Positions 1-64,000 of a stretch of DNA of 64,000 nt are shown here, in pieces. Source of the DNA: Gemmatimonadaceae bacterium (lineage in GTDB: Bacteria; Gemmatimonadota; Gemmatimonadetes; Gemmatimonadales; Gemmatimonadaceae); contig JADZCT010000039.1 in NCBI GenBank assembly GCA_020851455.1, positions 62,001 through 126,000 of the forward strand. The letters are read 5' to 3'. The first letter of the stretch is position 1. The number at the start of each line of letters is the position of its first letter. Both the position numbers and the translations under genes were made by a program. The notes below the pieces were generated by a model. It did no database searches. It was not told the DNA's origin and worked only from the letters and a program-made list of their open reading frames with translations.

Positions 1-471
1 GTTGGGGTACGGAAGCAGCCAGAAGAACTTCCAGGGCCGCCCGAGGTGGATGATGGGGAAGAGCCCGGCCGTCATCACCGCGAACACCGTCATTGCCTCG
101 GCGCACCGGTAAATCGTGGTGCGGAAGCCGGCCCGGAACAGGTAGAGGATGGCGGAAATCAGCGTTCCCGCGTGGCCGATGCCGATCCAGAAGACGAATG
201 TGACGATGTACACGCCCCACATCACCGGCGGCGCGTAGCCGGCAACTCCAAGCCCCTCGTGGATCTGGTAGATCCAGCTCAGGGCGCCGACGCCAAGGCA
301 GGCGACCGAGACCATCAGCAGGATGAACCAGCCCCGCGTGGGATGCAGCGTCCCCATTATCTCGCGATCTACCTGAGCGTAGTCCTTCACGGCAGGAAGC
401 TGCAGGCCCGCTTTCGCGATGTTGGGGCGCATGGGCCCGGTGTCCGGTCCGGGCTGAGCGAGCGTAGCCAT
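1..471 (-). CDS. actC: Alternative complex III subunit ActC (NrfD-like), 3' end outside the window
   Basis: This is the N-terminal 157 residues of an NrfD/PsrC-family membrane subunit; the frame runs off the window. In alternative complex III this subunit holds the quinol site and part of the proton path. Three hydrophobic helices are visible, at about residues 47-67, 83-105 and 125-145. The third ends in the family signature [10 protein letters not shown]. The ATG shares one base with the actB stop (TGATG), so translation is probably coupled. Gene order actA-actB-actC matches known Act operons. The remaining subunits would lie beyond the window start. Confidence 0.93.
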
Positions 472-3400
472 CAGCGGGCCTCCGCGGCGCTGCCTGCGGC
501 CGCCGGATGATTGACCTTTCTCAAGTAGACCACGGCCGTATATGTGTTGAGTTCCTCGAACACGTGATACGCGCGCTTGTCGTCAACCATGCGCGCCACT
601 GCCCACTGCTCGTCGGCCGCGTCGCCGAAAGTGATTGCCTTTGACGGGCACGCCTGCGCGCAGGCCACCGTGAACTCGTCGGGCTTGACCTCGCGTCCCT
701 CGAGTTTCGCGCGATTCTCCGCCTCGCGGATGCGCTGGAGGCAGAAGGTGCACTTCTCCATCACGCCCTTGCCGCGCACGGTGACGTCTGGGTTGAGCTG
801 CCAGTTGAGCGGCTCGGGGAACGCGTACTGCGAGCGGTTCGGCTCGCCGTACCCGAACCAGTTGAAGTAACGCACCTTGTAGGGGCAGCCGTTCGAGCAG
901 TAGCGCGTGCCGACGCACCGGTTGTAAACCTGCACGTTGAGCCCGTCCGGCGAATGGTACGTCGCGTACACCGGGCACACCGGTTCGCAAGGTGCGTTGC
1001 CGCAGTGCTGACACATCATCGGGATGACGCGGGTGTCGAAGGCCGGGTTGAACTCCACGTCCTTCGGCTCGCGGTCAATCTCGAAGTAGCGCTCGAGGCG
1101 CAGCCACGCCATCTCGCGCCCGCGCAGGATATTGGCTCCGTGGCCGGTGTCGCTTGGCCACAGCCGGGGGCCCTGCCACGGCGCTCCGACCGTCGGAATG
1201 TTGTTCTCTGCGTAGCACGCGGTCACGCACGCCGAGCACCCGGTGCAACGCGCCAGGTCCACTACCATGGCCCAGCGCCGCTTGGCGACGCCGCTCCAGT
1301 GGTTCGGATCGTACTGGCCCTTCTTGGCCGAGTTCGGGTCGCCGAGGTCGCCCTGGGCGTCGTTCGCAACCGGGGAACGGAGGCCCGGAAGGAACTCCGT
1401 GCTTGCCTGACCGGCAAACACGTGCGGGTGCTCGCCGGTCTCGCCAGCGCGAAACTGGTCAATGGTGATCGCCTGGGCGATGCCGCGATCGTGCTGGCGC
1501 GCCGAGCCCTCGGTGGTGACGATCTTCGAGTGGCCGGACGCCTTCGCGATGGCTGCGCGCGTCCCGGCCAACACCGCCTGCCCCGACCGCATGTCCTCGG
1601 CCACGCCGAGGAGGCCCATCGCGTTCGAGCCGCAACCCCTGGCGTACCGGCCGAACTCCGTGTGGCCTCGACCGGTCGCGACCGCGACGGTGTCGGGACG
1701 GATGCCGATGTAGAGGTACGCCGGCGCAGTGAGAGAGCCGGCTGCCGTCGTAACGGTCACGTGATCACCCTGCTCGACCGACAGCTTGCGCGCCGTTTCC
1801 GGGTGCAGCTCGACGACCGTCTGCCAGGCGATCTTGGTGACCGGGTCTGGAAGTTCCTGCAGCCACGGCTTGTTCGCGCCGCGGCCGTCGCCGAGCACGG
1901 GAGACTGGTAGACCTGCAGGAAATAGTCGCCCTGCCCTGCGGCGTCGCCGCCCTTTGGGGCGGCTGCCTTCTGCGAGGGGGCCGGCAGCGAGCTGCCGTG
2001 CGCGATAGCGGTTGGCAGCGCTGCGGTGAGCCCGGCATTCCCGCCGACGCGCGCGGCGACAGCCGCTCGGTAGTTGGCCGGGAACTTTGCCGAGAGTGCC
2101 GGATCGGCCTTCGCAACAGCGATCAGGACGTCGGCAGTGGCGCGGGTGCTGAACACCGGATCCATCGTCGGCTGCTGCAGCGAGAGCGTGCCCTTGACCG
2201 GCTCCGCGTCGCCCCAGCTCTCGAGCGAGTGGTGATCCGGCAGCACGAGGTCGCAGAGCTGCGTGGTGTCGTCCGGATACGTCGAGAACGATACCTTGAA
2301 CGGCACCTTCGCGAACGCGTCGGCGAACTTCATGGCGCCCGGGGCCGCGTGCGCCGGGTCGGCGCCGCGCACGAACGCAATCGGAACGCGGCCGGCGGCC
2401 ATCCGCTCGGCCGCATCGCGAAGAGCAGCGTGCGAGGCGAGGCCATCGAACGCCAGCGAGCCCTCGGCCGGCTTGACGGTCTGGCCGACGTTGCCCAGCG
2501 CCTTGTTGAGTTCGTTCACCGCGACGGCGGCCGCTGTTGCATCCGGGCCCTGCCCGCCGGCCATGAGGAGACTCGGCTTCGCCGACTTGATCTCGGCTAC
2601 CAGCGCCTCGACGGCTGCCGCGTCCACGCCCGAGCGCTCGGCGGCGCCCTTGAGGTCCGCATTGCCGCGGCCGGTGACCGCCGCAGCGATCGCCTCCGCC
2701 AGCTGCTGGAGCGTGCCCGGCCGCGCCGGGATCCACGTATCGGAGTTGATGCCCGTCAGCGAGCGACGCGCGCCGATGTAGACGACGCGCGGTGCGCCGT
2801 CAATCTTCGCGCGGGCGTCGGCGAACGCGAGCTGCTGAGGAACCGCGAGGCCCCATCCGTCCAGATAATCGGCCCCGAACGACACGATGAGCCTGGCGGC
2901 ATTGAAATCGTAACCAGGCCAGGATGTGCCGTACACCTGCTTGTTGGCCGCGATCGCCGATAGGGGCGCCTCGGCGTCGTAGGCGATGTGCCCCGGCATG
3001 CCGAAGCCCGCCAGCCACTGGTCGAGGAAGGCCGGGAACGAACCCTGCTCGTGCTGGTTGATGAAGACGGCGTCCTTGGCTGAGCCGTTCTTCTTCGCCT
3101 CGGCGAGGCGCGCCGAAAGCGTGGAGATCGCGTCGTCCCAGGTGGTTGCGACGAGCTGGCCGCCCTGTCGCTTCATTGGAGAGCGGAAGCGATCCGGATT
3201 GTAGAGTCCCTGGAGCGCAGCCTGGCCGCGCCCACAGAGGGCGCCGCGGTTGACTGGATGCGCCGGGTTGCCTTCGATCTTGATGGCGCGGCCGTCGCGC
3301 GTCTCGACGATGATCCCGCATCCGGCGGCGCACTCACGGCAGGTAGAGGCGTAGTAGGTGGAGACGCCGGGAACGGTCTCGTCAGGCGAGGCCACGTATG

Positions 3401-3545
3401 GAATCAGCTTCTCGACCTGGTCGCTGTAGCAGCCGACGGCGGCAGCCGCGGCGCCGCCGACTCCAACCGCCTTCAGGAAGTCGCGGCGCTTCACGGGCGC
3501 GGCAATCGCATCGGCGATGGCGGAGTTATTCGAGTCAGTGCTCAT
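471..3545 (-). CDS. actB: Alternative complex III iron-sulfur subunit ActB (molybdopterin-oxidoreductase-like fusion)
   Basis: 1024-residue peripheral subunit that carries electrons from quinol toward cytochrome c or a terminal oxidase. The N-terminus has a Tat motif (RRDFLKAVG, residues 20-28) and a possible lipobox Cys at 39. The first two thirds resemble a molybdopterin oxidoreductase fold that, in characterised complexes, binds no molybdenum. The C-terminal third is ferredoxin-like with Cys groups [35 protein letters not shown] and CTFC plus CAQACP, enough for four clusters. Four Cys at 69, 72, 76 and 104, in the spacing of a molybdoenzyme N-terminal cluster, are also present. Eight bases separate it from actA. 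The identification is firm; whether the N-terminal Cys bind a cluster is unknown. Confidence 0.95.
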
Positions 3546-3553
3546 CGCGGCGC

Positions 3554-4282
3554 CTAGTAGTGGCAGTTAGAGCAGTCGTACGTCGCGCGCTTTCGCGGCG
3601 CCGCAAGAGCTGCGGAATCCGGCGTGTAGCCGGCGGCCAGGAGCCCCTCGGCCGGAGCGTAGCCTTTCACGTGGCAACCAACGCACCAGCCCATGTTGAG
3701 CGACGCGTACTGGAAGACCTGCGGCATGTTGTTCACCTGGCCGTGGCAGCTCTGGCAGGTGACACCCGCGCTCACATGACGCATGTGCGGGAAGTGGACG
3801 TACTCGGGGACCTTGTGCACGCGAACCCAGGGAATGGGCTGCTTCTTGGTATCGTAATCCCTGAGCTTCGCGATTTCGGCGCTCTTGGGGAGGATCATCG
3901 GGTTCTGGTGGCAGCCCATACAGGTGCTGACGGCCGGCAGGCCCGGGTCGGGCGATTTGAACGCAGAGAAATGGCAGTACACGCAGTCGAGCTTGAGCGT
4001 GTTGACGTGAACCGGGTGCGGGAACTGGATCGGCTGCACCGGCGAGCGTCCGACGCCTCCACCGAGGTAGTTCGTGTAGCCGGACGCTCCCGAGTAGGCG
4101 AACGGGCCGCGTGGCGCCTTTCCGGCCGCCTCACGGTTGGCTTTCTGCGTCAGCGTTTCCTGCGCAGGCGCCGGCGTGCCGCCCTGCCTTGCGCGGGCAG
4201 ACGCCGTGGTAATGATCGAGGCGGCGAGCACTAATGCCGCCGAAGCAGAGAATACAACCCAGCGCGAAGGCCGTGTCATCAC
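3554..4282 (-). CDS. actA: Alternative complex III pentaheme cytochrome c subunit ActA
   Basis: 242-residue multiheme cytochrome with exactly five CxxCH motifs (CVYCH, CMGCH, CQSCH, CVGCH, CSNCH), the last only one residue from the C-terminus. Five hemes and about 240 residues fit ActA, which passes electrons from ActB on the periplasmic face. An N-terminal hydrophobic stretch (residues 8-25) serves as signal or membrane anchor. It is the first gene of the actA-actB-actC operon. About 100 bases of non-coding sequence lie upstream and include a perfect CRP-type palindrome, so the operon is probably under global regulation. Confidence 0.94.
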   Translation of the reverse strand: MMTRPSRWVVFSASAALVLAASIITTASARARQGGTPAPAQETLTQKANREAAGKAPRGPFAYSGASGYTNYLGGGVGRSPVQPIQFPHPVHVNTLKLDCVYCHFSAFKSPDPGLPAVSTCMGCHQNPMILPKSAEIAKLRDYDTKKQPIPWVRVHKVPEYVHFPHMRHVSAGVTCQSCHGQVNNMPQVFQYASLNMGWCVGCHVKGYAPAEGLLAAGYTPDSAALAAPRKRATYDCSNCHY

Positions 4283-4324
4283 GCGCGACCGGATGGTGAG
4301 GGGAGACGGTTCACCGTGGGCTCA

Positions 4325-4340
4325 TGTGAAATCGTTCACA
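4325..4340. promoter_or_regulatory. Perfect CRP/FNR-type palindrome upstream of the act operon
   Basis: The 16 bases read TGTGA, six spacer bases (AATCGT), TCACA, which is the exact consensus of CRP-family sites. The site ends 43 bases before the actA start. On the actA strand GTGAAC also occurs in two more copies, at about 4309-4314 and 4369-4374, so half-sites may flank the main one. A CRP/FNR-family regulator of the respiratory operon is inferred; no regulator gene is in the window. Confidence 0.6.
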
Positions 4341-4387
4341 AGGCATGGCGGCGCTAAAAATGTCGCACGTTCACTCTGCAACGCAAG

Positions 4388-5248
4388 TCATGCGCGCTCG
4401 GTGGTTTTGTGTGCGCTTGCCACTGAAGCGCCCGTGACCTGGCCATCGGAGGCCTCGATGCCGCCGCGGGCGGCTGATGCCGTAGGGGGTTGCGTGCCGC
4501 CGCCTGATCCGTTCCGAACGCGTTCGATCGTTCGGAGAACCTCGAAGCACATCGCCCGGAGCATCTTCAGCTCGCGGGCGTCGGGCTCTGCGCGCGCGGC
4601 GAGCGATCGCACGGACCGCATCACGTGCTCCTCGTTGCGCGTCTTGAAGAAGTCGAGCGCCGCCAGGGCGCGCGCCGAGTCGGTGAAGAACCGCTCCCAC
4701 TCTTCATGCGCTGCCGGGGGCGCGAGCTTCCTGGGCGGCGCGACCGCGCGCGTGGCATCGCCCGCGGCGAGGTGAAGCTCGTAGAGCGCCACGAGCACCG
4801 CCTGCGCGAGGTTGAGCGACGAGTGTTCCGTGGTGGGAATCATCACGACGAGGGGCGCGCGATCGAGCGATTCGCCCGAAAGACCGTGGTCTTCCTGACC
4901 GAAGACGACGGCCACCGGCCCGTCGGCGGCCGCAGCCAGGAGCCGCGGGGCCATCTCGCGAGGGGAGGCCACCGGCCAGCGCGCGGCACGGCGCTTCCCG
5001 GCGAACGCGGCTACGGCAACGCAGTCGGCGAGGGCGTCGTCGAGGGTGTCGAAGTGCCGGATCGCCGAGACGACGTCGCGGGTTCCGTGCGCGACTCCCT
5101 CGATGCGCCATGGGTCGTACGGGCACGGCTGGACGAGTCTGAGGCACGAGACGCCCATGTTCTTCATCGCCCGCACCGCCGCCCCTATGTTGATCGGGTC
5201 CTGCGGCCGGTGAAGGACGACGACTACCGAATCGAGGATCGAGGGCAA
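4388..5248 (-). CDS. trmJ: TrmJ-like tRNA 2'-O-methyltransferase (SPOUT family)
   Basis: 286 residues. SpoU/TrmH-type methyltransferases of the TrmJ group methylate the ribose 2'-hydroxyl at position 32 of tRNA using S-adenosylmethionine. Visible motifs are motif 1 (NIGAAVRAMKNMG, residues 20-32), motif 2 (VVFGQEDHGLSGESL, about 114-128) and motif 3 (SSLNLAQAV, 143-151), which form the SAM-binding knot. The helical C-terminal extension is typical of TrmJ. The only workable start is TTG at 5248: reading further back in frame reaches a stop with no ATG or GTG. The last 40 residues are low-complexity. Exact tRNA position is inferred from the family. Confidence 0.85.
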   Translation of the reverse strand: MPSILDSVVVVLHRPQDPINIGAAVRAMKNMGVSCLRLVQPCPYDPWRIEGVAHGTRDVVSAIRHFDTLDDALADCVAVAAFAGKRRAARWPVASPREMAPRLLAAAADGPVAVVFGQEDHGLSGESLDRAPLVVMIPTTEHSSLNLAQAVLVALYELHLAAGDATRAVAPPRKLAPPAAHEEWERFFTDSARALAALDFFKTRNEEHVMRSVRSLAARAEPDARELKMLRAMCFEVLRTIERVRNGSGGGTQPPTASAARGGIEASDGQVTGASVASAHKTTERA

Positions 5249-5316
5249 GGACGGAGGGATGCGGCGTGAGGGTGCTGAAGTCTATCGCGGCCGCGGGTGC
5301 CCGCGGCACCTCAGGT

Positions 5317-5322
5317 TAGCTT
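5317..5322 (+). promoter_or_regulatory. TAGCTT -10-like element before the DedA gene
   Basis: TAGCTT lies nine bases before the ATG at 5332. No Shine-Dalgarno sequence and no clear -35 box are seen. The same hexamer precedes several other genes in the window. Confidence 0.45.
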
Positions 5323-5331
5323 TCCCGGGCA

Positions 5332-5970
5332 ATGGGATTCCGCGACCTGCTCGACCTGCTCCGCGACCCGACCGCGCTCATCACGACGGTGGGCACGGCG
5401 GGCATCACCGCAATCATCTTCATCGAGACCGGACTGCTCTTCCCGTTCCTGCCGGGCGATTCGCTTCTGGTGACGGCTGGGCTGCTGGCGTCGAAGGCGG
5501 ACGGCCCCATCCAGCTCGATGTGGTGATGCTTGGCGTGCTCGGCACCGTTGCGTCCATCGTGGGCAATCAGGTGTCCTACTATATAGGAAGGCGCACCGG
5601 ACGCGCTCTGTACGCGCGCCCCGACTCACGCTGGTTCAAGCAGGAGCACCTCGCGCAGGCGCACGCGTTCTACGAGAAGCACGGCGGCAAGACGATCGTG
5701 ATCGCGCGCTTCATGCCCATCATCCGCACGTTCGCGCCGGTGGTTGCGGGAGCGGCGGGAATGCGCGCGGCGACCTTCCTTCTCTATAACGTTGTTGGCG
5801 GCACCGCGTGGGTGTGGTCCATGCTGCTGATCGGGTACCTGCTGGCAGTGCACGTCCCCGTGGTGGGCGAGCACATAGAGGCGCTGATCGCCGCGATAGT
5901 GGCGCTCTCGCTGCTTCCGGCGGGCATTGCGTGGCTGCGCAGCAGAAGCGGCGGCCGGCAACGGGCCTGA
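5332..5970 (+). CDS. DedA-family membrane protein (VTT domain)
   Basis: 212-residue integral membrane protein of the DedA/SNARE-associated family. Members are proton-dependent; several flip undecaprenyl phosphate or other phospholipids across the inner membrane. Family signatures are the re-entrant segment FIETGLLFPFLPGDSLL (about residues 31-47) and the later block RFMPIIRTFAPVVAGAAGM (about 123-141) with the conserved Arg residues. Four to five hydrophobic segments are visible and the C-terminus is basic. It is transcribed away from the trmJ-like gene. Which lipid it acts on cannot be told from the sequence. Confidence 0.9.
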   Translation: MGFRDLLDLLRDPTALITTVGTAGITAIIFIETGLLFPFLPGDSLLVTAGLLASKADGPIQLDVVMLGVLGTVASIVGNQVSYYIGRRTGRALYARPDSRWFKQEHLAQAHAFYEKHGGKTIVIARFMPIIRTFAPVVAGAAGMRAATFLLYNVVGGTAWVWSMLLIGYLLAVHVPVVGEHIEALIAAIVALSLLPAGIAWLRSRSGGRQRA

Positions 5971-6053
5971 AGGCAGTTACGCCGCAGCGGCTTCGCTGGC
6001 CAACACCAGGCGCAGGGCCGGTGGCGCGCTCGATGCGCCGGCCGGCGTCGTGT

Positions 6054-6059
6054 TAGCTT
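6054..6059 (+). promoter_or_regulatory. TAGCTT -10-like element before sodA
   Basis: TAGCTT lies 31 bases before the sodA ATG. Unlike the leaderless cases, a ribosome-binding site (GGAGG, 6082-6086) sits between it and the start codon. Confidence 0.45.
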
Positions 6060-6090
6060 GCGAATATCTCCCTAAAGGCATGGAGGCCTC

Positions 6091-6699
6091 ATGGCGCATA
6101 CGCTGCCACCCCTTCCCTACGACTACGCCGCGCTCGAGCCGCACATTGACGCGCAGACGATGCAGATCCACCACGGCAAGCACCACCAGGGCTACGTGAA
6201 CAATCTCAACGCGGCAATCGAGAAGGCGCCGGAACTGGCTGGCTGGACACTCGATGACCTCTGCCGCAACATCGCGAAGGTGCCGGAGGCGGTGCGGACG
6301 GCGGTGCGCAACAACGCCGGCGGCCACTGGAACCACTCGCTCTTCTGGCAGCAGATGAAGCCGGGTGGAGGCGGTGCGCCCGCGGGCAAGCTTGCCGACG
6401 CAGTCAACGCGGCATTCGGCGACTTCAACAGCTTCAAGGAGAAGTTCGCCGCCGCTGCAGCCGGCCGCTTCGGCTCCGGCTGGGCGTGGCTGGTCGCCGG
6501 CGGCGGCAAGGTATCGGTGGAGAGCACGCCCAACCAGGACAACCCTCTGATGGAAGGGAAGACGCCCATCCTCGGCATAGACGTCTGGGAGCATGCCTAC
6601 TACCTGAAGTACCAGAACCGCCGGCCGGATTACGTTGCCGCGTGGTGGAACGTGGTGAACTGGGGCGACGTGGCCATGCGGTACGAAGCGGCGAAGTAG
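6091..6699 (+). CDS. sodA: Superoxide dismutase, Mn type (Fe/Mn family)
   Basis: 202 residues, the normal length for a cytoplasmic Fe/Mn superoxide dismutase, with no signal peptide. Metal ligands are His27, His82, Asp164 and His168 (in DVWEHAYY). The pair Gly77-Gly78 before HWNHSLFW and the Gln in [10 protein letters not shown] point to manganese rather than iron, although cambialistic enzymes share these traits. It converts superoxide to peroxide and oxygen. A GGAGG ribosome-binding site lies four bases before the ATG, and a strong hairpin follows the stop. It appears monocistronic. Confidence 0.95.
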
Positions 6700-6719
6700 C
6701 GGCAGACGAACCGCACCCG

Positions 6720-6748
6720 GGGCGCCCGCGGCAATGCCGCGAGCGCCC
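6720..6748. terminator. Hairpin between sodA and the antiporter gene
   Basis: Two six-base-pair stems separated by one mismatch (GGGCGC/GCGCCC and CGCGGC/GCCGCG) close a three-base loop. It lies between two convergent genes and could end transcription from both sides. The following run TGTTC is only weakly T-rich. Confidence 0.6.
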
Positions 6749-6751
6749 TGT

Positions 6752-8038
6752 TCACTTTCGTTCGCCGGGCTCGCGCGGGTGGTCCATTCCGCTTCGACGC
6801 ACGGGGCGCGTGGCGCGCCGCACGGTGTCCCGCATCCCTGACACAAGCTCGGAAAGGCCGCCCATCGAGTCGTCGCCGCGATCGGTGCCAGCGGGCACGC
6901 CAACGATCGCGCTGAGCCAGGGCGGCGTGATGAGCGTCGTGACGACCACCATCAGCATGATCGCTCCGAACTCGCCGCCGGCAATTGCCCCGGCGGCAAG
7001 CCCTACCTGCGCGAAGATGAGCCCCACCTCACCGCGCGGAATCATCGCCACGCCGATGAGGAGCCGGTTGCCCTGGAACGGACGCGGCACCCAGCCAGTC
7101 ACGAGCTTGCCGAGCACGCCTACCACGGTGAGCACCAGCCCGACCTGGAGTGCGCGCGCATCGGCGAGCGCCGTGAGGTCCACGGACGCGCCGATGGTCG
7201 CGAAGAAGATCGGTACGAAGAAGTAGCCGAGTTGAGAGATGCCCGCCTCGATCTCGCCCCGCTGCGGCGTGTCGTGCAGGACGAGCCCCGCGGCGAGCGC
7301 ACCGACGATCATCGCTGACCCGCTCGCCTCAGCGATGGTGGCGAGCGCGAGCGCAAAGGCGAGCGCAATCAGACCGAGCGCGCCGGTGGTCCTGAGCTTC
7401 TCGACCACGCGGAAGATGGGCGGCACGAAGTACGCGCCAGCCACGATGGCAATTGCGACGAACCCGAGCGCGAGTCCCGCGGTGCGCGTCACGCCGATCG
7501 CCGTGACCGCATCGCCCGCAACGATGCCCGACACCACGCTCAGGATGATGAGGCCGATGAGATCGTCGAGCACGGCGGCGCCGAGGACGATCTGGCCTTC
7601 CGGCGTGTCGAGGCGCCCGACGTCCCGCAGCACCCTCGCGGAGATGCCAATCGAGGTGGCGGTGAGCGCGGCGCCGGCCACGAGCGACTCGACCATGCCG
7701 AAGCCGAGCGCTCTGGTGGCGTAGTAGCCAATGACGAACGGCGTAGCGACGCCAACCACGGCAACCGTCGTTGCGTGCATCCCAACCTTGCGCAGCGAAC
7801 GAAGGTCGGTGTGCAACCCTATCTCGAAGAGAAGGATGAGCACGCCCAGCTCGGCCATCGCGGAGAGCGCCGAGTCACCGGGGTCAATGATCCCGAGGAC
7901 GCTCTTGCCAAGAAGCACGCCGGCGACGAGCTCCCCGAGCACGGCCGGCTGGCGGAGCCGCTGCGCAAGCTCGGCGAACAGCTTCGTTCCGACGATCAGC
8001 GCGGCGAGCGCGAGTAGCAGCGGTCCGAACTCGTGCAC
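6752..8038 (-). CDS. Cation:proton antiporter, CPA2 family
   Basis: 428-residue membrane protein of the Na+/H+ exchanger domain type, with about twelve hydrophobic segments. Conserved features are LGELVAGVLLGKSVLG near the N-terminus, the unwound-helix segment ATSIGISARVL, and the ion-binding pair Asp-Asp in GAAVLDDLIGLIIL. CPA2 proteins exchange Na+ or K+ for protons. There is no C-terminal RCK/TrkA domain, so it is shorter than KefB/KefC and has no obvious nucleotide or glutathione gating. The last 50 residues are charged and cytoplasmic. The start is GTG at 8038. The ion cannot be assigned. Confidence 0.9.
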   Translation of the reverse strand: MHEFGPLLLALAALIVGTKLFAELAQRLRQPAVLGELVAGVLLGKSVLGIIDPGDSALSAMAELGVLILLFEIGLHTDLRSLRKVGMHATTVAVVGVATPFVIGYYATRALGFGMVESLVAGAALTATSIGISARVLRDVGRLDTPEGQIVLGAAVLDDLIGLIILSVVSGIVAGDAVTAIGVTRTAGLALGFVAIAIVAGAYFVPPIFRVVEKLRTTGALGLIALAFALALATIAEASGSAMIVGALAAGLVLHDTPQRGEIEAGISQLGYFFVPIFFATIGASVDLTALADARALQVGLVLTVVGVLGKLVTGWVPRPFQGNRLLIGVAMIPRGEVGLIFAQVGLAAGAIAGGEFGAIMLMVVVTTLITPPWLSAIVGVPAGTDRGDDSMGGLSELVSGMRDTVRRATRPVRRSGMDHPREPGERK

Positions 8039-8074
8039 GGCGGGTTGATGCGGACGGCTGGCGGCGCGAAGCCG

Positions 8075-10054
8075 CTAGCGGGCCGCGTCCCCTTCGAGGT
8101 AGGTGTAGCCTTCCAGGCCCGCCACGTACTCGGCGATGAACATGTTTGCCTCGTCGCGGGTGATCGTGGTGCAGGCCTGCACCTTGCGCCGGAAGGTCGT
8201 GAGAAGGTCCGATGCGCGGTACTGCACGTAATTGAGGACTTCCGTGACCGTGTCGCCGTGGACGAGGTCGGTCACCTCGTGGCCGCCGTTGTTCAGGCGC
8301 ACATGGACGGCATTGGTGTCGCCAAAGAGGTTATGCAGGTCGCCGAGTATCTCCTGGTACGCGCCGGTAAGGAACACACCGAGCAGGTACGGCTCCCCGT
8401 CGTCGTTGAAGCGGTGGAGCGCGAGGCTGGGCTGCCCGTGCTTCCCGCCGATGAACCGGTCAATCTTCCCGTCGGAATCGCAACTCACGTCCTGGATGGT
8501 ACCGCGCCGCGTCGGCTCCTCGTCGAGGCGATGGATGGGCATGATCGGGAAGAGCTGGTCAATGGCCCATGCGTCCGGAAGCGACTGGAAGACGGAAAAG
8601 TTGGCGAAGTAGCGGTCAACGAGCGCCGCTTCGATGTCGGGGAGCACATCTTCGAATGTGCGGCGGTGCTTCTGCGCCACCCGCGCGACCTGGTTGACCG
8701 TGCAGAGGTAGAGGCGCTCGGCGACGGCGCGGCTGCGCAGGTCGAGGATCCCGGAGTTGAAGAAGGTCTGGGCGCGTTCCTTGTCGAACGTTGCATCGTG
8801 GTAGATCTCGCGCATCCTGCGCATCGAGACGTTCTTGCGCGAGACAGTCTTCAGGTCATCGGCCATCTCGTGGAGCAGCGGATGGTCGTCCGCGTTGAGC
8901 TGCGGCACCGGCGGGTCGGCGGCCGACTCGACGTCAATCACGCTGAGCAGGAGGAGGGCGTGGTGAGCCGTGAGGGCGCGTCCCGACTCGCTGATGATGT
9001 CCGGCGCGGGCACGTCGTGGTCGGTGCACATCTTGGCCAGCGCGTAGACGATGTCGTTTGCGTACTCCTGCAGGGAGTAGTTCACGCTTGCGTGCGCCGT
9101 TGACTGGGAGCCGTCGTAGTCCACGCCAAGCCCGCCACCGACGTCAACGTGGGTGATGTCGAGGCCGAGCGCGCGGAGCTCGACATAGTAGCGCGCCAGC
9201 TCCTGGAGCCCCTGCTTGATGAAGCGGATGTCGGTGATCTGGGAGCCGAGGTGGCAGTGGATGAGCTTGACGATGTCGAGGCGCCCCGCGGCGCGGAGCT
9301 TGTCCACCACCTGCATGAGCTGCGACGGCCCGAGCCCGAACTTGGACTTCTCGCCGCCCGACTGCGCCCAGCGTCCGCTGCCCTCGGTGCTGAGCTTGAT
9401 GCGGATTCCGATGGTGGGCGTGACGTTCATCTGGTCGGCGGCGCGCAGGAGAACATCGAGCTCGCTCACCTGCTCGACGACGATGAACACCTTGTGGCCG
9501 AGCCGCTGCCCCATAAGGGCGAGGCGCATGAACTCCTCGTCCTTGTAGCCGTTGCAGACGATCAGATGGTCGCTAGTCTCGCGAATCGCGAGCACCGCCT
9601 GCAGTTCCGGCTTCGAGCCGCACTCCAGGCCGACACCAGTCTTCTGGCCGAATTCGACTATCTCCTCGACCACATGGCGCTGCTGGTTGACCTTGATCGG
9701 GAAGACGGTCGTGTACTTGCCGGCGTAGGCGAACTCCTCGATGGCAGAGCGGAACTTGGCGTCGAGCTGCTCGATCCTGCTGCGAAGGATGTCGGAGAAG
9801 CGGAGGAGCACCGGGAGGGCGACGCCCTGCGCCTCGAGGTCGCGCGCCAGTTCGTACAGGTCCACCGTACGATCCGGTCGCGCCTTGTCGGGGCGGACGA
9901 CCACGTGTCCCGCGTCGCTGACGTCGAAGTAGCCCGCGCCCCACCCCTCCACTCCGTACAGCGCCTTGGCGGCGGCGATCGTCCATTCCTCACGGTGCGC
10001 GGGCGGCGCCGCAGATGGTTGCGCCGTGTCCTCAGGCGGATGCTGTACGGTCAT
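8075..10054 (-). CDS. speA: Biosynthetic arginine decarboxylase
   Basis: 659 residues, usual for SpeA. It is PLP-dependent and converts arginine to agmatine, the first step of a putrescine/spermidine route. The PLP lysine is Lys121 in FPIKVNQQRH. Other family blocks are LECGSKPELQAVLA, the basic GSGRWAQSGGEKSKFGL, and VGGGLGVDYDGSQS in the barrel. The frame stays open far upstream, but that part has no similarity to the family and overlaps the divergent DUF502 gene. I start at the ATG at 10054, which lies eight bases after a TACAAT box. No agmatinase or agmatine deiminase gene is in the window. Confidence 0.95.
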   Translation of the reverse strand: MTVQHPPEDTAQPSAAPPAHREEWTIAAAKALYGVEGWGAGYFDVSDAGHVVVRPDKARPDRTVDLYELARDLEAQGVALPVLLRFSDILRSRIEQLDAKFRSAIEEFAYAGKYTTVFPIKVNQQRHVVEEIVEFGQKTGVGLECGSKPELQAVLAIRETSDHLIVCNGYKDEEFMRLALMGQRLGHKVFIVVEQVSELDVLLRAADQMNVTPTIGIRIKLSTEGSGRWAQSGGEKSKFGLGPSQLMQVVDKLRAAGRLDIVKLIHCHLGSQITDIRFIKQGLQELARYYVELRALGLDITHVDVGGGLGVDYDGSQSTAHASVNYSLQEYANDIVYALAKMCTDHDVPAPDIISESGRALTAHHALLLLSVIDVESAADPPVPQLNADDHPLLHEMADDLKTVSRKNVSMRRMREIYHDATFDKERAQTFFNSGILDLRSRAVAERLYLCTVNQVARVAQKHRRTFEDVLPDIEAALVDRYFANFSVFQSLPDAWAIDQLFPIMPIHRLDEEPTRRGTIQDVSCDSDGKIDRFIGGKHGQPSLALHRFNDDGEPYLLGVFLTGAYQEILGDLHNLFGDTNAVHVRLNNGGHEVTDLVHGDTVTEVLNYVQYRASDLLTTFRRKVQACTTITRDEANMFIAEYVAGLEGYTYLEGDAAR

Positions 10055-10062
10055 GTGGCGTA

Positions 10063-10068
10063 ATTGTA
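10063..10068 (-). promoter_or_regulatory. TACAAT -10 element of speA
   Basis: Read on the minus strand, TACAAT is eight bases before the speA ATG with no Shine-Dalgarno sequence in between. That spacing implies a leaderless or nearly leaderless transcript. No TTGACA-like -35 box is seen. Confidence 0.55.
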
Positions 10069-10152
10069 TGGCGGAGGGTCCGCGTGCGGTATCTCCGGCG
10101 CCGCGGCGCGCATCCGTGGCAGCGGCGCCGTGGGCGGCCGCGCTCCCGGCGC

Positions 10153-10158
10153 TATTAT
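10153..10158 (+). promoter_or_regulatory. TATTAT -10 element of the DUF502 gene
   Basis: TATTAT lies seven bases before the ATG at 10166 and four before the ATG at 10163. It faces away from the speA box, so the roughly 100-base region holds two divergent short-leader promoters. Confidence 0.5.
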
Positions 10159-10162
10159 TACG

Positions 10163-10777
10163 ATGATGCCCGACCGCACACCCGGCGCCCGCGACGGCGC
10201 GATCCCGGCCTCCAGCCGACCGATGAAGCGGCTCGTCTCGTATTTCCTGCGCGGCCTGCTCATCACCCTCCCCGCCGTATTTACGGGCTGGCTGTGCTAC
10301 GAGGCGTTTCGCCGCGTTGACAGCTGGCTCGGCATTGACATCCCCGGCGTGGGGTTCCTGGTGACGCTCGTCCTGATAACGCTGCTCGGGTTCCTCGGCT
10401 CGAATCTCGTGACACGCGGCATGGTGGCCGCGGTCGAGAGCCTGATAGAGCGGCTCCCGTTCGTGCGCCTGGTGTACACCTCCACGAAGGACCTGCTCGA
10501 CGCATTCGTGGGCCAGAAGAAGCGATTCAACAAGCCGGTGGCGGTGCACCTTTCGGACGACGGCGCGATCCGCGTCCTCGGTTTCGTCACGCAGGATTCG
10601 CTCGCACAGCTCGGTCTGGAAGGCACGATCATGGTCTATGTGCCGTTCTCGTACTCGCTGGCGGGCTGGACCTGTCTTGCCCCGGCAAGCCGGGTGAAGA
10701 GCCTCGATACGTCGAGCGCCGACTTCATGGCGTTCGTGGTCTCGGGCGGCGTCGTTGACGTCCCGAAGCTCGGATGA
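10163..10777 (+). CDS. DUF502 family membrane protein
   Basis: 204 residues from this start. Two transmembrane helices are visible (about residues 27-45 and 53-72), followed by the conserved DUF502 core with [19 protein letters not shown] and [17 protein letters not shown]. The biochemical role of DUF502 proteins is not established. Two adjacent ATGs (10163, 10166) sit right after a TATTAT box; the ATG at 10223 ([11 protein letters not shown]) matches where many homologues begin and is the main alternative. The 3' end lies just before the amidohydrolase gene, so the two are probably cotranscribed. Confidence 0.82.
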
Positions 10778-10788
10778 GGAGACTCCCG

Positions 10789-12156
10789 ATGCGTACGGAG
10801 GCAATCAGCGCTGCGGGCGCGGCGCTGGCAGTGGCGCTCACCGCGGGAACGGCCCCCGCTGGCGCCCAGCGTGGCGCTCCGCCCGCAGGTGGACGCGGCG
10901 GAAGCGACGCACGGGCGCTGCCAGTGGGCGCCATTGCCGCCGACTCACTAGTGCTGCTTCGGCCCGCCGCGGTGTGGGACGGGTTCGCTGATTCACCTCA
11001 GCCCGGATGGACCGTCCTGGTGCGCGGCGCCGCGATTGCCGCCGTGGGCCCGTCGGCCACCGTGGGCACCCCCGCCGGCGCCCGCATCGTGGAGTTGCCC
11101 GGCACGACGCTCATCCCCGGTCTCATCGAGAACCACTCTCACGTATTCCTGCACCCGTACGACGAGGCGCCATGGAACGACCAGGTACTCCGTGAACCGC
11201 TGGCGCTTCGCGCCGCGCGCGCCACGAATCACCTGCGCAACACGCTCCTCGCCGGCTGGACCACGATCCGCGACCTCGGCACAGAAGGGGCGGGCGACGC
11301 GGATGTTGATCTCAAGGCGGCGGTCAACCAGGGGATCATCCCCGGGCCGCGGATGATCGTGGCCACGCGGGCAATCGTTGCCACCGGCAGCTACGCGCCC
11401 AAGCGCTACGACTTCACCTTCGACCCGCCGCAGGGAGCACAGGAGGCCAACGGGCCCGAGGACGTCATTCGCGTGACGCGCGAGCAGATCGGTCACGGGG
11501 CCGACTGGGTGAAGGTGTATTCGGACTATCGCTGGGGCCCGAACGGCGAGGCGGCGCCCACCTTCTCCGAGGCGGAGCTGCACGCGATGGTCGAGACGGC
11601 GAAGTCGTCCGGGCGCTCGGTGGTGACTCACGCCTCCACCGCCGAGGGAATGCGGCGCGCAGTCATGGCGGGAATCGAGGATATCGAGCACGGGGACGGC
11701 GGCACGCCTGAAGTGTTCGCGCTGATGAAGTCGAAGGGCGTCGTGTTCTGCCCCACGCTTGCGGCAGGATACTCGACCGCCCGTTACGCCGGGTGGCAGC
11801 CGGGCGCGGGGCCGGAGCCCGCCAGTATCCAGCGAAAACGCGCGTCGTTCAAGGCCGCGCTCGATGCCGGCGTCACGATCTGCGCCGGCAGCGACGTGGG
11901 CGTGTTCACGCACGGGACCGAGGCGCTCGAGTTGAAGTTGATGGTGGATTACGGGATGACTCCGGTGGCGGCGCTCCGCGCGGCGACGAGCGTGAACGCG
12001 AAGGTGCTGCATATGGAGGACAGAATCGGCTCGGTACGCCCCGGGCTGCTGGCGGATCTCGTAGCGGTTGAAGGCGACCCGACGCGCGACATCGCGCGTA
12101 CCGGAGCGGCTTACGTGAAGTTCGTGATGAAGGGCGGCGTGACCTACAGGCAATGA
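10789..12156 (+). CDS. Exported amidohydrolase (prolidase/imidazolonepropionase-like group)
   Basis: 455 residues with an N-terminal signal peptide, then a TIM-barrel metal-dependent hydrolase. Metal-site residues are visible: the His pair in ENHSHVF, the likely carboxylated Lys in WVKVYSDY, His in VVTHAST, His in DIEHGDGG, and Asp in CAGSDVGVF. Related bacterial enzymes cleave Xaa-Pro or other cyclic or acyl amides; the substrate here is unknown. The ATG at 10789 has GAGGAG seven bases upstream and is preferred over an in-frame ATG at 10774 that overlaps the previous stop. It is followed ten bases later by the DUF4159 gene and is likely cotranscribed with it. Confidence 0.88.
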
Positions 12157-12166
12157 GGCGCGCGGA

Positions 12167-12934
12167 GTGACGATCTCACGGCGCGCATTCCTCGAGCGGC
12201 TTGGCCTTGCCGCAGGCGCGGCCGCGCTCACGCCGCTCCTTGCGGCGGCGCAGGGCGGCCAGCGGCGCGCGACCGACGGCGGACAGCCAGGCGGGCTCAG
12301 GCGAGGCGGCGCGCCACGCGGGTCGGAGTTCGTCTTCGCACGGCTCCGTTACGACTCCGGTGACTGGGACTACAACCCCAAGGTTGCGGCGAACGTGCTC
12401 GACGCAGTCATGCAGTACACGACGATCCCCGTGCAGGAGCAGGAGGTCGTGGTCGCCGCGGACTCTACCGAACTCGACGCCTTCCCCTTCCTCTTCATGA
12501 CCGGCCACAAGCTTGTGCGCTTCAGCGAGCGCGAGCGCCGCGGGCTGGCGCGCTTCGTGGAGAACGGCGGGCTGCTCTTCTCCGACGACTGCAACCATGA
12601 CGTGAACGGGCTGTACGCGAAGTCGTTCGAGGCGGAGATGCGCCGGACGTTCCCGGGATCCGGCACGCTCGTGAAGGTGCCGTCGTCGCACCCGGTCTAT
12701 CGCTCGTTCTTCCTCTTCGACGGCCCTCCGCGGACGAGCCATGAGATCAACGGCTGGGGCGACAACGTGGTTCACGACTACGTACGTGGCGTCGAGCGCA
12801 ACGGGCGGCTGGGCGTCGTGTACACGAACCAGGACTACGGGTGCGAGTGGGATTACTCGTGGCGCAACAAGCGGTTCCGCACCAGGGACAACACCAGGTT
12901 CGCGGTGAACCTGGTCGTCTACGCGATGACCTGA
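12167..12934 (+). CDS. Tat-exported DUF4159 protein
   Basis: 255 residues with a GTG start. The N-terminus carries a Tat signal (SRRAFLERLGLAAGAAAL), then a short Gly/Arg-rich linker and one DUF4159 domain from about residue 48 to the end. Recognisable blocks are FVFARLRYDSGDWDYNP, RRGLARFVENGGLLFSDDC and the C-terminal TRFAVNLVVYAMT. DUF4159 has a glutamine-amidotransferase-like fold but no known activity; elsewhere it is often the C-terminal part of BatA-like membrane proteins. Here it is free-standing and follows an exported amidohydrolase. Confidence 0.85.
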   Translation: MTISRRAFLERLGLAAGAAALTPLLAAAQGGQRRATDGGQPGGLRRGGAPRGSEFVFARLRYDSGDWDYNPKVAANVLDAVMQYTTIPVQEQEVVVAADSTELDAFPFLFMTGHKLVRFSERERRGLARFVENGGLLFSDDCNHDVNGLYAKSFEAEMRRTFPGSGTLVKVPSSHPVYRSFFLFDGPPRTSHEINGWGDNVVHDYVRGVERNGRLGVVYTNQDYGCEWDYSWRNKRFRTRDNTRFAVNLVVYAMT

Positions 12935-13016
12935 CCGTCGGCGCTGGATCCGCGCGCGGCGGGATGCGGAGCGCCGGGCCCGGGGCGGGCCGGGTCCGCG
13001 TGGCACGCGGCAGGCG

Positions 13017-13022
13017 TATGTT
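13017..13022 (+). promoter_or_regulatory. TATGTT -10-like element of the M49-like peptidase gene
   Basis: TATGTT ends six bases before the ATG at 13029. No ribosome-binding site lies between them, fitting the leaderless pattern of the window. Confidence 0.4.
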
Positions 13023-13028
13023 ACTGCC

Positions 13029-14669
13029 ATGTCTTTCCGCATCGTTCGCCCCATCGCCACGGCCGTCGCAGGCCTCGGCGCCGCCGCCTGCGTCGCGACC
13101 GACGCACCGTCCGCAATGACCGGGCTCGACGCGCGCCTGGCGCAATACGCCGAGGTCACGCTCTCGACGGACACCTCGCTGCTCACGCCGAAAGAGCTGA
13201 AGATGATTCCGGTGCTCATTGGCGCCGCGCGCGCAATGGACCCGATTTTCCGGAACGAGCTCTACCCGGCGTACGACTCGCTGATGAAAGCCACCAGCGA
13301 CCCCGTCACGCGGAAGTACATCGAAGTGAACGTCGGCCCATGGGACCGGCTTGCGAACGACACGCCGTTCATCGCGGGCGTGGGCCCGAAGCCTCCGGCC
13401 GCCAACTTCTACCCGCGCGACATGACGCGCGAGGAGTTCGAGCGCGCGGTCGCGGAGGGGCCTCCGGCGCACGCGGATTCCCTGAAGGATCTCTACACCC
13501 TCGTGCGTCGTGACTCAAAGGGCAGACTCACGGCCGAGCCGTACCACATCGCGTACAAGGGCTGGCACGAAGCGGCTGCGTCGAAGCTGAGAGAGGCGGC
13601 CGCGCTTGCCGAAGACGCAGGGCTGAAGCGCTATCTGAACGCGCGGGCCGAAGCCCTGCTCAGCGACAACTACAGACAGAGCGACATTGCGTGGATGGAC
13701 ATGAAGGCCAACACGCTCGACATCGTAATAGGCCCGATCGAGGTTTACGAAGACGGACTTTTCGGCTACAAGGCATCGCACGAAGCGTACGTGCTCGTGA
13801 AGGACAAGGCATGGAGCGACCGGCTGGCCCGCTTCGCGGCGTTCCTCCCCGCCCTGCAGCGCGGCCTCCCGGTTCCCGGCGCCTACAAGACCGAGCGTCC
13901 GGGTACCGACTCGGACCTCAACGCGTACGATGTGCTTTACTACGGCGGCGCGGCGAACATAGGCGGCAAGACGATCGCGATCAACCTCCCGAACGACGAA
14001 GAGGTTCAGCTCCGCAAGGGCACCCGACGCCTCCAGCTCAAGAACGTCATCCGCGAAAAGTTCGACCGCATCCTGCTGCCGATCGCAAATGAGCTGATCG
14101 TGCCCGAACAGGCAGAGATGATCCAGTTCGACGCGTTCTTCGAGAACACAATGTTCCACGAGGTCGCGCACGGGCTTGGCATCAAGAACACGCTGAACGG
14201 GCGCGGTAGCGTGCGCGCGGCGCTGAAGGAGCGCTACTCGGCGCTCGAGGAAGGCAAGGCCGACATCCTGGGCCTCTACATGGTGCAGAGTCTCGTGAAG
14301 AGCGGCAATCTGCCTGGCGAGGACGTGCGCCAGAACTACGTGGATTTCCTCGCGAGTCTCTTCCGCTCGACGCGCTTCGGCGCCGCCGACGCGCATGGCC
14401 GCGCCAACATCGCCGCGTTCAACTTTCTCCAGGAACAGGGTGCGTTCCCGCGCGACTCCACGACGGGCCGCTACGCCGTGGACTTCACGAAAATGGAAGC
14501 CGGGATGAACGCGCTCGTCACCAAGATCATCACGATGCAGGGCGACGGAGATTATGCGGCCGCCGGCGAGTTCCAGCAGAAATACGGCAGCATATCGCCG
14601 ACGCTGCAGCAGGATCTCGCACGGCTCAACGCCAAGGCGATCCCCGTGGATCTTCGGTTCCGCCAGTAA
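13029..14669 (+). CDS. Secreted M49 (dipeptidyl peptidase III-like) metallopeptidase
   Basis: 546 residues. The N-terminus has a hydrophobic signal with a possible lipoprotein Cys at 21. The zinc site is HEVAH (His377, Glu378, His381), and the second motif is EEGKAD (407-412), whose Glu supplies the third ligand in DPP III enzymes. Classical DPP III has the hexapeptide HEXXGH; here it is a pentapeptide HEXXH, as reported for the Caldithrix abyssi enzyme, which is also close in length. DPP III removes dipeptides from short peptides. The family assignment rests on the paired motifs and the length. It converges with the S9 peptidase gene, three bases away. Confidence 0.8.
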   Translation: MSFRIVRPIATAVAGLGAAACVATDAPSAMTGLDARLAQYAEVTLSTDTSLLTPKELKMIPVLIGAARAMDPIFRNELYPAYDSLMKATSDPVTRKYIEVNVGPWDRLANDTPFIAGVGPKPPAANFYPRDMTREEFERAVAEGPPAHADSLKDLYTLVRRDSKGRLTAEPYHIAYKGWHEAAASKLREAAALAEDAGLKRYLNARAEALLSDNYRQSDIAWMDMKANTLDIVIGPIEVYEDGLFGYKASHEAYVLVKDKAWSDRLARFAAFLPALQRGLPVPGAYKTERPGTDSDLNAYDVLYYGGAANIGGKTIAINLPNDEEVQLRKGTRRLQLKNVIREKFDRILLPIANELIVPEQAEMIQFDAFFENTMFHEVAHGLGIKNTLNGRGSVRAALKERYSALEEGKADILGLYMVQSLVKSGNLPGEDVRQNYVDFLASLFRSTRFGAADAHGRANIAAFNFLQEQGAFPRDSTTGRYAVDFTKMEAGMNALVTKIITMQGDGDYAAAGEFQQKYGSISPTLQQDLARLNAKAIPVDLRFRQ

Positions 14670-14672
14670 ACC

Positions 14673-17672
14673 CTACGGCACTATCGCCGCCGGCAGCTTC
14701 TTCGAGAGGAACGGCACGCCCTCCGTCATCCACCTGGGCGCCGGCGCGCCCTTGAGGAAGTGGTCGAAGTACTCGAAGTAGCGCGTCGTGAGATCCTTAC
14801 GGTTCGCCAGGCCGCGCAGCCCGTGGCCTTCGCCGGGATAGGCGAGCATGTACGCCTCCTTCCCATTGTAGCGCAGGGCGTTGTAGAACTTCATTCCTTC
14901 GTTGAACGAGACGGTCGGGTCAGCCGTGCCGTGCATGATGAGGATCGGCTGCGTCACTTCAGGCGCGTGCGTGATCGCCGACTCGAACCGGAACAGGTCG
15001 GGCTTCTCCCACGGCGACACTCCCCACCGCCCCTGCCCGTACATGTAGTACTCGTTGCCGTTCTCGCCGCTCCCGCCGCTCACCTGGTACGACCAGCCCC
15101 ACGACTGGCTGAAGTCGGTGTACAGGTCGGTGACACCGGCACCCATCCCGACGGCCGCAAACAGGCGTGATCGCGTTCCAATGAACGCGGCGCCTTCGCC
15201 GCCATAGCTGTGGCCGTGCACGCCGATGAACTTCGGGTCGGCGTAGCCGAGCTCGATGACCTTGCGCGTTGCGGCCTCGACGGCGTTCAGCTGGTCGCTG
15301 TGCGATGAACCGGTGTGGTAGTACACGTCGGCGAACATCGTGATGTAGCCGCGGCTCACCGCCTCCACCGGCAGCGCGCCCATTCCCGTGATGTACGTTG
15401 GCGGCGTGTAGCGGTTCAGGTTCTGCGAGTTCTTCTCGTAGAAGCTCACGAGCATCGGCAGCTTCTTGCCGGGAGCCCATCCTTCCGGGAGCGAGAGGAA
15501 TCCCTGGAGCTTGTGGCCGTCACGATCCTTGTAGTCGAAAAGCACGCGCTTGGCGACCCAGCGATACTCCGCCTGCTGCGGATTGGCGTCGGTGATCCGG
15601 CGGGCATCGGAGAACGCCGGTCCGGAGACGCGGAGATCCGGGAACTCGGCGAAGGTCTGGCGCGTGAACAGATAGCGGTCGGTTTTCGCGGCGCGCGTCG
15701 GAGTGCCGTATGCCGCATCGTCGTAGACGAGCTCGGTGAGCTTCCCGGCCTCGAGGCGCGAGAAGCCCGCCTTCTTGGTGTACTCACCGAACGTCGCGAA
15801 CAGCATGGGCTTCGCCACATCCACCTCGCGCCTGCGACGCTCGGCGAGCGGGTCCGCGTCGTCAACCGGCTCCGTGCGAACCCAGTGGTATCCGGTCTCC
15901 GTCCTGGCACCAGCGCCAAGGGTGAGGTTCCGCGCCTGGGACCCGTCCACCGGGAGCAGCCATGTATCGTAGAGGTGCTCGACCACAGCGGCGGATCCGT
16001 CCGGCGTCCATGCAACGACCGGGAAGTGCGGCCTGGGGCCCGTGTAGTCGTCGCGCGTGTTGATGAAACTCGGCGCGGCGGAGCCACCCAGGATGCGCGA
16101 CGTGCCCGCGTCCAGGTCGTAGGCCTGGTACTTGCCGTCCTTCCAGTAGAGGAATGTGCGGCCGTCGGGCGAGATGCCAACCACGCCGCCGCGGTCAATG
16201 ACGTGCCCCTTCAGGAAGAGGGTGCGCTCGCCCGTGGCCGTATTCACGCGGTACAGGTCAGCCTGGGCCGGCTTCCAATCGGAGAAGTAGGCGCGCTGGT
16301 CGTTCCCGACGGCCCACTTTCCGTCGAACGAAACGTCGAGCTGGCGCATTGTCGTATCGGCGAGGTGAATGTACCGCCCCGCAGTTACGTCAAACGCCTG
16401 GCGGTACGTGAAGTTCTCTTCCTGCGGCGCACGGATCATCTGCGCCGACTGGATCCGCGTATCCGTGGTGCGCCAGACGTCCACGTCGGCAATCGAGTCA
16501 GTGCCTGGCTTCCGGCCCGTGTCGGCCTGAGGAACCTGCGCCTTGGCGCCAAAGAATACGCGCGCCCTGTCGCCGCTCCACGAGAGCGGCGCGCGCTCGC
16601 TGAGCACCCAGTCCTCCTGCCACCCGGCGGCGTTGGACGGATCGAGCACGGCGACGGCGGCACGCGGATCGTCGAAGGCTTTGCGGATGTCGGCCCAGGC
16701 CAGCAGCACGTTGGCGCGCTCGCGCATGCGTGGCACCGCCTTGCCCTTGAGCACAGCGAGTCCCTGCCCGTCAGCGGTCCATGCGAGGCGCGAGTAGCGC
16801 TGCGCATCGTTGTCGAGCGTGTAGGTGCGGGTGGAGCCGAGGTCAACGACGAACGCGCCGTTGGCGTCGTCCACCGCGGCGTCCACGGTGTACGCGAGGA
16901 GCGTCCCCTGCCGGCTGAAGGCAATATCGCCAACGGTGCCGAGCGTCTGGCTCCGGCCCGTCGCAAGGTCCACCAGAATCACGTCCGCGCCGCGAGGCGC
17001 GGATGCGCCGGCGCCGGCGTCACCGCCGCCCTGCCCCCCGCCCGGCCCATCGGGGCCGCCACGGCCACCGCCTCCGCCGCCGGCGGCTCCGCGCCGGCGC
17101 AGGATGAGGTGGGTCGAGGCGTTCGAGAACGTGGCGCTGGCAATATCCTTCCACGCCTGCGTTGCGCCGGTTTGCAGATTGCGCAACTCGTAGCGCCTGA
17201 GCGGCTGCTGCGGGGTTGCGCCGCTGCGGCCGCCTGCTCCCGCTACGGCAGGCGGCGGCCCGGGCTGCTGCGCCGGAGGCAGCGCGCCCGCCGAGTCAGG
17301 GCCAGCGCCCCCTCGCCCGCTCCGGCTCGCGGCGCGGGCAGGCATCGAGTCCACCTGGTAGACGATCCAGCGCGAGTCATTCGAGAACGCCGGGTTCGAC
17401 GCGTGCGCGATCACGACTTCCTGGTCGGTATCGAGGTTCCTGAGGCGAAGCTCCGGCCTGGAGTCGTTCTGGGGAAGGTTCGTGAGCCGCAGGACGCCCG
17501 CGGTCCAGCGTCCATCGCCCGAGATCTGCGCTCCCTCGATATTCCGCCAACGGGTGTAGTCGTCCACGCCGAGGATCTTCTTGCCGGTCGCCTGACCGCG
17601 AGCGAGCGACGGGACGACGAGCACGAGAGCGGCAGCCGGGATCAACCTGCGAAGGGGCGCAGTCACGGACAC
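14673..17672 (-). CDS. Secreted S9 family (prolyl oligopeptidase-like) serine peptidase
   Basis: 999 residues. A signal peptide (about 1-28) leads into a long beta-propeller region of WD/TolB-like repeats, then an alpha/beta-hydrolase domain from about residue 730. The catalytic triad is Ser822 (GHSYGGEG), Asp918 (TADPTVS) and His950 (GEGHGL). The propeller normally limits access to peptides. A Gly/Arg/Asp-rich stretch of about 30 residues is inserted near residues 200-230. I prefer GTG at 17672 because GGAG lies seven bases upstream and the signal peptide follows directly; an ATG at 17720 adds 16 polar residues. The substrate is unknown. Confidence 0.9.
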   Translation of the reverse strand: MSVTAPLRRLIPAAALVLVVPSLARGQATGKKILGVDDYTRWRNIEGAQISGDGRWTAGVLRLTNLPQNDSRPELRLRNLDTDQEVVIAHASNPAFSNDSRWIVYQVDSMPARAASRSGRGGAGPDSAGALPPAQQPGPPPAVAGAGGRSGATPQQPLRRYELRNLQTGATQAWKDIASATFSNASTHLILRRRGAAGGGGGGRGGPDGPGGGQGGGDAGAGASAPRGADVILVDLATGRSQTLGTVGDIAFSRQGTLLAYTVDAAVDDANGAFVVDLGSTRTYTLDNDAQRYSRLAWTADGQGLAVLKGKAVPRMRERANVLLAWADIRKAFDDPRAAVAVLDPSNAAGWQEDWVLSERAPLSWSGDRARVFFGAKAQVPQADTGRKPGTDSIADVDVWRTTDTRIQSAQMIRAPQEENFTYRQAFDVTAGRYIHLADTTMRQLDVSFDGKWAVGNDQRAYFSDWKPAQADLYRVNTATGERTLFLKGHVIDRGGVVGISPDGRTFLYWKDGKYQAYDLDAGTSRILGGSAAPSFINTRDDYTGPRPHFPVVAWTPDGSAAVVEHLYDTWLLPVDGSQARNLTLGAGARTETGYHWVRTEPVDDADPLAERRRREVDVAKPMLFATFGEYTKKAGFSRLEAGKLTELVYDDAAYGTPTRAAKTDRYLFTRQTFAEFPDLRVSGPAFSDARRITDANPQQAEYRWVAKRVLFDYKDRDGHKLQGFLSLPEGWAPGKKLPMLVSFYEKNSQNLNRYTPPTYITGMGALPVEAVSRGYITMFADVYYHTGSSHSDQLNAVEAATRKVIELGYADPKFIGVHGHSYGGEGAAFIGTRSRLFAAVGMGAGVTDLYTDFSQSWGWSYQVSGGSGENGNEYYMYGQGRWGVSPWEKPDLFRFESAITHAPEVTQPILIMHGTADPTVSFNEGMKFYNALRYNGKEAYMLAYPGEGHGLRGLANRKDLTTRYFEYFDHFLKGAPAPRWMTEGVPFLSKKLPAAIVP

Positions 17673-17739
17673 GATGGGACTCCGGTGATAGTGAGGGGAG
17701 GGGCGACGGCCGTGCTGCACACCGCGCGCGAGTGCGCGC

Positions 17740-17994
17740 TCACTCGTCGCGCTTGACTACCGCGTCCGGTTCGCGCTCGACGACGATGGTGAACTCTTTC
17801 GCGAGGGCTACGATTCCCGCGACGGCGGTCCAGAGCGGCAGTAGCACCGCGCCGGCAATCCCGGCGGTGAGCGGCATGTCAATGAGCGTACGCCCTTCGG
17901 CGTTGCGCACGATCACGCGGCGCACGTTGCCCTCGTGAACCAGTTCCTTGAGCCGGTCCTTCAGCTTGTCGGCGCCAACGTTGATGTGTTCCAT
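17740..17994 (-). CDS. DUF4342 small membrane protein
   Basis: 84 residues. An acidic/basic N-terminal helix (about 7-20, DKLKDRLKELVHEGNVRR) and the beta segment VIVRNAEGRTLIDMPL are followed by one transmembrane helix (about 43-66) and a charged tail, which is the DUF4342 layout. The function of the family is unknown. It lies 67 bases upstream of the S9 peptidase gene on the same strand and could be cotranscribed. Confidence 0.78.
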   Translation of the reverse strand: MEHINVGADKLKDRLKELVHEGNVRRVIVRNAEGRTLIDMPLTAGIAGAVLLPLWTAVAGIVALAKEFTIVVEREPDAVVKRDE

Positions 17995-18143
17995 GCCGTT
18001 AACGTGCGACGCAGGAGCCCTTCGGTCAACGGCCGGATGCCGCCTGCGCGGGGCGCGCTGGACTCGCCGGCCCGCAGTGCATTATTTCCGGGAAGGGCAG
18101 CCCTGCGCGCGGTGCCGCGGGGCGCTATCGGCGACCGGGGCGG

Positions 18144-19238
18144 ATGATGCGACTTGGCGGGGTTTCACTTGCACTGGTGGCGGGCGCGTCGCTGGCCGCT
18201 GCCGGCGCCCAGGATGCGCCCAGGCGGGTGACTGGCACAGTCACGACGGACGGAGGCGAGCGGGTGGTCGGCGCCGACGTGCGGCCGTTGGGTTCGCCAA
18301 CGGGCGCCACGACGGACGAAGCCGGCGCGTTTTCCTTCGTCGTTGCGACGGGAAGCCTCGCGCACGTGCTGGTGCGGCGCATTGGCTTCCGGCCCGAGAC
18401 CGTGGCGGTAGCCCCGGCGGCGGGGCCGATAGCCGTGCACCTCACGCGGACGATCCAGTTGATCGCGCCAGTGGTCGTAACCGAAGAGGCCAACGCGCTG
18501 AGCACGATCGGGAAGGTTCGGGCGCGCGCGCGCACTTCATCGAACGGGACATTCCTCTTCCGCGACCATTTCATGCAGGCGCTGCCATCCCGGTTCACCG
18601 ACATCATGAGGCGTGTGGCCGGTGTCAGAATCATGCGCACGCCGCTGAACCCGGAGGCCGTCGTTCTCCGAACGAACAACTGCGAGCCGCTCTATTTCAT
18701 AGACGGCATGTCGGTGATGGGCCCGTCCTTCGATCCGAACAGCCAGCCGGTGGATGCGATCGAGGCAATCGAAGTGTACGCGAGCCCAGCGCTCGTGCCA
18801 CCGGAGTTTCGGGGTCCGCTGTCGGCGCAGGGGTGCGGTTCGATCCTGATCTGGACGCGGCGGGGCGAGCCACGCCCACGGCGCACGACGATTGGCGCGG
18901 ACTCGATCATGCGACTGCTCGACGCGCACCGCGTATTCGACGCCACGGAGGTTGACCGCCCCGCCGAGCCCATCTCGATCCCGACCCCCGCGTATCCGGA
19001 TTCGCTGCTCGCAGCTGGCACCGGCGGCACGGTGGTGCTCGAGTTCATCGTTACGGCGCGCGGCCGCGTGGATCCTGTTTCCATCGGGATCGTCCTGGCC
19101 ACGCATGCGCAGTTCGCCGAACGCGCGAAGGCCGTCGCGGCCGACGCGGTGTTCACCCCCGCCGAACGCGCCGGCCATGCCGTGGCGCAGGTCTACCAGC
19201 TTCCCGTCGTCTTCACGCCGCCTGCTTCGCGCCCCTGA
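18144..19238 (+). CDS. Exported plug-domain/TonB C-terminal fusion protein
   Basis: 364 residues with three parts. After a signal peptide (about 1-23) comes a carboxypeptidase-regulatory-like beta sandwich (about 27-100, with VTGTVTTDGGERVVGADV). Next is a region like the plug of TonB-dependent receptors (about 130-245), containing YFIDGMSVMGP, VDAIEAIEVYASPALVPPEF and a Gly-Ser-Ile-Leu-Ile-Trp strand. Last is a TonB C-terminal domain (about 262-355, TPAYPDSLLAAGTGGTVVLEF). There is no beta-barrel, so it cannot be a receptor pore by itself. The domain calls are by motif; the function is unknown. The ATG at 18147 is an alternative start. Confidence 0.75.
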   Translation: MMRLGGVSLALVAGASLAAAGAQDAPRRVTGTVTTDGGERVVGADVRPLGSPTGATTDEAGAFSFVVATGSLAHVLVRRIGFRPETVAVAPAAGPIAVHLTRTIQLIAPVVVTEEANALSTIGKVRARARTSSNGTFLFRDHFMQALPSRFTDIMRRVAGVRIMRTPLNPEAVVLRTNNCEPLYFIDGMSVMGPSFDPNSQPVDAIEAIEVYASPALVPPEFRGPLSAQGCGSILIWTRRGEPRPRRTTIGADSIMRLLDAHRVFDATEVDRPAEPISIPTPAYPDSLLAAGTGGTVVLEFIVTARGRVDPVSIGIVLATHAQFAERAKAVAADAVFTPAERAGHAVAQVYQLPVVFTPPASRP

Positions 19239-19386
19239 CGCGCCAGTTTCGCGGCCGCGATCTCGCTGGCCGACGGTTTGCCGCTCGTGCGCGATACATG
19301 GCACATCTGCCCGGTGCCGCCACGCCGTTCGCCGGTGAACGCGACCTTCGTGCCGTGACGTCGTGGCAGTACCACGGAACCGCAGG

Positions 19387-21069
19387 TCAGTCGAACGCTG
19401 CTCCGACCATGATCTTCCGGATGAGCGTGTACGGGCTGCCGTGCGAGATCGAGTTGGTCTGCGTGGGCTGGCCCTTGGCATCGCCGCCGGTGCCATGCTT
19501 CTGGTATTCGTCCGGGCCGGTGACCGCGTCGAGGTTGGCCCAGAAGTCGGTGGTGATGGCGTTGTACGTCACGTCGGTCACCTGGCGGGTGATCTTGCCG
19601 TTCTTGATTTCCCAGAAGATGTGGCCGCCGAACTGGCCATTGTAGCGCTGCTGGTCAATCGAGTAGCTGCCGCGCCCGTCAATCATCACGCCGTCCTTCA
19701 CGTCGGCGATCAGGTCGGCGAGCCTGGGCGAGTTGGCTGGCCCGGGAAGCAGGTGAACGTTGGGCATCCTGAGGAACGGATAGTCGCGCCAGCTGTTCCC
19801 GAAAGTGCATCCGCGGCTGAAGTTCTCGTTGATGTAGTGCGCGGTCTCGCGGTTTGTCTGGAGCCCCACCAGCGTGCCCTCGCGCACGATGTCCCACTTC
19901 ATCGTCTTCACGCCGTCGTCGTCGTAGCCGCACGAGCCGATTCCGTCGTCGGTCTTGTCGGCAACGATGTTCATATGCTTCGACCCGTACTTCAACTTGC
20001 CGATGTCGCTGAGCTTCACGAAGCTCGTGCCGGCGTAGTTGGCCTCGTAGCCCACTATGCGATCCACTTCCGTCGCGTGCGCGACGATTTCGTGGATCGT
20101 GAGCATCTGGTGGCTTGGCGAGAGCACGAGGTCGCGCAGCCCGCTCCCCCCGAGGGGTTTAGCGGTGCACATCTCCACGGCGTCCGTCGCCACCTTCTCT
20201 GCGTTTTCGAGGAAGTCCGTCTTTTCAGCCACCTCCCAGCCCGCGCACCCCGGGACTCCGGGATAACTGCGCGTGCGGGTCACGTCGCCCACCTTGGCGG
20301 TGACGCTCATGGTGGGTGTGGTGACGTATAGCTCCTGCTCGATGTACGACCCTTCGCTAGAAGCGAAGTAGCGCCACTCATACGAGTGCGTGGCCGAGAC
20401 GTTGACGGACGTGACGCCCTTCACCGCGCGGGCTTTGTCTACGATTGCCTGCGCCCATGCGTTCTTGTCGGTCTCGGACACCGACGACGGGTGCTTCTGC
20501 ATCGGCGTGACCCAGTGGTCAATGTACTTCTGCACCGGCGCGAGCTTCATGTCGGCCTTCTTCGCGATCGCGCTCGCCTTGGCGACAGCGGTCGCGACTC
20601 CGGCAACGCGGCGAAGTTCGTCGTCCGTGATGATCGGGCTCGACGCAAAGCCCCACACGCCCGAGTGGATCACGCGGACGCCGAATCCCGCAGGCTGGCG
20701 GTTCTCCTCGGTGGGGATTTCGCGCAACTGCTGACCGCCTCGCCCACCGAATCCGCCGCGCCCACCGCCACCGCCACCGCCGCCACCGCCCCGGCCACCG
20801 CCCCGGCCACCGCGTCCGCCGTTGCCCTCGCTCCAGCTCGCCTGGCCGCCCGGCGGGCTCGCAGTGACGGTGAACCGCACGTCCGCGTACGAGCAGCCCA
20901 GCCGCCTGGCTTCGGCAAGGATGATATCGGCCATACCCTTGAACCGCGACTCGAGGAGCGAGCCCGGAGGCGTGTCGCCGAAGACGTTGAGGACCAGGTC
21001 ACGCGACCAGAACGCCACCGCGGCGGCGCCAGCCGTTCCCTTCAGGAAGTCTCTGCGCGAGGAAGACAT
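19387..21069 (-). CDS. tldD: Tat-exported TldD-family metalloprotease
   Basis: 560 residues. TldD is the catalytic half of the TldD/TldE (PmbA) protease that degrades unfolded peptides and matures peptide antibiotics in E. coli, where it is cytoplasmic. The metal motif HExxxH is present (His326, Glu327, His331 in HEIVAHATE). The N-terminus is an exact Tat signal (SRRDFLKGTAGAAAVAF). A 32-residue Gly/Arg tract (residues 81-112) interrupts the N-terminal domain, making the protein longer than E. coli TldD. It lies 45 bases downstream of the pmbA-like gene, so the two are likely cotranscribed. Confidence 0.92.
   Translation of the reverse strand: MSSSRRDFLKGTAGAAAVAFWSRDLVLNVFGDTPPGSLLESRFKGMADIILAEARRLGCSYADVRFTVTASPPGGQASWSEGNGGRGGRGGGRGGGGGGGGGGRGGFGGRGGQQLREIPTEENRQPAGFGVRVIHSGVWGFASSPIITDDELRRVAGVATAVAKASAIAKKADMKLAPVQKYIDHWVTPMQKHPSSVSETDKNAWAQAIVDKARAVKGVTSVNVSATHSYEWRYFASSEGSYIEQELYVTTPTMSVTAKVGDVTRTRSYPGVPGCAGWEVAEKTDFLENAEKVATDAVEMCTAKPLGGSGLRDLVLSPSHQMLTIHEIVAHATEVDRIVGYEANYAGTSFVKLSDIGKLKYGSKHMNIVADKTDDGIGSCGYDDDGVKTMKWDIVREGTLVGLQTNRETAHYINENFSRGCTFGNSWRDYPFLRMPNVHLLPGPANSPRLADLIADVKDGVMIDGRGSYSIDQQRYNGQFGGHIFWEIKNGKITRQVTDVTYNAITTDFWANLDAVTGPDEYQKHGTGGDAKGQPTQTNSISHGSPYTLIRKIMVGAAFD
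20734..20829 (-). repeat. Gly/Arg-rich low-complexity tract within tldD
   Basis: These bases encode residues 81-112, almost only Gly with spaced Arg, and include ten consecutive Gly. The DNA is a run of GGC/CGG-type triplets and may be unstable in length. Confidence 0.8.
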
Positions 21070-21114
21070 GGTATCGAGTGTTGTTGGGCTTGGTGATGGA
21101 ATCCCGGAGGCCGG

Positions 21115-22599
21115 TCAGACTGCTGGCGAGACCGACGTCATGTAGAACTCCTCGATCCGCACCGGCGGAATGAGGGCCGCATTGCCGCTGCCGAACGCCT
21201 CGCCCATCTCCATCGGAACCGGCTTACCGACCAACGTGAGGTTCGAGTAGCCGACGATCGGGCTCATGTTCCAGCGGAAGTTCTGGACCGGGCCGGCGAT
21301 CTCGCCGTTCTCGATCAGGAAGAGGCCGTCGCGCGTCATCCCCGTGTTGAGGAGGGGCGCATCGGTGGCGGGCACTCCGCGGATGTACCAGAAGCTCGTG
21401 ACGAGCAACCCGCGGCGCGTCTGCCTGATCATGTCTTCGATGGAGAGGTTGCTCCCCTCCTGGACCAGACTCTGGTTCGTACTGGCGCCCTGGTTCGGCC
21501 CGAACGCGCCGAGTACTCCCTTGTCCACCCAGGTGACCGGCTTGGCCGGCTTGTTGTCGCTGTTGATGGTGGACTGCCGGAGGACCATGTTGCCCACGTC
21601 GCTCTTGAGCGAAAAGAGGTCGCTGAACAGTTTGTCGCCGACCTTCTTGCCGCGCATGTACTCGGCGGCGCTGCCCGGCCCGCCGCCGAACATGCCGCCG
21701 CCGAACATGTCGGGCGGAGGCGCGGCAGCCGCCGTCGAGTCGGCGCCTGCGCCACCGCGTCCGCCGCGGCCGCCACGGCCCGCGGCGCCAGTGTCAGCCG
21801 CAACCGGCGGAGCTCCGCCGCCGCCCGGGAAGCCGCCGCCACCAGGGAACCCGCCGCCGCCGAAGATACCCGTGACCAGCGAGAGGAAGCGCGCGTTGGC
21901 GCGCGGCTCGAGGATCACGGTGTAGCGTCCCGGCTCGATCGCCTTCGCCTTGCGGCTCTTCAGCGCCTTGTTCGCGGCGACTTCGGTGAGCTTCTTCGCG
22001 TCAATCGTCGCTGGATCCTTGATCCCCATCGTGCCCGACCATCCGGAACCGGTGCCGTCGGCCATGCGGCAGGTGAGGATGAACCCGACGTCCGCCGTTC
22101 GATAGTAGTTGAACAGCCCTTTCGAGTTCGCGTTGCAGGTCGCGATATCGTTCTTGGGCATGAACCCGGCGCCGAGGACACCCAGTTTCTGCGCAACGTC
22201 AATCGAGTCGCGCACCATGCGGGCGCGCTCGGCCGGTCCGTAGCTGATTCCCGCGGGCAGCGCGCCGTCCATCTCGATGTACTGCTGCGGGCCAATCAGT
22301 TCGGGCAGGTTGCGCGCGTCCTCCGCCTTGTCGGCCTCGGCTGCCGCTTCGTCCACGGCCTTGCGCAGGCCGGCGTCGCTCCAGTCACGAGCGCTCGCGC
22401 TACCGGTCTTCTGGCCCTTGCGCACGGTGACGGTCGCGTTGCGGTCGTACTGGATCAGGTTCGTCGTGATGGACGAGTTTGCCCAGCGGGTTCCGCTGCG
22501 CTCCGAAGCCGTCACGAACACTTCCGCGGCGTCGGACTTCCCTGCCGCCATGTCGAGGAGCTTGTCGGCAATGCCTTTGGCTTCTTCTCTGGTAATCAT
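21115..22599 (-). CDS. pmbA: PmbA/TldE-like partner of TldD
   Basis: 494 residues, homologous to TldE/PmbA, the non-catalytic partner of TldD. It lacks the HExxxH motif. Visible family features are the N-terminal ASERSGTRWANSSITTNL-type strand and the C-terminal TRRGLLVTSFWYIRGV and SPIVGYSNLTLVGKPVPM. No signal peptide is seen, which contrasts with its Tat-bearing partner. A Gly/Pro/Ala-rich insert spans about residues 245-310 (FGGGGFPGGGG followed by RGG repeats). It is upstream of tldD in the same orientation and follows the MoxR/BatA-type cluster, 112 bases away. Confidence 0.9.
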   Translation of the reverse strand: MITREEAKGIADKLLDMAAGKSDAAEVFVTASERSGTRWANSSITTNLIQYDRNATVTVRKGQKTGSASARDWSDAGLRKAVDEAAAEADKAEDARNLPELIGPQQYIEMDGALPAGISYGPAERARMVRDSIDVAQKLGVLGAGFMPKNDIATCNANSKGLFNYYRTADVGFILTCRMADGTGSGWSGTMGIKDPATIDAKKLTEVAANKALKSRKAKAIEPGRYTVILEPRANARFLSLVTGIFGGGGFPGGGGFPGGGGAPPVAADTGAAGRGGRGGRGGAGADSTAAAAPPPDMFGGGMFGGGPGSAAEYMRGKKVGDKLFSDLFSLKSDVGNMVLRQSTINSDNKPAKPVTWVDKGVLGAFGPNQGASTNQSLVQEGSNLSIEDMIRQTRRGLLVTSFWYIRGVPATDAPLLNTGMTRDGLFLIENGEIAGPVQNFRWNMSPIVGYSNLTLVGKPVPMEMGEAFGSGNAALIPPVRIEEFYMTSVSPAV

Positions 22600-22711
22600 C
22601 GGGAGGATGTGGTCGGGATGCAGGAAGATACCGCGCGCGCGCCACTGGGCCAGCGCCGCCGCACGGGGAGACTACGTGCGTCGGGCGCCCCGCGTTGGCT
22701 CCACGGATACT

Positions 22712-24475
22712 TCAGGGCAGCGAGGAGCGTCGCCGCATGTACCACTCCGCCGAGAGCGCAAGCGCAAACACCAGGAGCCACCACGGCGAGCGCATGGGAT
22801 GGGCGACGTACGCGTGAGGCGGCGGATTGATGGCAGCAGCCAGCATCGGGCCGAGCCTGCCGATGTCGCGCTCCGCAAGCACGGCTCCGCCGCGCGACGC
22901 CGTCCATGCGGCCAGTGCTTCACTGGTCTCGCCCGTCGCGGGCGCCGCATCACGGGCGACGACGAGCGGCGCGCCGGCGTCCGCGCCCGGCAGCGATGCC
23001 GAAATGAAGTACGAACCGTCATGGGCGGGCGCGCGCACGATCGCGCTCAGCGTGCCCGGCAGCGCGCCCGGTTCAAGCAGCAGCGGGAGCGCAACGCCCG
23101 CGGGCGCGCGAAGCTCGCCGCGCACGCTTGCCGTCGCTGTCACGGGGCCGTCGTGCATCACCGCGGCGAGCGCGGCATCGCGAACCGTCACGCTGATCCG
23201 CACCGGTTCGTTCGGCCGCACCACGGCCGGTTCCGCGGCCACTTCCACCGGCGCCAGCGCCCTCGCGGCTTCGGTGGCGAGCAGCGCGCGCCAGAACTCG
23301 TCGAAGCGCGAGCGGGCAGTGTCGCGGAAGCGCCATGCGTCCAGCGCGCCGCTCGCCACCACGCGGCCCGCCCCTTCCGGGGACGCCCAGACCACGGGCC
23401 TGCGCACGGCGCTCCCGCCTGCGACCGCCACTGCCGCCGTCGCGATGGCTTCAGCGCCAGGGGGCAACGCGGCAGGCCACGCGAACTCCGTCGCGACGAG
23501 CGGGGGCACACCCGCGACATCAGAGGAATCGCCCACCGCGACCGGCGCGCCGCCATCACGCCCTGCAAGCGCCCTCCCCGTGAGCCGGTCAACCGGGCCG
23601 GCGCCCGGCGCATCGAGGAGGAGCACGACGGAGCCGCCTCTGGTTCGCGCAAAATCCTCGAGCGCCGCCACATCCGACGCGGCGAGCGCCTGCGGCGCCC
23701 CGACGACGATTACGTCGTAGCGGCTGGCGGCGGCGCCCAGTCCGGCCGCCGACGCCGTCGCACTCGCCACTCCCTCGGATGTGAGCACCCGGCTTGCAAC
23801 CGTGAACCTGGGGTCGCGCGCGACGGCGCGCTGCACGAACGTTGACATCCACGACGGGCGCGCGTCGTGAAACAGCACGCGCCACGGCGCGGGCTCGACG
23901 CGCGCGACAAGGTCGGCGTGGGTCGAGTCCGGCGCGCCTGAACCGGCGATGGCCGCTTCCACCCGGAGGGGCAGCGTGCCCGCGGCCAGTGGCGGCGCCG
24001 CGAGTGCCAGTTCCATGAGTTCGCTGTCGCCGGAGGCGCGCCTGGTCAACCGGTCGAGCGCAGTCCCGCGCTCGCGCAGAGTGAATACCACATCGCGCCC
24101 CGCTGCGCCGCGTACGCGCGCGCTCACACGCACGACAACGGCGGCGTCGAGCCCGACGATGCGCGACGCCTCGGCGCGCTCGATCACCACTCCCGCCGCG
24201 GGAAGCACGGCGAGGGCGGGCGCCCGCCACTCCGTGTAGCCGCCCGGCAGCCGCCCGTCCGCAACGACGAGGGCATCCGCCGCGGGCCAGTTGCCGGCAA
24301 CGACGTCGAACCGGTCGCCGAGTTCCGCCCGGACGCGCTGCGCCAGCGCGCCATCACCCGTGACCGCGACGGTAGCGCGGTCGGCGCGCTCACGCGTCAC
24401 TGCTGGATCCCAGAAGGCCAGCAGCGCCACGGCGACAGCGAGCGAGCGGAGCCAGGTACGAAGCGGCTGCGTCAC
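22712..24475 (-). CDS. Large membrane-anchored protein of the MoxR/BatA cluster, unknown function
   Basis: 587 residues. A signal or anchor helix (about 8-22) is followed by a long Ala-rich extracytoplasmic region and a C-terminal transmembrane helix (about 562-580) with a short basic tail. Blocks such as APWRVLFHDARPSWMSTFVQ and YDVIVVGAPQALAASDVAAL resemble the amidotransferase-like domains found in membrane proteins of MoxR/DUF58/BatA operons. No catalytic residues could be assigned. Its start overlaps the stop of the upstream gene by four bases (ATGA), so it is translationally coupled. Confidence 0.75.
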   Translation of the reverse strand: MTQPLRTWLRSLAVAVALLAFWDPAVTRERADRATVAVTGDGALAQRVRAELGDRFDVVAGNWPAADALVVADGRLPGGYTEWRAPALAVLPAAGVVIERAEASRIVGLDAAVVVRVSARVRGAAGRDVVFTLRERGTALDRLTRRASGDSELMELALAAPPLAAGTLPLRVEAAIAGSGAPDSTHADLVARVEPAPWRVLFHDARPSWMSTFVQRAVARDPRFTVASRVLTSEGVASATASAAGLGAAASRYDVIVVGAPQALAASDVAALEDFARTRGGSVVLLLDAPGAGPVDRLTGRALAGRDGGAPVAVGDSSDVAGVPPLVATEFAWPAALPPGAEAIATAAVAVAGGSAVRRPVVWASPEGAGRVVASGALDAWRFRDTARSRFDEFWRALLATEAARALAPVEVAAEPAVVRPNEPVRISVTVRDAALAAVMHDGPVTATASVRGELRAPAGVALPLLLEPGALPGTLSAIVRAPAHDGSYFISASLPGADAGAPLVVARDAAPATGETSEALAAWTASRGGAVLAERDIGRLGPMLAAAINPPPHAYVAHPMRSPWWLLVFALALSAEWYMRRRSSLP

Positions 24476-26574
24476 CGGTCCCTTCCACGCAGCATGTCCA
24501 CGAGCCGCCCGAGCACCCCGGCCCGTACTGCGTCGGCGTCCGCGGCGTCGGCGCGCACCAGCCCGGCGCGCAACTCTCTCGCGAGCGCAAGCGAAGCGTC
24601 GTCCACGAGCGCGCGCGCCGCGGCACTGTCGCCGCGCGCGGCCGACGACGCTGCCCGTGCCAGTACCGCCGCGGCAGCCTGCATCGTCTTCGACCCCGGA
24701 TCAACGCGCAGGACGCGCTCGGCGAGCAGAGAGAGGCCGTTCGCAGCGGGCGCTCCACCCAGCGCCGACACCTCCGCGAGCACATGGCGAATCTCGACGA
24801 CGCGCTGCGGCGTCGCCGTCAGCACCGACGGGCGGGGCGCGCGCGCGATCTCGGTGAGCGAACCCGACAGGCGGCGCGACGGATCCAGCGCCTCGCGTTC
24901 GGCGAGGGCGCGCAGCAGGATACGGTTCCGGGAAAATGCTTCCTCGAGGCGCTTTACCGCTTCCTTCGCATGCTCCAGCGCCGAGGCCACCTGCGCCTGG
25001 TCCAGTTCGCGCGCCACGAGACTCATCGCCCGCGTTGCGACGCGGAGCGCAATGCGCCCTGCGTTCATCTCGCGGCCAGCCAGGAGGTCCGATTCGCCCG
25101 CGGCCTCCTCCTCCTCGTTCAGGTCTTCCGTCGCCGCATCAGGGTGGACCTCGCCAACCTCGCCCCCCATCATGAACACGAACTCCGCGCGGACGCGCCG
25201 CTGCTCCACCGAGAGGGCTGCAGCGCTATCCGCGAAGGCCTCGCCCGACATGCGCGCCTTCGCGGCGAGGAGCCGCTCCGCCTTGAGCACGATCATCTGC
25301 TGGCTCAACGCGGAACGATCGTCGTCCGGGTCAATCGAGAACCCGCCCGCAGCCACGCTTCCGGGCGCGGGAATCTCGATGATGAAAGCATCCGACTCGA
25401 CCGGTGCGCCGCCCGGCCTGGCGTCGGCGGCCACCGCGCGATAGACGACGATATCACCCGGGTTCAGGCCGAGCGAATCGAGCACCCAGCGCGCCCTTCC
25501 GGCCCAGTGCGTCGCGTTGGTGCGTCGCAGTGCGAGCGGCACCTCTCCCTCGACGAACGTGTATTGCTCGCCGGACCCGGACGCTTTCGTGTAATGAAGG
25601 CTCAGCGAGCGCAGTCCGATATCGTCGGTCGCTGCCACTTCCACGTCGAGCGTGCGATGCCCGTCGGCCAGCATGAGATCGCGGTCTGGCGCGACGATGC
25701 GGGGCACCGGGGGCGCATCGCTCATGACTGTCACGCCGACGAGGCGTCGCTCGCCCGGCGCGCTGACGCCGCGTCTGATGGCCGCGACGCCAACGAAGCC
25801 GGATGCGCGCGGTCTCACTCGCACGGAGAACGCGCCCCCTCCCTCGCTCGTCACCTTCGGCAGGTCGGCCGAATCGGCAACGGTGACGGCGAGCGAATCG
25901 GCGTTCGACCGCACTCTGACCGTCACCTCGCTTCCTTCGAGCACTTCCACGCGCTCCGGGTTGCGCACGGTGCGAATGCCGCTGCCCGTGTAGGCGGGTG
26001 CGGCGATTGCCACCTCCACGCGGTCAATGACAGGCGTCGCGGAAACCGGCAGGCCGACGACGTCGCCGCCCGTGGCGCGTGCCACCACCAGGAGCCATGC
26101 GCAGGCCGCAGCCGCGGCGCCAGCCGCTCGTCCGCGCGCTGGGAAGAGGCGGGCAGCGTCCAGCGAGCGCGCTTCCCGCGCGGCACGCTCGAACACCGCG
26201 TCGTAGACGTACGCCCGCAAGGCGTCGTCGCCGTTCCCCCCGGCCACGCGCGGCGGAGCAGCGCCCGCGACGGAAAGTTCGAACGCCGTGAAGATGACGT
26301 TCTGGCTCCGTGGCGCCGCGAGTTCGGCGGCCAGTGCTGCGGCTGCCGGCGTAGGCCGCGCGAGCAGCAGGCGCACCACCGCGCCCGCGGCGAGCGCGGC
26401 GATTCCCGCGGCGAACGGCGTGAGCACCGCGCCACGTCCCGGCCAGCCGAGCGCGCCAAGGATTGCCGCTGCGACAAGGCCCGCGGCCGCGCCTTCGAGC
26501 GCACCGCGCAGCGCCAGCCGCCGCCTTACTCGCGCTACGAACTCGCGGACTGCGGCCGGGTCACCGTGCGCCAT
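24472..26574 (-). CDS. Large membrane protein of the MoxR/BatA cluster (DUF4175-like), unknown function
   Basis: 700 residues. Two N-terminal transmembrane helices (about 25-45 and 50-68) and a third (about 143-162) precede a periplasmic region with Ig-like strands (about 170-370). The C-terminal half is helical and charged, probably coiled coil. The arrangement resembles DUF4175-type proteins of similar operons, but this is a layout match only. The frame is open upstream, but MAHGDPAAVREFVARVRRRL at 26574 is the first sensible start and overlaps the previous gene by 14 bases. Confidence 0.72.
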   Translation of the reverse strand: MAHGDPAAVREFVARVRRRLALRGALEGAAAGLVAAAILGALGWPGRGAVLTPFAAGIAALAAGAVVRLLLARPTPAAAALAAELAAPRSQNVIFTAFELSVAGAAPPRVAGGNGDDALRAYVYDAVFERAAREARSLDAARLFPARGRAAGAAAAACAWLLVVARATGGDVVGLPVSATPVIDRVEVAIAAPAYTGSGIRTVRNPERVEVLEGSEVTVRVRSNADSLAVTVADSADLPKVTSEGGGAFSVRVRPRASGFVGVAAIRRGVSAPGERRLVGVTVMSDAPPVPRIVAPDRDLMLADGHRTLDVEVAATDDIGLRSLSLHYTKASGSGEQYTFVEGEVPLALRRTNATHWAGRARWVLDSLGLNPGDIVVYRAVAADARPGGAPVESDAFIIEIPAPGSVAAGGFSIDPDDDRSALSQQMIVLKAERLLAAKARMSGEAFADSAAALSVEQRRVRAEFVFMMGGEVGEVHPDAATEDLNEEEEAAGESDLLAGREMNAGRIALRVATRAMSLVARELDQAQVASALEHAKEAVKRLEEAFSRNRILLRALAEREALDPSRRLSGSLTEIARAPRPSVLTATPQRVVEIRHVLAEVSALGGAPAANGLSLLAERVLRVDPGSKTMQAAAAVLARAASSAARGDSAAARALVDDASLALARELRAGLVRADAADADAVRAGVLGRLVDMLRGRDR

Positions 26575-27865
26575 CGGCCACCCGCGCCGCTGCCGCGCCG
26601 CGCTGTATGCGCAACCTGAGCCAGAGCTCCGCCGCAAGCGCGAGCAATGCCAGCGCCCAGAGGAGCCGGGCCGGGAGCGTGCTGTTTTCTGCGCGTCCAT
26701 CCTGGCGCACTTCGCGCGCAGCCCGCTGCCACGACGCCAGTGCAGAATCGGAATACATCGCGGCGCGAGCCCCGGCATCGCGAACGCCGTGTTCTTCCAC
26801 GGCTGCGGACGCAAGCGCCACGGTTGCCGCCGAAGCCGGCCCGGCGGGTGTGGCGATTTCGACGCGGCCACGCTCGCCATCGCGCACAACGCTTGCGCCG
26901 AACCCGCCAGCGACCCGAAGCACGGCCGGGTCGAGGTGCAGGCGGGCGATCAGGTCGCCTTGGCACGGCGCGGCCCGGATGACGGCATCGCCGTCCGTTG
27001 TCCGGCGCGCCACGCTTCCTCCTCCCCGCGCCGGGCTGGATCCGGCGTCGAGCGCCACCAGCACGATCGAGTCGCAGCCAGCGCGCGGCGCGGCGCCGCT
27101 CACAGTCGCGCCGGCGAGCGTTCCCATGGCGACCGCGCGGGCGAGCGCGCCAGACACGGATGCTCCCGCGCCCGCGAACCGAACTGGCACGCCCGGTTGC
27201 GCGCGCGCCCCGCCTGTCCAGGTGACGTCCGTCCTGCCCGGCTCGACAGTCGTGCGCACGGTAACGCGGCGGCCTCCGGCATCGCTGGCAAATGCAACAG
27301 CGTTTCCGCCGCCTGGCAGCGCTCCGGCGCGCACAAGCCGTACTCCGGCCCATGCCGGCACCGCCGCCACGTCCGCCGAATCCACGCTGCCGACGCGAAA
27401 ATCCGACACCACGACGAGCTCACGGCGGCCCGGCTGCGACTCCAGCCATGCGGCCGCCCCCGCGATCACAGACGACGGATCGCGCGTCCGCACTACCGAC
27501 ACCAGGTCGGCGCCTGCGCTCGCGCTGTCGGCAGCGGCTATCCTGGCGGCGACTTCCGCTTGGCTGGCGCGGCCGGTGTCAACGATGACCGCACGCGCCA
27601 AAGTCGCGCCTGCCGCGGGCCTCTCGCTCTCGAATTGCGGGCGCGCCAGCGCGAACACCGCCGCGGCGAGCGCGAGCAGCCGCAGCGCGAGAAGCGGCAG
27701 GTCGTGGATTCGTTTTCTCCGGACTGGTGGGAGGCGGGTCTCCGTGATGAAGCGGAGCGACGGAAAGCGGCGCACCACCGGCCTGCCCGCTCCCATCAGG
27801 TGGACAAGAACCGGCAGGGCGAGCAACGCGAGCCCGGCGAACGCTACCGGGGCGGCCCAGCTCAC
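26561..27865 (-). CDS. BatA-like membrane protein with degenerate von Willebrand A domain
   Basis: 434 residues. The N-terminus is the BatA/aerotolerance-type domain: one helix (about 8-25), the block RRFPSLRFITETRLPPVRRK, and a second helix (about 57-75). The middle resembles a von Willebrand A domain, but the metal site DxSxS is replaced by DTGRAS, so metal-dependent adhesion is doubtful. A last helix (about 400-420) anchors the C-terminus. It overlaps DUF58 by four bases and probably forms a membrane complex with the MoxR and DUF58 proteins. Confidence 0.82.
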   Translation of the reverse strand: MSWAAPVAFAGLALLALPVLVHLMGAGRPVVRRFPSLRFITETRLPPVRRKRIHDLPLLALRLLALAAAVFALARPQFESERPAAGATLARAVIVDTGRASQAEVAARIAAADSASAGADLVSVVRTRDPSSVIAGAAAWLESQPGRRELVVVSDFRVGSVDSADVAAVPAWAGVRLVRAGALPGGGNAVAFASDAGGRRVTVRTTVEPGRTDVTWTGGARAQPGVPVRFAGAGASVSGALARAVAMGTLAGATVSGAAPRAGCDSIVLVALDAGSSPARGGGSVARRTTDGDAVIRAAPCQGDLIARLHLDPAVLRVAGGFGASVVRDGERGRVEIATPAGPASAATVALASAAVEEHGVRDAGARAAMYSDSALASWQRAAREVRQDGRAENSTLPARLLWALALLALAAELWLRLRIQRGAAAARVADGAR

Positions 27866-28827
27866 CGGGCACCGCCCGGAATGCGCTCGGTGCCGCGCGC
27901 TCCGCCGCGCCGCTGCAGGAAGTCGCGCAACGCGCGTCCGGGCGGCACGTCAGTGACCAGGCGGGCGTAGGTGATCCCCGAATGCACGGCGTCGTCGCGT
28001 CGGCCGGCGGCGAACGATTCGATACGCTGGGCGTAAGCGACTGCCGCCGCGCCGGCGTCCACGAGCCGGCGTTCGCCGGTCTCGATATCCTCGTACTCGA
28101 TCGCCCCGCTGTCTCCCAGGGCAAGCTCCGCCGGCGAGAGGACGTGCAGCACCGAAACGTCATGCCCGTGCTGGGTCACGCGCCTCAGCGCGCGCGTCAC
28201 TTCGGCCTCGTCGTCGTAGAAATCGGAGATGACGGCCACGAGACCGCGTCGGCGGAGGAGCTGCGCAGCGCGGTCAATCACGAGGCGCGCGTCCCACCGA
28301 GCGGCTGGCGCCAGCCGTTCGAGCATCGCCAGTAGCGCGCGCAGGTGCGGACGCCCGCCGCGCGCTGGCATGTAGCGGAGCGCGCCCTGCTCCATCGTCA
28401 TGAGGCCGACGGCGTTGCCCTGCGTGCTCGCGAGGTGGGCCAGCGCGGCCGCCATCACGACGGCATAGCGGAACTTGGTCACAGACGCGCTTCCGGCCGC
28501 GGCCGGGAAATCCATGGAGCCGCTGCTGTCGAGCACCAGCATCACGGGAACGTTGGTCGTGTCGCGGAACTGCCGCGTGTACAGCCGGTCGCTGCGCCCG
28601 AAGAGCTTCCAGTCGAGGTACTTCAGGTCGTCACCCGCGCGGTACGGGCGATGCTGGCGAAACTCCGTGCTGTAGCCGTGGAACGGGCTGCGGTTTCCGC
28701 CGGTGCGCATCCCTTCCACGACGAGCCGCGCGGAGAGCTCGAGGTCCTCGATCGCCGCGACGACCTCCGGCGCGAGCACCGACCCGTGGGGCGCCGGCTT
28801 CACTGCTGCGTCCACGCGGCCGCCCAT
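27862..28827 (-). CDS. DUF58 domain protein (von Willebrand A-like)
   Basis: 321 residues. The DUF58 signature is RPYRAGDDLKYLDWKLFGRS (about residues 61-80), followed by a von Willebrand A-like fold whose metal motif DSSGS is intact. DUF58 proteins are usually partners of MoxR ATPases, which are thought to remodel them as metal-insertion or assembly factors. No transmembrane helix is seen. It sits 19 bases downstream of the MoxR gene. Confidence 0.92.
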   Translation of the reverse strand: MGGRVDAAVKPAPHGSVLAPEVVAAIEDLELSARLVVEGMRTGGNRSPFHGYSTEFRQHRPYRAGDDLKYLDWKLFGRSDRLYTRQFRDTTNVPVMLVLDSSGSMDFPAAAGSASVTKFRYAVVMAAALAHLASTQGNAVGLMTMEQGALRYMPARGGRPHLRALLAMLERLAPAARWDARLVIDRAAQLLRRRGLVAVISDFYDDEAEVTRALRRVTQHGHDVSVLHVLSPAELALGDSGAIEYEDIETGERRLVDAGAAAVAYAQRIESFAAGRRDDAVHSGITYARLVTDVPPGRALRDFLQRRGGARGTERIPGGAR

Positions 28828-28846
28828 GCGCGCGCCCGCGCAGGAG

Positions 28847-29869
28847 TCACGGCCGTACTGCCGCGAGCAGCCGTGTGATCACTTCGTCGGCCGACACCCC
28901 GTCGGCTTCGGCCTGGAAGTTCACGAGCACGCGATGGCGCAGCACTGGAAGCGCGACCCGCGCGACGTCATCGGGGGACGGTACGGTTCGCCCGTCGAGG
29001 AGCGCCGCGCTCTTGGCGCCGAGCAGCAGAGCCTGGCCCGCGCGCGGCCCCGCGCCCCAGCGCACGAAGTCGCGCACCGCCTGCGGGGCCGACGGATCGG
29101 CCGGGCGAGTGGCCCGTGTGAGCCGGAGCGCATAGTCAACGATGTTCGACGCCGCCGGCAGCTCGCGCACCAGCACGCGCGCCGCTTCGAGATCGGCCCC
29201 CGTCGCAACGGGGCCGGCGGCGCGCGCATCGCCGTGCGTCGTCTCCGCGAGGATCCGGCGCTCGTCGTCGGCGTCGGGGTATTCGATCAGGACGTTGAAC
29301 ATGAACCGGTCGAGCTGCGCCTCGGGCAGCGGGAAGGTGCCCTCCTGCTCGATCGGGTTCTCGGTCGCGAGCACAAACAGCGGCCGGTCGAGCTGGTGGC
29401 GCACGCCGCCGACCGTCACCTGGTATTCCTGCATCGCCTCGAGTAGCGCTGCCTGCGTGCGCGGAGGAGTGCGGTTGATCTCGTCGGCGAGAATGACGTT
29501 GGCGAAAACGGGGCCCGGGATGAAGCGCACGTGGCGCTTCCCGGTTGCGGCATCCTCCTCGATCACTTCCGTGCCAAGGATATCGGACGGCATCAGGTCC
29601 GGAGTGAACTGGATACGGCTGAATCGCAGATGGATGGCGTCGGCGAGCGTCTTGATGAGCAGTGTCTTGGCCAGCCCGGGCACGCCGCGCAGGAGGCAAT
29701 GGCCGCCCGCGAGGAGGCAGGTCAGGATCTCGCGTCGTACGCGGTCCTGGCCAATGATCACGCGGCCAAGCTCACGGTCGAGTGCGGTCGCAAGCGCCGC
29801 CGCGGACTCGAACGTGGCAGCCGCCGGGGCGGGCGCCGCCGGCGCGGATGTTGGTATAATTGCTGTCAC
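28847..29869 (-). CDS. MoxR-family AAA+ ATPase
   Basis: 340 residues. Walker A is GVPGLAKT (61-68), Walker B is VILADE (124-129), and sensor 1 follows in FVLATENPIEQEGTFPLPEA. MoxR ATPases act as chaperones for von Willebrand A-domain partners. It leads the operon MoxR-DUF58-BatA-like and two large membrane proteins, a common arrangement. The start is GTG at 29869, nine bases after a TAGAAT box and without a clear ribosome-binding site. Confidence 0.95.
   Translation of the reverse strand: MTAIIPTSAPAAPAPAAATFESAAALATALDRELGRVIIGQDRVRREILTCLLAGGHCLLRGVPGLAKTLLIKTLADAIHLRFSRIQFTPDLMPSDILGTEVIEEDAATGKRHVRFIPGPVFANVILADEINRTPPRTQAALLEAMQEYQVTVGGVRHQLDRPLFVLATENPIEQEGTFPLPEAQLDRFMFNVLIEYPDADDERRILAETTHGDARAAGPVATGADLEAARVLVRELPAASNIVDYALRLTRATRPADPSAPQAVRDFVRWGAGPRAGQALLLGAKSAALLDGRTVPSPDDVARVALPVLRHRVLVNFQAEADGVSADEVITRLLAAVRP
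29855..29860 (+). promoter_or_regulatory. Consensus TATAAT upstream of the DUF167 gene
   Basis: A perfect TATAAT in a GC-rich stretch, 69 bases before the ATG at 29930 and within the first codons of the divergent MoxR gene. No -35 box is evident, so it may be fortuitous. Confidence 0.35.
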
Positions 29870-29878
29870 CGGGAGTGG

Positions 29879-29884
29879 ATTCTA
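29879..29884 (-). promoter_or_regulatory. TAGAAT -10 element of the MoxR operon
   Basis: On the minus strand TAGAAT ends nine bases before the GTG start of the MoxR gene, with no Shine-Dalgarno sequence between. It fits the short-leader pattern seen across the window. Confidence 0.5.
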
Positions 29885-29929
29885 TCAGGGGGATCCCGGC
29901 CGAGCCAGCCGAACGCCCGGGCATCCCAC

Positions 29930-30250
29930 ATGCGCGACGCCAGTCTTCCTCCGTTCATCAATACGCGCGACGACGGCGTGACGCTCACGCTGCGGGTTCA
30001 GCCGCGCGCGTCGAGCGACGCGATCGTCGGGCGTCATGGCGACGCCCTCAGGGTTCGCGTCACCGCGCCGCCCGCCGACTCTGCCGCGAACGAGGCTGTG
30101 GCATCGCTGGTGGCTCGAGTCCTCGGACGCCCGGCATCAGCCGTCGCCGTCATCCACGGGCACGCGTCGAGATCCAAGGTCGTTCTGGTCCGGGGAATCG
30201 CCGCGGCCGAGGTTCTGCGCCTCCTCGCCCGGCACGGCGGCGCCGGCTAG
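29930..30250 (+). CDS. DUF167 (YggU-like) small protein
   Basis: 106 residues. DUF167 blocks are visible: LRVQPRASSDAIVGRHGDAL, VTAPPADSAANEAVASLVA and the lysine-containing SRSKVVLV strand. These proteins are small soluble folds of unknown function, common in bacteria and archaea. The frame is open far upstream, but the ATG at 29930 gives the family length. It converges with the histidine kinase gene 35 bases away. Confidence 0.85.
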   Translation: MRDASLPPFINTRDDGVTLTLRVQPRASSDAIVGRHGDALRVRVTAPPADSAANEAVASLVARVLGRPASAVAVIHGHASRSKVVLVRGIAAAEVLRLLARHGGAG

Positions 30251-30285
30251 GGTCTCGGCGCCGGCCGGCCGTTCGCGGCTGGCTA

Positions 30286-31710
30286 TCAGTCCCCGCGCGG
30301 GATGGTGACTCTGAACTCCGTGTGTCCGGGGCGCGAATCCGCGATCACCACCTGGCCGCCGTGGGCAACGGCGATGCGCCGCGCGATGGACAGCCCAAGC
30401 CCCGCGCCGCCATCGGCGACCGTGGCGCCACCCGCAGCCGCGGTGTCGCCGCGGTGGTACCTCTCGAAGACCGCCTCCTGCTCGTCGGGCGCAATCCCCG
30501 GGCCCGCGTCCGTCACCGACACCGCGTGCGATCCGTTCCAGGACGTCATGTCAACGGTGACGACGCTGCCCGCCGGCGCGTGCTTCGTTGCGTTGTCGAG
30601 AAGGTTCAGGAATACGCGCCCGAGGAGGTCCGGGTCGCCAACGACCGGCGCCTGCGCCATGTTCCGCAGCTCGATGCGCACTCCACGCGCCTCGGCGACC
30701 GGCGCCATCGCGCGGGTGGCGTCATCAACGACCTCCTCCAGGTACACCGGCTCGCGGCGCGCCTCGAGGCGGCCAGCGTCGGCCCGCGCCAGCAGGAAGA
30801 GGTCGTCAACGATGCGCGAGAGCCGGGCAGCCGCATCGCGCATCACGCCCACCGACTCGCGGTATTCGGCCTCGTCGCGTCGCTCGCGCGCCAGGGTGAC
30901 GTCGGCCTCCGTGCGGATGATCGCCGTGGGCGTCCGCAGTTCGTGCGATGCGTCAGCCATGAACCGGCGCTGCTGCTCGAAGGCCGTCTCGATGCGGTCG
31001 AGCAGTTCGTTCACGACGCGCGCGAGGCCGGCAAGCTCGGCGTCACCGGCAACCGGGAGACGGGCGTGAAGGTTGCTGGCGCTGATCTCCCCGGCGCGCG
31101 TCATCATCGCGGTCATCGGCGCCAGGCCGCGATGCACGAGGAGGAAGGCCGACCCGGCTGCTGCCGCCAGGAGGAGCGGGATAACCGCGAAGAAGAAGAG
31201 GCGGATGCGCTCGAGCACCGCGTACACGTCTGCCAGCGGTGACACGCCGGCCAGGACATACCGCTCCCCGTGGACGTCGAGCGGGACGGAAAGCACGCGG
31301 TCGCTCCGCGAGGCGCCCTTGACGGTCACCGTCTCGGGCACGACGCCAGCCGAAAGGATGTGCGAGAGGACAACGTCCGACTCGGCCCGCGCATCTTCCG
31401 CCGACTCCGGGACCGCGGTCATCACGTGCCCCGCGGCGTCGCGGACGATGATCCTGAGGTTGCGAAAGCGCATGTCGTCCAGCGTCGTCCGGATCGCCTC
31501 CGGCACGTCCACGGAGCTCCGCCGCTCGGCCACGACCTCGCGAGCGACGACCGTGAGCGCCTCCGCGATGAACCGGTCCGTCCGGCTCACCAGCATGCTC
31601 GCCAGCACCAGGTAGCAGATGACGGCAAACGCCACCAGCGGAACGCCAAGCAGCGCGACGTACCCGAGCGTGAGCCGCGACCTGAGCGACGACGGCCACG
31701 CGCCGCGCAT
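30286..31710 (-). CDS. Sensor histidine kinase
   Basis: 474 residues. Transmembrane helices at about 15-38 and 170-193 flank a periplasmic sensor of about 130 residues. A HAMP domain follows, then HisKA with the phosphorylated His256 in DASHELRTP, and a HATPase domain with the N box (LLDNATKHAP), G1 (DAGPGIAP), F (FERYHRG) and G2 (GAGLGLSIA). The ATG at 31710 is one base after the response-regulator stop, so the two are cotranscribed. The signal it senses cannot be read from the sequence. Confidence 0.95.
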   Translation of the reverse strand: MRGAWPSSLRSRLTLGYVALLGVPLVAFAVICYLVLASMLVSRTDRFIAEALTVVAREVVAERRSSVDVPEAIRTTLDDMRFRNLRIIVRDAAGHVMTAVPESAEDARAESDVVLSHILSAGVVPETVTVKGASRSDRVLSVPLDVHGERYVLAGVSPLADVYAVLERIRLFFFAVIPLLLAAAAGSAFLLVHRGLAPMTAMMTRAGEISASNLHARLPVAGDAELAGLARVVNELLDRIETAFEQQRRFMADASHELRTPTAIIRTEADVTLARERRDEAEYRESVGVMRDAAARLSRIVDDLFLLARADAGRLEARREPVYLEEVVDDATRAMAPVAEARGVRIELRNMAQAPVVGDPDLLGRVFLNLLDNATKHAPAGSVVTVDMTSWNGSHAVSVTDAGPGIAPDEQEAVFERYHRGDTAAAGGATVADGGAGLGLSIARRIAVAHGGQVVIADSRPGHTEFRVTIPRGD

Positions 31711-31711
31711 G

Positions 31712-32434
31712 TCAGTCCTCGCCGGATGCCGCGCCCGCCGGCGACTCCGTCCGGGCATCGCCATCGGGCGGGGATAGCACGAAGCCGGCGCCACGGACCG
31801 TGGAAAGAAGGGGCACTGCTTCGCCGTCGTCTATCTTGCGGCGCACGCGGCTCGCGTAAACGTCAATGATGTTAGAGTAGGTGTTGCGCGCGTCGCTCCA
31901 GACGTGGGTGAGCAGCTCGCCACGTCCAACCACCCGCCCGGCGTTCGTCGCCAGGTACAGGACGAAAGCGTACTCCTTCGCCGTCAGGGTGATCTGGCGC
32001 GACCCGCGCGACACCCGGTGCCGCCGGGTGTCTATCACGAGGTCGCCCACGGTAAGCAGCGGGGCCACCGAGTCCACGTTGCGGCGCACCACGGCCCTGA
32101 GCCGCGCAAGGAGTTCGCCGAAGTCGAACGGCTTGGTCACGTAGTCGTCCGCGCCGGCGTCGAGCCCGGTGATCCGCTTATCAACGGCGTCGAGCGCCGT
32201 GAGCATCAGGATCGGCGTCCGGTTGCCCGCGGCGCGGAGGGTGCGGCAGACCGCGATTCCGTCCGGCGCGGGAATCATGACGTCCAGGATGATCGCGTCG
32301 TACTGGTGCTCGGCGAGCAGCGCCAGCACCTGCGGACCGCTGGCCGCCTGGTCAACGGCGTAGCCTGCCTCCCGCAGACCGCGGCTGACCGTCGTCCGGA
32401 GCTGTTTGTCGTCCTCGGCGAAGGCAATGCGCAT
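31712..32434 (-). CDS. OmpR-family response regulator
   Basis: 240 residues. Receiver domain (1-115) with the acidic cluster at residues 7-9, phosphoacceptor Asp51 (ILDVMIPAPDG) and the conserved Lys in VTKPFDFGELL. The winged-helix domain (about 130-225) ends with the usual VRRKID and LLSTVRGAGFVL. The frame is open further upstream, but MRIAFAEDD at 32434 is the natural receiver start and lies seven bases after a TAAGTT box. It is the first gene of the two-component operon and divergent from thrB. Confidence 0.95.
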   Translation of the reverse strand: MRIAFAEDDKQLRTTVSRGLREAGYAVDQAASGPQVLALLAEHQYDAIILDVMIPAPDGIAVCRTLRAAGNRTPILMLTALDAVDKRITGLDAGADDYVTKPFDFGELLARLRAVVRRNVDSVAPLLTVGDLVIDTRRHRVSRGSRQITLTAKEYAFVLYLATNAGRVVGRGELLTHVWSDARNTYSNIIDVYASRVRRKIDDGEAVPLLSTVRGAGFVLSPPDGDARTESPAGAASGED

Positions 32435-32441
32435 GCGGAGA

Positions 32442-32447
32442 AACTTA
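32442..32447 (-). promoter_or_regulatory. TAAGTT -10-like element of the two-component operon
   Basis: On the minus strand TAAGTT is seven bases before the response-regulator ATG, which implies a leaderless transcript. The thrB box faces the other way 43 bases to the right. Confidence 0.5.
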
Positions 32448-32489
32448 CCGCCCGCCGCCCCCGGCCGCGACGACGGGCGCGCGAGGTGA

Positions 32490-32495
32490 TAGACT
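32490..32495 (+). promoter_or_regulatory. TAGACT -10-like element of the thr operon
   Basis: TAGACT ends seven bases before the thrB ATG. No ribosome-binding site lies in that gap and no attenuator or leader peptide precedes it. Confidence 0.5.
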
Positions 32496-32502
32496 TGGGG
32501 CC

Positions 32503-33489
32503 ATGCGCCGCGACCGCCCCCCCAACGCCCGACTGACCGTCGGCTCGCCGCGCACAACCGCTGGCGCCGCAGCGCCAGCGTGCATCGGCAACTTCGGCCC
32601 TGGCCTCGACGTGCTGGGCGTCGCCGTAGCTGGCGCGGTGGACCGGGTCATCGCAACAAGGAGCGGGTCGTCGGGCGTCGTCATTTCCGACCCCGGGCAC
32701 CCCGACCTGCCAGCCGACCCTGGCCGCAATACGGCAGGCATCGCCGCGCGGGAAGTGCTGAAGCGCGCAGGCGCCGACGTCGGCGTCTCCATCGCGGTCA
32801 CGAAGGGGCTCCCGCTCTCCGGCGGGCAGGGTGGGAGTGCTGCGTCGGCCGTGGCCGCTGCGGTGGCAACCAACAGGCTGCTCGGCGATCCGCTCTGCGT
32901 CGCCGCGCTCATGGAATCGGCAGTAGAGGCCGAGACGGTCGTGAGCGGACGGCACGCCGACAATGTTGCGCCGCAGCTGCTGGGGGGCGTGGTGCTCGTC
33001 CGTTCGCTCGACCCGCTCGACGTCATGCAGCTTGCCAGCCCGGCCGGGCTCCGGATCGTTCTTGCCCACCCCGACCAGCGGCTGCGTACTGCCGACGCCC
33101 GCGCCGCGCTGCCCAAGTTCGTGGCGCGATCAACGGTCGTCCGCCAGCTGGGCAACGTCGCCGCGATCGTCGCGGCCCTGGAATCGGACGACCTTGCAAT
33201 GCTGGGCCGCGCCATGGACGACCAGATCGCCGAACCCGCCCGGGCGCCACTGCTCCGGGGATTCGACGAGGCAAAGGCCGCCGCGCTGGCTTCCGGCGCC
33301 CTCGGCGGCTCCATCTCCGGCGCAGGCCCGACGAGCTTCTGGCTTGCGGGTGACGACGTCACGGCACGGCGCGTGTCCGACGCGGTGCGCGCGTCGTACG
33401 CCGCCCTCGGCATTGACTGCAACACGCGCGTTTCGCACATCGCGCAGGCCGGAGCGCTCGACCTCCCCGGCGACGTGCAGTCCGCGTGA
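32503..33489 (+). CDS. thrB: Homoserine kinase
   Basis: 328-residue GHMP kinase. It phosphorylates homoserine with ATP, giving the substrate of threonine synthase. The glycine-rich phosphate loop is GLPLSGGQGGSAASAVA (102-118), the N-terminal motif is PACIGNFGPGLDVLG (25-39), and the C-terminal GHMP block is GGSISGAGPTSFWLA. It leads a coupled operon with thrC and an MFS transporter; GTGA joins thrB to thrC. No homoserine dehydrogenase or aspartokinase is in the window. Confidence 0.95.
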   Translation: MRRDRPPNARLTVGSPRTTAGAAAPACIGNFGPGLDVLGVAVAGAVDRVIATRSGSSGVVISDPGHPDLPADPGRNTAGIAAREVLKRAGADVGVSIAVTKGLPLSGGQGGSAASAVAAAVATNRLLGDPLCVAALMESAVEAETVVSGRHADNVAPQLLGGVVLVRSLDPLDVMQLASPAGLRIVLAHPDQRLRTADARAALPKFVARSTVVRQLGNVAAIVAALESDDLAMLGRAMDDQIAEPARAPLLRGFDEAKAAALASGALGGSISGAGPTSFWLAGDDVTARRVSDAVRASYAALGIDCNTRVSHIAQAGALDLPGDVQSA

Positions 33490-34787
33490 ACGCGACAACG
33501 CTCTTCCTCGACCCGGGGAGTGAGTCACGGCTGGTGTGTCCGGCCTGCGCCTTGGCATACCCGGCCGGGGCTCCAGTGTCGGAATGCGAATCGTGCGGCG
33601 CGCTCCTCGAGGTACTGCACCCGCGTCCGGCCGACGGCGCGGCCGCCCTGCGGTCGCCCGCTCCAGCGGCGGCGCTGGACGCGTCCGGCGCCGCCGGCGC
33701 GAGCGGCGTGTGGCGCTACCACCAGCTCGTAATGCCTGCGGCCACGGATGTCGTGAGCTGGCCCGAAGGCCGCACGCCGTTCGTCCGGTCCGAGGCAGTC
33801 CGCCAGTGGACGGGCGTCGCGGACCTGCGGATCAAGCACGAGGGAATGAACCCCACCGGCAGCTTCAAGGATCGCGGGATGACCGCCGCGGTAACCCACG
33901 CCGTGCACACCGGAGCCCGCGCGATTGCGTGCGCAAGCACAGGCAACACGGCTGCGTCGCTTGCGGCGTACGCGGCAATTGCCGGCCTGCCCGCGCTAGT
34001 CCTCGTTCCGGAGGGCAAGGTGGCGACCGGCAAGCTCGCGCAGGCCACCGCGTACGGCGCCACCGTGCTTCTCGTGGACGGCGACTTCGACTCGTGCCTC
34101 GAGCTCGTGCGCGCCGCGAGCCGCGAGCTTGGGGTTTACCTCGCCAACTCCGTCAATCCGTGGCGCATCGAGGGGCAAAAGACGATCGCGTGGGAACTCC
34201 TCGGCCAGACGGGGTGGGATTCGCCGCCCGACTGGATCGCGTTGCCAGCGGGCGCCCTTGGGAACACGGGGGCGCTCGGCAAGGCGCTGCGCGAGGCGCA
34301 CGCGCTCGGTGCGCTTCCACGCGTGCCAAGGATCCTCTCCGTGCAGGCAGCGGGAGCCGCGCCATTCGCGCAGGGCTTCGAGCACGGGTTCGCCGAACGC
34401 GTGCGGGTGCACGCCGAGACCGTTGCGTCGGCGATCCGCATTGGCGACCCCGCGAGCTGGGAGCGCGGCGTTCGAGCCATCCACGAGACGAACGGTGCGG
34501 TCGCCGCCGTGAGCGACGACGAGATCCTCGATGCGAAGGCCGTGATAGACGCCGCCGGCATCGGGTGCGAGCCCGCCAGCGCGGCGAGCGTCGCGGGCGT
34601 GCGCGCGCTGCGATCGCGCGGAGTCATCGCAGCCGATGCCACTGTCGCGTGCATCCTCACCGGCCATCTCCTCAAGGATCCCGACACGACCATCGCGTAC
34701 CACGGCGGCAGCGGCGCCCGCGCCAACCCGCCGGTGCGAATCAGCGCCGACCTGCGCGAGATCCGACGCCTCGTCCCGTCGGCATGA
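33486..34787 (+). CDS. thrC: Threonine synthase
   Basis: 433 residues with a GTG start overlapping the thrB stop. PLP-dependent enzyme that converts O-phosphohomoserine to threonine. The PLP lysine is Lys128 in NPTGSFKDRGM. The N-terminus has a four-Cys zinc-ribbon-like motif (Cys18, 21, 34, 37), found in some threonine synthases of this class. The phosphate-binding segment follows as CASTGNTAASLAAYA. It is joined to the next gene by an ATGA overlap. Confidence 0.95.
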   Translation: MNATTLFLDPGSESRLVCPACALAYPAGAPVSECESCGALLEVLHPRPADGAAALRSPAPAAALDASGAAGASGVWRYHQLVMPAATDVVSWPEGRTPFVRSEAVRQWTGVADLRIKHEGMNPTGSFKDRGMTAAVTHAVHTGARAIACASTGNTAASLAAYAAIAGLPALVLVPEGKVATGKLAQATAYGATVLLVDGDFDSCLELVRAASRELGVYLANSVNPWRIEGQKTIAWELLGQTGWDSPPDWIALPAGALGNTGALGKALREAHALGALPRVPRILSVQAAGAAPFAQGFEHGFAERVRVHAETVASAIRIGDPASWERGVRAIHETNGAVAAVSDDEILDAKAVIDAAGIGCEPASAASVAGVRALRSRGVIAADATVACILTGHLLKDPDTTIAYHGGSGARANPPVRISADLREIRRLVPSA

Positions 34788-36061
34788 CCGGTACGGCTCC
34801 CGGCGCCGCCACTGCCGCCCGGTTCGCCGACGTAACGCCGGCCCAGTGGAAGTCGCTCGCCGCCGCCACGCTCGGCTGGATGTTCGACTCGATGGACTTC
34901 ATGCTCTACGTGATGGCCATCGGACGGATCCAGGCGTACTTCGGAATCAGCGCCGGCACCGCCGGCCTCATCGCCACCGTCACGCTGCTCACTGCCGCCG
35001 TTGGCGGCCTGACGTTTGGGGTCATCGCGGACAAGCTCGGACGCGTGCGCGCGCTCAGCCTCACGATCGTCGTCTACGCTGCCTGCTCGGTCGGCGCGGC
35101 CACGTCGCAGAGTGTCTGGCAGCTTGCCGCCTGGCGGGCAACCCTCGGGTTTGGCATGGGAGGCGAGTGGGCCGCGGGAGCGGTGCTCGTCACTGAGACG
35201 TGGCCGCCGTCGCTCCGCAACAAGGCCACCAGCATCATGCAATCGTCGTGGGCGATCGGCGCGATCCTCGCGGCGGCAATCGCGGGGCTGATGCTCGACG
35301 TCCTCCCCCTGGGCGAAAACGCCTGGCGCTGGCTCTTCGCCGTGGGCGCGCTCCCCGCGCTGTTCGCGTGGTGGGTGCGGCGAACGGTGGAGGAGCCCGA
35401 CGTATGGAAGGCGAACCGCGACGCCGGACGCCTCACGGGCAATCCCTACCGGACGCTCTTCTCCCGCGAGCTGCGCGCGCGGACGCTGCTCGCATGCGCG
35501 CTCTCGTCGCTTCTCCTGTTCGCGTACTGGGGGCTGTTCACCTGGCTGCCGAACCTCCTCGCCCTTCCCGTTGCGCAGGGTGGCGCGGGGATGACGATCG
35601 TCAAGAGCACGGCGTTCATCATCCCCATGCAGGCCGGCGCGTTCCTCGGTTACCTCAGCTTCGGGCCGCTCGCCGACAGGTTCGGCCGACGGATCACCTT
35701 CGCCGCATTCACCGTAACGGCGGCGATAGTCGTGCCTGCATACCTGCACCTCATGGCGTCGCCGGTGCTCCTGATGCTGCTCGGCCCCGTGCTGGGTTTC
35801 GTCGGCCACGGGTACTGGTCAATGCTCGGACCGCTGCTCTCGGAACTCTTCCCCACCGCGGTGCGCGCCTCCGGCCAGGGGCTCGGCTACAACTCGGGAC
35901 GCATCGCGGGCGCGGCCGCGCCATACGCGATGGGATTGCTCGCGAGCGTGCCCGGAGTCGGCTTCGTCGCGGCGCTTGGCCTCACGTCGCTTTTTTTCGT
36001 GGCGGCTGCGGCGCTTGGGTTCGCGCTGCCGGACGCAAGCCGGGAGCCGCTCTCGGCCTAG
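34784..36061 (+). CDS. MFS transporter coupled to the threonine operon
   Basis: 425 residues, about twelve transmembrane helices. The loop 2-3 signature is FGVIADKLGRVRAL and the second-half copy is FGPLADRFGRRITF. The N-terminal WMFDSMDFMLYVMAIGRI block resembles metabolite:H+ symporters of the sialate/lactate and aromatic-acid groups. Its ATG overlaps the thrC stop (ATGA), so it is translated with the threonine genes. Export of threonine or homoserine, or uptake of a related acid, are both possible. Its stop overlaps that of the convergent ABC gene in the palindrome CTAG. Confidence 0.88.
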   Translation: MTGTAPGAATAARFADVTPAQWKSLAAATLGWMFDSMDFMLYVMAIGRIQAYFGISAGTAGLIATVTLLTAAVGGLTFGVIADKLGRVRALSLTIVVYAACSVGAATSQSVWQLAAWRATLGFGMGGEWAAGAVLVTETWPPSLRNKATSIMQSSWAIGAILAAAIAGLMLDVLPLGENAWRWLFAVGALPALFAWWVRRTVEEPDVWKANRDAGRLTGNPYRTLFSRELRARTLLACALSSLLLFAYWGLFTWLPNLLALPVAQGGAGMTIVKSTAFIIPMQAGAFLGYLSFGPLADRFGRRITFAAFTVTAAIVVPAYLHLMASPVLLMLLGPVLGFVGHGYWSMLGPLLSELFPTAVRASGQGLGYNSGRIAGAAAPYAMGLLASVPGVGFVAALGLTSLFFVAAAALGFALPDASREPLSA

Positions 36062-36732
36062 CGCTCGCGGATCGTCCCGTCCGCCAGATGGGCCACCCTG
36101 TCGGCGCAGGCGCGCGCGAAGTCGGTGTCGTGCGTCGCGATCAGCACCCCGCGTCGCGCGTCGGCAAGGGAGCGCACGGTCTCACTCAGGCCTTCGCGCC
36201 GGGCCGTGTCGAGAGATGCGGTTGGCTCGTCCATCAGCAACACGGCCGGATCGGTCGCGAGCGCGCGCGCAATTGCCACCCGCTGCGCCTCGCCGCCCGA
36301 GAGCGCGCGCGGCAGCGCGTTCGCGCGGCGGGCCACGCCGAGCGACTCCAGCAGTTCGTGCGCGCGCGCCGCGGCCCGTGCCTCCGGCCACCCGTGCACG
36401 TGCACCAGCGCCAGCGCAACGTTCTCGGTCGCGCTCAGGTGCTCAAAGAGGGCATGCGCCTGGAACACCAATGCGACGTTCCGGCGCAGGGAGCCCAGGT
36501 GCGACTGAGGCGGCACGGCGCCGGGATGCAGCGCCACGCCGGCAACGGTAACCACCCCCGCGTCGAACGGCTCAAGCGCCGCCACCACGCGAAGCAGCGT
36601 GGTCTTCCCCGCGCCCGAGGCTCCCATCAGCGCGCAGACCTCGCCCGGCTGCACGTCCAGATCCGCGTCGCGAATCACGTCGTGGCCGTCACGGGCCACC
36701 CGCAGCCCCCGGATCGAGAGCGTCGCGGTCAT
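36058..36732 (-). CDS. ABC transporter ATPase, polar amino-acid type
   Basis: 224 residues. Walker A is GASGAGKTT, the signature is ALSGGEAQRVAIARAL, Walker B is VLLMDEPTASLD and the switch His lies in LIATHDTDFA. It is the ATP-hydrolysing subunit of the importer whose binding protein and permease are fused in the next gene upstream (ATGA overlap). The frame is open far upstream, but MTATLSIRGLRVA at 36732 gives the family length. Confidence 0.92.
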   Translation of the reverse strand: MTATLSIRGLRVARDGHDVIRDADLDVQPGEVCALMGASGAGKTTLLRVVAALEPFDAGVVTVAGVALHPGAVPPQSHLGSLRRNVALVFQAHALFEHLSATENVALALVHVHGWPEARAAARAHELLESLGVARRANALPRALSGGEAQRVAIARALATDPAVLLMDEPTASLDTARREGLSETVRSLADARRGVLIATHDTDFARACADRVAHLADGTIRER

Positions 36733-38225
36733 GAAACGTGCCACCGCCGCTCGAGGCCGCGCGCGACGCGCGCAAGCGGCAGCGACATCGCGAGGTATGC
36801 TGCGGCGCAGAGCATCCCCGGCACTACCCAGCTCCCGACGTTCGTCGCGTAGATCGCCGTCTGCTTCGTGAGCTCCACCACGGTGATCACCGACACGAGC
36901 GACGAGTCCTTCAGCAAGGCGATGAAGTCGTTCGTCATCGGGGCGAGCGCATATCTGAATGCGAGCGGCCCGCGCACGAACCGCAGCACCTGCAGTTCGG
37001 AGAACCCAAGCGTCCGCGCCGCTTCCAGTTGCGCGCGCGGCACCGCCTGCAGCGCGCCCCGGTATATCTCCGCTTCGTACGCGGCGTAGTTGAGGCCCAG
37101 CCCGACTACCGCCGCCGCGAACGCCGGAAGCCGGATGACCGCCGCAAACCCGTAGTAGATGACGAAGAGCTGGAGCAGCACCGGCGTACCGCGCATCACC
37201 TCCACGTACCACGTCAGCCCCGTCCGGACGACACCTCCGCCATATACGCGCCCGGCAGCTACCGCCACGCCCAGCGCCACGGCCAGCGCCATCGAGAGGC
37301 ACGCGATCAGCAACGTGATCCCCGCCGCCCTGATGAGCGCCGGCAGGTAGCCACCCAAGGTCGCGGACCCTGCCGACGGTGCCGCTCCCAGCGCCATTTC
37401 CGGCGCAGCCAGCACCCGCTCGATGTGCGCGCGCTGCGTCACGTTCCACACGCTCCAGCGCCGGAACGACTCTTCCAGCGAGCCGTCCCTCATTGCAGCG
37501 AGCAGGATCGCGTCAACGGAATCGCGCAATGCCGAGTCGGCACGCGCCAGCACCCCCACGTAGTACGACGCCGCAACCGGAGCCGGCTGGACCACGAAGC
37601 CGGCAATGCGCCGCGACGACCGCGCCGATATGATGTCGTCGAGCAGCACCGCGTCGAGCCGGCCGGCGACCAGGTCGGTGAATGGGTGCACGTCGTCGTC
37701 GTACGACACCGGCACCAGCCCGGTCCGGGCCTGTTCAGCCAGCAGCAGGCGGTAGGCAAGCGTTGACGCCAGCGTGCCAACGCGCCTGCCAGCGAGGTCG
37801 CGCAGTGAGCGGAACCGCGCGGAGTCGGCCGTACGTACCGAAAGCAGTTCGCGGAACTCGTAGTACGGAATCGTCACCGAGTGCCGCGCGCGGAGTTCGG
37901 GGCGATCTTCCACGCCGCTCAGCCCGATGTCAAAGTCGCCGCGCTCGACCGATGCCTCGAGCTGGGGCCACGCCACCTGCACGAAGCGCGGCGTCCGGCC
38001 GAGTCCTTTCGCGATCATCTCCGCGATTTCGACGTCAAATCCGCGAAGCGCTCCCGGGTTCCGCGGGTCCGCTTCGACGAACGGCGCGCCGCCCTCGGCG
38101 TCGCCGCCCCAGCGCAGGACCCGACTCCCCGCTCCAGCGGCCAGCCGTTCCTGCGCGCCGGCGAGTGCAGCGACTGTCATCGCGAGGAACGCCGCGCGGC
38201 AGGCCGCCGCGGTCGTCGTGCGCAT
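36729..38225 (-). CDS. Fused substrate-binding protein and permease of an amino-acid ABC transporter
   Basis: 498 residues. A signal peptide is followed by an SBP type 3 domain (about residues 36-260; LRGFDVEIAEMIAKGLGR, DFDIGLSGVEDRPEL). After a linker comes a HisM/GlnP-type permease (about 290-490) with several helices, the EAA-loop-like AARTLGFSELQVLRFVRGP, and YVEVMRGTPVLLQLFVIYYG. One chain thus carries both importer functions, with the binding domain on the outer side of the membrane. A TTG at 38249 that overlaps the aminotransferase stop is an alternative start. The ligand is probably an amino acid. Confidence 0.9.
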   Translation of the reverse strand: MRTTTAAACRAAFLAMTVAALAGAQERLAAGAGSRVLRWGGDAEGGAPFVEADPRNPGALRGFDVEIAEMIAKGLGRTPRFVQVAWPQLEASVERGDFDIGLSGVEDRPELRARHSVTIPYYEFRELLSVRTADSARFRSLRDLAGRRVGTLASTLAYRLLLAEQARTGLVPVSYDDDVHPFTDLVAGRLDAVLLDDIISARSSRRIAGFVVQPAPVAASYYVGVLARADSALRDSVDAILLAAMRDGSLEESFRRWSVWNVTQRAHIERVLAAPEMALGAAPSAGSATLGGYLPALIRAAGITLLIACLSMALAVALGVAVAAGRVYGGGVVRTGLTWYVEVMRGTPVLLQLFVIYYGFAAVIRLPAFAAAVVGLGLNYAAYEAEIYRGALQAVPRAQLEAARTLGFSELQVLRFVRGPLAFRYALAPMTNDFIALLKDSSLVSVITVVELTKQTAIYATNVGSWVVPGMLCAAAYLAMSLPLARVARGLERRWHVS

Positions 38226-38245
38226 CGCGCGCGGGCGCTGTGCGT

Positions 38246-39424
38246 TCAAGCCCGGGCTGTCATTGCCTGCAGCACGCCCTTTGCCCGGGCGGCCGCCTCG
38301 CCAATCCGTGCGGGGCTCGTGATGAACGACGCACGCACGAACCCTTCGCCTCCCGCGCCAAGGCTCGCGCCGGGAAGCACCACCACGCCCTTTTCAAGAA
38401 GCGCGCCGGAAAACGGGTCGCTCGCCAGGCCGGCGGGGAGCGGAATCCACAGGTACATGGTCGCGACAGGCGTCGTGACAGACAGCCCGGCATCGGCGAA
38501 TGCGCTCACCGCGGCGTCGCGCCTTGCGCGGAACACCTGGAGATTGCCCGGCAGCCACGACGGCATCGTATCGAGCGCAGCCATGGCGGCGCGCTGGATC
38601 GGCATGAACTGGCCAGTATCGGTGAACGACTTCACCTTCGCCAGCGGCGCAAGGAGCTTCGCGTCGCCGCACGCCCAGCCGCAGCGCCATCCCGTCATGT
38701 TGAACGTCTTCGACACGGAATGGAACTCGATCGCCACCTCGCGCGCGCCAGGAACGTCGAAAATGCTCGGCGCAACGTATCCGTCGAACGTCATCTCGGC
38801 GTACGCGTTGTCGTACACCAGCAGGATTCCCCGTTCCCGGCACTGCCGCACCACGCGCTCCAGATAGCTCAGTGGCGCGATCGCGGACGTCGGGTTGTTC
38901 GGATAGTTCAGGTACAGGATCTTCGCGCGGCTCAAGACGCCGCGGGGAATCTCATCGAGTTCAACGAGGAAGTCGGTTCTCGGCGTGATCGGGTACGTGT
39001 ACGCCTGCGCCCCGGCGAGCAGCGTCCCGCCGCGGTACGCGTTGTAGCCGGGGTCGGGCACGATCGTGGTGTCGCCCGGGCCGGCGTACGCGAAGGCGAT
39101 GTGCGCAAGCCCTTCCTTCGAGCCGATGAGCGGCACCAGCTCGCTGATCGGGTCGAACGCGTGGCCGAACCGGCGCTGCATGTGCGTGCTCACCGCCTCG
39201 CGAAACGGCACGTAGCCGAGGCCGAACCCGTAGCGGCTCATTGCCGGCTCGCGCGCCGCCGCGGCCAGCGCCTCGATTGCGGCTGGCGGCGGCGCAAGGT
39301 CCGCATCGCCTGCCCCGAGGTCAATCACGTCAACTCCGCGCGCGGCCAGCTCGCGCTTCTTCTGCGGAATGTGCGCGAGCGGGTACGGGGGGAGCTGGGT
39401 CAGGCGCGCTGCAGGCTTCGGCAT
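38246..39424 (-). CDS. Class I/II PLP aminotransferase (LL-diaminopimelate/aromatic aminotransferase-like)
   Basis: 392 residues. Fold-type I aminotransferase: the PLP lysine is in HSVSKTFNMTGWRCGW, the Asn/Pro motif is LNYPNNPTSA, and the Asp/Tyr motif is LVYDNAYAEMTFDGY. The N-terminal LPPYPLAHIPQKKRELAARG resembles the DapL-like group. Its position between homogentisate dioxygenase (28 bases away) and an amino-acid importer suggests it may instead make 4-hydroxyphenylpyruvate from tyrosine. Sequence alone does not settle the substrate. ATG at 39424 is chosen; upstream in-frame sequence runs into the dioxygenase gene. Confidence 0.85.
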   Translation of the reverse strand: MPKPAARLTQLPPYPLAHIPQKKRELAARGVDVIDLGAGDADLAPPPAAIEALAAAAREPAMSRYGFGLGYVPFREAVSTHMQRRFGHAFDPISELVPLIGSKEGLAHIAFAYAGPGDTTIVPDPGYNAYRGGTLLAGAQAYTYPITPRTDFLVELDEIPRGVLSRAKILYLNYPNNPTSAIAPLSYLERVVRQCRERGILLVYDNAYAEMTFDGYVAPSIFDVPGAREVAIEFHSVSKTFNMTGWRCGWACGDAKLLAPLAKVKSFTDTGQFMPIQRAAMAALDTMPSWLPGNLQVFRARRDAAVSAFADAGLSVTTPVATMYLWIPLPAGLASDPFSGALLEKGVVVLPGASLGAGGEGFVRASFITSPARIGEAAARAKGVLQAMTARA

Positions 39425-39452
39425 CCTGGCATCGGTTGGCTCGGGGTGGATC

Positions 39453-40634
39453 TCAACTCGTGGGCGGCGTGAATCCCTCGCCTCCCTCATGCCACGAGAA
39501 CTGGTATTTCTCGTCCTCGTACGCCACGAACTCGCGGGCAACCTTGAGCGGGCGGAACGAATCCATCATCACGGCCAGCTCGTTCGTCGCGGGCGCGCCG
39601 ATGGACGCCTCCACGCGTCCCGGGTGCGGGCCGTGCGGGAGCCCGTCGGGGTGCAGCGTGATGGAGCCGTACTCGATTCCCTTGCGACTCATGAACTCGC
39701 TCGACGCATAGAAGAGCACCTCGTCGGAGTCCACGTTCGAGTGGTTGTACGGCGCGGGCACGGCGTCGGGGTGAAAGTCGTACGGCCGCGGACAGAACGA
39801 ACAGATCACAAACCCGTCGCCCTGGAAGGTCTGGTGCACCGGCGGCGGCTGGTGAACCTTGCCAACGATCGGCTCGAAGTCGTGAATGTTGAACGCCCAC
39901 GGATAGAACATCCCGTCCCATCCAACCACGTCCAGCGGGTGATGGTCGAGGATGAACTCCTGGAACCCGTTGTACTGCTTGACGATCACCTGGAAGTCGC
40001 CGCGCTCGTCATGCGTTTTCAGCTCGCGCGGCACCTTGATGTCGCGTTCCGAGTACGGCGCGCCCTCTACGAGTTGGCCGTAGTGGTTCAGGTATCTGCT
40101 TGGCGGCCGCACGAAGCCGCGGCTCTCGAATACGACGAGCCGCGCTTCCTTCGTGAAGCGGTAGCGGTGGAGGATCCCGCGATGGATCACGACATAGTCG
40201 CCCTGGGTGAACAGCAGGTCGCCGAACTGGGTCTCGAGGACCCCCTCTCCCTCCGCGACGTACACGACTTCGTCGCCCTGCGAGTTCCTGAAGAAGTGCC
40301 TGTCTTCGTCGCCCGGCACGCAGAAGTGCATCGCGATGTCGTCGTTGAACATCACGAGCTTGCGGTCGAGCGTCGGGCTGCCGCCCCGCGGCACCTGCGC
40401 CGTGCGGAAGTGGCGATGCCTGAGCATCCGGTGCGGCGCGCCCTCGTACTTGAGCTCTCGAATGCGCCGCGCCGCCTTGACGGTCGTCGGCGGATGAACG
40501 TGGTACAGCAGCGACGACGGGCCGGTGAACCCTTCGTTGCCCACCAGGTGCTCGCTGTAGAGTCCACCGTCGGGGCGGCGGAAGACGATATGCCGCTTTC
40601 GCGGCACGTGCCCGAGTGTGTGGTAGTACGGCAT
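39453..40634 (-). CDS. hmgA: Homogentisate 1,2-dioxygenase
   Basis: 393 residues. It opens the homogentisate ring to maleylacetoacetate using oxygen and Fe(II). Cupin-type blocks with iron-site His/Glu are visible: APYNHSNVDSDEVLFYASSE and HPDGLPHGPHPG, plus VVIHRGILHRYRF in the first sheet. The length fits the shorter bacterial class. The ATG at 40634 has AGGAG four bases upstream. It lies 19 bases downstream of hppD. No maleylacetoacetate isomerase or fumarylacetoacetase is in the window. Confidence 0.93.
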   Translation of the reverse strand: MPYYHTLGHVPRKRHIVFRRPDGGLYSEHLVGNEGFTGPSSLLYHVHPPTTVKAARRIRELKYEGAPHRMLRHRHFRTAQVPRGGSPTLDRKLVMFNDDIAMHFCVPGDEDRHFFRNSQGDEVVYVAEGEGVLETQFGDLLFTQGDYVVIHRGILHRYRFTKEARLVVFESRGFVRPPSRYLNHYGQLVEGAPYSERDIKVPRELKTHDERGDFQVIVKQYNGFQEFILDHHPLDVVGWDGMFYPWAFNIHDFEPIVGKVHQPPPVHQTFQGDGFVICSFCPRPYDFHPDAVPAPYNHSNVDSDEVLFYASSEFMSRKGIEYGSITLHPDGLPHGPHPGRVEASIGAPATNELAVMMDSFRPLKVAREFVAYEDEKYQFSWHEGGEGFTPPTS

Positions 40635-40653
40635 ACGGCTCCTGTGCCCAGTC

Positions 40654-43945
<3,292 letters not shown>

Positions 43946-44045
43946 GGATGTAGACAGAAGGCACGCATGGCTCCTCGATGGGTATACTTCTCAGTTGTTC
44001 TTGATGCAGTCGCAACGCAGCTTCCACAAATCGAGAGCATTGATC

Positions 44046-45110
44046 ATGAAAAGAGCACTTCTGTTCACCGCAGTTGCCGCGATTGCCGCGGCTCCGGCCG
44101 CGGCGCAGCGCGCCGTCGCCATCGAGGGCGGAGTCCTCGCCCATTATACCAAGTTCGACTCGAAGACATGGCTCAACGACGGCGGAGGGCTGGGGATCAA
44201 CCTCGACGCCTACATCCTGCCGCGGCTTGCGCTGGAGTATTCCGGCGACCTGGCCAAGAACAAGAGCGGTCCGACGAGCACCGACCTCACCGTCGTCAAC
44301 CACCGCTTCGACCTCGTTTACAACCAGCCGCTCGTAGGCAAGTGGCGCGCACTGATTGGGGGCGGCTGGACGGGCACGCGGTTCAACGGCGACGTCACGA
44401 ATAACCAGTACGACTCGGGCATGAACGCGCTCCTCGGCGTTCGGTACTGCGCCAGCGACGACTGGTCATGGAAAGCCGAAGGCGTGGCCGACTTCAAGGA
44501 TCCATCCGACCAGGCGCCGGCGTTCACTCGGACCCAGACCTACACGCTTCGCCTCGGGCTCTCGCGGTTCTTTGGCGGGCAGGCGAAGAACGGCCCTTGC
44601 ATCATGAGCGAGAAGGAGCCGCTCCCTCCTCCGCCACCTCCGGCGGCTCCCCAGCCAGCCCCGCAGCCGGCTCCTCAGCCCGCGCCGCAGCCGGCTCCTC
44701 AGCCCGCGCCGCAGCCGGCTCCCCAGCCCGCGCCGCAGCCGGCTCCCCAGCCCGCAGCAGCGCAGGCAGCGCCCATCCGGTTCGGCATGGTTCACTTCGC
44801 CTTCGACAAGTCGCTGTTGACCGCCGCCGACCGTGACACGCTCAACGCGGCCATCACGTTCCTCAAGGCCAACCAGAGCGCCCGCGTGGAAGTGACCGGC
44901 CACACCGACAGCATCGGCACGGAGGCGTACAACATCCGGCTCGGCTCGCGCCGCGCGATCGCCGTGCGCGACTACCTCGTGCGCGAAGGCATTGCCCGCG
45001 ACCGCATTACCACCACGACGCGCGGCAAGTCCGAGCCGATCGCCGACAACGGCACCGCCGAAGGGCGTGCGATGAACCGCCGCGCGGTGATCGTCGAGAT
45101 CAAGCCGTAG
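44046..45110 (+). CDS. OmpA-family outer-membrane protein with proline-rich linker
   Basis: 354 residues. A signal peptide (about 1-20) is followed by an eight-strand-type beta barrel (about 22-185), a Pro/Ala/Gln linker (about 197-240), and a C-terminal OmpA domain that binds peptidoglycan. In that domain VEVTGHTDSIGTEAYN and LGSRRAIAVRDYLV carry the conserved Asp and Arg that bind diaminopimelate. It ties the outer membrane to the wall. The ATG at 44046 begins the signal peptide. Confidence 0.93.
   Translation: MKRALLFTAVAAIAAAPAAAQRAVAIEGGVLAHYTKFDSKTWLNDGGGLGINLDAYILPRLALEYSGDLAKNKSGPTSTDLTVVNHRFDLVYNQPLVGKWRALIGGGWTGTRFNGDVTNNQYDSGMNALLGVRYCASDDWSWKAEGVADFKDPSDQAPAFTRTQTYTLRLGLSRFFGGQAKNGPCIMSEKEPLPPPPPPAAPQPAPQPAPQPAPQPAPQPAPQPAPQPAPQPAPQPAAAQAAPIRFGMVHFAFDKSLLTAADRDTLNAAITFLKANQSARVEVTGHTDSIGTEAYNIRLGSRRAIAVRDYLVREGIARDRITTTTRGKSEPIADNGTAEGRAMNRRAVIVEIKP
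44653..44755 (+). repeat. Tandem 24-base repeat encoding an APQP-type linker
   Basis: About four imperfect copies of a 24-base unit (GCCGGCTCCTCAGCCCGCGC plus CGCA) encode alternating Ala-Pro-Gln-Pro. It is in frame within the OmpA-like gene and may vary in copy number between strains. Confidence 0.75.
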
Positions 45111-45133
45111 TCACGGCGTGGCCACGGGAACGA

Positions 45134-45163
45134 GCGGGGGCCCGGACGACGTCCGGCCCCCGC
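45134..45163. terminator. GC-rich hairpin between the OmpA-like gene and dut
   Basis: A stem of 13 pairs with one bulged C (GCGGGGG...CCCCCGC outer, CC/GG and GGAC/GTCC inner) and a three-base loop, followed by CTTCT. It lies between convergent genes, so it could act in both directions. There is no long T run. Confidence 0.55.
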
Positions 45164-45167
45164 CTTC

Positions 45168-45665
45168 TCATCCGGTGGAACCGAACCCGCCCGCGCGCTC
45201 GGTGCTCCGCGAGACGGCGCCGGGCACGACACGCGGCGCCTCGAACCGGGCGAGCACCGCCTGCGCGATCCGCTCGCCGTGCTTCACCACGAGTGGCGTC
45301 GTGCCGCCGTTCTTCACGGGAACGCACCACTCCTCCGCGTAGTCCGGGTCAATCGTGCCGGGGGCATTCGCGATGACGAGGTCCGTCTTGACGCTCGTGC
45401 CGGACCGCGGCCGGATCTGCGCCTCGACGCCGTCCGGAAGTCGGGCCTTGAAGCCGAGCGGAATCAACGCCTTCTCCCCGGGAGCGAGTACGATGACGTA
45501 CGCCCCGCCCCGCTCCTCGGCGGCCCTTTCGGAGGCAGCCCCGGCGGTCCAGACGCGCACGCGGCGCTCCGTCAGGTACGCGGCGAGGTCGTACCCGGCG
45601 CTCCCGCTGGTGGCGCGCGCCGGCAGAGACGCGTCGCCATGCAAGGCTTCGATGATGAGCTCCAT
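45168..45665 (-). CDS. dut: Deoxyuridine triphosphatase
   Basis: 165 residues, trimeric-type dUTPase that hydrolyses dUTP to dUMP and keeps uracil out of DNA. Motif 1 is SAGYDLAAY, motif 2 is IRPRSGTS, motif 3 is NAPGTIDPDYAEEW, motif 4 is RIAQAV and motif 5 is AGGFGSTG. An extra loop of about 18 residues follows motif 1 (near residues 35-52). The ATG at 45665 (MELIIEALHG) is preferred over one at 45710 that adds 15 residues not expected in the family. Confidence 0.93.
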   Translation of the reverse strand: MELIIEALHGDASLPARATSGSAGYDLAAYLTERRVRVWTAGAASERAAEERGGAYVIVLAPGEKALIPLGFKARLPDGVEAQIRPRSGTSVKTDLVIANAPGTIDPDYAEEWCVPVKNGGTTPLVVKHGERIAQAVLARFEAPRVVPGAVSRSTERAGGFGSTG

Positions 45666-45734
45666 GCGGCGAAAGATCGTCACGGCCCGTGCCACCGCGC
45701 CACCGATCATGTACCGTGTAGTGACAACCGGGGT

Positions 45735-47531
45735 ATGACTCCCAGAATGGCCGCCTCACGCAACTTCGCGTATCGCGCAGCACTTGCAGTCGCAGCCTCC
45801 CTTGCGACTGCGCTCGCATTGCCGCGCGCGCAGGCGCAGATCATCCGTTCGCCGCGCACCGCCGATTCGGCCGACAGCACCGTGCCGGATACCATGCGCA
45901 GACCCATCGAACAGGCGCGGCGTATCCAGGCGGCGTTCGAGCAGTTCCGGCGCGCGCACCTGCCCGCGTTTCGCGGCGGCAAGCCAGGAGTCTGCGACGA
46001 GCAGGTCGGGCGCTTCTGCTACTGGTACGACGAGCGCGCCACCGCGCCTCCGGAACAGCCCGAGGTCACCGAGCACCGCCGCCAACTCCTCGCTTCGCTC
46101 GATTCGCTCGCCCGGCTCGTGCCCCGCGACGACTGGATCCTCGGCCAGCGCGTCCGCTACTACGTGGAAGAGGGGAAGCCAGCCTCGGCCCTTACGGCCG
46201 CGAAGTCGTGCACCACGGGAACATGGTGGTGCGACGTGCTCGCCGGCTACTCGCTGCACTCCCTCGGCGAGTACGAGCAGGCCGACAGCGTGTACTCCGG
46301 CGCCATCGCGAAGATGATGCCGCGCGAGCAGTGCGACTGGCGCGACCTCTCGCTCCTCCTCGACCCGGAGGCCCTGCAGCAGTATCGCCGCCTGCCCTGC
46401 GGAAGCCAGCAGCGGCGCGATTACGAGGATCGCACCTGGTGGTACGCGCGCACCCTCTACATGATGCACGGCAACGATTCGCGCACCGAGCACTTCGCGC
46501 GCGTCACCCTCGCGCTGCTGCTTCGCGACGCCGCCACGCCGCACCAGTTCGGCTTCGACGACGACGAACGCGAGCTGATGCTGCGTTTCGGCCCGTCCAT
46601 CGCGTGGATGCGCGGCAGCTCCTCCGATCCCCGGAAGCGCAGCTTCGACATCATCAGCCACGAGCCGGTTCCGGCCTACCGGTACATACCGGCCAACTTC
46701 GTCCTCAACAATCCCGCCACGTCCGACTCCGCCGACTGGCGGCTGCAGCTTCCTCCCGTCATCGCGCGCTACGCGCCTCCGTACGCGAAGGTGGTCAGGC
46801 CACTCGAGCACCAGAAGGCCATGTTCAGGCGCGGCGACTCGGCGCTCGTGGTGCTCGCGTACGACACCAAAGCATTCCCGGAGTTCTCAGGCACCCAGGT
46901 GCAGGCCCAGCTGACCGTGTCGCCCGGCGACGTGCCCCGCACCTTCGCCTCGCTCCGGTCGAGCCAGCCCGCCGGGATCGTGACGGCGAAGGCGCCCTGG
47001 GGGCCGCTCATCATGAGCGCCGAGGTCGCAGCCCCGGCGCGCGACGCGGTGGCGCGCGCTCGCTACGGCATCCAGCCGCCGTACGCCGTCGGGGCGCGGG
47101 TGAGTCTCTCGGACCTGCTCTTCTACAAGCCGTACGGGACCTTCCCCTCCACCGCCGACGAAGCCATCCCGCACGCGCTGCCAACCGAGCGCGTGGCGGC
47201 GAGCGAGAAGCTGGGCGTGTTCTGGGAGGCGTACGACACCGACCCGAACGGGGAGCGCATGCTCATCACCCTCCGCGTTGCGCCGGAAGACGAAGGCGAG
47301 CCGTCAGGCGGCTTCCTGCGCCGGGCGATCGGGCTGGGCGGCAAGGGAATCGTACCCGTGACGGTGTCCGTGCAGGACATGTCCGCGCTCGGAAAGCCGC
47401 TGTCGCCGCGGGCGCTCGAAGTTGACATTTCCACGCTTCCGAAGGGCGCGTACGTGGTGCACCTCGAGATCGAGGTCGCAGGGCAGTACGTCATTCGTGC
47501 CGATCACCGTATCGAAATCGTCGGACCTTAG
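45735..47531 (+). CDS. Exported protein of unknown function (possibly GWxTD-related)
   Basis: 598 residues with a signal peptide (about 1-34). The N-terminal half is helical with repeats suggestive of TPR-like packing (VRYYVEEGKPASALTAAK; GEYEQADSVYSGAIAKM). The block ERELMLRFGPSIAWMRGSS resembles the start of GWxTD domains, but the defining motif itself is not there. The C-terminal part (about 390-598) looks like beta-sandwich modules. Six Cys are present in the first half, possibly disulfide-bonded. I do not recognise the family. An ATG at 45747 is an alternative start. It precedes another exported gene by 59 bases. Confidence 0.75.
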   Translation: MTPRMAASRNFAYRAALAVAASLATALALPRAQAQIIRSPRTADSADSTVPDTMRRPIEQARRIQAAFEQFRRAHLPAFRGGKPGVCDEQVGRFCYWYDERATAPPEQPEVTEHRRQLLASLDSLARLVPRDDWILGQRVRYYVEEGKPASALTAAKSCTTGTWWCDVLAGYSLHSLGEYEQADSVYSGAIAKMMPREQCDWRDLSLLLDPEALQQYRRLPCGSQQRRDYEDRTWWYARTLYMMHGNDSRTEHFARVTLALLLRDAATPHQFGFDDDERELMLRFGPSIAWMRGSSSDPRKRSFDIISHEPVPAYRYIPANFVLNNPATSDSADWRLQLPPVIARYAPPYAKVVRPLEHQKAMFRRGDSALVVLAYDTKAFPEFSGTQVQAQLTVSPGDVPRTFASLRSSQPAGIVTAKAPWGPLIMSAEVAAPARDAVARARYGIQPPYAVGARVSLSDLLFYKPYGTFPSTADEAIPHALPTERVAASEKLGVFWEAYDTDPNGERMLITLRVAPEDEGEPSGGFLRRAIGLGGKGIVPVTVSVQDMSALGKPLSPRALEVDISTLPKGAYVVHLEIEVAGQYVIRADHRIEIVGP

Positions 47532-47566
47532 CGGCGCGGCACGCCCGACTTCGCCGCCAAGCCAGC

Positions 47567-47572
47567 TATCTT
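47567..47572 (+). promoter_or_regulatory. TATCTT -10-like element before the 47591 gene
   Basis: TATCTT ends 18 bases before the ATG at 47591, the same motif class as other TANNNT boxes here. No -35 box is evident. Confidence 0.3.
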
Positions 47573-47590
47573 TCGCAGAAGCCACCACGC

Positions 47591-48661
47591 ATGACCACGC
47601 CTCCGGCCTCCCTGGCCCGCGCCTTGGCGCGCTCGACCGCGGTTGCGATCCTCACCGTCGCGGCAATGCTGTCGTGCCTTCCGGGGGAATCGCCAGCCAC
47701 CGCAGCCGCCGATCCGGTCCACGACCGGCAGGGGCGGCAGGACTCCGCGGCCGACAGGAAGAAGGTCGCCAAAGGCGACTCGAACCGCGCAGCCGGCGAC
47801 GGACCCACGGCGCCACGTCGTCCGCCGAACCGCGACTCGATCATTGACGCCATGTGGCCGGTGAAGGGACCGCCTCCCATGCCCGGCTCGATCCTGCCGC
47901 GCAAGCGGATCGTGGCGTTCTACGGAAATCCGCTTTCCACGCGCATGGGCGTGCTTGGCGAGTACGAGCCGGACGAAATGCTGCGGCGGCTCGACGCGGA
48001 AGTCGCGGCATGGGAGGCGGCCGACCCCTCGATGCCCGTGCAGCCCGCCCTGCACCTCATCGCCGTGGTCGCCCAGGGAGCGCCGGGTCGCGACGGCAAG
48101 TACCGGCTCCGCATGGACTCCGCGCTCATCGAGAAAGTCGCGGGCTGGGCCCGGAAGCGCGACGCGCTGATGTTCCTCGACATCCAGGTCGGGCACTCGA
48201 CGCTCCGCGAAGAACTTCCTCGCCTGACCCCGTTCCTCTCGCGGCCGAACTTCCACCTCGGCATAGACCCGGAGTTCTCCATGAAGGACGGCGGCCTCCC
48301 GGGCAAGAAGATCGGCACCTACGACGCGGAGGACGTCAACTACGCGGCCGCGTTCCTGCAGGACATCGTCACGAAGAACGGGCTGCCGCCCAAGGTTCTC
48401 GTCGTGCACCGGTTCACCAGGAAGGGACTCACGAATTACCGGAACATCAAGCTCGACCCGCGCGTGCAAATCGTGATAGACATGGACGGGTTCGGGCCGC
48501 CGGGCCTCAAGAAAGGCACGTTCCGCGACTACGTGAGGGCAGAGCCGGTCCAGTTCGTAGGATGGAAGCAGTTCTTCAAGCCAAAGAACGACAACCCGCG
48601 CACGACGATCGCCGAGATTCTCAAGCTCTGGCCGCGGCCGGTGTACATCCAGTATCAGTAG
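47591..48661 (+). CDS. Exported or lipoprotein-like protein of unknown function
   Basis: 356 residues. The N-terminal helix ends in MLSC (Cys29), a weak lipobox. A disordered charged linker (about 40-95) precedes a single domain starting at RKRIVAFYGNPLSTRMGVLG. Conserved-looking segments are LMFLDIQVGHSTLREE, FHLGIDPEFSMKDG and VHRFTRKGLTNYRNI; the run of strands each ending in Asp, His or Arg suggests a TIM-barrel-like fold similar to glycoside hydrolases. I have no family name and no activity to offer. Its 3' end overlaps the convergent methyltransferase gene by seven bases. Confidence 0.75.
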   Translation: MTTPPASLARALARSTAVAILTVAAMLSCLPGESPATAAADPVHDRQGRQDSAADRKKVAKGDSNRAAGDGPTAPRRPPNRDSIIDAMWPVKGPPPMPGSILPRKRIVAFYGNPLSTRMGVLGEYEPDEMLRRLDAEVAAWEAADPSMPVQPALHLIAVVAQGAPGRDGKYRLRMDSALIEKVAGWARKRDALMFLDIQVGHSTLREELPRLTPFLSRPNFHLGIDPEFSMKDGGLPGKKIGTYDAEDVNYAAAFLQDIVTKNGLPPKVLVVHRFTRKGLTNYRNIKLDPRVQIVIDMDGFGPPGLKKGTFRDYVRAEPVQFVGWKQFFKPKNDNPRTTIAEILKLWPRPVYIQYQ

Positions 48662-49530
48662 TCTGGTAACGCCGAGCGCCGCCGGGGCCCACCGCGCCCG
48701 CGGGCCGGCAGGAACCGGACTTCACGTTCCGCGAACCGGCGCTTCATCACCCTGATCGCCTCGGCGCTCGAGTCAACCAGCACCACGTCGCGCCCGTGCC
48801 TGTCGGCCGCGTCGCCAAACGAGCCAGAGCCCGCGAAAAAATCGAGGAGGCGATCACCCGGCTTCGTGTGCACCTTCACGATGCGCTCCATTATCCCGAG
48901 CGGCTTCTGCGTCGGGTACCCCGTCTTCTCCCTTCCAGTGGGGCTCACGATCGTGTGCCACCACGTATCGGTCGGCAGCTTGCCGCGGCGGCGCTTCTCC
49001 GGCGTGACGAGCCCGGGCGCCATGTAGGGCAGCCGATCCGACTCGTCCGCACGGAAGGTGTAGCGATCGGGATCCTTCGCATACCAGAGGATCGTGTCGT
49101 GCTTCGGGCTCCAACGCTTCGTCGTGCGGGCGCCGTAGTCGTACGCCCAGACGATCTCGTTCTTGAACGACGCGCGCCCGAATATCGAGTCGAGCATGAC
49201 CTTCACGTAGTGCACTTCGCGGCAATCGAGGTGCACCATGAGCCCTCCGGTTGCGCTGAGGACCCGCTTTGCCTCCGCGAGCCGTGGCGCGAGGAACGCG
49301 AGATAATCGTCGAAGCTATCCGAAAACGACGACGTCCCCACCAGTTCTGTCGCGTAGCTATGCCCGCCGAACCCGGCTCGCGTGCCATCGAGCGACCGTC
49401 GCGTGCGCAGCCGGTCGCGCCGTTGCGTACGGCCGGTGTTGAAGGGCGGATCTATGTAGATGAAGTCGAAGGTCGCGTCGCCGAACTGCGCGAGCGCCTG
49501 CAGGTTGTCGCCGTGGTGGATGGTGATCAC
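48655..49530 (-). CDS. Orphan DNA methyltransferase, beta class (N4/N6)
   Basis: 291 residues from a GTG start. The catalytic motif IV DPPFN (27-31) is near the N-terminus, and the SAM-binding motif I (LLDFFAGSGSFGDAA) is near the C-terminus, the order of beta-class methyltransferases such as CcrM. Between them are a target-recognition region (about 35-60, 110-190) and the common HDTILWYAKDP block. It methylates adenine N6 or cytosine N4 at an unknown site. No restriction enzyme or specificity subunit is nearby. The frame is open upstream but would overlap the divergent hydrolase gene. Confidence 0.88.
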   Translation of the reverse strand: MITIHHGDNLQALAQFGDATFDFIYIDPPFNTGRTQRRDRLRTRRSLDGTRAGFGGHSYATELVGTSSFSDSFDDYLAFLAPRLAEAKRVLSATGGLMVHLDCREVHYVKVMLDSIFGRASFKNEIVWAYDYGARTTKRWSPKHDTILWYAKDPDRYTFRADESDRLPYMAPGLVTPEKRRRGKLPTDTWWHTIVSPTGREKTGYPTQKPLGIMERIVKVHTKPGDRLLDFFAGSGSFGDAADRHGRDVVLVDSSAEAIRVMKRRFAEREVRFLPARGRGGPRRRSALPDY

Positions 49531-49576
49531 GGTTGTAATCTGGCCGCGGGCGTCGGCCGGCGCCCCGCACCAGCGA

Positions 49577-49582
49577 TAGCTT
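49577..49582 (+). promoter_or_regulatory. TAGCTT -10-like element before the dienelactone hydrolase gene
   Basis: TAGCTT lies 32 bases before the ATG at 49615; a GGAG ribosome-binding site lies between them. It is in the 84-base gap between divergent genes. Confidence 0.4.
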
Positions 49583-49614
49583 ACGATACACAGCAAACGA
49601 ACCCGGAGCCGCCA

Positions 49615-50529
49615 ATGTCGCACGCGCGTTTCCGCCCGTTCGCGCCGGCCGCTCTGCTTGGCGCGATCGCCTTCGTCGCGGGCTCCTCCCGCGCAGGCGC
49701 ACAGGGCCACGCAAGCCTTCCGCCCAGCAACGACGCCGCCGCGGCGCGCATCGCCGCGAGCCCGCGGCACGCGGAGTGGGTGAAGATCCCGTGGGGCGAC
49801 GGCCGCGGCGACTCATTGATGGCGTACGTGGTGTACCCGATCACCGCCCGTGAGCATTCGCCGGTGGTAGTCGTGGTGCACGAGATCTTCGGCCTTGCCA
49901 CGTGGGTGCGCGGCGTGGCCGACCAGGTTGCCGCCGATGGCTTCATCGCAATCGCGCCGGACCTCAACTCGCGGGTCCGCGGCGGTCCCTCGACCACCGA
50001 GCTGCCCCGCGACAGCTCGGTGCGCATCATCGCGAACGTCCCGGTCGCCGACCGTGTCGCAGGGGTGACGGCCGCGGCCAGGTACGCAACGTCGCTCGCG
50101 TCGGCCGAGCGGCGCTACGCCGTGATCGGGTTCTGCTGGGGCGGCAGCACGGTGTGGTCATACGCCGTGAACGGCGGAATGGCCGGCTACTCCGGCGGCG
50201 TGGCCTACTACGGCACGCCGTATCTCGCCAACGGCGCGCCAGTCGCCGACTCGCTTCGGAAGATTGACAAGCCGGTAATGCTGCTGAATGGATCGCTCGA
50301 CCCGCGCATCGGCGCCGCGATGCCAGCGATCGAGGCGCAGATGAAGGCGCTGGGCAAGGATTACTTCGGCCGGAACTACGAAGGCGCCGTGCACGGGTTC
50401 ATGCGCGCCCAGGACGACCCCGCCCGGTCGGAGCGCAACCCCGACCAGGAGCGCGCCAACCTCGCGGCGTCCATGGACGCGTGGCCGCGCACCGTGGCGT
50501 TCCTGAAGAAGCAGACGGGAATCCAATGA
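49615..50529 (+). CDS. Exported dienelactone hydrolase family protein
   Basis: 304 residues with a signal peptide (about 1-30). The dienelactone-hydrolase catalytic set is visible: Cys174 (GFCWGGS), Asp229 (NGSLDPRIG), His260 (GAVHGFMR), and Glu90 (VVHEIFGL), which hydrogen-bonds to the Cys in this family. Cytoplasmic relatives open dienelactones of chlorocatechol pathways; the exported ones have unknown substrates. The ATG at 49615 has GGAG six bases before it. Its stop overlaps the UbiA gene (ATGA). Confidence 0.9.
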   Translation: MSHARFRPFAPAALLGAIAFVAGSSRAGAQGHASLPPSNDAAAARIAASPRHAEWVKIPWGDGRGDSLMAYVVYPITAREHSPVVVVVHEIFGLATWVRGVADQVAADGFIAIAPDLNSRVRGGPSTTELPRDSSVRIIANVPVADRVAGVTAAARYATSLASAERRYAVIGFCWGGSTVWSYAVNGGMAGYSGGVAYYGTPYLANGAPVADSLRKIDKPVMLLNGSLDPRIGAAMPAIEAQMKALGKDYFGRNYEGAVHGFMRAQDDPARSERNPDQERANLAASMDAWPRTVAFLKKQTGIQ

Positions 50530-51527
50530 GCCGCGGTCCGCGGGAATGGGCGCGGGCGTTCACCGGCTTCTACCCGCCGCTCGCCGAAGACATGGCCCGG
50601 CTCGACCCGGTTGCGCGTTTCCTCTATGCGGCTCGGAGCGTGATCCTCGTGATCTCGTTCCAGGCGGCGCTCGTCGCGGGGCTGCTTGCCCTCGGCGACC
50701 GCGAGTTCGAGGTCGAGCCGTTCCTGCTGGTGCTCGTGGGCTACGTAACGCTCCACGCCATCAGCAACCTCTCCAACGACTACTTCGGCGCGCGCCGCGG
50801 ACACGATACCGCCGATTCACCGCGCCGGCGCTACACCGTGCACCCAATCACGAGCGGCGCCGTGAGCGCGCGGCTGCTGCTCACGGGGCTTACGGCGCTC
50901 GTCGCGGTGGCCGCCGCCATCGGCGTGTACTTCATCATGCTGCGCGGCTGGGCCGCGGCAGCGCTGGTGGCCATTGGCGCGCTCCTCCTCTGGTCGTACG
51001 ACGCGGCTCCCCGGGCGCTCAAGGAACTCGGGCTCGGCGAAGCAGCCGCCTTCGTCGTATGGGGACCGCTCATGATCGCCGGCGGCTATTACGTGATCAC
51101 GGGGCGGTACTCGGGCGCCGCCATGCTTGCGTCGCTGCCCTACGGACTGGGCGTGATGTCCATCCTCGTGGGAAAGCACGTTGACCAGCGCGACTTCGAC
51201 TCACGCAAGCACCAGCGCACGCTACCGGTAGTACTCGGCGAGCGCGCGGCGCGAACGCTGAACCGCGGCGCGGTGATCGCCATGTACGCCGTCATCGCGG
51301 CCGGGGTGGCGCTCCGCGCCCTCAGCCCGTTCACGCTGCTCGTGGCGCTTGCGCTCCCCCGCGCGGCGCGAGCGGTGCGCGTGATGTCGGAGCCAGCGCC
51401 GAACACGCCGCCACCGGGCTACGTGGGCTGGCCACTCTGGTACCACCGCGTGTGCCTCGTGCACAACCGGATGTTCGGCTGGCTCTACCTGGCCGGGCTT
51501 GCGCTGGGCGCAATAGCGCAGCGCTGA
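50526..51527 (+). CDS. UbiA-family prenyltransferase
   Basis: 333 residues, about eight to nine transmembrane helices. The two Asp-rich motifs that bind prenyl diphosphate through magnesium are NDYFGARRGHD (near 82-92) and DQRDFDSRKH (near 219-228). The first is the UbiA/MenA type. Members attach isoprenoid tails to aromatic rings in quinone synthesis and similar reactions. Motif spacing fits the MenA group, but no other menaquinone gene is adjacent, so the acceptor is open. It is coupled to the upstream hydrolase by ATGA. Confidence 0.85.
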   Translation: MSRGPREWARAFTGFYPPLAEDMARLDPVARFLYAARSVILVISFQAALVAGLLALGDREFEVEPFLLVLVGYVTLHAISNLSNDYFGARRGHDTADSPRRRYTVHPITSGAVSARLLLTGLTALVAVAAAIGVYFIMLRGWAAAALVAIGALLLWSYDAAPRALKELGLGEAAAFVVWGPLMIAGGYYVITGRYSGAAMLASLPYGLGVMSILVGKHVDQRDFDSRKHQRTLPVVLGERAARTLNRGAVIAMYAVIAAGVALRALSPFTLLVALALPRAARAVRVMSEPAPNTPPPGYVGWPLWYHRVCLVHNRMFGWLYLAGLALGAIAQR

Positions 51528-51551
51528 GGGCCGCGCCGGGCCCGCGCGTGG

Positions 51552-52043
51552 TCACCCGAAGACCGCGGCGCCGAGTATCCACGCGGCAATCACGCAACCC
51601 GCGGCGATCTTCGCAGCGGTCGCGATTGCCCGGCCGATCGTCGCGCCTGTGGCGGCCCGCGCCGCGGCGCCATGGGTCGCGCCTCCCAGGTATTCCGCGG
51701 CGAGCGCGCCGAGGAAGCTGCCGGCGAACGCGCCGATCACCGATCCAATGACCGGCACCGGCACGCCGACGATCGCGCCTGCAAGGCCGCCAATCACGGC
51801 GCCCCACGCGCCCACTCGCGAGCCGCCGTACTTCCGCGTGTACCGCGCCGAGAGCACGAAGTCGAGCACCTCGGAGAATACGCCAATCAGCACGCTCCCC
51901 AGGATCACCATCCACCCGAAGTGCGCCGCGGGCACGAGCAGCAGGTATGCGATGCCCGACAACACCATCAGCCACACGCCGGGCAGCCCGAGCGGGATGA
52001 TCAGGAGCGATGCGAGCAGAAAGAGCGCGAGGACGATCGTCAC
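51552..52043 (-). CDS. DUF456 membrane protein
   Basis: 163 residues with four hydrophobic segments. DUF456 traits are the N-terminal PLGLPGVWLMVLSGIAYLL, the block FSEVLDFVLSARYTRKYGGS and the Gly-rich GAVIGGLAGAIVGVPVPVIG. The function is unknown. GTG at 52043 begins the first helix directly; another GTG at 52085 adds 14 polar residues. Neither has a clear ribosome-binding site. It converges with the UbiA gene. Confidence 0.83.
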   Translation of the reverse strand: MTIVLALFLLASLLIIPLGLPGVWLMVLSGIAYLLLVPAAHFGWMVILGSVLIGVFSEVLDFVLSARYTRKYGGSRVGAWGAVIGGLAGAIVGVPVPVIGSVIGAFAGSFLGALAAEYLGGATHGAAARAATGATIGRAIATAAKIAAGCVIAAWILGAAVFG

Positions 52044-52211
52044 GTTGGCAGAGTGGACAGGGTGGTCAAGAACCCTACGGTGCACGCAGCAGCCTAAGTT
52101 TCACCGCCGAGGCACGTAACCCGACAGAGTGTGAGGCCTTGCCCGACACCAGCGACCCACCCGACCGGGTATCCTGACTTCGTAAGGATCGCCCCAAACA
52201 CAGGAGGAACG

Positions 52212-52682
52212 ATGCTGCGGCTCCGTGACATCATGACGACCGACGTCGTGGCGTTCTCGCCAGAGACCAGCCTGCTCGAAGCTATCGAAGTGCTGGCTGA
52301 ACGGCACATCAGCGGGGCGCCAGTGATCTCGGGCAAACGCATCGTGGGCGTCATCAGCGGCACCGACATACTCGAGTTCGTGGCGTCGAGCCCCACGCTC
52401 ATGGCCGAGTATGGCGACTCCGGCCAGGACGACCGCAGCGCACTCGCGAGCCATCAGGTGAGCGAGGCGATGTCGGGCGGGCCGGTTGCGACCCTCGCCC
52501 TGAGCGCGACGGTACTCGAGGCGGCCGAGCTGATGCGCACCGCTGAAATCCACCGCGTGTTCGTGACCGACGACGACACCCTCGTTGGGGTGGTGAGTTC
52601 GCTCGACCTGACCCGCGCGCTCGCCGACCGCAAAGTGGTCAACCGAACCTTCGTGTTCCAGAAGCGATCCGAACTCGCCTGA
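52212..52682 (+). CDS. Tandem CBS-domain protein
   Basis: 156 residues made of two CBS domains (about 1-60 and 80-140) and little else. CBS pairs bind adenosine nucleotides or SAM and regulate partner proteins. Repeated strands are ISGAPVISGKRIVGVISGTD and HRVFVTDDDTLVGVVSSLD. The partner is unknown. A good ribosome-binding site (AGGAGGA) precedes the ATG. The next gene is Hsp20, 74 bases downstream, so a stress-related context is possible. Confidence 0.92.
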   Translation: MLRLRDIMTTDVVAFSPETSLLEAIEVLAERHISGAPVISGKRIVGVISGTDILEFVASSPTLMAEYGDSGQDDRSALASHQVSEAMSGGPVATLALSATVLEAAELMRTAEIHRVFVTDDDTLVGVVSSLDLTRALADRKVVNRTFVFQKRSELA

Positions 52683-52756
52683 AGCGCCATCGCGGCGCTC
52701 CAGGCATGCCTCAACGCAGTCCGAACGATTGGGCCGCGAGGCCCAGAGGAGGACAG

Positions 52757-53233
52757 ATGGCCACCAATCTCATCCGCCGCCCCGCGTGGGCAGCGCCAAT
52801 GTTCGCAAGCCGGCTCCGCACCATGTTCGACGACCCGTTCATGGGAGCGCTCACGGAGCCGCTCAAGCTGGAGGGCCTGCCGGAGTCCATCGGCTGGATG
52901 CCCGCCGTGGACGTGATGGAGAACGGGAACGAGTACATGTTCAAGGTCGAGCTCCCGGGGATGAAGCGGGAAGACGTCACCGTCACCTGGGAGAAGGAAG
53001 TCCTCACCATTCGCGGCGAGAAGGTCCGCGAGGAGAAGGGCAAGGAGAACGGAGAGCGCTTCCACCTCTACGAGCGCACGTACGGAGAGTTCAACCGCAC
53101 GTTCACCTTCCCGGCCGCCGTCGTGCCCGACAAGATCACGGCCGAGATGACGGACGGGATCCTCACGGTGAAGGTGCCCAAGGCGCCCGAGGCGAAGGCC
53201 GCGTCGCGAAGGATCGAGATCAAGCCGAAGTGA
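52757..53233 (+). CDS. Small heat-shock protein Hsp20
   Basis: 158 residues. An alpha-crystallin domain (about 46-150) contains EYMFKVELPGMKREDVTV and the DGILTVKVPKA strand with the Leu/Val that fixes the dimer edge; a short N-terminal arm precedes it. The C-terminal I-x-I/V motif is RIEIKP. These are ATP-independent holdases that prevent aggregation. A strong ribosome-binding site (GAGGAGG) lies before the ATG, and a perfect terminator hairpin follows. Confidence 0.94.
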   Translation: MATNLIRRPAWAAPMFASRLRTMFDDPFMGALTEPLKLEGLPESIGWMPAVDVMENGNEYMFKVELPGMKREDVTVTWEKEVLTIRGEKVREEKGKENGERFHLYERTYGEFNRTFTFPAAVVPDKITAEMTDGILTVKVPKAPEAKAASRRIEIKPK

Positions 53234-53267
53234 GCTGACCGGGCGCGGGAGGGGCGCCCGTTCCCGG

Positions 53268-53294
53268 GGCCGCGCCGCCACTGGCGGCGCGGCC
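53268..53294 (+). terminator. Perfect 12-pair hairpin after hsp20
   Basis: GGCCGCGCCGCC pairs fully with GGCGGCGCGGCC around an ACT loop, followed by TCTCTCGTT. It separates hsp20 from the PorV-like gene. The stem is the strongest intrinsic-terminator candidate seen in the window. Confidence 0.75.
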
Positions 53295-53345
53295 TCTCTC
53301 GTTGCCGGGCTACCGCATACCGGCGCGTGACGGCACTTTCGACGG

Positions 53346-54302
53346 ATGCATAAATGCCATCGTTCACCTGCGGTCGCGATCGTCCTCTCGCTCTGCCTCC
53401 TGCCGCTCGCGTCACGCGAGGCGCGTGCGCAGGATGCCGGCCCGCTCGCGCTCCTGCTCCCCAAGGGGGCGCGCGCCGCGTCCATGGGCAACGCATGGGT
53501 CGCAGGCCGCGACGAGTACGCGATTTTCCACAACCCGGCGCAGGTCAGCGCGTCGAGCGGATTCGGACTCACCGCCGCGCTCTTCGCCGTTGACGCGCGC
53601 GCGGTATCGCTTGCATCCGCGTCGGCCGTCGGGCCGGTGACCCTGGGATGGGGCGTCCAGTTCGTGGACTTCTCCATGCCGCGAACGAACACGGCTTACC
53701 CGTTCAAGCCCGATGCCCTCACGGAGCGCGGCGACGCATCGCTCTTCAGCCTCGTCGCCGTGGCTGCGGGGCAGTCAACGTACAAGGACTTCAGGATCGG
53801 GGTGGCGGCGAAGTACGCCGAAGACGCCGCGCCCCGCGAAACGTCGGCCAGCGGCCTTCTCGTGACGCCCGCGCGCGGATCGGCGTTTCTTGCCGACGCG
53901 GGCGTCTCGCACGCGCTGTGGACCGGCACCGCTGGCCTCGCCGTGCAGAACATAGCCCACCCGTACCGGCTCGGCGCCGACCGTTTCGCCGTTCCCACGC
54001 AGGCGGTGCTCGGCTGGGCGGCGCAGAAGCCGCTCGGCCCGCTCGACGTCGCGCTTGCAACACAACTCATCGCGCGGCGCGGCGGGTGGCTGGGCGCCGG
54101 CGGAGGAATCGAGGTCGGGTGGAGCTGGATCGAGGGCTACAACATCGCCGGGCGCGTGGGCGCCCGCCGCACCGAATCGCCCGGAGAGCGCCCCGTTGGG
54201 CTTGGCTTCGGCTTCACCGCCGACCGGCTCAACGTGGACTATGGCGTGAACCTCTTCGAGGGGAATACCGCCGCGCACTACGTCACGGTGAGGTGGCGAT
54301 GA
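53346..54302 (+). CDS. PorV/PorQ-like outer-membrane beta-barrel protein
   Basis: 318 residues with a signal peptide (about 1-27). The start ASMGNAWVAGRDEYAIFHNPAQV is typical of the PorV/PorQ/UPF0164 group, followed by regularly spaced amphipathic strands and a C-terminal aromatic-x-Arg strand (YVTVRWR). Relatives in Bacteroidota belong to the type IX secretion system, but no other T9SS component is in the window, so a general porin or lipid-transport role is equally possible. It shares ATGA with the next gene. Confidence 0.82.
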   Translation: MHKCHRSPAVAIVLSLCLLPLASREARAQDAGPLALLLPKGARAASMGNAWVAGRDEYAIFHNPAQVSASSGFGLTAALFAVDARAVSLASASAVGPVTLGWGVQFVDFSMPRTNTAYPFKPDALTERGDASLFSLVAVAAGQSTYKDFRIGVAAKYAEDAAPRETSASGLLVTPARGSAFLADAGVSHALWTGTAGLAVQNIAHPYRLGADRFAVPTQAVLGWAAQKPLGPLDVALATQLIARRGGWLGAGGGIEVGWSWIEGYNIAGRVGARRTESPGERPVGLGFGFTADRLNVDYGVNLFEGNTAAHYVTVRWR

Positions 54303-56311
54303 CGGCCCTCGACGCTCATGCGGCTCACCACCGCCCCGCGCGCCGCGCTGCCCGATGGCCACTGCTCGCCACGCTGGCTGGCGTCGCGCTCGCCGGCTGC
54401 TCGCAGGCGCTCAAGTTCTCGAAGGACGACTCGGGCACGGTGCTCGCGTACCAGACGATCACGGCGCGAAACCCCGCCGAGCCGGGACCGTTCGCCGTCA
54501 AGCATCTCTACTACGGTTCCGGCACCGACAAGCGCCGGGCCGAGTACCGCGACTCGGTCACGTACAAGACGAAGACGGTGGACGTGACGCCGTTCGCCTC
54601 TGTGCCGCCGGCACAGGCAGGCGATCGCAAGGACTTCTTCGGGTTCGACCTCAAGTCGGCGCCGATCAACGGCCGCGTGTGGTATCCCGACGGCCCCGGC
54701 CCGTATCCCCTGGTGCTCATAGTCCACGGCAACCACAGCTACGAGGAGTTCTCCGATCCCGGATACGCATACCTCGGCGAGCTCATGGCGTCGCGCGGGT
54801 TCGTCTTCGCCTCCGTTGACGAAAACTTCATCAACGGAGGGATCTCCGCCGAGAACGACGGCCGCGCATGGCTGATGCTCAAGCACCTCGAGGCGTGGAG
54901 GCGCTTCAACGACTCCAGCGCTGGGCCGCTCTCGCACAGGATTGACATGCAGAACGTCGTGCTCATGGGCCACTCGCGCGGAGGCGAGGCCGTCGCGCAT
55001 GCGGCGGCGTTCAACCGGCTCAAGTACTACCCCGACGACTTCCGCCAGAAGTTCGACTTCAACTTCGCGATCCGGGGCGTCGTCGCGATCGCGCCCGTGG
55101 ACGGCCAGTACCAGCCCACGTCGCGGCTCGAACCACTCGAGAACGTGAATTACCTGCTCATCCACGGCTCGCACGACGGCGACGTCTCGACCTTCTCGGG
55201 CATCAGACAATACGAGCGGCTCCGCTTTACCGACGGCCAGGAGCACTTCAAGTCCATCCTTTACATGTACCGCGCCAACCACGGACAGTGGAACACGGTG
55301 TGGAACAACAAGGACAACGGGCCGCGCAGCGGCCGCTCGCTCGACCTCCGCACTCTCATCGCGCCCGAAGACCAGCGCGAGTTCGCCAAGGTCGTGATCT
55401 CGGCGTTCCTCGAGGCGACGCTCCACGGGAAAACAGAGTACCTGCCTCTCTTCCGCGACCACCGCACCGCCGGCCACTGGCTCCCCAGGACGATGTACTC
55501 GACCCGCTTCCAGGAGTCCGGGTACAGGCCGCTCGCGGAGTTCGACGACGACGTTGACCTCACCACCGGCGAGCCGGGCGTCACCATCTCGGCCGACAGT
55601 CTCACCACGTGGAAGGAGAACGTGATCCCGTTCCGCGGGCGCGGCACCGACAACCAGCGCAACAACGCCGCGTGGATCGGTTGGAACAATCGTATCGCCG
55701 GGCCCGACACCATGAGAACCGGCCGCCCCGCCAGTTTCACCGTCACACTCTCGGATTCGCTCGCGCGCGCGCTGGGCATCACTGAGAGTGGCGCCGTGTA
55801 CTTCTCCGCCGCCGTGACGAAGGACCGACCCGGCCCGCGCGCGCTCCCGCGCGACACCACCAGGCGCGACACGTCGAAGGCAGCGGTCGAGGCGCGGCGG
55901 AAGGCGGCGGCCGACTCCGCCAGGCGCGCGCCCAGGCCGCCGAAGTACAACGCCGACGCCGACACGATTCCCTTCGACTTCACCGTTGAGCTCGTGGATT
56001 CCGACGGCCGCGTGGCGCGCATGCCCGCGAGCCGCTACGGCCCCGTGCGGCGTGCGCTCGAGGCTCGCATCTACCGGCGCAAGGGCCGCGACGAACAGCG
56101 GTTCGCGAACCTCTTCGAGTACGTCCCGCAAACCTACGTGCTGCCGCTGGCCGACTTCGCGGGCGCGGGCGGCGGCTTCACGCCCGCAAAGCTGCGCGCC
56201 ATCCGGCTCGTGTTCGACCGCACCGTGCTCGGCGGCCTCATCGTGGACGATATCGGCGTCAACCCGGCGATGGACCCCGCATACCTCGCAATGCCGCTTG
56301 GGCACCCGTAG
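54299..56311 (+). CDS. Lipoprotein with alpha/beta-hydrolase domain
   Basis: 670 residues. The lipobox is LAGC (Cys34). An alpha/beta-hydrolase domain (about 105-390) carries the nucleophile elbow GHSRGGEAV with Ser226, VLIVHGNHSYEEF before it, and a candidate His in RANHGQWNTV. The C-terminal half (about 400-670) looks like beta-sandwich domains with a disordered Arg/Ala-rich section (about 520-560). No specific family is recognised; carboxylesterase or cutinase-like activity is possible. Its ATG overlaps the PorV-like stop. Confidence 0.8.
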   Translation: MTALDAHAAHHRPARRAARWPLLATLAGVALAGCSQALKFSKDDSGTVLAYQTITARNPAEPGPFAVKHLYYGSGTDKRRAEYRDSVTYKTKTVDVTPFASVPPAQAGDRKDFFGFDLKSAPINGRVWYPDGPGPYPLVLIVHGNHSYEEFSDPGYAYLGELMASRGFVFASVDENFINGGISAENDGRAWLMLKHLEAWRRFNDSSAGPLSHRIDMQNVVLMGHSRGGEAVAHAAAFNRLKYYPDDFRQKFDFNFAIRGVVAIAPVDGQYQPTSRLEPLENVNYLLIHGSHDGDVSTFSGIRQYERLRFTDGQEHFKSILYMYRANHGQWNTVWNNKDNGPRSGRSLDLRTLIAPEDQREFAKVVISAFLEATLHGKTEYLPLFRDHRTAGHWLPRTMYSTRFQESGYRPLAEFDDDVDLTTGEPGVTISADSLTTWKENVIPFRGRGTDNQRNNAAWIGWNNRIAGPDTMRTGRPASFTVTLSDSLARALGITESGAVYFSAAVTKDRPGPRALPRDTTRRDTSKAAVEARRKAAADSARRAPRPPKYNADADTIPFDFTVELVDSDGRVARMPASRYGPVRRALEARIYRRKGRDEQRFANLFEYVPQTYVLPLADFAGAGGGFTPAKLRAIRLVFDRTVLGGLIVDDIGVNPAMDPAYLAMPLGHP

Positions 56312-56402
56312 GGTATTCTCCGCCAACTCCCGGGACGAATCGCCTACAGGTACCGTGGTTACTGGTGAGTATCATGATGCGACAGAGACTCAAGGAGACC
56401 CG

Positions 56403-56987
56403 ATGACTGCGATCGCCGTTGCCCGTGCATCCGTCGCCCGCCGCGCCCGCTTCGTTCGTTCCGCCCTTGCCGCGACGGTCGCCATCGCGCTCGGCGCGTG
56501 CGCGCCGGCAATCACCGTCGGCGTCAGCTCGGCGACCGACCTTGCCCCCGCCGCCTACCGCACGTACACGTGGGTCATGCCCGACCAATTCCCCACGGGT
56601 GACCCGCGCCTCGACAACAACCCGTTCTTCGTCGAGACGCTGAAGCGGTCGGTGAATGCCGAACTCCAGCGGATCGGATTCACCGAGGGCGGCGCCAACG
56701 CCGACCTCACTGTGCACTTCCACGCGACCGTGCAGAGGGGCTACAACGTGTACGAGGTGGACCAGCACGCCGGCTATCTGCAGCCCGGATTCGACCGCAC
56801 GCAGCAGGTCCGCGAGTACGAGGAAGGCACGGTGGTTGTTGACCTCGCCGACCGCGCCGCCAAGCGCCTGATATGGCGTGGCTGGATGCAGACCGATCTC
56901 TCCGGCGCCATCGGCAACGACGCTCTGCTCGGCGAGCGGGTGCAACGCGGCGTCAGGAAGCTGTTCGAGAAGTTTCCCGCGCGGTAG
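56403..56987 (+). CDS. DUF4136 lipoprotein
   Basis: 194 residues. The lipobox is LGAC, near residue 34. DUF4136 features are the YRTYTWVMPDQ strand, the LKRSVNAELQRIGFTEGGANADLTV block, and the C-terminal DLADRAAKRLIWRGWMQTDL. The family is common in Gram-negative envelopes but has no known function. AAGGAG precedes the ATG. The next gene begins 33 bases downstream. Confidence 0.88.
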   Translation: MTAIAVARASVARRARFVRSALAATVAIALGACAPAITVGVSSATDLAPAAYRTYTWVMPDQFPTGDPRLDNNPFFVETLKRSVNAELQRIGFTEGGANADLTVHFHATVQRGYNVYEVDQHAGYLQPGFDRTQQVREYEEGTVVVDLADRAAKRLIWRGWMQTDLSGAIGNDALLGERVQRGVRKLFEKFPAR

Positions 56988-57006
56988 CGAAACGCGCGGA
57001 ACTACC

Positions 57007-57012
57007 TAGCTT
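57007..57012 (+). promoter_or_regulatory. TAGCTT -10-like element of the FabH-like gene
   Basis: TAGCTT ends seven bases before the ATG at 57020 with no Shine-Dalgarno sequence between, implying a leaderless transcript. Confidence 0.5.
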
Positions 57013-57019
57013 CAGCCGG

Positions 57020-58138
57020 ATGACCTGGGCCGCCATCACCGGCTGGGGCAAGTGCATGCCCCCCGCCACGCTCACGAACGCCGACCTCTCCACCTTCCTC
57101 GACACCACGGACGAGTGGATCGTCAGCCGCACCGGGATGCGCGAGCGCCGAATCTCGCACGTTTCGGCGACGGAACTGGCAACGGTGGCCGCCGCGCGCG
57201 CGATCGCGTGCGCCGGCCTCGCTCCGGACGACGTGGACCTCATCGTGTACGGGAGCTGCAGCAACGAGGAGGCGGTTCCCAACAGCGCCTCCGGCGTCCA
57301 GCTCGCCCTTGGCGCCACGCGCGCGGCAGCGATGGACCTCAACACAGCCTGCACGAGCTTCCTCTACGGCCTCAGCGCCGCCACGGCGATGATCCGCACC
57401 GGCGTCGTGAAAAACGCCGTAGTGATCGGAGTCGAGCTCATCAGCCGTTACATGGACTGGAGCAACCGGAGCGTGGCGGTGCTCTTTGGCGACGGCGCCG
57501 CGGCGGTGGTGCTGCAGGCGTCCAGCCGCGAAGAAGGAGTGCTGGGTTCGGCCCTTGGCTGCGACGCCGACGCGCGCGCCACGCTGCGCGTGCGCGGCAT
57601 CGGCTGCGGTTACGCGAACCAGGGCGTAACGCTTGGCGACACCATCTGGGACTTCGACGGGCCCGCGATCTTCAAGCGCGCAGTGAACGCGATGAGCGCG
57701 GCGTCAACCCGCGTGCTCGCCGAATGCGGCGTTGCCGCGGATGCCGTTGATCTGGTCGTTCCGCACCAGGCCAATCTCCGGATCATCGAGAGCGTCGCCA
57801 GGCATGCCGGCATCCCCATGGAGAAGGTGATGCTCACCGTGGAGCGCTACGGCAACATGAGCGCCGCCACGGTGCCCGTCGCGCTGGTCGAGGCGCTCGA
57901 TGCAGGGCGCGTGAGGAGCGGCGCCAACATCCTCATGCCCGGCTTCGGGGGCGGGCTCACCTGGGCCGCACTCCTCGTGCGATGGGGCGGCCGCGTGACT
58001 CCCCTTGGCGAGGCCACGCGCGAGCTGGCTCCGTGCCCGGAGTCGGCGCTCGAACTCGTGAACGGGATCCGCGCAATCCAGGACCCACACGGCCGTTCGG
58101 CCGCGGGACTGGCTGCGCCGGTGTTCATCGGGAAATGA
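57020..58138 (+). CDS. fabH: 3-Oxoacyl-ACP synthase III (FabH family) with C-terminal extension
   Basis: 372 residues, about 45 longer than typical FabH. The catalytic triad is Cys111 (DLNTACTSF), His in VPHQANLRI and Asn in GNMSAATVP. FabH condenses acyl-CoA with malonyl-ACP to start fatty-acid synthesis. The extra C-terminus (after VRWGGR) is not part of the standard fold. A paralog for another ketide or lipid product cannot be excluded, because no other fab genes are adjacent. It ends one base before the next gene. Confidence 0.87.
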   Translation: MTWAAITGWGKCMPPATLTNADLSTFLDTTDEWIVSRTGMRERRISHVSATELATVAAARAIACAGLAPDDVDLIVYGSCSNEEAVPNSASGVQLALGATRAAAMDLNTACTSFLYGLSAATAMIRTGVVKNAVVIGVELISRYMDWSNRSVAVLFGDGAAAVVLQASSREEGVLGSALGCDADARATLRVRGIGCGYANQGVTLGDTIWDFDGPAIFKRAVNAMSAASTRVLAECGVAADAVDLVVPHQANLRIIESVARHAGIPMEKVMLTVERYGNMSAATVPVALVEALDAGRVRSGANILMPGFGGGLTWAALLVRWGGRVTPLGEATRELAPCPESALELVNGIRAIQDPHGRSAAGLAAPVFIGK

Positions 58139-58139
58139 C

Positions 58140-59069
58140 ATGATGCCCGCCTTCCGCACGCTCCGTACCCGGGCGTTGAAGGGCGCCCTGCCGCTCGCGT
58201 TCATGGCGGCGCACCCTCTGGCGGGCGCGCACGCCCAGCCCGTCACGCTGCACGTACGTCCATCCGCCGCCGACCCAAGGATCACGGAAGCCGACAGCGC
58301 GCACCTGGTGAAGTACACCCCGGGCAAGGACGCCGCGCCGCTGCTCCTCTTCCTGCCAGGCACCAATGGTTTCCCGCGAGAGATGGAGTTCCACGACACG
58401 GCGCTCGATCTGGGTTACCGTGTCATATCGCTGGCATACATCACCAGGGTCGCCGTCGCGGCCGTGTGCACCGGGGAGCGGCTCGCGGCCGATCCCGATT
58501 GCGCCGCGCACTTTCGTCAGCAGAGGATCTACGGTGACGCCCCGACTCGTGTAATTGACGACCAGCCGCAGGATGCGATCGTGAGTCGCCTGACGACACT
58601 GCTGCGCTACCTCGTGCGCTCAGACACCGCGGGCCATTGGGAGCAGTACCTCGACGACGACAAGCCGCGCTGGAATCGCATCGCCGTCGCGGGACAGTCA
58701 CAGGGTGGCGGGATGGCCGAGTTCATCGGCCAGCGCGAGCTCGTCGCCAGGGTAATCTCGTTTTCCGGCGGGTGGGATTACTCGGCGCCCGGCAAGATCG
58801 CCAACTGGTACAGCAGCAAGGGCGTCACACCGCCCGACCGCTGGTTCGCCACGTACCACGTCGAGGAGCCAACGGCTGGCGCGATGGCGGAGATCTGCAA
58901 CGCACTTGGCATCCCGCGCGCACACCAGTTCGCGCTCCGCGAACCCGTCCGTGCCGGCAAGACGGCCCATGCCGAAGGGCTGAACAACACCGTGTACCGG
59001 AACATCTGGATCACGATGCTGGGATTCACGCCTCCGGCTTCGGGACGTACGGCGCCAGGGCCGGATTAG
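58140..59069 (+). CDS. Exported alpha/beta-hydrolase of unknown substrate
   Basis: 309 residues with a signal peptide (about 1-32). The first strand LLLFLPGTNGFPREME probably forms the oxyanion hole, the nucleophile elbow is AGQSQGGGMA, and the candidate acid and His are C-terminal (a His lies in KTAHAEGLNN). It resembles the BPSS1187-type hydrolases by layout only. ATG at 58140 is one base after the fabH stop; MPAF (58143) is an alternative start. Its 3' end overlaps the convergent GNAT gene by 44 bases. Confidence 0.78.
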   Translation: MMPAFRTLRTRALKGALPLAFMAAHPLAGAHAQPVTLHVRPSAADPRITEADSAHLVKYTPGKDAAPLLLFLPGTNGFPREMEFHDTALDLGYRVISLAYITRVAVAAVCTGERLAADPDCAAHFRQQRIYGDAPTRVIDDQPQDAIVSRLTTLLRYLVRSDTAGHWEQYLDDDKPRWNRIAVAGQSQGGGMAEFIGQRELVARVISFSGGWDYSAPGKIANWYSSKGVTPPDRWFATYHVEEPTAGAMAEICNALGIPRAHQFALREPVRAGKTAHAEGLNNTVYRNIWITMLGFTPPASGRTAPGPD

Positions 59070-59724
59070 CGGTGCCGTAGTCCTCCGGCTTCGCGACCGC
59101 CACGTTAAGCCACTGGATGGTCGCCGCGTATCCCATGCTCTCGGGGTCGTGCGCCAGATACCCGCCCACGACGTCAATCACGTGAAACCCGCGTCTTAGC
59201 TGAAAGCTCAGCGTTGGGTCGTACAGCTCGCCGCGCACCACGCGCACCACGTATTCCAGCGGAGTCAGCTCGGTAGCGTGCACCCCGTACCCCCGGAGCC
59301 GCGACCCCGCGCGGATGCGCAGCAGCGCAAGCCGCTCGGCCAGTTCGCGGCGCGCTTTGTATAGCGCGGTGCCAACCCCGTGCCCCTGCTCCGTCGGTAC
59401 CGCCATCACCTCGGCGCCGTACAGGGTGCGCCCGTTCACAGGGTCGTGGTTGGTGAACATTCCCTGGGCCGTGAACCCCCGCCACGCTTCCTGCGGCTCG
59501 TAGTCGTCCCAGAGGATGATCAGGCTCGCCGCCATGCCGAGCAGCGCCCCGCTGGCCGGATCCACCGCGACGAACTGTCCCTCGGGGAACACCGCATGGT
59601 GCGACGCGAGCTGCTCGAACGACCACGGACGCGACGTGGAGTAAACGGCACGGCACATTTCCACGATCCCCGGAAAATCTCCCGGGCGCGTGTTGCGCAC
59701 CGTGACTGGGCGCTTCTCACCCAT
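59026..59724 (-). CDS. GNAT-family N-acetyltransferase
   Basis: 232 residues, a single GNAT domain. The acetyl-CoA loop is the Q/R-x-x-G-x-G/A type in TEQGHGVGTALYKARRE (about 111-127). The N-terminal VRNTRPGDFPGIVEMCRAVY is the usual first strand and helix. The substrate is unknown. It lies three bases downstream of an amidohydrolase gene on the same strand and is probably cotranscribed. Confidence 0.85.
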   Translation of the reverse strand: MGEKRPVTVRNTRPGDFPGIVEMCRAVYSTSRPWSFEQLASHHAVFPEGQFVAVDPASGALLGMAASLIILWDDYEPQEAWRGFTAQGMFTNHDPVNGRTLYGAEVMAVPTEQGHGVGTALYKARRELAERLALLRIRAGSRLRGYGVHATELTPLEYVVRVVRGELYDPTLSFQLRRGFHVIDVVGGYLAHDPESMGYAATIQWLNVAVAKPEDYGTANPALAPYVPKPEA

Positions 59725-59727
59725 GCG

Positions 59728-60570
59728 TCAGATTCGCCCCAGCAGCGCGCCCAGCGCGCCCTGCCCCGCAGGGCGCGGGAGCCGGAAGAGCCGCGCCGTG
59801 TTCTCCCACATGATCGCCTCGCGCTCCTTCATCGGAATCTTCAGCTCGCCCATGAACTCCAGGTACGACTCCATCGAGGAGATCGGCCAGTCCGTGCCGT
59901 ACAGCACATTCGACGGATCCACGCCCCAGATGAGGAGATCCTGCAGCTGGCGGCGCATGTACTCCTCGAAGCGGTCGGTGAAGTCGCCAAGGACGAGGCC
60001 TGAGATGTCGGCATACACGTTCGAGTTCTTGTACACGACTTCCATGCAATCGGGCAGCCACGGATTGCCCAGATGGCAGACCACGAAGTTCACGTCGGGA
60101 TGGTCAACCGCGGCTTCGTCCACGTGGAGCGGGTGCGCATACTTCACCTTCCCGCGGGGCGAGTACGTGTCGCCGCAGTGGATCATCACCGGCACCCGGT
60201 GCCGCGCCGCCAGTTCGTACATCGGCTCGAGCTTTGCGTCTGTCGGGTAGAACGGCTGGTATCCGGGGTAGATCTTGAGTCCCTTGAGCGAGCCCGCCGC
60301 CAGCAGATCGTCGTAATCCTCCACCGTCGCGGGGCCGAACGAGTCGTAGTCTATTCCGCCCACGACGTGGAGGTTCTTCATCTCCCTGACCGCCTCGACC
60401 ACCTGCCGCGTGGATGGGCGCCCCGGCGAGACCTTGTACGAAGTGAGCACGAGGGCGGCGTCCACCCGGTTCCGCCGCATCGTCGCCTGCAGTTTCGCGA
60501 GACTGTCGCCGAGCGCGTCAACACTCTCGTCGGCGTAGTGATTGAGGTGCACGTGGCAGTCAATGATCAT
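59728..60570 (-). CDS. Amidohydrolase-2 family metal-dependent hydrolase
   Basis: 280 residues, TIM barrel of the amidohydrolase-2/ACMSD type. Metal-site residues are His-x-His in CHVHLN (6-8), His in VPVMIHCGDTY, His in FVVCHLGNP, and Asp in VLYGTDWPIS. Relatives decarboxylate or hydrolyse aromatic or amide substrates; this one is unassigned. Its start follows directly after the stop of the membrane-protein gene (TGAATG), and GNAT follows three bases later, forming a three-gene operon. Confidence 0.86.
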   Translation of the reverse strand: MIIDCHVHLNHYADESVDALGDSLAKLQATMRRNRVDAALVLTSYKVSPGRPSTRQVVEAVREMKNLHVVGGIDYDSFGPATVEDYDDLLAAGSLKGLKIYPGYQPFYPTDAKLEPMYELAARHRVPVMIHCGDTYSPRGKVKYAHPLHVDEAAVDHPDVNFVVCHLGNPWLPDCMEVVYKNSNVYADISGLVLGDFTDRFEEYMRRQLQDLLIWGVDPSNVLYGTDWPISSMESYLEFMGELKIPMKEREAIMWENTARLFRLPRPAGQGALGALLGRI

Positions 60571-61233
60571 TCACGGCTTCCAGAACTTGTCGAGGATCTT
60601 CGCGGCCCATTCGCGTCCGCCGAGCCCGAACGCGAGGGCCAGCGCCAGGCAGAGCGCGCCGAACGCGATCTGGAAGCCCGACACCAGAATCTCGCTGCGG
60701 AGCGCGAGTTGCTCGACCGCCATCGCAATCACGAACCCCAGCATCGCGAAGCGCGCGATGGCCGCGATCACCGTGGCGCCGCGGCTTCCCACGTTGTTGA
60801 GATAGGTGTACGTCACCGCTCCCACGAAGCGCGCCACCACCGTGCCGAAGATCAGCACGATCACGGCCACCACCACGTTTGGTATGAACAGGACGATCCG
60901 CTGCAGCAGCGCGGTGCCCGCGGGCACCGCCAGCATGTTCAGCAGCACGACGAACGTGAGGAACACGATGGCCCAGTAGACCGCGCCGGCGAGGAGCGTG
61001 ACCGTCGTGAACTCCACGCCGCCCTGCATCAGGAACCCCTCGACTCCGACGCTCTCGGCGAAGGCGTCAACTTTGAGGAAGCGAAAGAGGCGCGTCGCCA
61101 GCCGGCGCGCAATGCGCGCGATGAACCAGCCAACGAGCACCACGAGCACGGCCGCGAGCACGCTGGGGAAGCCGTCGGCAACCTGGGCCCACGTGTCCAT
61201 CAGCGACGTGATGACGTCCGCGTGCTCCTGCAT
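60571..61233 (-). CDS. MscS-like TM-helix-repeat membrane protein
   Basis: 220 residues with four to five hydrophobic segments and no cytoplasmic MscS beta domain. The conserved TM-helix segment FPSVLAAVLVVLVGWFIARI (about 23-42) and the paired IPNVVVAVIVLIFGTVVARF identify the family, which includes small MscS-related proteins of uncertain channel function. ATG at 61233 has GGAG nine bases upstream; an upstream start at 61278 adds 15 polar residues. Confidence 0.75.
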   Translation of the reverse strand: MQEHADVITSLMDTWAQVADGFPSVLAAVLVVLVGWFIARIARRLATRLFRFLKVDAFAESVGVEGFLMQGGVEFTTVTLLAGAVYWAIVFLTFVVLLNMLAVPAGTALLQRIVLFIPNVVVAVIVLIFGTVVARFVGAVTYTYLNNVGSRGATVIAAIARFAMLGFVIAMAVEQLALRSEILVSGFQIAFGALCLALALAFGLGGREWAAKILDKFWKP

Positions 61234-61328
61234 CGGCGCTCGCTCCGGCCCGTGGTGGATCAACCGTGCCGCGGCCAACCGAGCGGCCGCAACCTGTGAG
61301 CTGTACTCTACAACGTAATGGAACGCGA

Positions 61329-61379
61329 ATGCCCGAAGCCACCTGCATCGAAGACCTCAGGAGGCTCGCCGCGCGCTGA
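61329..61379 (+). pseudogene. Possible 5' remnant of an FMN-dependent alpha-hydroxy-acid dehydrogenase gene
   Basis: A 16-codon open frame, MPEATCIEDLRRLAAR, ends in a stop. It resembles the first residues of LldD-type alpha-hydroxy-acid dehydrogenases, whose N-terminus often reads like TCIEDLRxLAxRRVPR. No further similarity is seen after the stop, so it would be a decayed fragment. The match is short and was made from memory of the family, so it is weak. Confidence 0.25.
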
Positions 61380-61482
61380 GCGCGATCGTGGACGCTGTGG
61401 GTTCGCGCCGTTCTGCGGCCGGGCGGACAAACGCGCAGTGGGCCGCGACAGCTTCCTGTAGCGGCCCGACCGCGCGATTCGG

Positions 61483-61866
61483 CTACTGGATGGACGCCAT
61501 GCTCGCCGAGAGCATCTGCTGGATCGTGAAGTTGATCGTGTCGCCATCGCTGACGACCATCGGGCCAGTGCTGGCTGCCCCGAAACCGCCGATCGGCACT
61601 GCGACGATCCGTACCGTCCCCTGCGCCGTCACGTCACGTGGGAGCTTGAACGTACCTTCGTTGAAGCTCATCACCATTCCGATCCGGCGAGCATCCCCGC
61701 CCGGGGTGACCGCGAAGATGTCGAACGTCTGGTCGTTGTGGCTGTCAACATGCAGCATCACCGGCGCGAGCGGCGGGCCTTCCGCCGCGCGAAGACTCGC
61801 ACAACCGGTGAGTGTGGCGGCCGTGACCGCCGCCAGCAGCGTTCTCACAACCCTGGTTCCCAGCAT
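61483..61866 (-). CDS. Small lipoprotein of unknown function
   Basis: 127 residues. The lipobox is LTGC (Cys near 22). The rest is a compact beta-rich domain (VMLHVDSHNDQTFDIFAVTP; VRIVAVPIGGFGAAS), probably periplasmic and anchored to a membrane. No family is recognised. GGAGG lies ten bases before the ATG at 61866; an ATG at 61875 gives three more residues but is too close to the ribosome-binding site. Confidence 0.72.
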   Translation of the reverse strand: MLGTRVVRTLLAAVTAATLTGCASLRAAEGPPLAPVMLHVDSHNDQTFDIFAVTPGGDARRIGMVMSFNEGTFKLPRDVTAQGTVRIVAVPIGGFGAASTGPMVVSDGDTINFTIQQMLSASMASIQ

Positions 61867-61968
61867 ATGTACCATACCTCCCCGCCGCGCGTCTTCCGAA
61901 GTCGTGCACCGGGCGCGGCCCGAAGTGCTGTACGTTCGTACCCTGCAGCGACGGGAATGTTGCTGCCG

Positions 61969-62379
61969 TCAGGCCGTTCCCCAGACCAGCCCGTATGCGA
62001 GCAGCGCCAGCACGATCGCGGTCGTGACCACATAGAGCCGGTCGCGCTGATAGATGAACGCCACCAGGGTGAGCGCTACGCGGGCGATCGGTGTGGCGAC
62101 CAGCAGCACCAGCCCCAGCTGGACGATCGCGGGCGCCTCGCCGCGCAGCGCACCGCGAACGATGTCCGTGAGGTTGCGCATCTCCTCGGCGCCCGGCGTG
62201 AACGCGCGGAAGTCGGCCACGACGCTGCCGTGCTGCCAGAGATACATTGCGCCGCCCACGATCACCACGAGCGCCGAGAGCAGCACGCCCGCCTGGAGGA
62301 GGCGGCCGACGATTACGTCAACGTCGCGGTCGCTCAGCCGCGCCCGGTGTTCCTGGGTGACCGTGTCGAGAGGCGCCAT
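61969..62379 (-). CDS. DUF1634 membrane protein
   Basis: 136 residues with three transmembrane helices (about 28-50, 80-104, 112-132). The layout and the LARVAL-like QLGLVLLVATPIARVALTLVA block fit DUF1634, a family often adjacent to TauE/SafE permeases. Its function is unknown, and a partner role for the upstream permease is inferred from position. The ATG at 62379 is two bases after that gene's stop. Confidence 0.82.
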   Translation of the reverse strand: MAPLDTVTQEHRARLSDRDVDVIVGRLLQAGVLLSALVVIVGGAMYLWQHGSVVADFRAFTPGAEEMRNLTDIVRGALRGEAPAIVQLGLVLLVATPIARVALTLVAFIYQRDRLYVVTTAIVLALLAYGLVWGTA

Positions 62380-62381
62380 CG

Positions 62382-63230
62382 TCAGATAGTCCCCGTGAAG
62401 CCCTTGTAAAGCATCTCGAGCGCCACCGCGGTGATGAGAATTGCGAACAGGCGACGCAGCAGCGCCGTCCGGAGGCCAGTCAGCAGCCGCGCGCCGAGCA
62501 GCGCACCCGCCAGCACACCCAGCATCACCGGAAACGCGATTGCCGGCTGCACGTAACCCTTGTGCAGATACACGCCCGCGCTCGCTGCGGCCGTCACGCC
62601 GATCATGAAGTTGCTCGTCGTGGTCGAGACCTTGAACGGCAGTTTCATGGCGTTGTCCATCGCCAGCACCTTGATCGTGCCCGACCCAATGCCCAGCAGC
62701 GCCGAGAGGACGCCCGCACCGAACATCAAACCCAGACCCGTCGGAACTCCCTGCACCGAGTAGCGCTGCAGCCCGTGCTCCGTGGGGTAAGTCGAGTCGA
62801 GCCGGAGCCGCTGCGCCCACTTGTCCGGCCGCTCGGCCAGCACGTGATCCACGTGTGGCCGCACCGACTGGTAGGCCGCGAAGAGCAACACCAGCCCGAA
62901 GAGGATCGCCAGCGCCGCCGTCGGAATCGCACCGCTCAGCGCCGCACCCATCAGCGCGCCGATCGTCGTGCCCGTTTCAAGCAGGATCCCAACCCGCACG
63001 TTCGTGTAGCCCTCGCGCACGTACGCGGCCGCCGCGCCCGAGGAGGTCGCGATCACCGCCACCAGCGACGCGCCAATCGCGTAGCGAAGGTCAACGTGAA
63101 AGCCCAGCGTGAGCAGTGGGACGATGATTGCGCCGCCGCCAAGCCCCGTGAGCGACCCTAGCAGGCCCGCAAAGAACGAACCTGCTCCAACGAGGATAGC
63201 CATCTCGTGAACTGGCATGTGCCCGATCAC
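62382..63230 (-). CDS. TauE/SafE-family anion permease
   Basis: 282 residues, about eight transmembrane helices in two repeats. The repeat signature GLGGGAIIVPLLTLGF lies near residue 31, and its second copy is GIGSGTIKVLAMD. Members move sulfonates, sulfite or other organic anions across the inner membrane. GTG at 63230 overlaps the cutA stop (GTGA); ATGs at 63218 and 63203 are alternatives. It is followed by DUF1634, its likely partner. Confidence 0.9.
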   Translation of the reverse strand: MIGHMPVHEMAILVGAGSFFAGLLGSLTGLGGGAIIVPLLTLGFHVDLRYAIGASLVAVIATSSGAAAAYVREGYTNVRVGILLETGTTIGALMGAALSGAIPTAALAILFGLVLLFAAYQSVRPHVDHVLAERPDKWAQRLRLDSTYPTEHGLQRYSVQGVPTGLGLMFGAGVLSALLGIGSGTIKVLAMDNAMKLPFKVSTTTSNFMIGVTAAASAGVYLHKGYVQPAIAFPVMLGVLAGALLGARLLTGLRTALLRRLFAILITAVALEMLYKGFTGTI

Positions 63231-63559
63231 CCCGTCACTTCGTCAATCCAGCGCAGATAGGCCGGCAGGCCCGCGGCGAACGCCGTGCCCACGATCTCCG
63301 GCGTTTCGTAGGGATGACTTTCCCGGATGAGCTCCATCGCGGCTTCGAAGTGCGCCGTGCTGGTCTTGATGAGGAGCAGGAACTCGGCGTCACTGGCCAC
63401 CGCCCCCTTCCAGTGGTACCAGCTCTCGACAGGCATCACCTGCACGCACGCGGCGAGCTTTGCGGCAAGGAGTGCCTCCGCGATGCGCCGGGCGTCGCCC
63501 CGGTCGCCGGTGGTGGTGAAGAGAACGCCGTATTGCCCGGGGGCGGGAGCGTGAGGCAT
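63227..63559 (-). CDS. cutA: CutA1-family divalent-ion tolerance protein
   Basis: 110 residues, the family length. Conserved blocks are FTTTGDRGDARRIAEALL, ACVQVMPVESWYHWKG and ESHPYETPEIVGTAF. CutA1 is a stable trimer linked to copper tolerance in E. coli, but its molecular function is not settled. The ATG at 63559 is five bases after a TAGCTT box; an upstream start at 63601 is less likely. It leads the cutA-TauE/SafE-DUF1634 operon. Confidence 0.93.
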   Translation of the reverse strand: MPHAPAPGQYGVLFTTTGDRGDARRIAEALLAAKLAACVQVMPVESWYHWKGAVASDAEFLLLIKTSTAHFEAAMELIRESHPYETPEIVGTAFAAGLPAYLRWIDEVTG

Positions 63560-63564
63560 GGCTG

Positions 63565-63570
63565 AAGCTA
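63565..63570 (-). promoter_or_regulatory. TAGCTT -10-like element of cutA
   Basis: On the minus strand TAGCTT ends five bases before the cutA ATG, with no ribosome-binding site between. It is the closest of the short-leader boxes in the window. Confidence 0.45.
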
Positions 63571-63730
63571 ACGTGCCAGTCGCTCTGCGACTTCCATCCA
63601 TGCCATGCCGGCCGGCTCACGCAGCATAGAAGTGGCCTCGGTATTCTGAACAAGTGAGTCATGCGGACCAGGCCCGGGCGTTGATAATACTCACAGATGT
63701 GCGTGCATCGGAACGGCGAGATCGCTCCGC
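63571..63730. other. Non-coding stretch with no recognised feature
   Basis: No gene is supported here. Two short frames on opposite strands run through it and neither matches a family. It forms the left part of a 389-base interval between cutA and the toxin fragment at the window end. Confidence 0.5.
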
Positions 63731-63835
63731 TTCGAGCGAGATCCGCTCAAAGTCGCCCTCAACGTCAAGAAGCGCGGTGTCTCGTTTGACGAGGCGCGTA
63801 CGGCGGAGCGCGAAGAGCGCGACCTGTACGCCGAC
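63731..63835 (+). pseudogene. BrnT-like toxin remnant with internal deletion
   Basis: The 35 codons read FERDPLKVALNVKKRGVSFD and then EARTAEREERDLYAD. The first part matches the BrnT N-terminus (FExDPxKaxxNxxKHGVSFxEA), and the second resembles the BrnT C-terminal ARxAxxxERxxYE. About 50 central residues, including the catalytic core of the RNase, are missing, yet the frame stays open. No ATG lies at its 5' end. No BrnA antitoxin is found next to it, so it is probably dead. Confidence 0.55.
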
Positions 63836-63948
63836 AGGAGAGATCGACTCGGTCGCGCTCGGCGCTCTTGCGGTGGCATGATTGGCTGCGGCCCGCCGGG
63901 CCGCGCACCAGACTTCACACTCGTTAGCGAGAACCAGAGGCGTCCTAC

Positions 63949-64000
63949 CTACCGCCGGTACACTTCACGGCGGTTCCCGATGCGGACGACGGTCACGACG
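63949..64000 (-). CDS. C-terminus of a RelE/ParE-family toxin, rest outside the window
   Basis: The minus-strand frame entering from the window end reads VVTVVRIGNRREVYRR and then TAG. The V-V-x-V-V-R-I-G-x-R-R-x-V-Y-R pattern is the usual C-terminal strand of RelE/ParE/StbE mRNA-interferase toxins. Only 16 codons are visible. An antitoxin gene would be expected upstream, beyond position 64000. Together with the BrnT remnant it marks this end as accessory DNA. Confidence 0.7.
   Translation of the reverse strand, partial: VVTVVRIGNRREVYRR

Follow-up and report, generated by a model that had tools for sequence, protein, structure and literature searches.

One gene in the 64,000-nucleotide stretch of Gemmatimonadaceae DNA analyzed here (the whole stretch is termed the window) encodes an exported protein of 364 residues, which is built from the periplasmic front end of a SusC-type outer-membrane receptor and the receptor-binding domain of TonB. 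We regard this protein as a real fusion conserved in one bacterial family and, judging from its domains, homologues and gene neighborhoods, probably as an accessory of outer-membrane import. No description of this architecture, namely an N-terminal extension (NTE), a plug and a TonB C-terminal domain (TonB_C) in one chain, was found in the open-access literature as judged from titles and abstracts.

Domain composition and predicted structure

The gene is a single open reading frame running from ATG to TGA, and its features are listed in Table 1. A sequence-only reading had placed a carboxypeptidase-like domain, a plug-like domain and TonB_C in one exported chain without a barrel, and this architecture was confirmed by Pfam, by the homologues and by an AlphaFold2 model with its structure matches. 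In Pfam, TonB_C was matched over residues 281-358 with an E value of 3.5e-9 (37.4 bits, over the cut-off of 24.6), CarboxypepD_reg over residues 29-92 with an E value of 4.7e-7 (30.5 bits, just below the cut-off of 32.3), and Plug over residues 148-216 with an E value of 5.3e-4 (20.9 bits, just below the cut-off of 23.9). Among the NCBIfam models, the start of SusC/RagA matched residues 28-199 (E value of 2e-9, far below the whole-receptor cut-off) and tonB_Cterm matched residues 282-359 (E value of 1.2e-8). CarboxypepD_reg, Plug and TonB_C were all over their Pfam cut-offs in one chain in six of the seven homologous fusions scanned (L039, L040, L042, L043, L045, and L046); in the seventh, L036 of the window's own genus, only Plug and TonB_C were.

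Table 1. Features of the fusion gene and its flanking genes, in window positions (a slash in a motif marks the cleavage site)
Feature	Positions	Strand	Basis
DUF4342 protein, divergent neighbor, outside the fusion	17740..17994	-	Pfam
Whole gene, 364 aa: signal peptide, NTE, plug, TonB_C	18144..19238	+	ORF, Pfam, NCBIfam, AlphaFold2, structure match
Signal peptide, residues 1-22, A-G-A/Q cleavage site, without lipobox	18144..18209	+	Sequence; A-x-A/Q-like site in 66/69 scorable homologues
CarboxypepD_reg / SusC-type NTE, residues 27-105	18222..18458	+	Pfam, NCBIfam, 9hfj Z 13.8
TonB-box-like strand, residues 107-114, I-A-P-V-V-V-T-E; family degenerate relative to SusC consensus	18462..18485	+	Box comparison, models
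Plug domain without barrel, residues 120-241, final strand C-G-S-I-L-I-W-T-R	18501..18866	+	Pfam, structure match
Cys180, first Cys of co-varying pair	18681..18683	+	Alignment
Cys231, second Cys of co-varying pair	18834..18836	+	Alignment
Linker, residues 242-269, low conservation, no membrane segment	18867..18950	+	Model, conservation, hydropathy
TonB C-terminal domain, residues 270-358, Y-P at 284-285	18951..19217	+	Pfam, NCBIfam, 6i97_D Z 11.3
TldD/PmbA-type protein, convergent neighbor, outside the fusion	19387..21069	-	Pfam

The 123 residues that follow the plug are occupied by TonB_C and leave no room for a 22-stranded barrel. The protein has a signal peptide instead of an inner-membrane anchor for contact with ExbB/ExbD, no hydrophobic segment is found after it (the highest mean hydropathy over 19 residues was 1.53), and the linker, as read from the sequence, lacks a proline-rich spacer. 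Among the 69 fusions that could be scored for export signals (5 frames were not scorable), pattern matching found an A-x-A/Q-like site after the hydrophobic core in 66, a lipobox in four, and a later 19-residue stretch with a mean hydropathy of at least 1.8 in five, the maximum being 1.99. The window protein is expected to be a soluble periplasmic protein, as the sequence-only reading had supposed.

The AlphaFold2 model, based on an alignment of 72 sequences, had a pLDDT of 85.4 and a pTM of 0.56, and we take its individual domains as confidently predicted and their mutual arrangement as uncertain. The folds of all three domains were matched by VIA-align. Residues 25-107 matched the NTE of SusC (9hfj, Z 13.8), and residues 271-361 matched the TonB C-terminal domain taken from the FoxA complex (6i97_D, Z 11.3, rmsd 1.5). 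Residues ~117-245 matched the plugs of SusC (6z9a_B, Z 10.2; 6zlt_B, Z 8.9), as well as those of Fiu (Z 9.7), FyuA (Z 9.3), and CirA (Z 8.8).

Residues 110-112, which lie at the place of the TonB box, formed a strand in the full-length model, and this strand was gone in a model of residues 1-262 built on the same family. Most other elements of the NTE and plug were kept in the truncated model, albeit the strand at 96-102 was shortened to 96-100 and a short helix appeared at 115-118. The loss of the strand on removal of TonB_C, the sole basis for the putative pairing, hints that residues 110-112 may pair with TonB_C of their own chain, which is the simplest reading; the mean pLDDT at the two blocks of this putative contact was 74 and 62. 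The box region of the window copy reads P-V-V-V-T. Across the fusions, the SusC consensus L-x-E-V-V-V-T-G shrinks to L-x-x-V-x-V with V-V-T-G lost in most of them, and positions 110 and 112 are about equally conserved in barrel-less NTE-plug proteins without TonB_C ("mini-plugs"; see below). A canonical TonB box under selection in the fusions was considered and found unsupported.

Distribution, origin and conservation of the fusion

We searched 298 genomes of the window's own phylum with a profile of the full architecture, scoring six candidates per genome. At least 71 matches in at least 60 genomes, all belonging to the window's own family (f1), carried the full architecture among the matches listed; two of these were cut at contig ends. 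Some profile match was found in 102 genomes of the family, 42 of which had no full-architecture match among the matches listed (all of these figures were counted by hand). No genome of another family fell below an E value of 2e-56 among the matches listed, and the weakest full-architecture match listed had an E value of 3.4e-68. The matches listed outside f1 stop by position 268 of the 380 profile positions, before TonB_C, and represent mini-plugs. The fusion is patchy in the window's genus, with a match in 5 of the 18 genomes (one being a contig-end fragment), and no fusion was among the matches listed for G210, a 2.3-Mb genome of genus g35. A tblastn search of plasmids gave no match, and six short peptide patterns run across genome contigs retrieved a single TonB-type protein, in a Gemmatimonadetes genome.

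The homologues of the window protein are single chains in many genomes, sharing 25-50% identity with it (54% for one fragment). Thus, the frameshift joining two ancestral genes that the sequence-only reading had considered was not borne out, and a frameshift or assembly artefact as the source of the architecture is ruled out by the at least 71 same-architecture matches listed.

In a FastTree phylogeny of the NTE-plug core without TonB_C (134 sequences: 71 fusions, 34 mini-plugs, and 29 SusC sequences), all of the fusions were placed under one node with a support of 0.92, which also held L140, a frame-broken copy, and the mini-plug L160 beside L047; many of the inner nodes were weak. In the TonB_C phylogeny, a split separated 71 of the 74 fused domains, together with the corresponding piece of L140, from the remaining TonB_C sequences, the exceptions being L047, L135, and L136. 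This split carries no support value, and among the 33 domains used for comparison are duplicates from overlapping loci and some anchorless proteins. Altogether, one main fusion event is likely, and a second, separate origin is possible for L047. At the L047 locus (8653-10695; G033), the genes next to the divergent fusion encode a separate TonB_C protein and an M56 protein of the BlaR1 type that contains HEAT repeats. In L140 (G164; 6148-7694), the plug and TonB_C are encoded in two overlapping frames near SusC and SusD. Since the plug piece of L140 groups with the fusions in the first tree and its TonB_C piece with the fused domains in the second, L140 is a broken copy of the fusion, due either to a true break or to an assembly error. 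Tandem or neighboring pairs were seen for fusions (L118, L126, and L104, in G117, G263, and G154) and for mini-plugs (L153, L155, and L145).

Mean information per column was 2.55 bits in the plug, 2.50 in TonB_C, 2.09 in the NTE, and about 1.9 in the linkers. W237, G232, P285, G295, and V347 were invariant in the alignment, and the Y-P motif of TonB_C was nearly so (P285 in 72 and Y284 in 69 of the 72 rows). All three domains are under purifying selection in close homologue pairs: dN/dS (NG86) was below 1 in 27 of 27 domain comparisons over nine pairs, none including the window copy, and ranged from 0.12 to 0.63 for the NTE, 0.02 to 0.48 for the plug, and 0.03 to 0.51 for TonB_C.

Cys180 and Cys231 co-vary, with both present in 58 of the 72 rows and neither in 13, which fall into two separate clades of genera g35 and g38; the last row is a fragment without the first position. 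Both cysteines occurred in all 33 intact mini-plugs and in 58 of the 71 fusions (neither in the other 13), and none of the 29 SusC-like receptors had either of them. In the barrel-less proteins, the final strand of the plug has I-W-T-R or a close variant, versus I-T-T-K or a close variant in most of the SusC sequences shown. The cysteine pair is typical of free-standing plugs, and it would be natural to suppose that a disulfide closes the plug where a barrel would otherwise hold it. An origin of the fusion as a receptor remnant is made unlikely by the dN/dS values and the conserved cysteine pair.

Gene neighborhoods of the fusion and mini-plugs

Because both flanking genes lie on the other strand, the window copy stands alone. 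Upstream of it (window positions 13029-17720) are genes for a distant M49-family peptidase and an S9-family peptidase, both probably secreted to judge from their N-termini. No ECF sigma or regulator family was matched by Pfam in the six flanking window genes, one of which had no match at all, and a promoter and terminator scan gave nothing above chance.

Neighbors were counted for the 71 fusions whose downstream sequence extends for at least 1.5 kb, including the fragments L038, L133, and L134 and excluding L091, L092, and L106, which lack that length. A SusC-like frame was found on the same strand within 1 kb in 18 of the 71, the fusion being first in all 18, and a frame matching the SusD model was also present in 12 of these loci. 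Within 3.5 kb on any strand, 27 fusions had a SusC-like frame and 44, including the window copy, had none. The order at L043 is SusC-SusD-fusion. Pfam found CarboxypepD_reg and plug in all five SusC-like neighbors that were scanned. Of three SusD-like neighbors, two matched SusD_RagB, and the match of a further SusD-like cluster (c12) was just below the cut-off.

The fusion phylogeny was correlated with that of the neighboring SusC sequences (Mantel r of 0.62, 24 pairs, permutation p of 0.0001), in a test that used one fusion per two-fusion locus and does not remove shared descent. The two fusions of G154 pair with matching receptor clades in both trees (L104 with L123, L117 with L132), and in G085 the pairing of fusion and receptor is only coarse. 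Genomes of genus g35 have a slot between alanine dehydrogenase and mreB (genes named by eye) that contains the fusion, SusC and c12 in G154 and G226, and the fusion alone in G157, G074, G266, and apparently G194, where mreB is uncalled. G074 and G194 are small genomes (1.8 and 2.1 Mb, respectively), in each of which PF03544 found only two TonB_C domains, one in the fusion and the other in a frame of 253 or 268 residues that we take as the predicted TonB; their plug matches numbered 18 and 21, respectively, with the fusion included. The retention of the fusion without an adjacent receptor in this slot and in these two genomes suggests that it acts in trans. An energizer is present in the window's genome, where ExbD was matched five times and two of the TonB_C proteins carry a hydrophobic anchor.

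A gene of about 154 codons recurs beside the fusion at 13 loci of genus g36 (L098, L100, L101, L108, L116, and others), directly downstream wherever the map was read; the product at L116, the only one scanned, had a weak Adhesin_E match (E value of 4.2e-5). A shared dehydrogenase E3/E2 locus for the own-genus copies and L043 of G033, where the gene order agrees, was considered and dropped: the E2 proteins are about 35% and the E3 proteins about 44% identical, and the complexes look like paralogues.

Mini-plugs are widespread in the class (for example L137-L161), with the cysteine pair and an I-W-T-R type end; in the few scanned, only the general CarboxypepD_reg and Plug models matched among plausible families. 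A same-strand SusC within 1 kb was found for 18 of 71 fusions versus one of 33 mini-plugs (Fisher p of 0.0056), the single case being the frame-broken fusion L140. The contrast was smaller when SusC was counted on either strand up to 3.5 kb away (27 of 71 versus 5 of 33, p of 0.023) and when SusC or SusD was counted in this way (27 of 71 versus 6 of 33, p of 0.069). The mini-plugs in these comparisons are the top profile matches, and the contrast depends on the sample, since SusC, SusD and a mini-plug run on one strand in four of the seven own-genus genomes looked at (G000, G001, G003, and G008, not G005, G014, or G015; loci L227 on G000:C85, L228, L229, and L230). Two of the six SusC-like loci looked at in G000, those on C85 and C93, have a mini-plug and four do not. 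The run on C93 (L236, 3422-10186), a second one resembling SusC-SusD-mini-plug in the window's own genome, contains a very divergent plug-like protein (fusion-model score of 51, no plug-model match). As mini-plugs without TonB_C also follow SusC and SusD, TonB_C is not needed for the association with SusCD. The association belongs to barrel-less plugs more widely, and mini-plugs are possibly a third component of SusCD operons.

Proposed function and alternative explanations

The fusion shares with the N-terminal part of SusC/RagA the NTE, the box-like strand and the plug in the same order, but it lacks the barrel, carries the cysteine pair (in most fusions) and a tryptophan in the last plug strand, and has mostly lost the box consensus. 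It shares the TonB_C fold and the Y-P motif with TonB proteins (the nearest TonB-type domain among those compared was 41% identical), from which it differs in having a signal peptide, no membrane anchor, and a plug before TonB_C. Mini-plugs share with the fusion the NTE-plug core, the cysteine pair and the I-W-T-R type of plug end; in contrast to the fusion, they have no TonB_C and occur in other families of the class as well. The myxochelin receptor MxcH (NF038079) likewise combines TonB_C with receptor domains in one chain. Its NCBIfam model matches window residues 279-361 weakly (E value of 5e-5) at positions 7-87 of 792, at the start of a model of receptor size, whereas TonB_C of the fusion is C-terminal and no barrel is present.

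The sequence-only reading had proposed an adaptor or competitor in TonB-dependent transport. Involvement in such transport is supported by the 18 of 71 fusions encoded ahead of SusC, the correlation of the two trees and the retained TonB fold, and the choice between adaptor and competitor is one that sequence does not distinguish. Our main reading, to which we give a probability of about 0.5, is that the fusion is a soluble periplasmic accessory of TonB-dependent outer-membrane import that aids coupling. TonB_C would pair with the TonB box of a SusC-type receptor by adding its edge strand to it, in the manner of TonB itself, and the NTE, box-like strand and plug would hold or recruit an anchored TonB, or act as a latch over TonB_C of their own chain until a receptor box displaces it. 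The contact with anchored TonB is plausible because the NTE-plug part of the Myxococcus receptor Oar, taken as an isolated fragment (residues 24-248), is reported to bind the TonB C-terminal domain in a two-hybrid test (PMC6434023), and a role of the SusC NTE in choosing among TonB proteins has been suggested (PMC7782687). The fusion could thereby couple or gate the small number of anchored TonB proteins to specific receptors, and would do so in trans at loci that have no receptor gene next to them. Against the accessory reading stand the 44 of 71 fusions without a nearby SusC, the patchy presence and the degenerate box.

The same contacts could instead lower transport, and such a competitor or brake is unlikely, albeit the leading alternative. 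The soluble TonB_C would occupy receptor boxes and the box-like strand would occupy anchored TonB, so that transport is lowered or a receptor is chosen. Excess soluble C-terminal fragments of TonB inhibit TonB function, the fusion itself cannot be driven by ExbBD as it has no membrane anchor, and its gene is often beside a receptor gene. On the other hand, a brake is less natural than an aid for a protein whose gene comes before those of an importer and which some genomes of 1.8-2.1 Mb retain.

Somewhat more doubtful is a fuller version of the latch, a self-latched coupler hinted at by the pair of structure models. The box-like strand of the plug would sit on TonB_C of the same chain until the box of a receptor displaces it, upon which the released strand would engage anchored TonB. 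If this were true, TonB would reach SusC-type receptors via a diffusible intermediate as well as by direct contact, and TonB-dependent transport would gain a third, soluble component.

We consider it a little less probable again that the fusion is a periplasmic chaperone or assembly factor for SusC-type receptors, or has another envelope role unrelated to TonB energization. The position of the gene just before SusC fits a chaperone, as does a published result on a SusC: after loss of its NTE, growth on the substrate of that SusC could not be detected, an effect that its authors connect with biogenesis or cellular function (PMC7782687). A chaperone leaves unexplained, however, why TonB_C is retained with the TonB fold and the Y-P motif.

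The nearest precedent is VreA (PA0674) of the PUMA3 cell-surface signaling system of Pseudomonas aeruginosa, which is described as having a signal sequence, no barrel, and a receptor signaling domain followed by a TolA/TonB-like C-terminal domain (PMC2729926). By analogy, the receptor-front-end domains of the fusion might pass the state of the outer membrane to an inner-membrane regulator, and the authors of that work consider that one domain of VreA may meet an unknown outer-membrane receptor (PMC2729926). In place of the NTE and plug, however, VreA has an STN signaling domain, for which the window protein gave no match at E values up to 1, and its described partners are an ECF sigma factor and its regulator rather than SusC/SusD (PMC2729926). 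No sigma or FecR-type family was found in the subset of neighbors scanned, and one fusion, L047, has the BlaR1-type M56 protein nearby. We hold such a relay to be improbable, slightly more so than a chaperone.

A decaying receptor remnant or an assembly or frameshift artefact without function, to which the NTE and plug of the window copy just under their Pfam cut-offs, the broken L140 and the patchy presence might point, is very hard to reconcile with at least 71 same-architecture matches listed, nearly all intact or cut only by contig ends and mostly in one clade, with purifying selection in close pairs and with the paired conservation of the cysteines.

Most accounts of TonB-dependent transport have two parties in contact, an anchored TonB and a receptor in the outer membrane. 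The fusion is a conserved and soluble protein with parts of both sides of this contact; encoded just ahead of SusC-like receptors in a quarter of its relatives and kept in some very small genomes, it points to a possible missing periplasmic component of this transport. A further outcome is a set of plug proteins, spread across the class, that stand free of a barrel and have a putative cysteine staple. As a soluble reagent with two sides, the fusion may also help in studying how TonB selects from many receptors.
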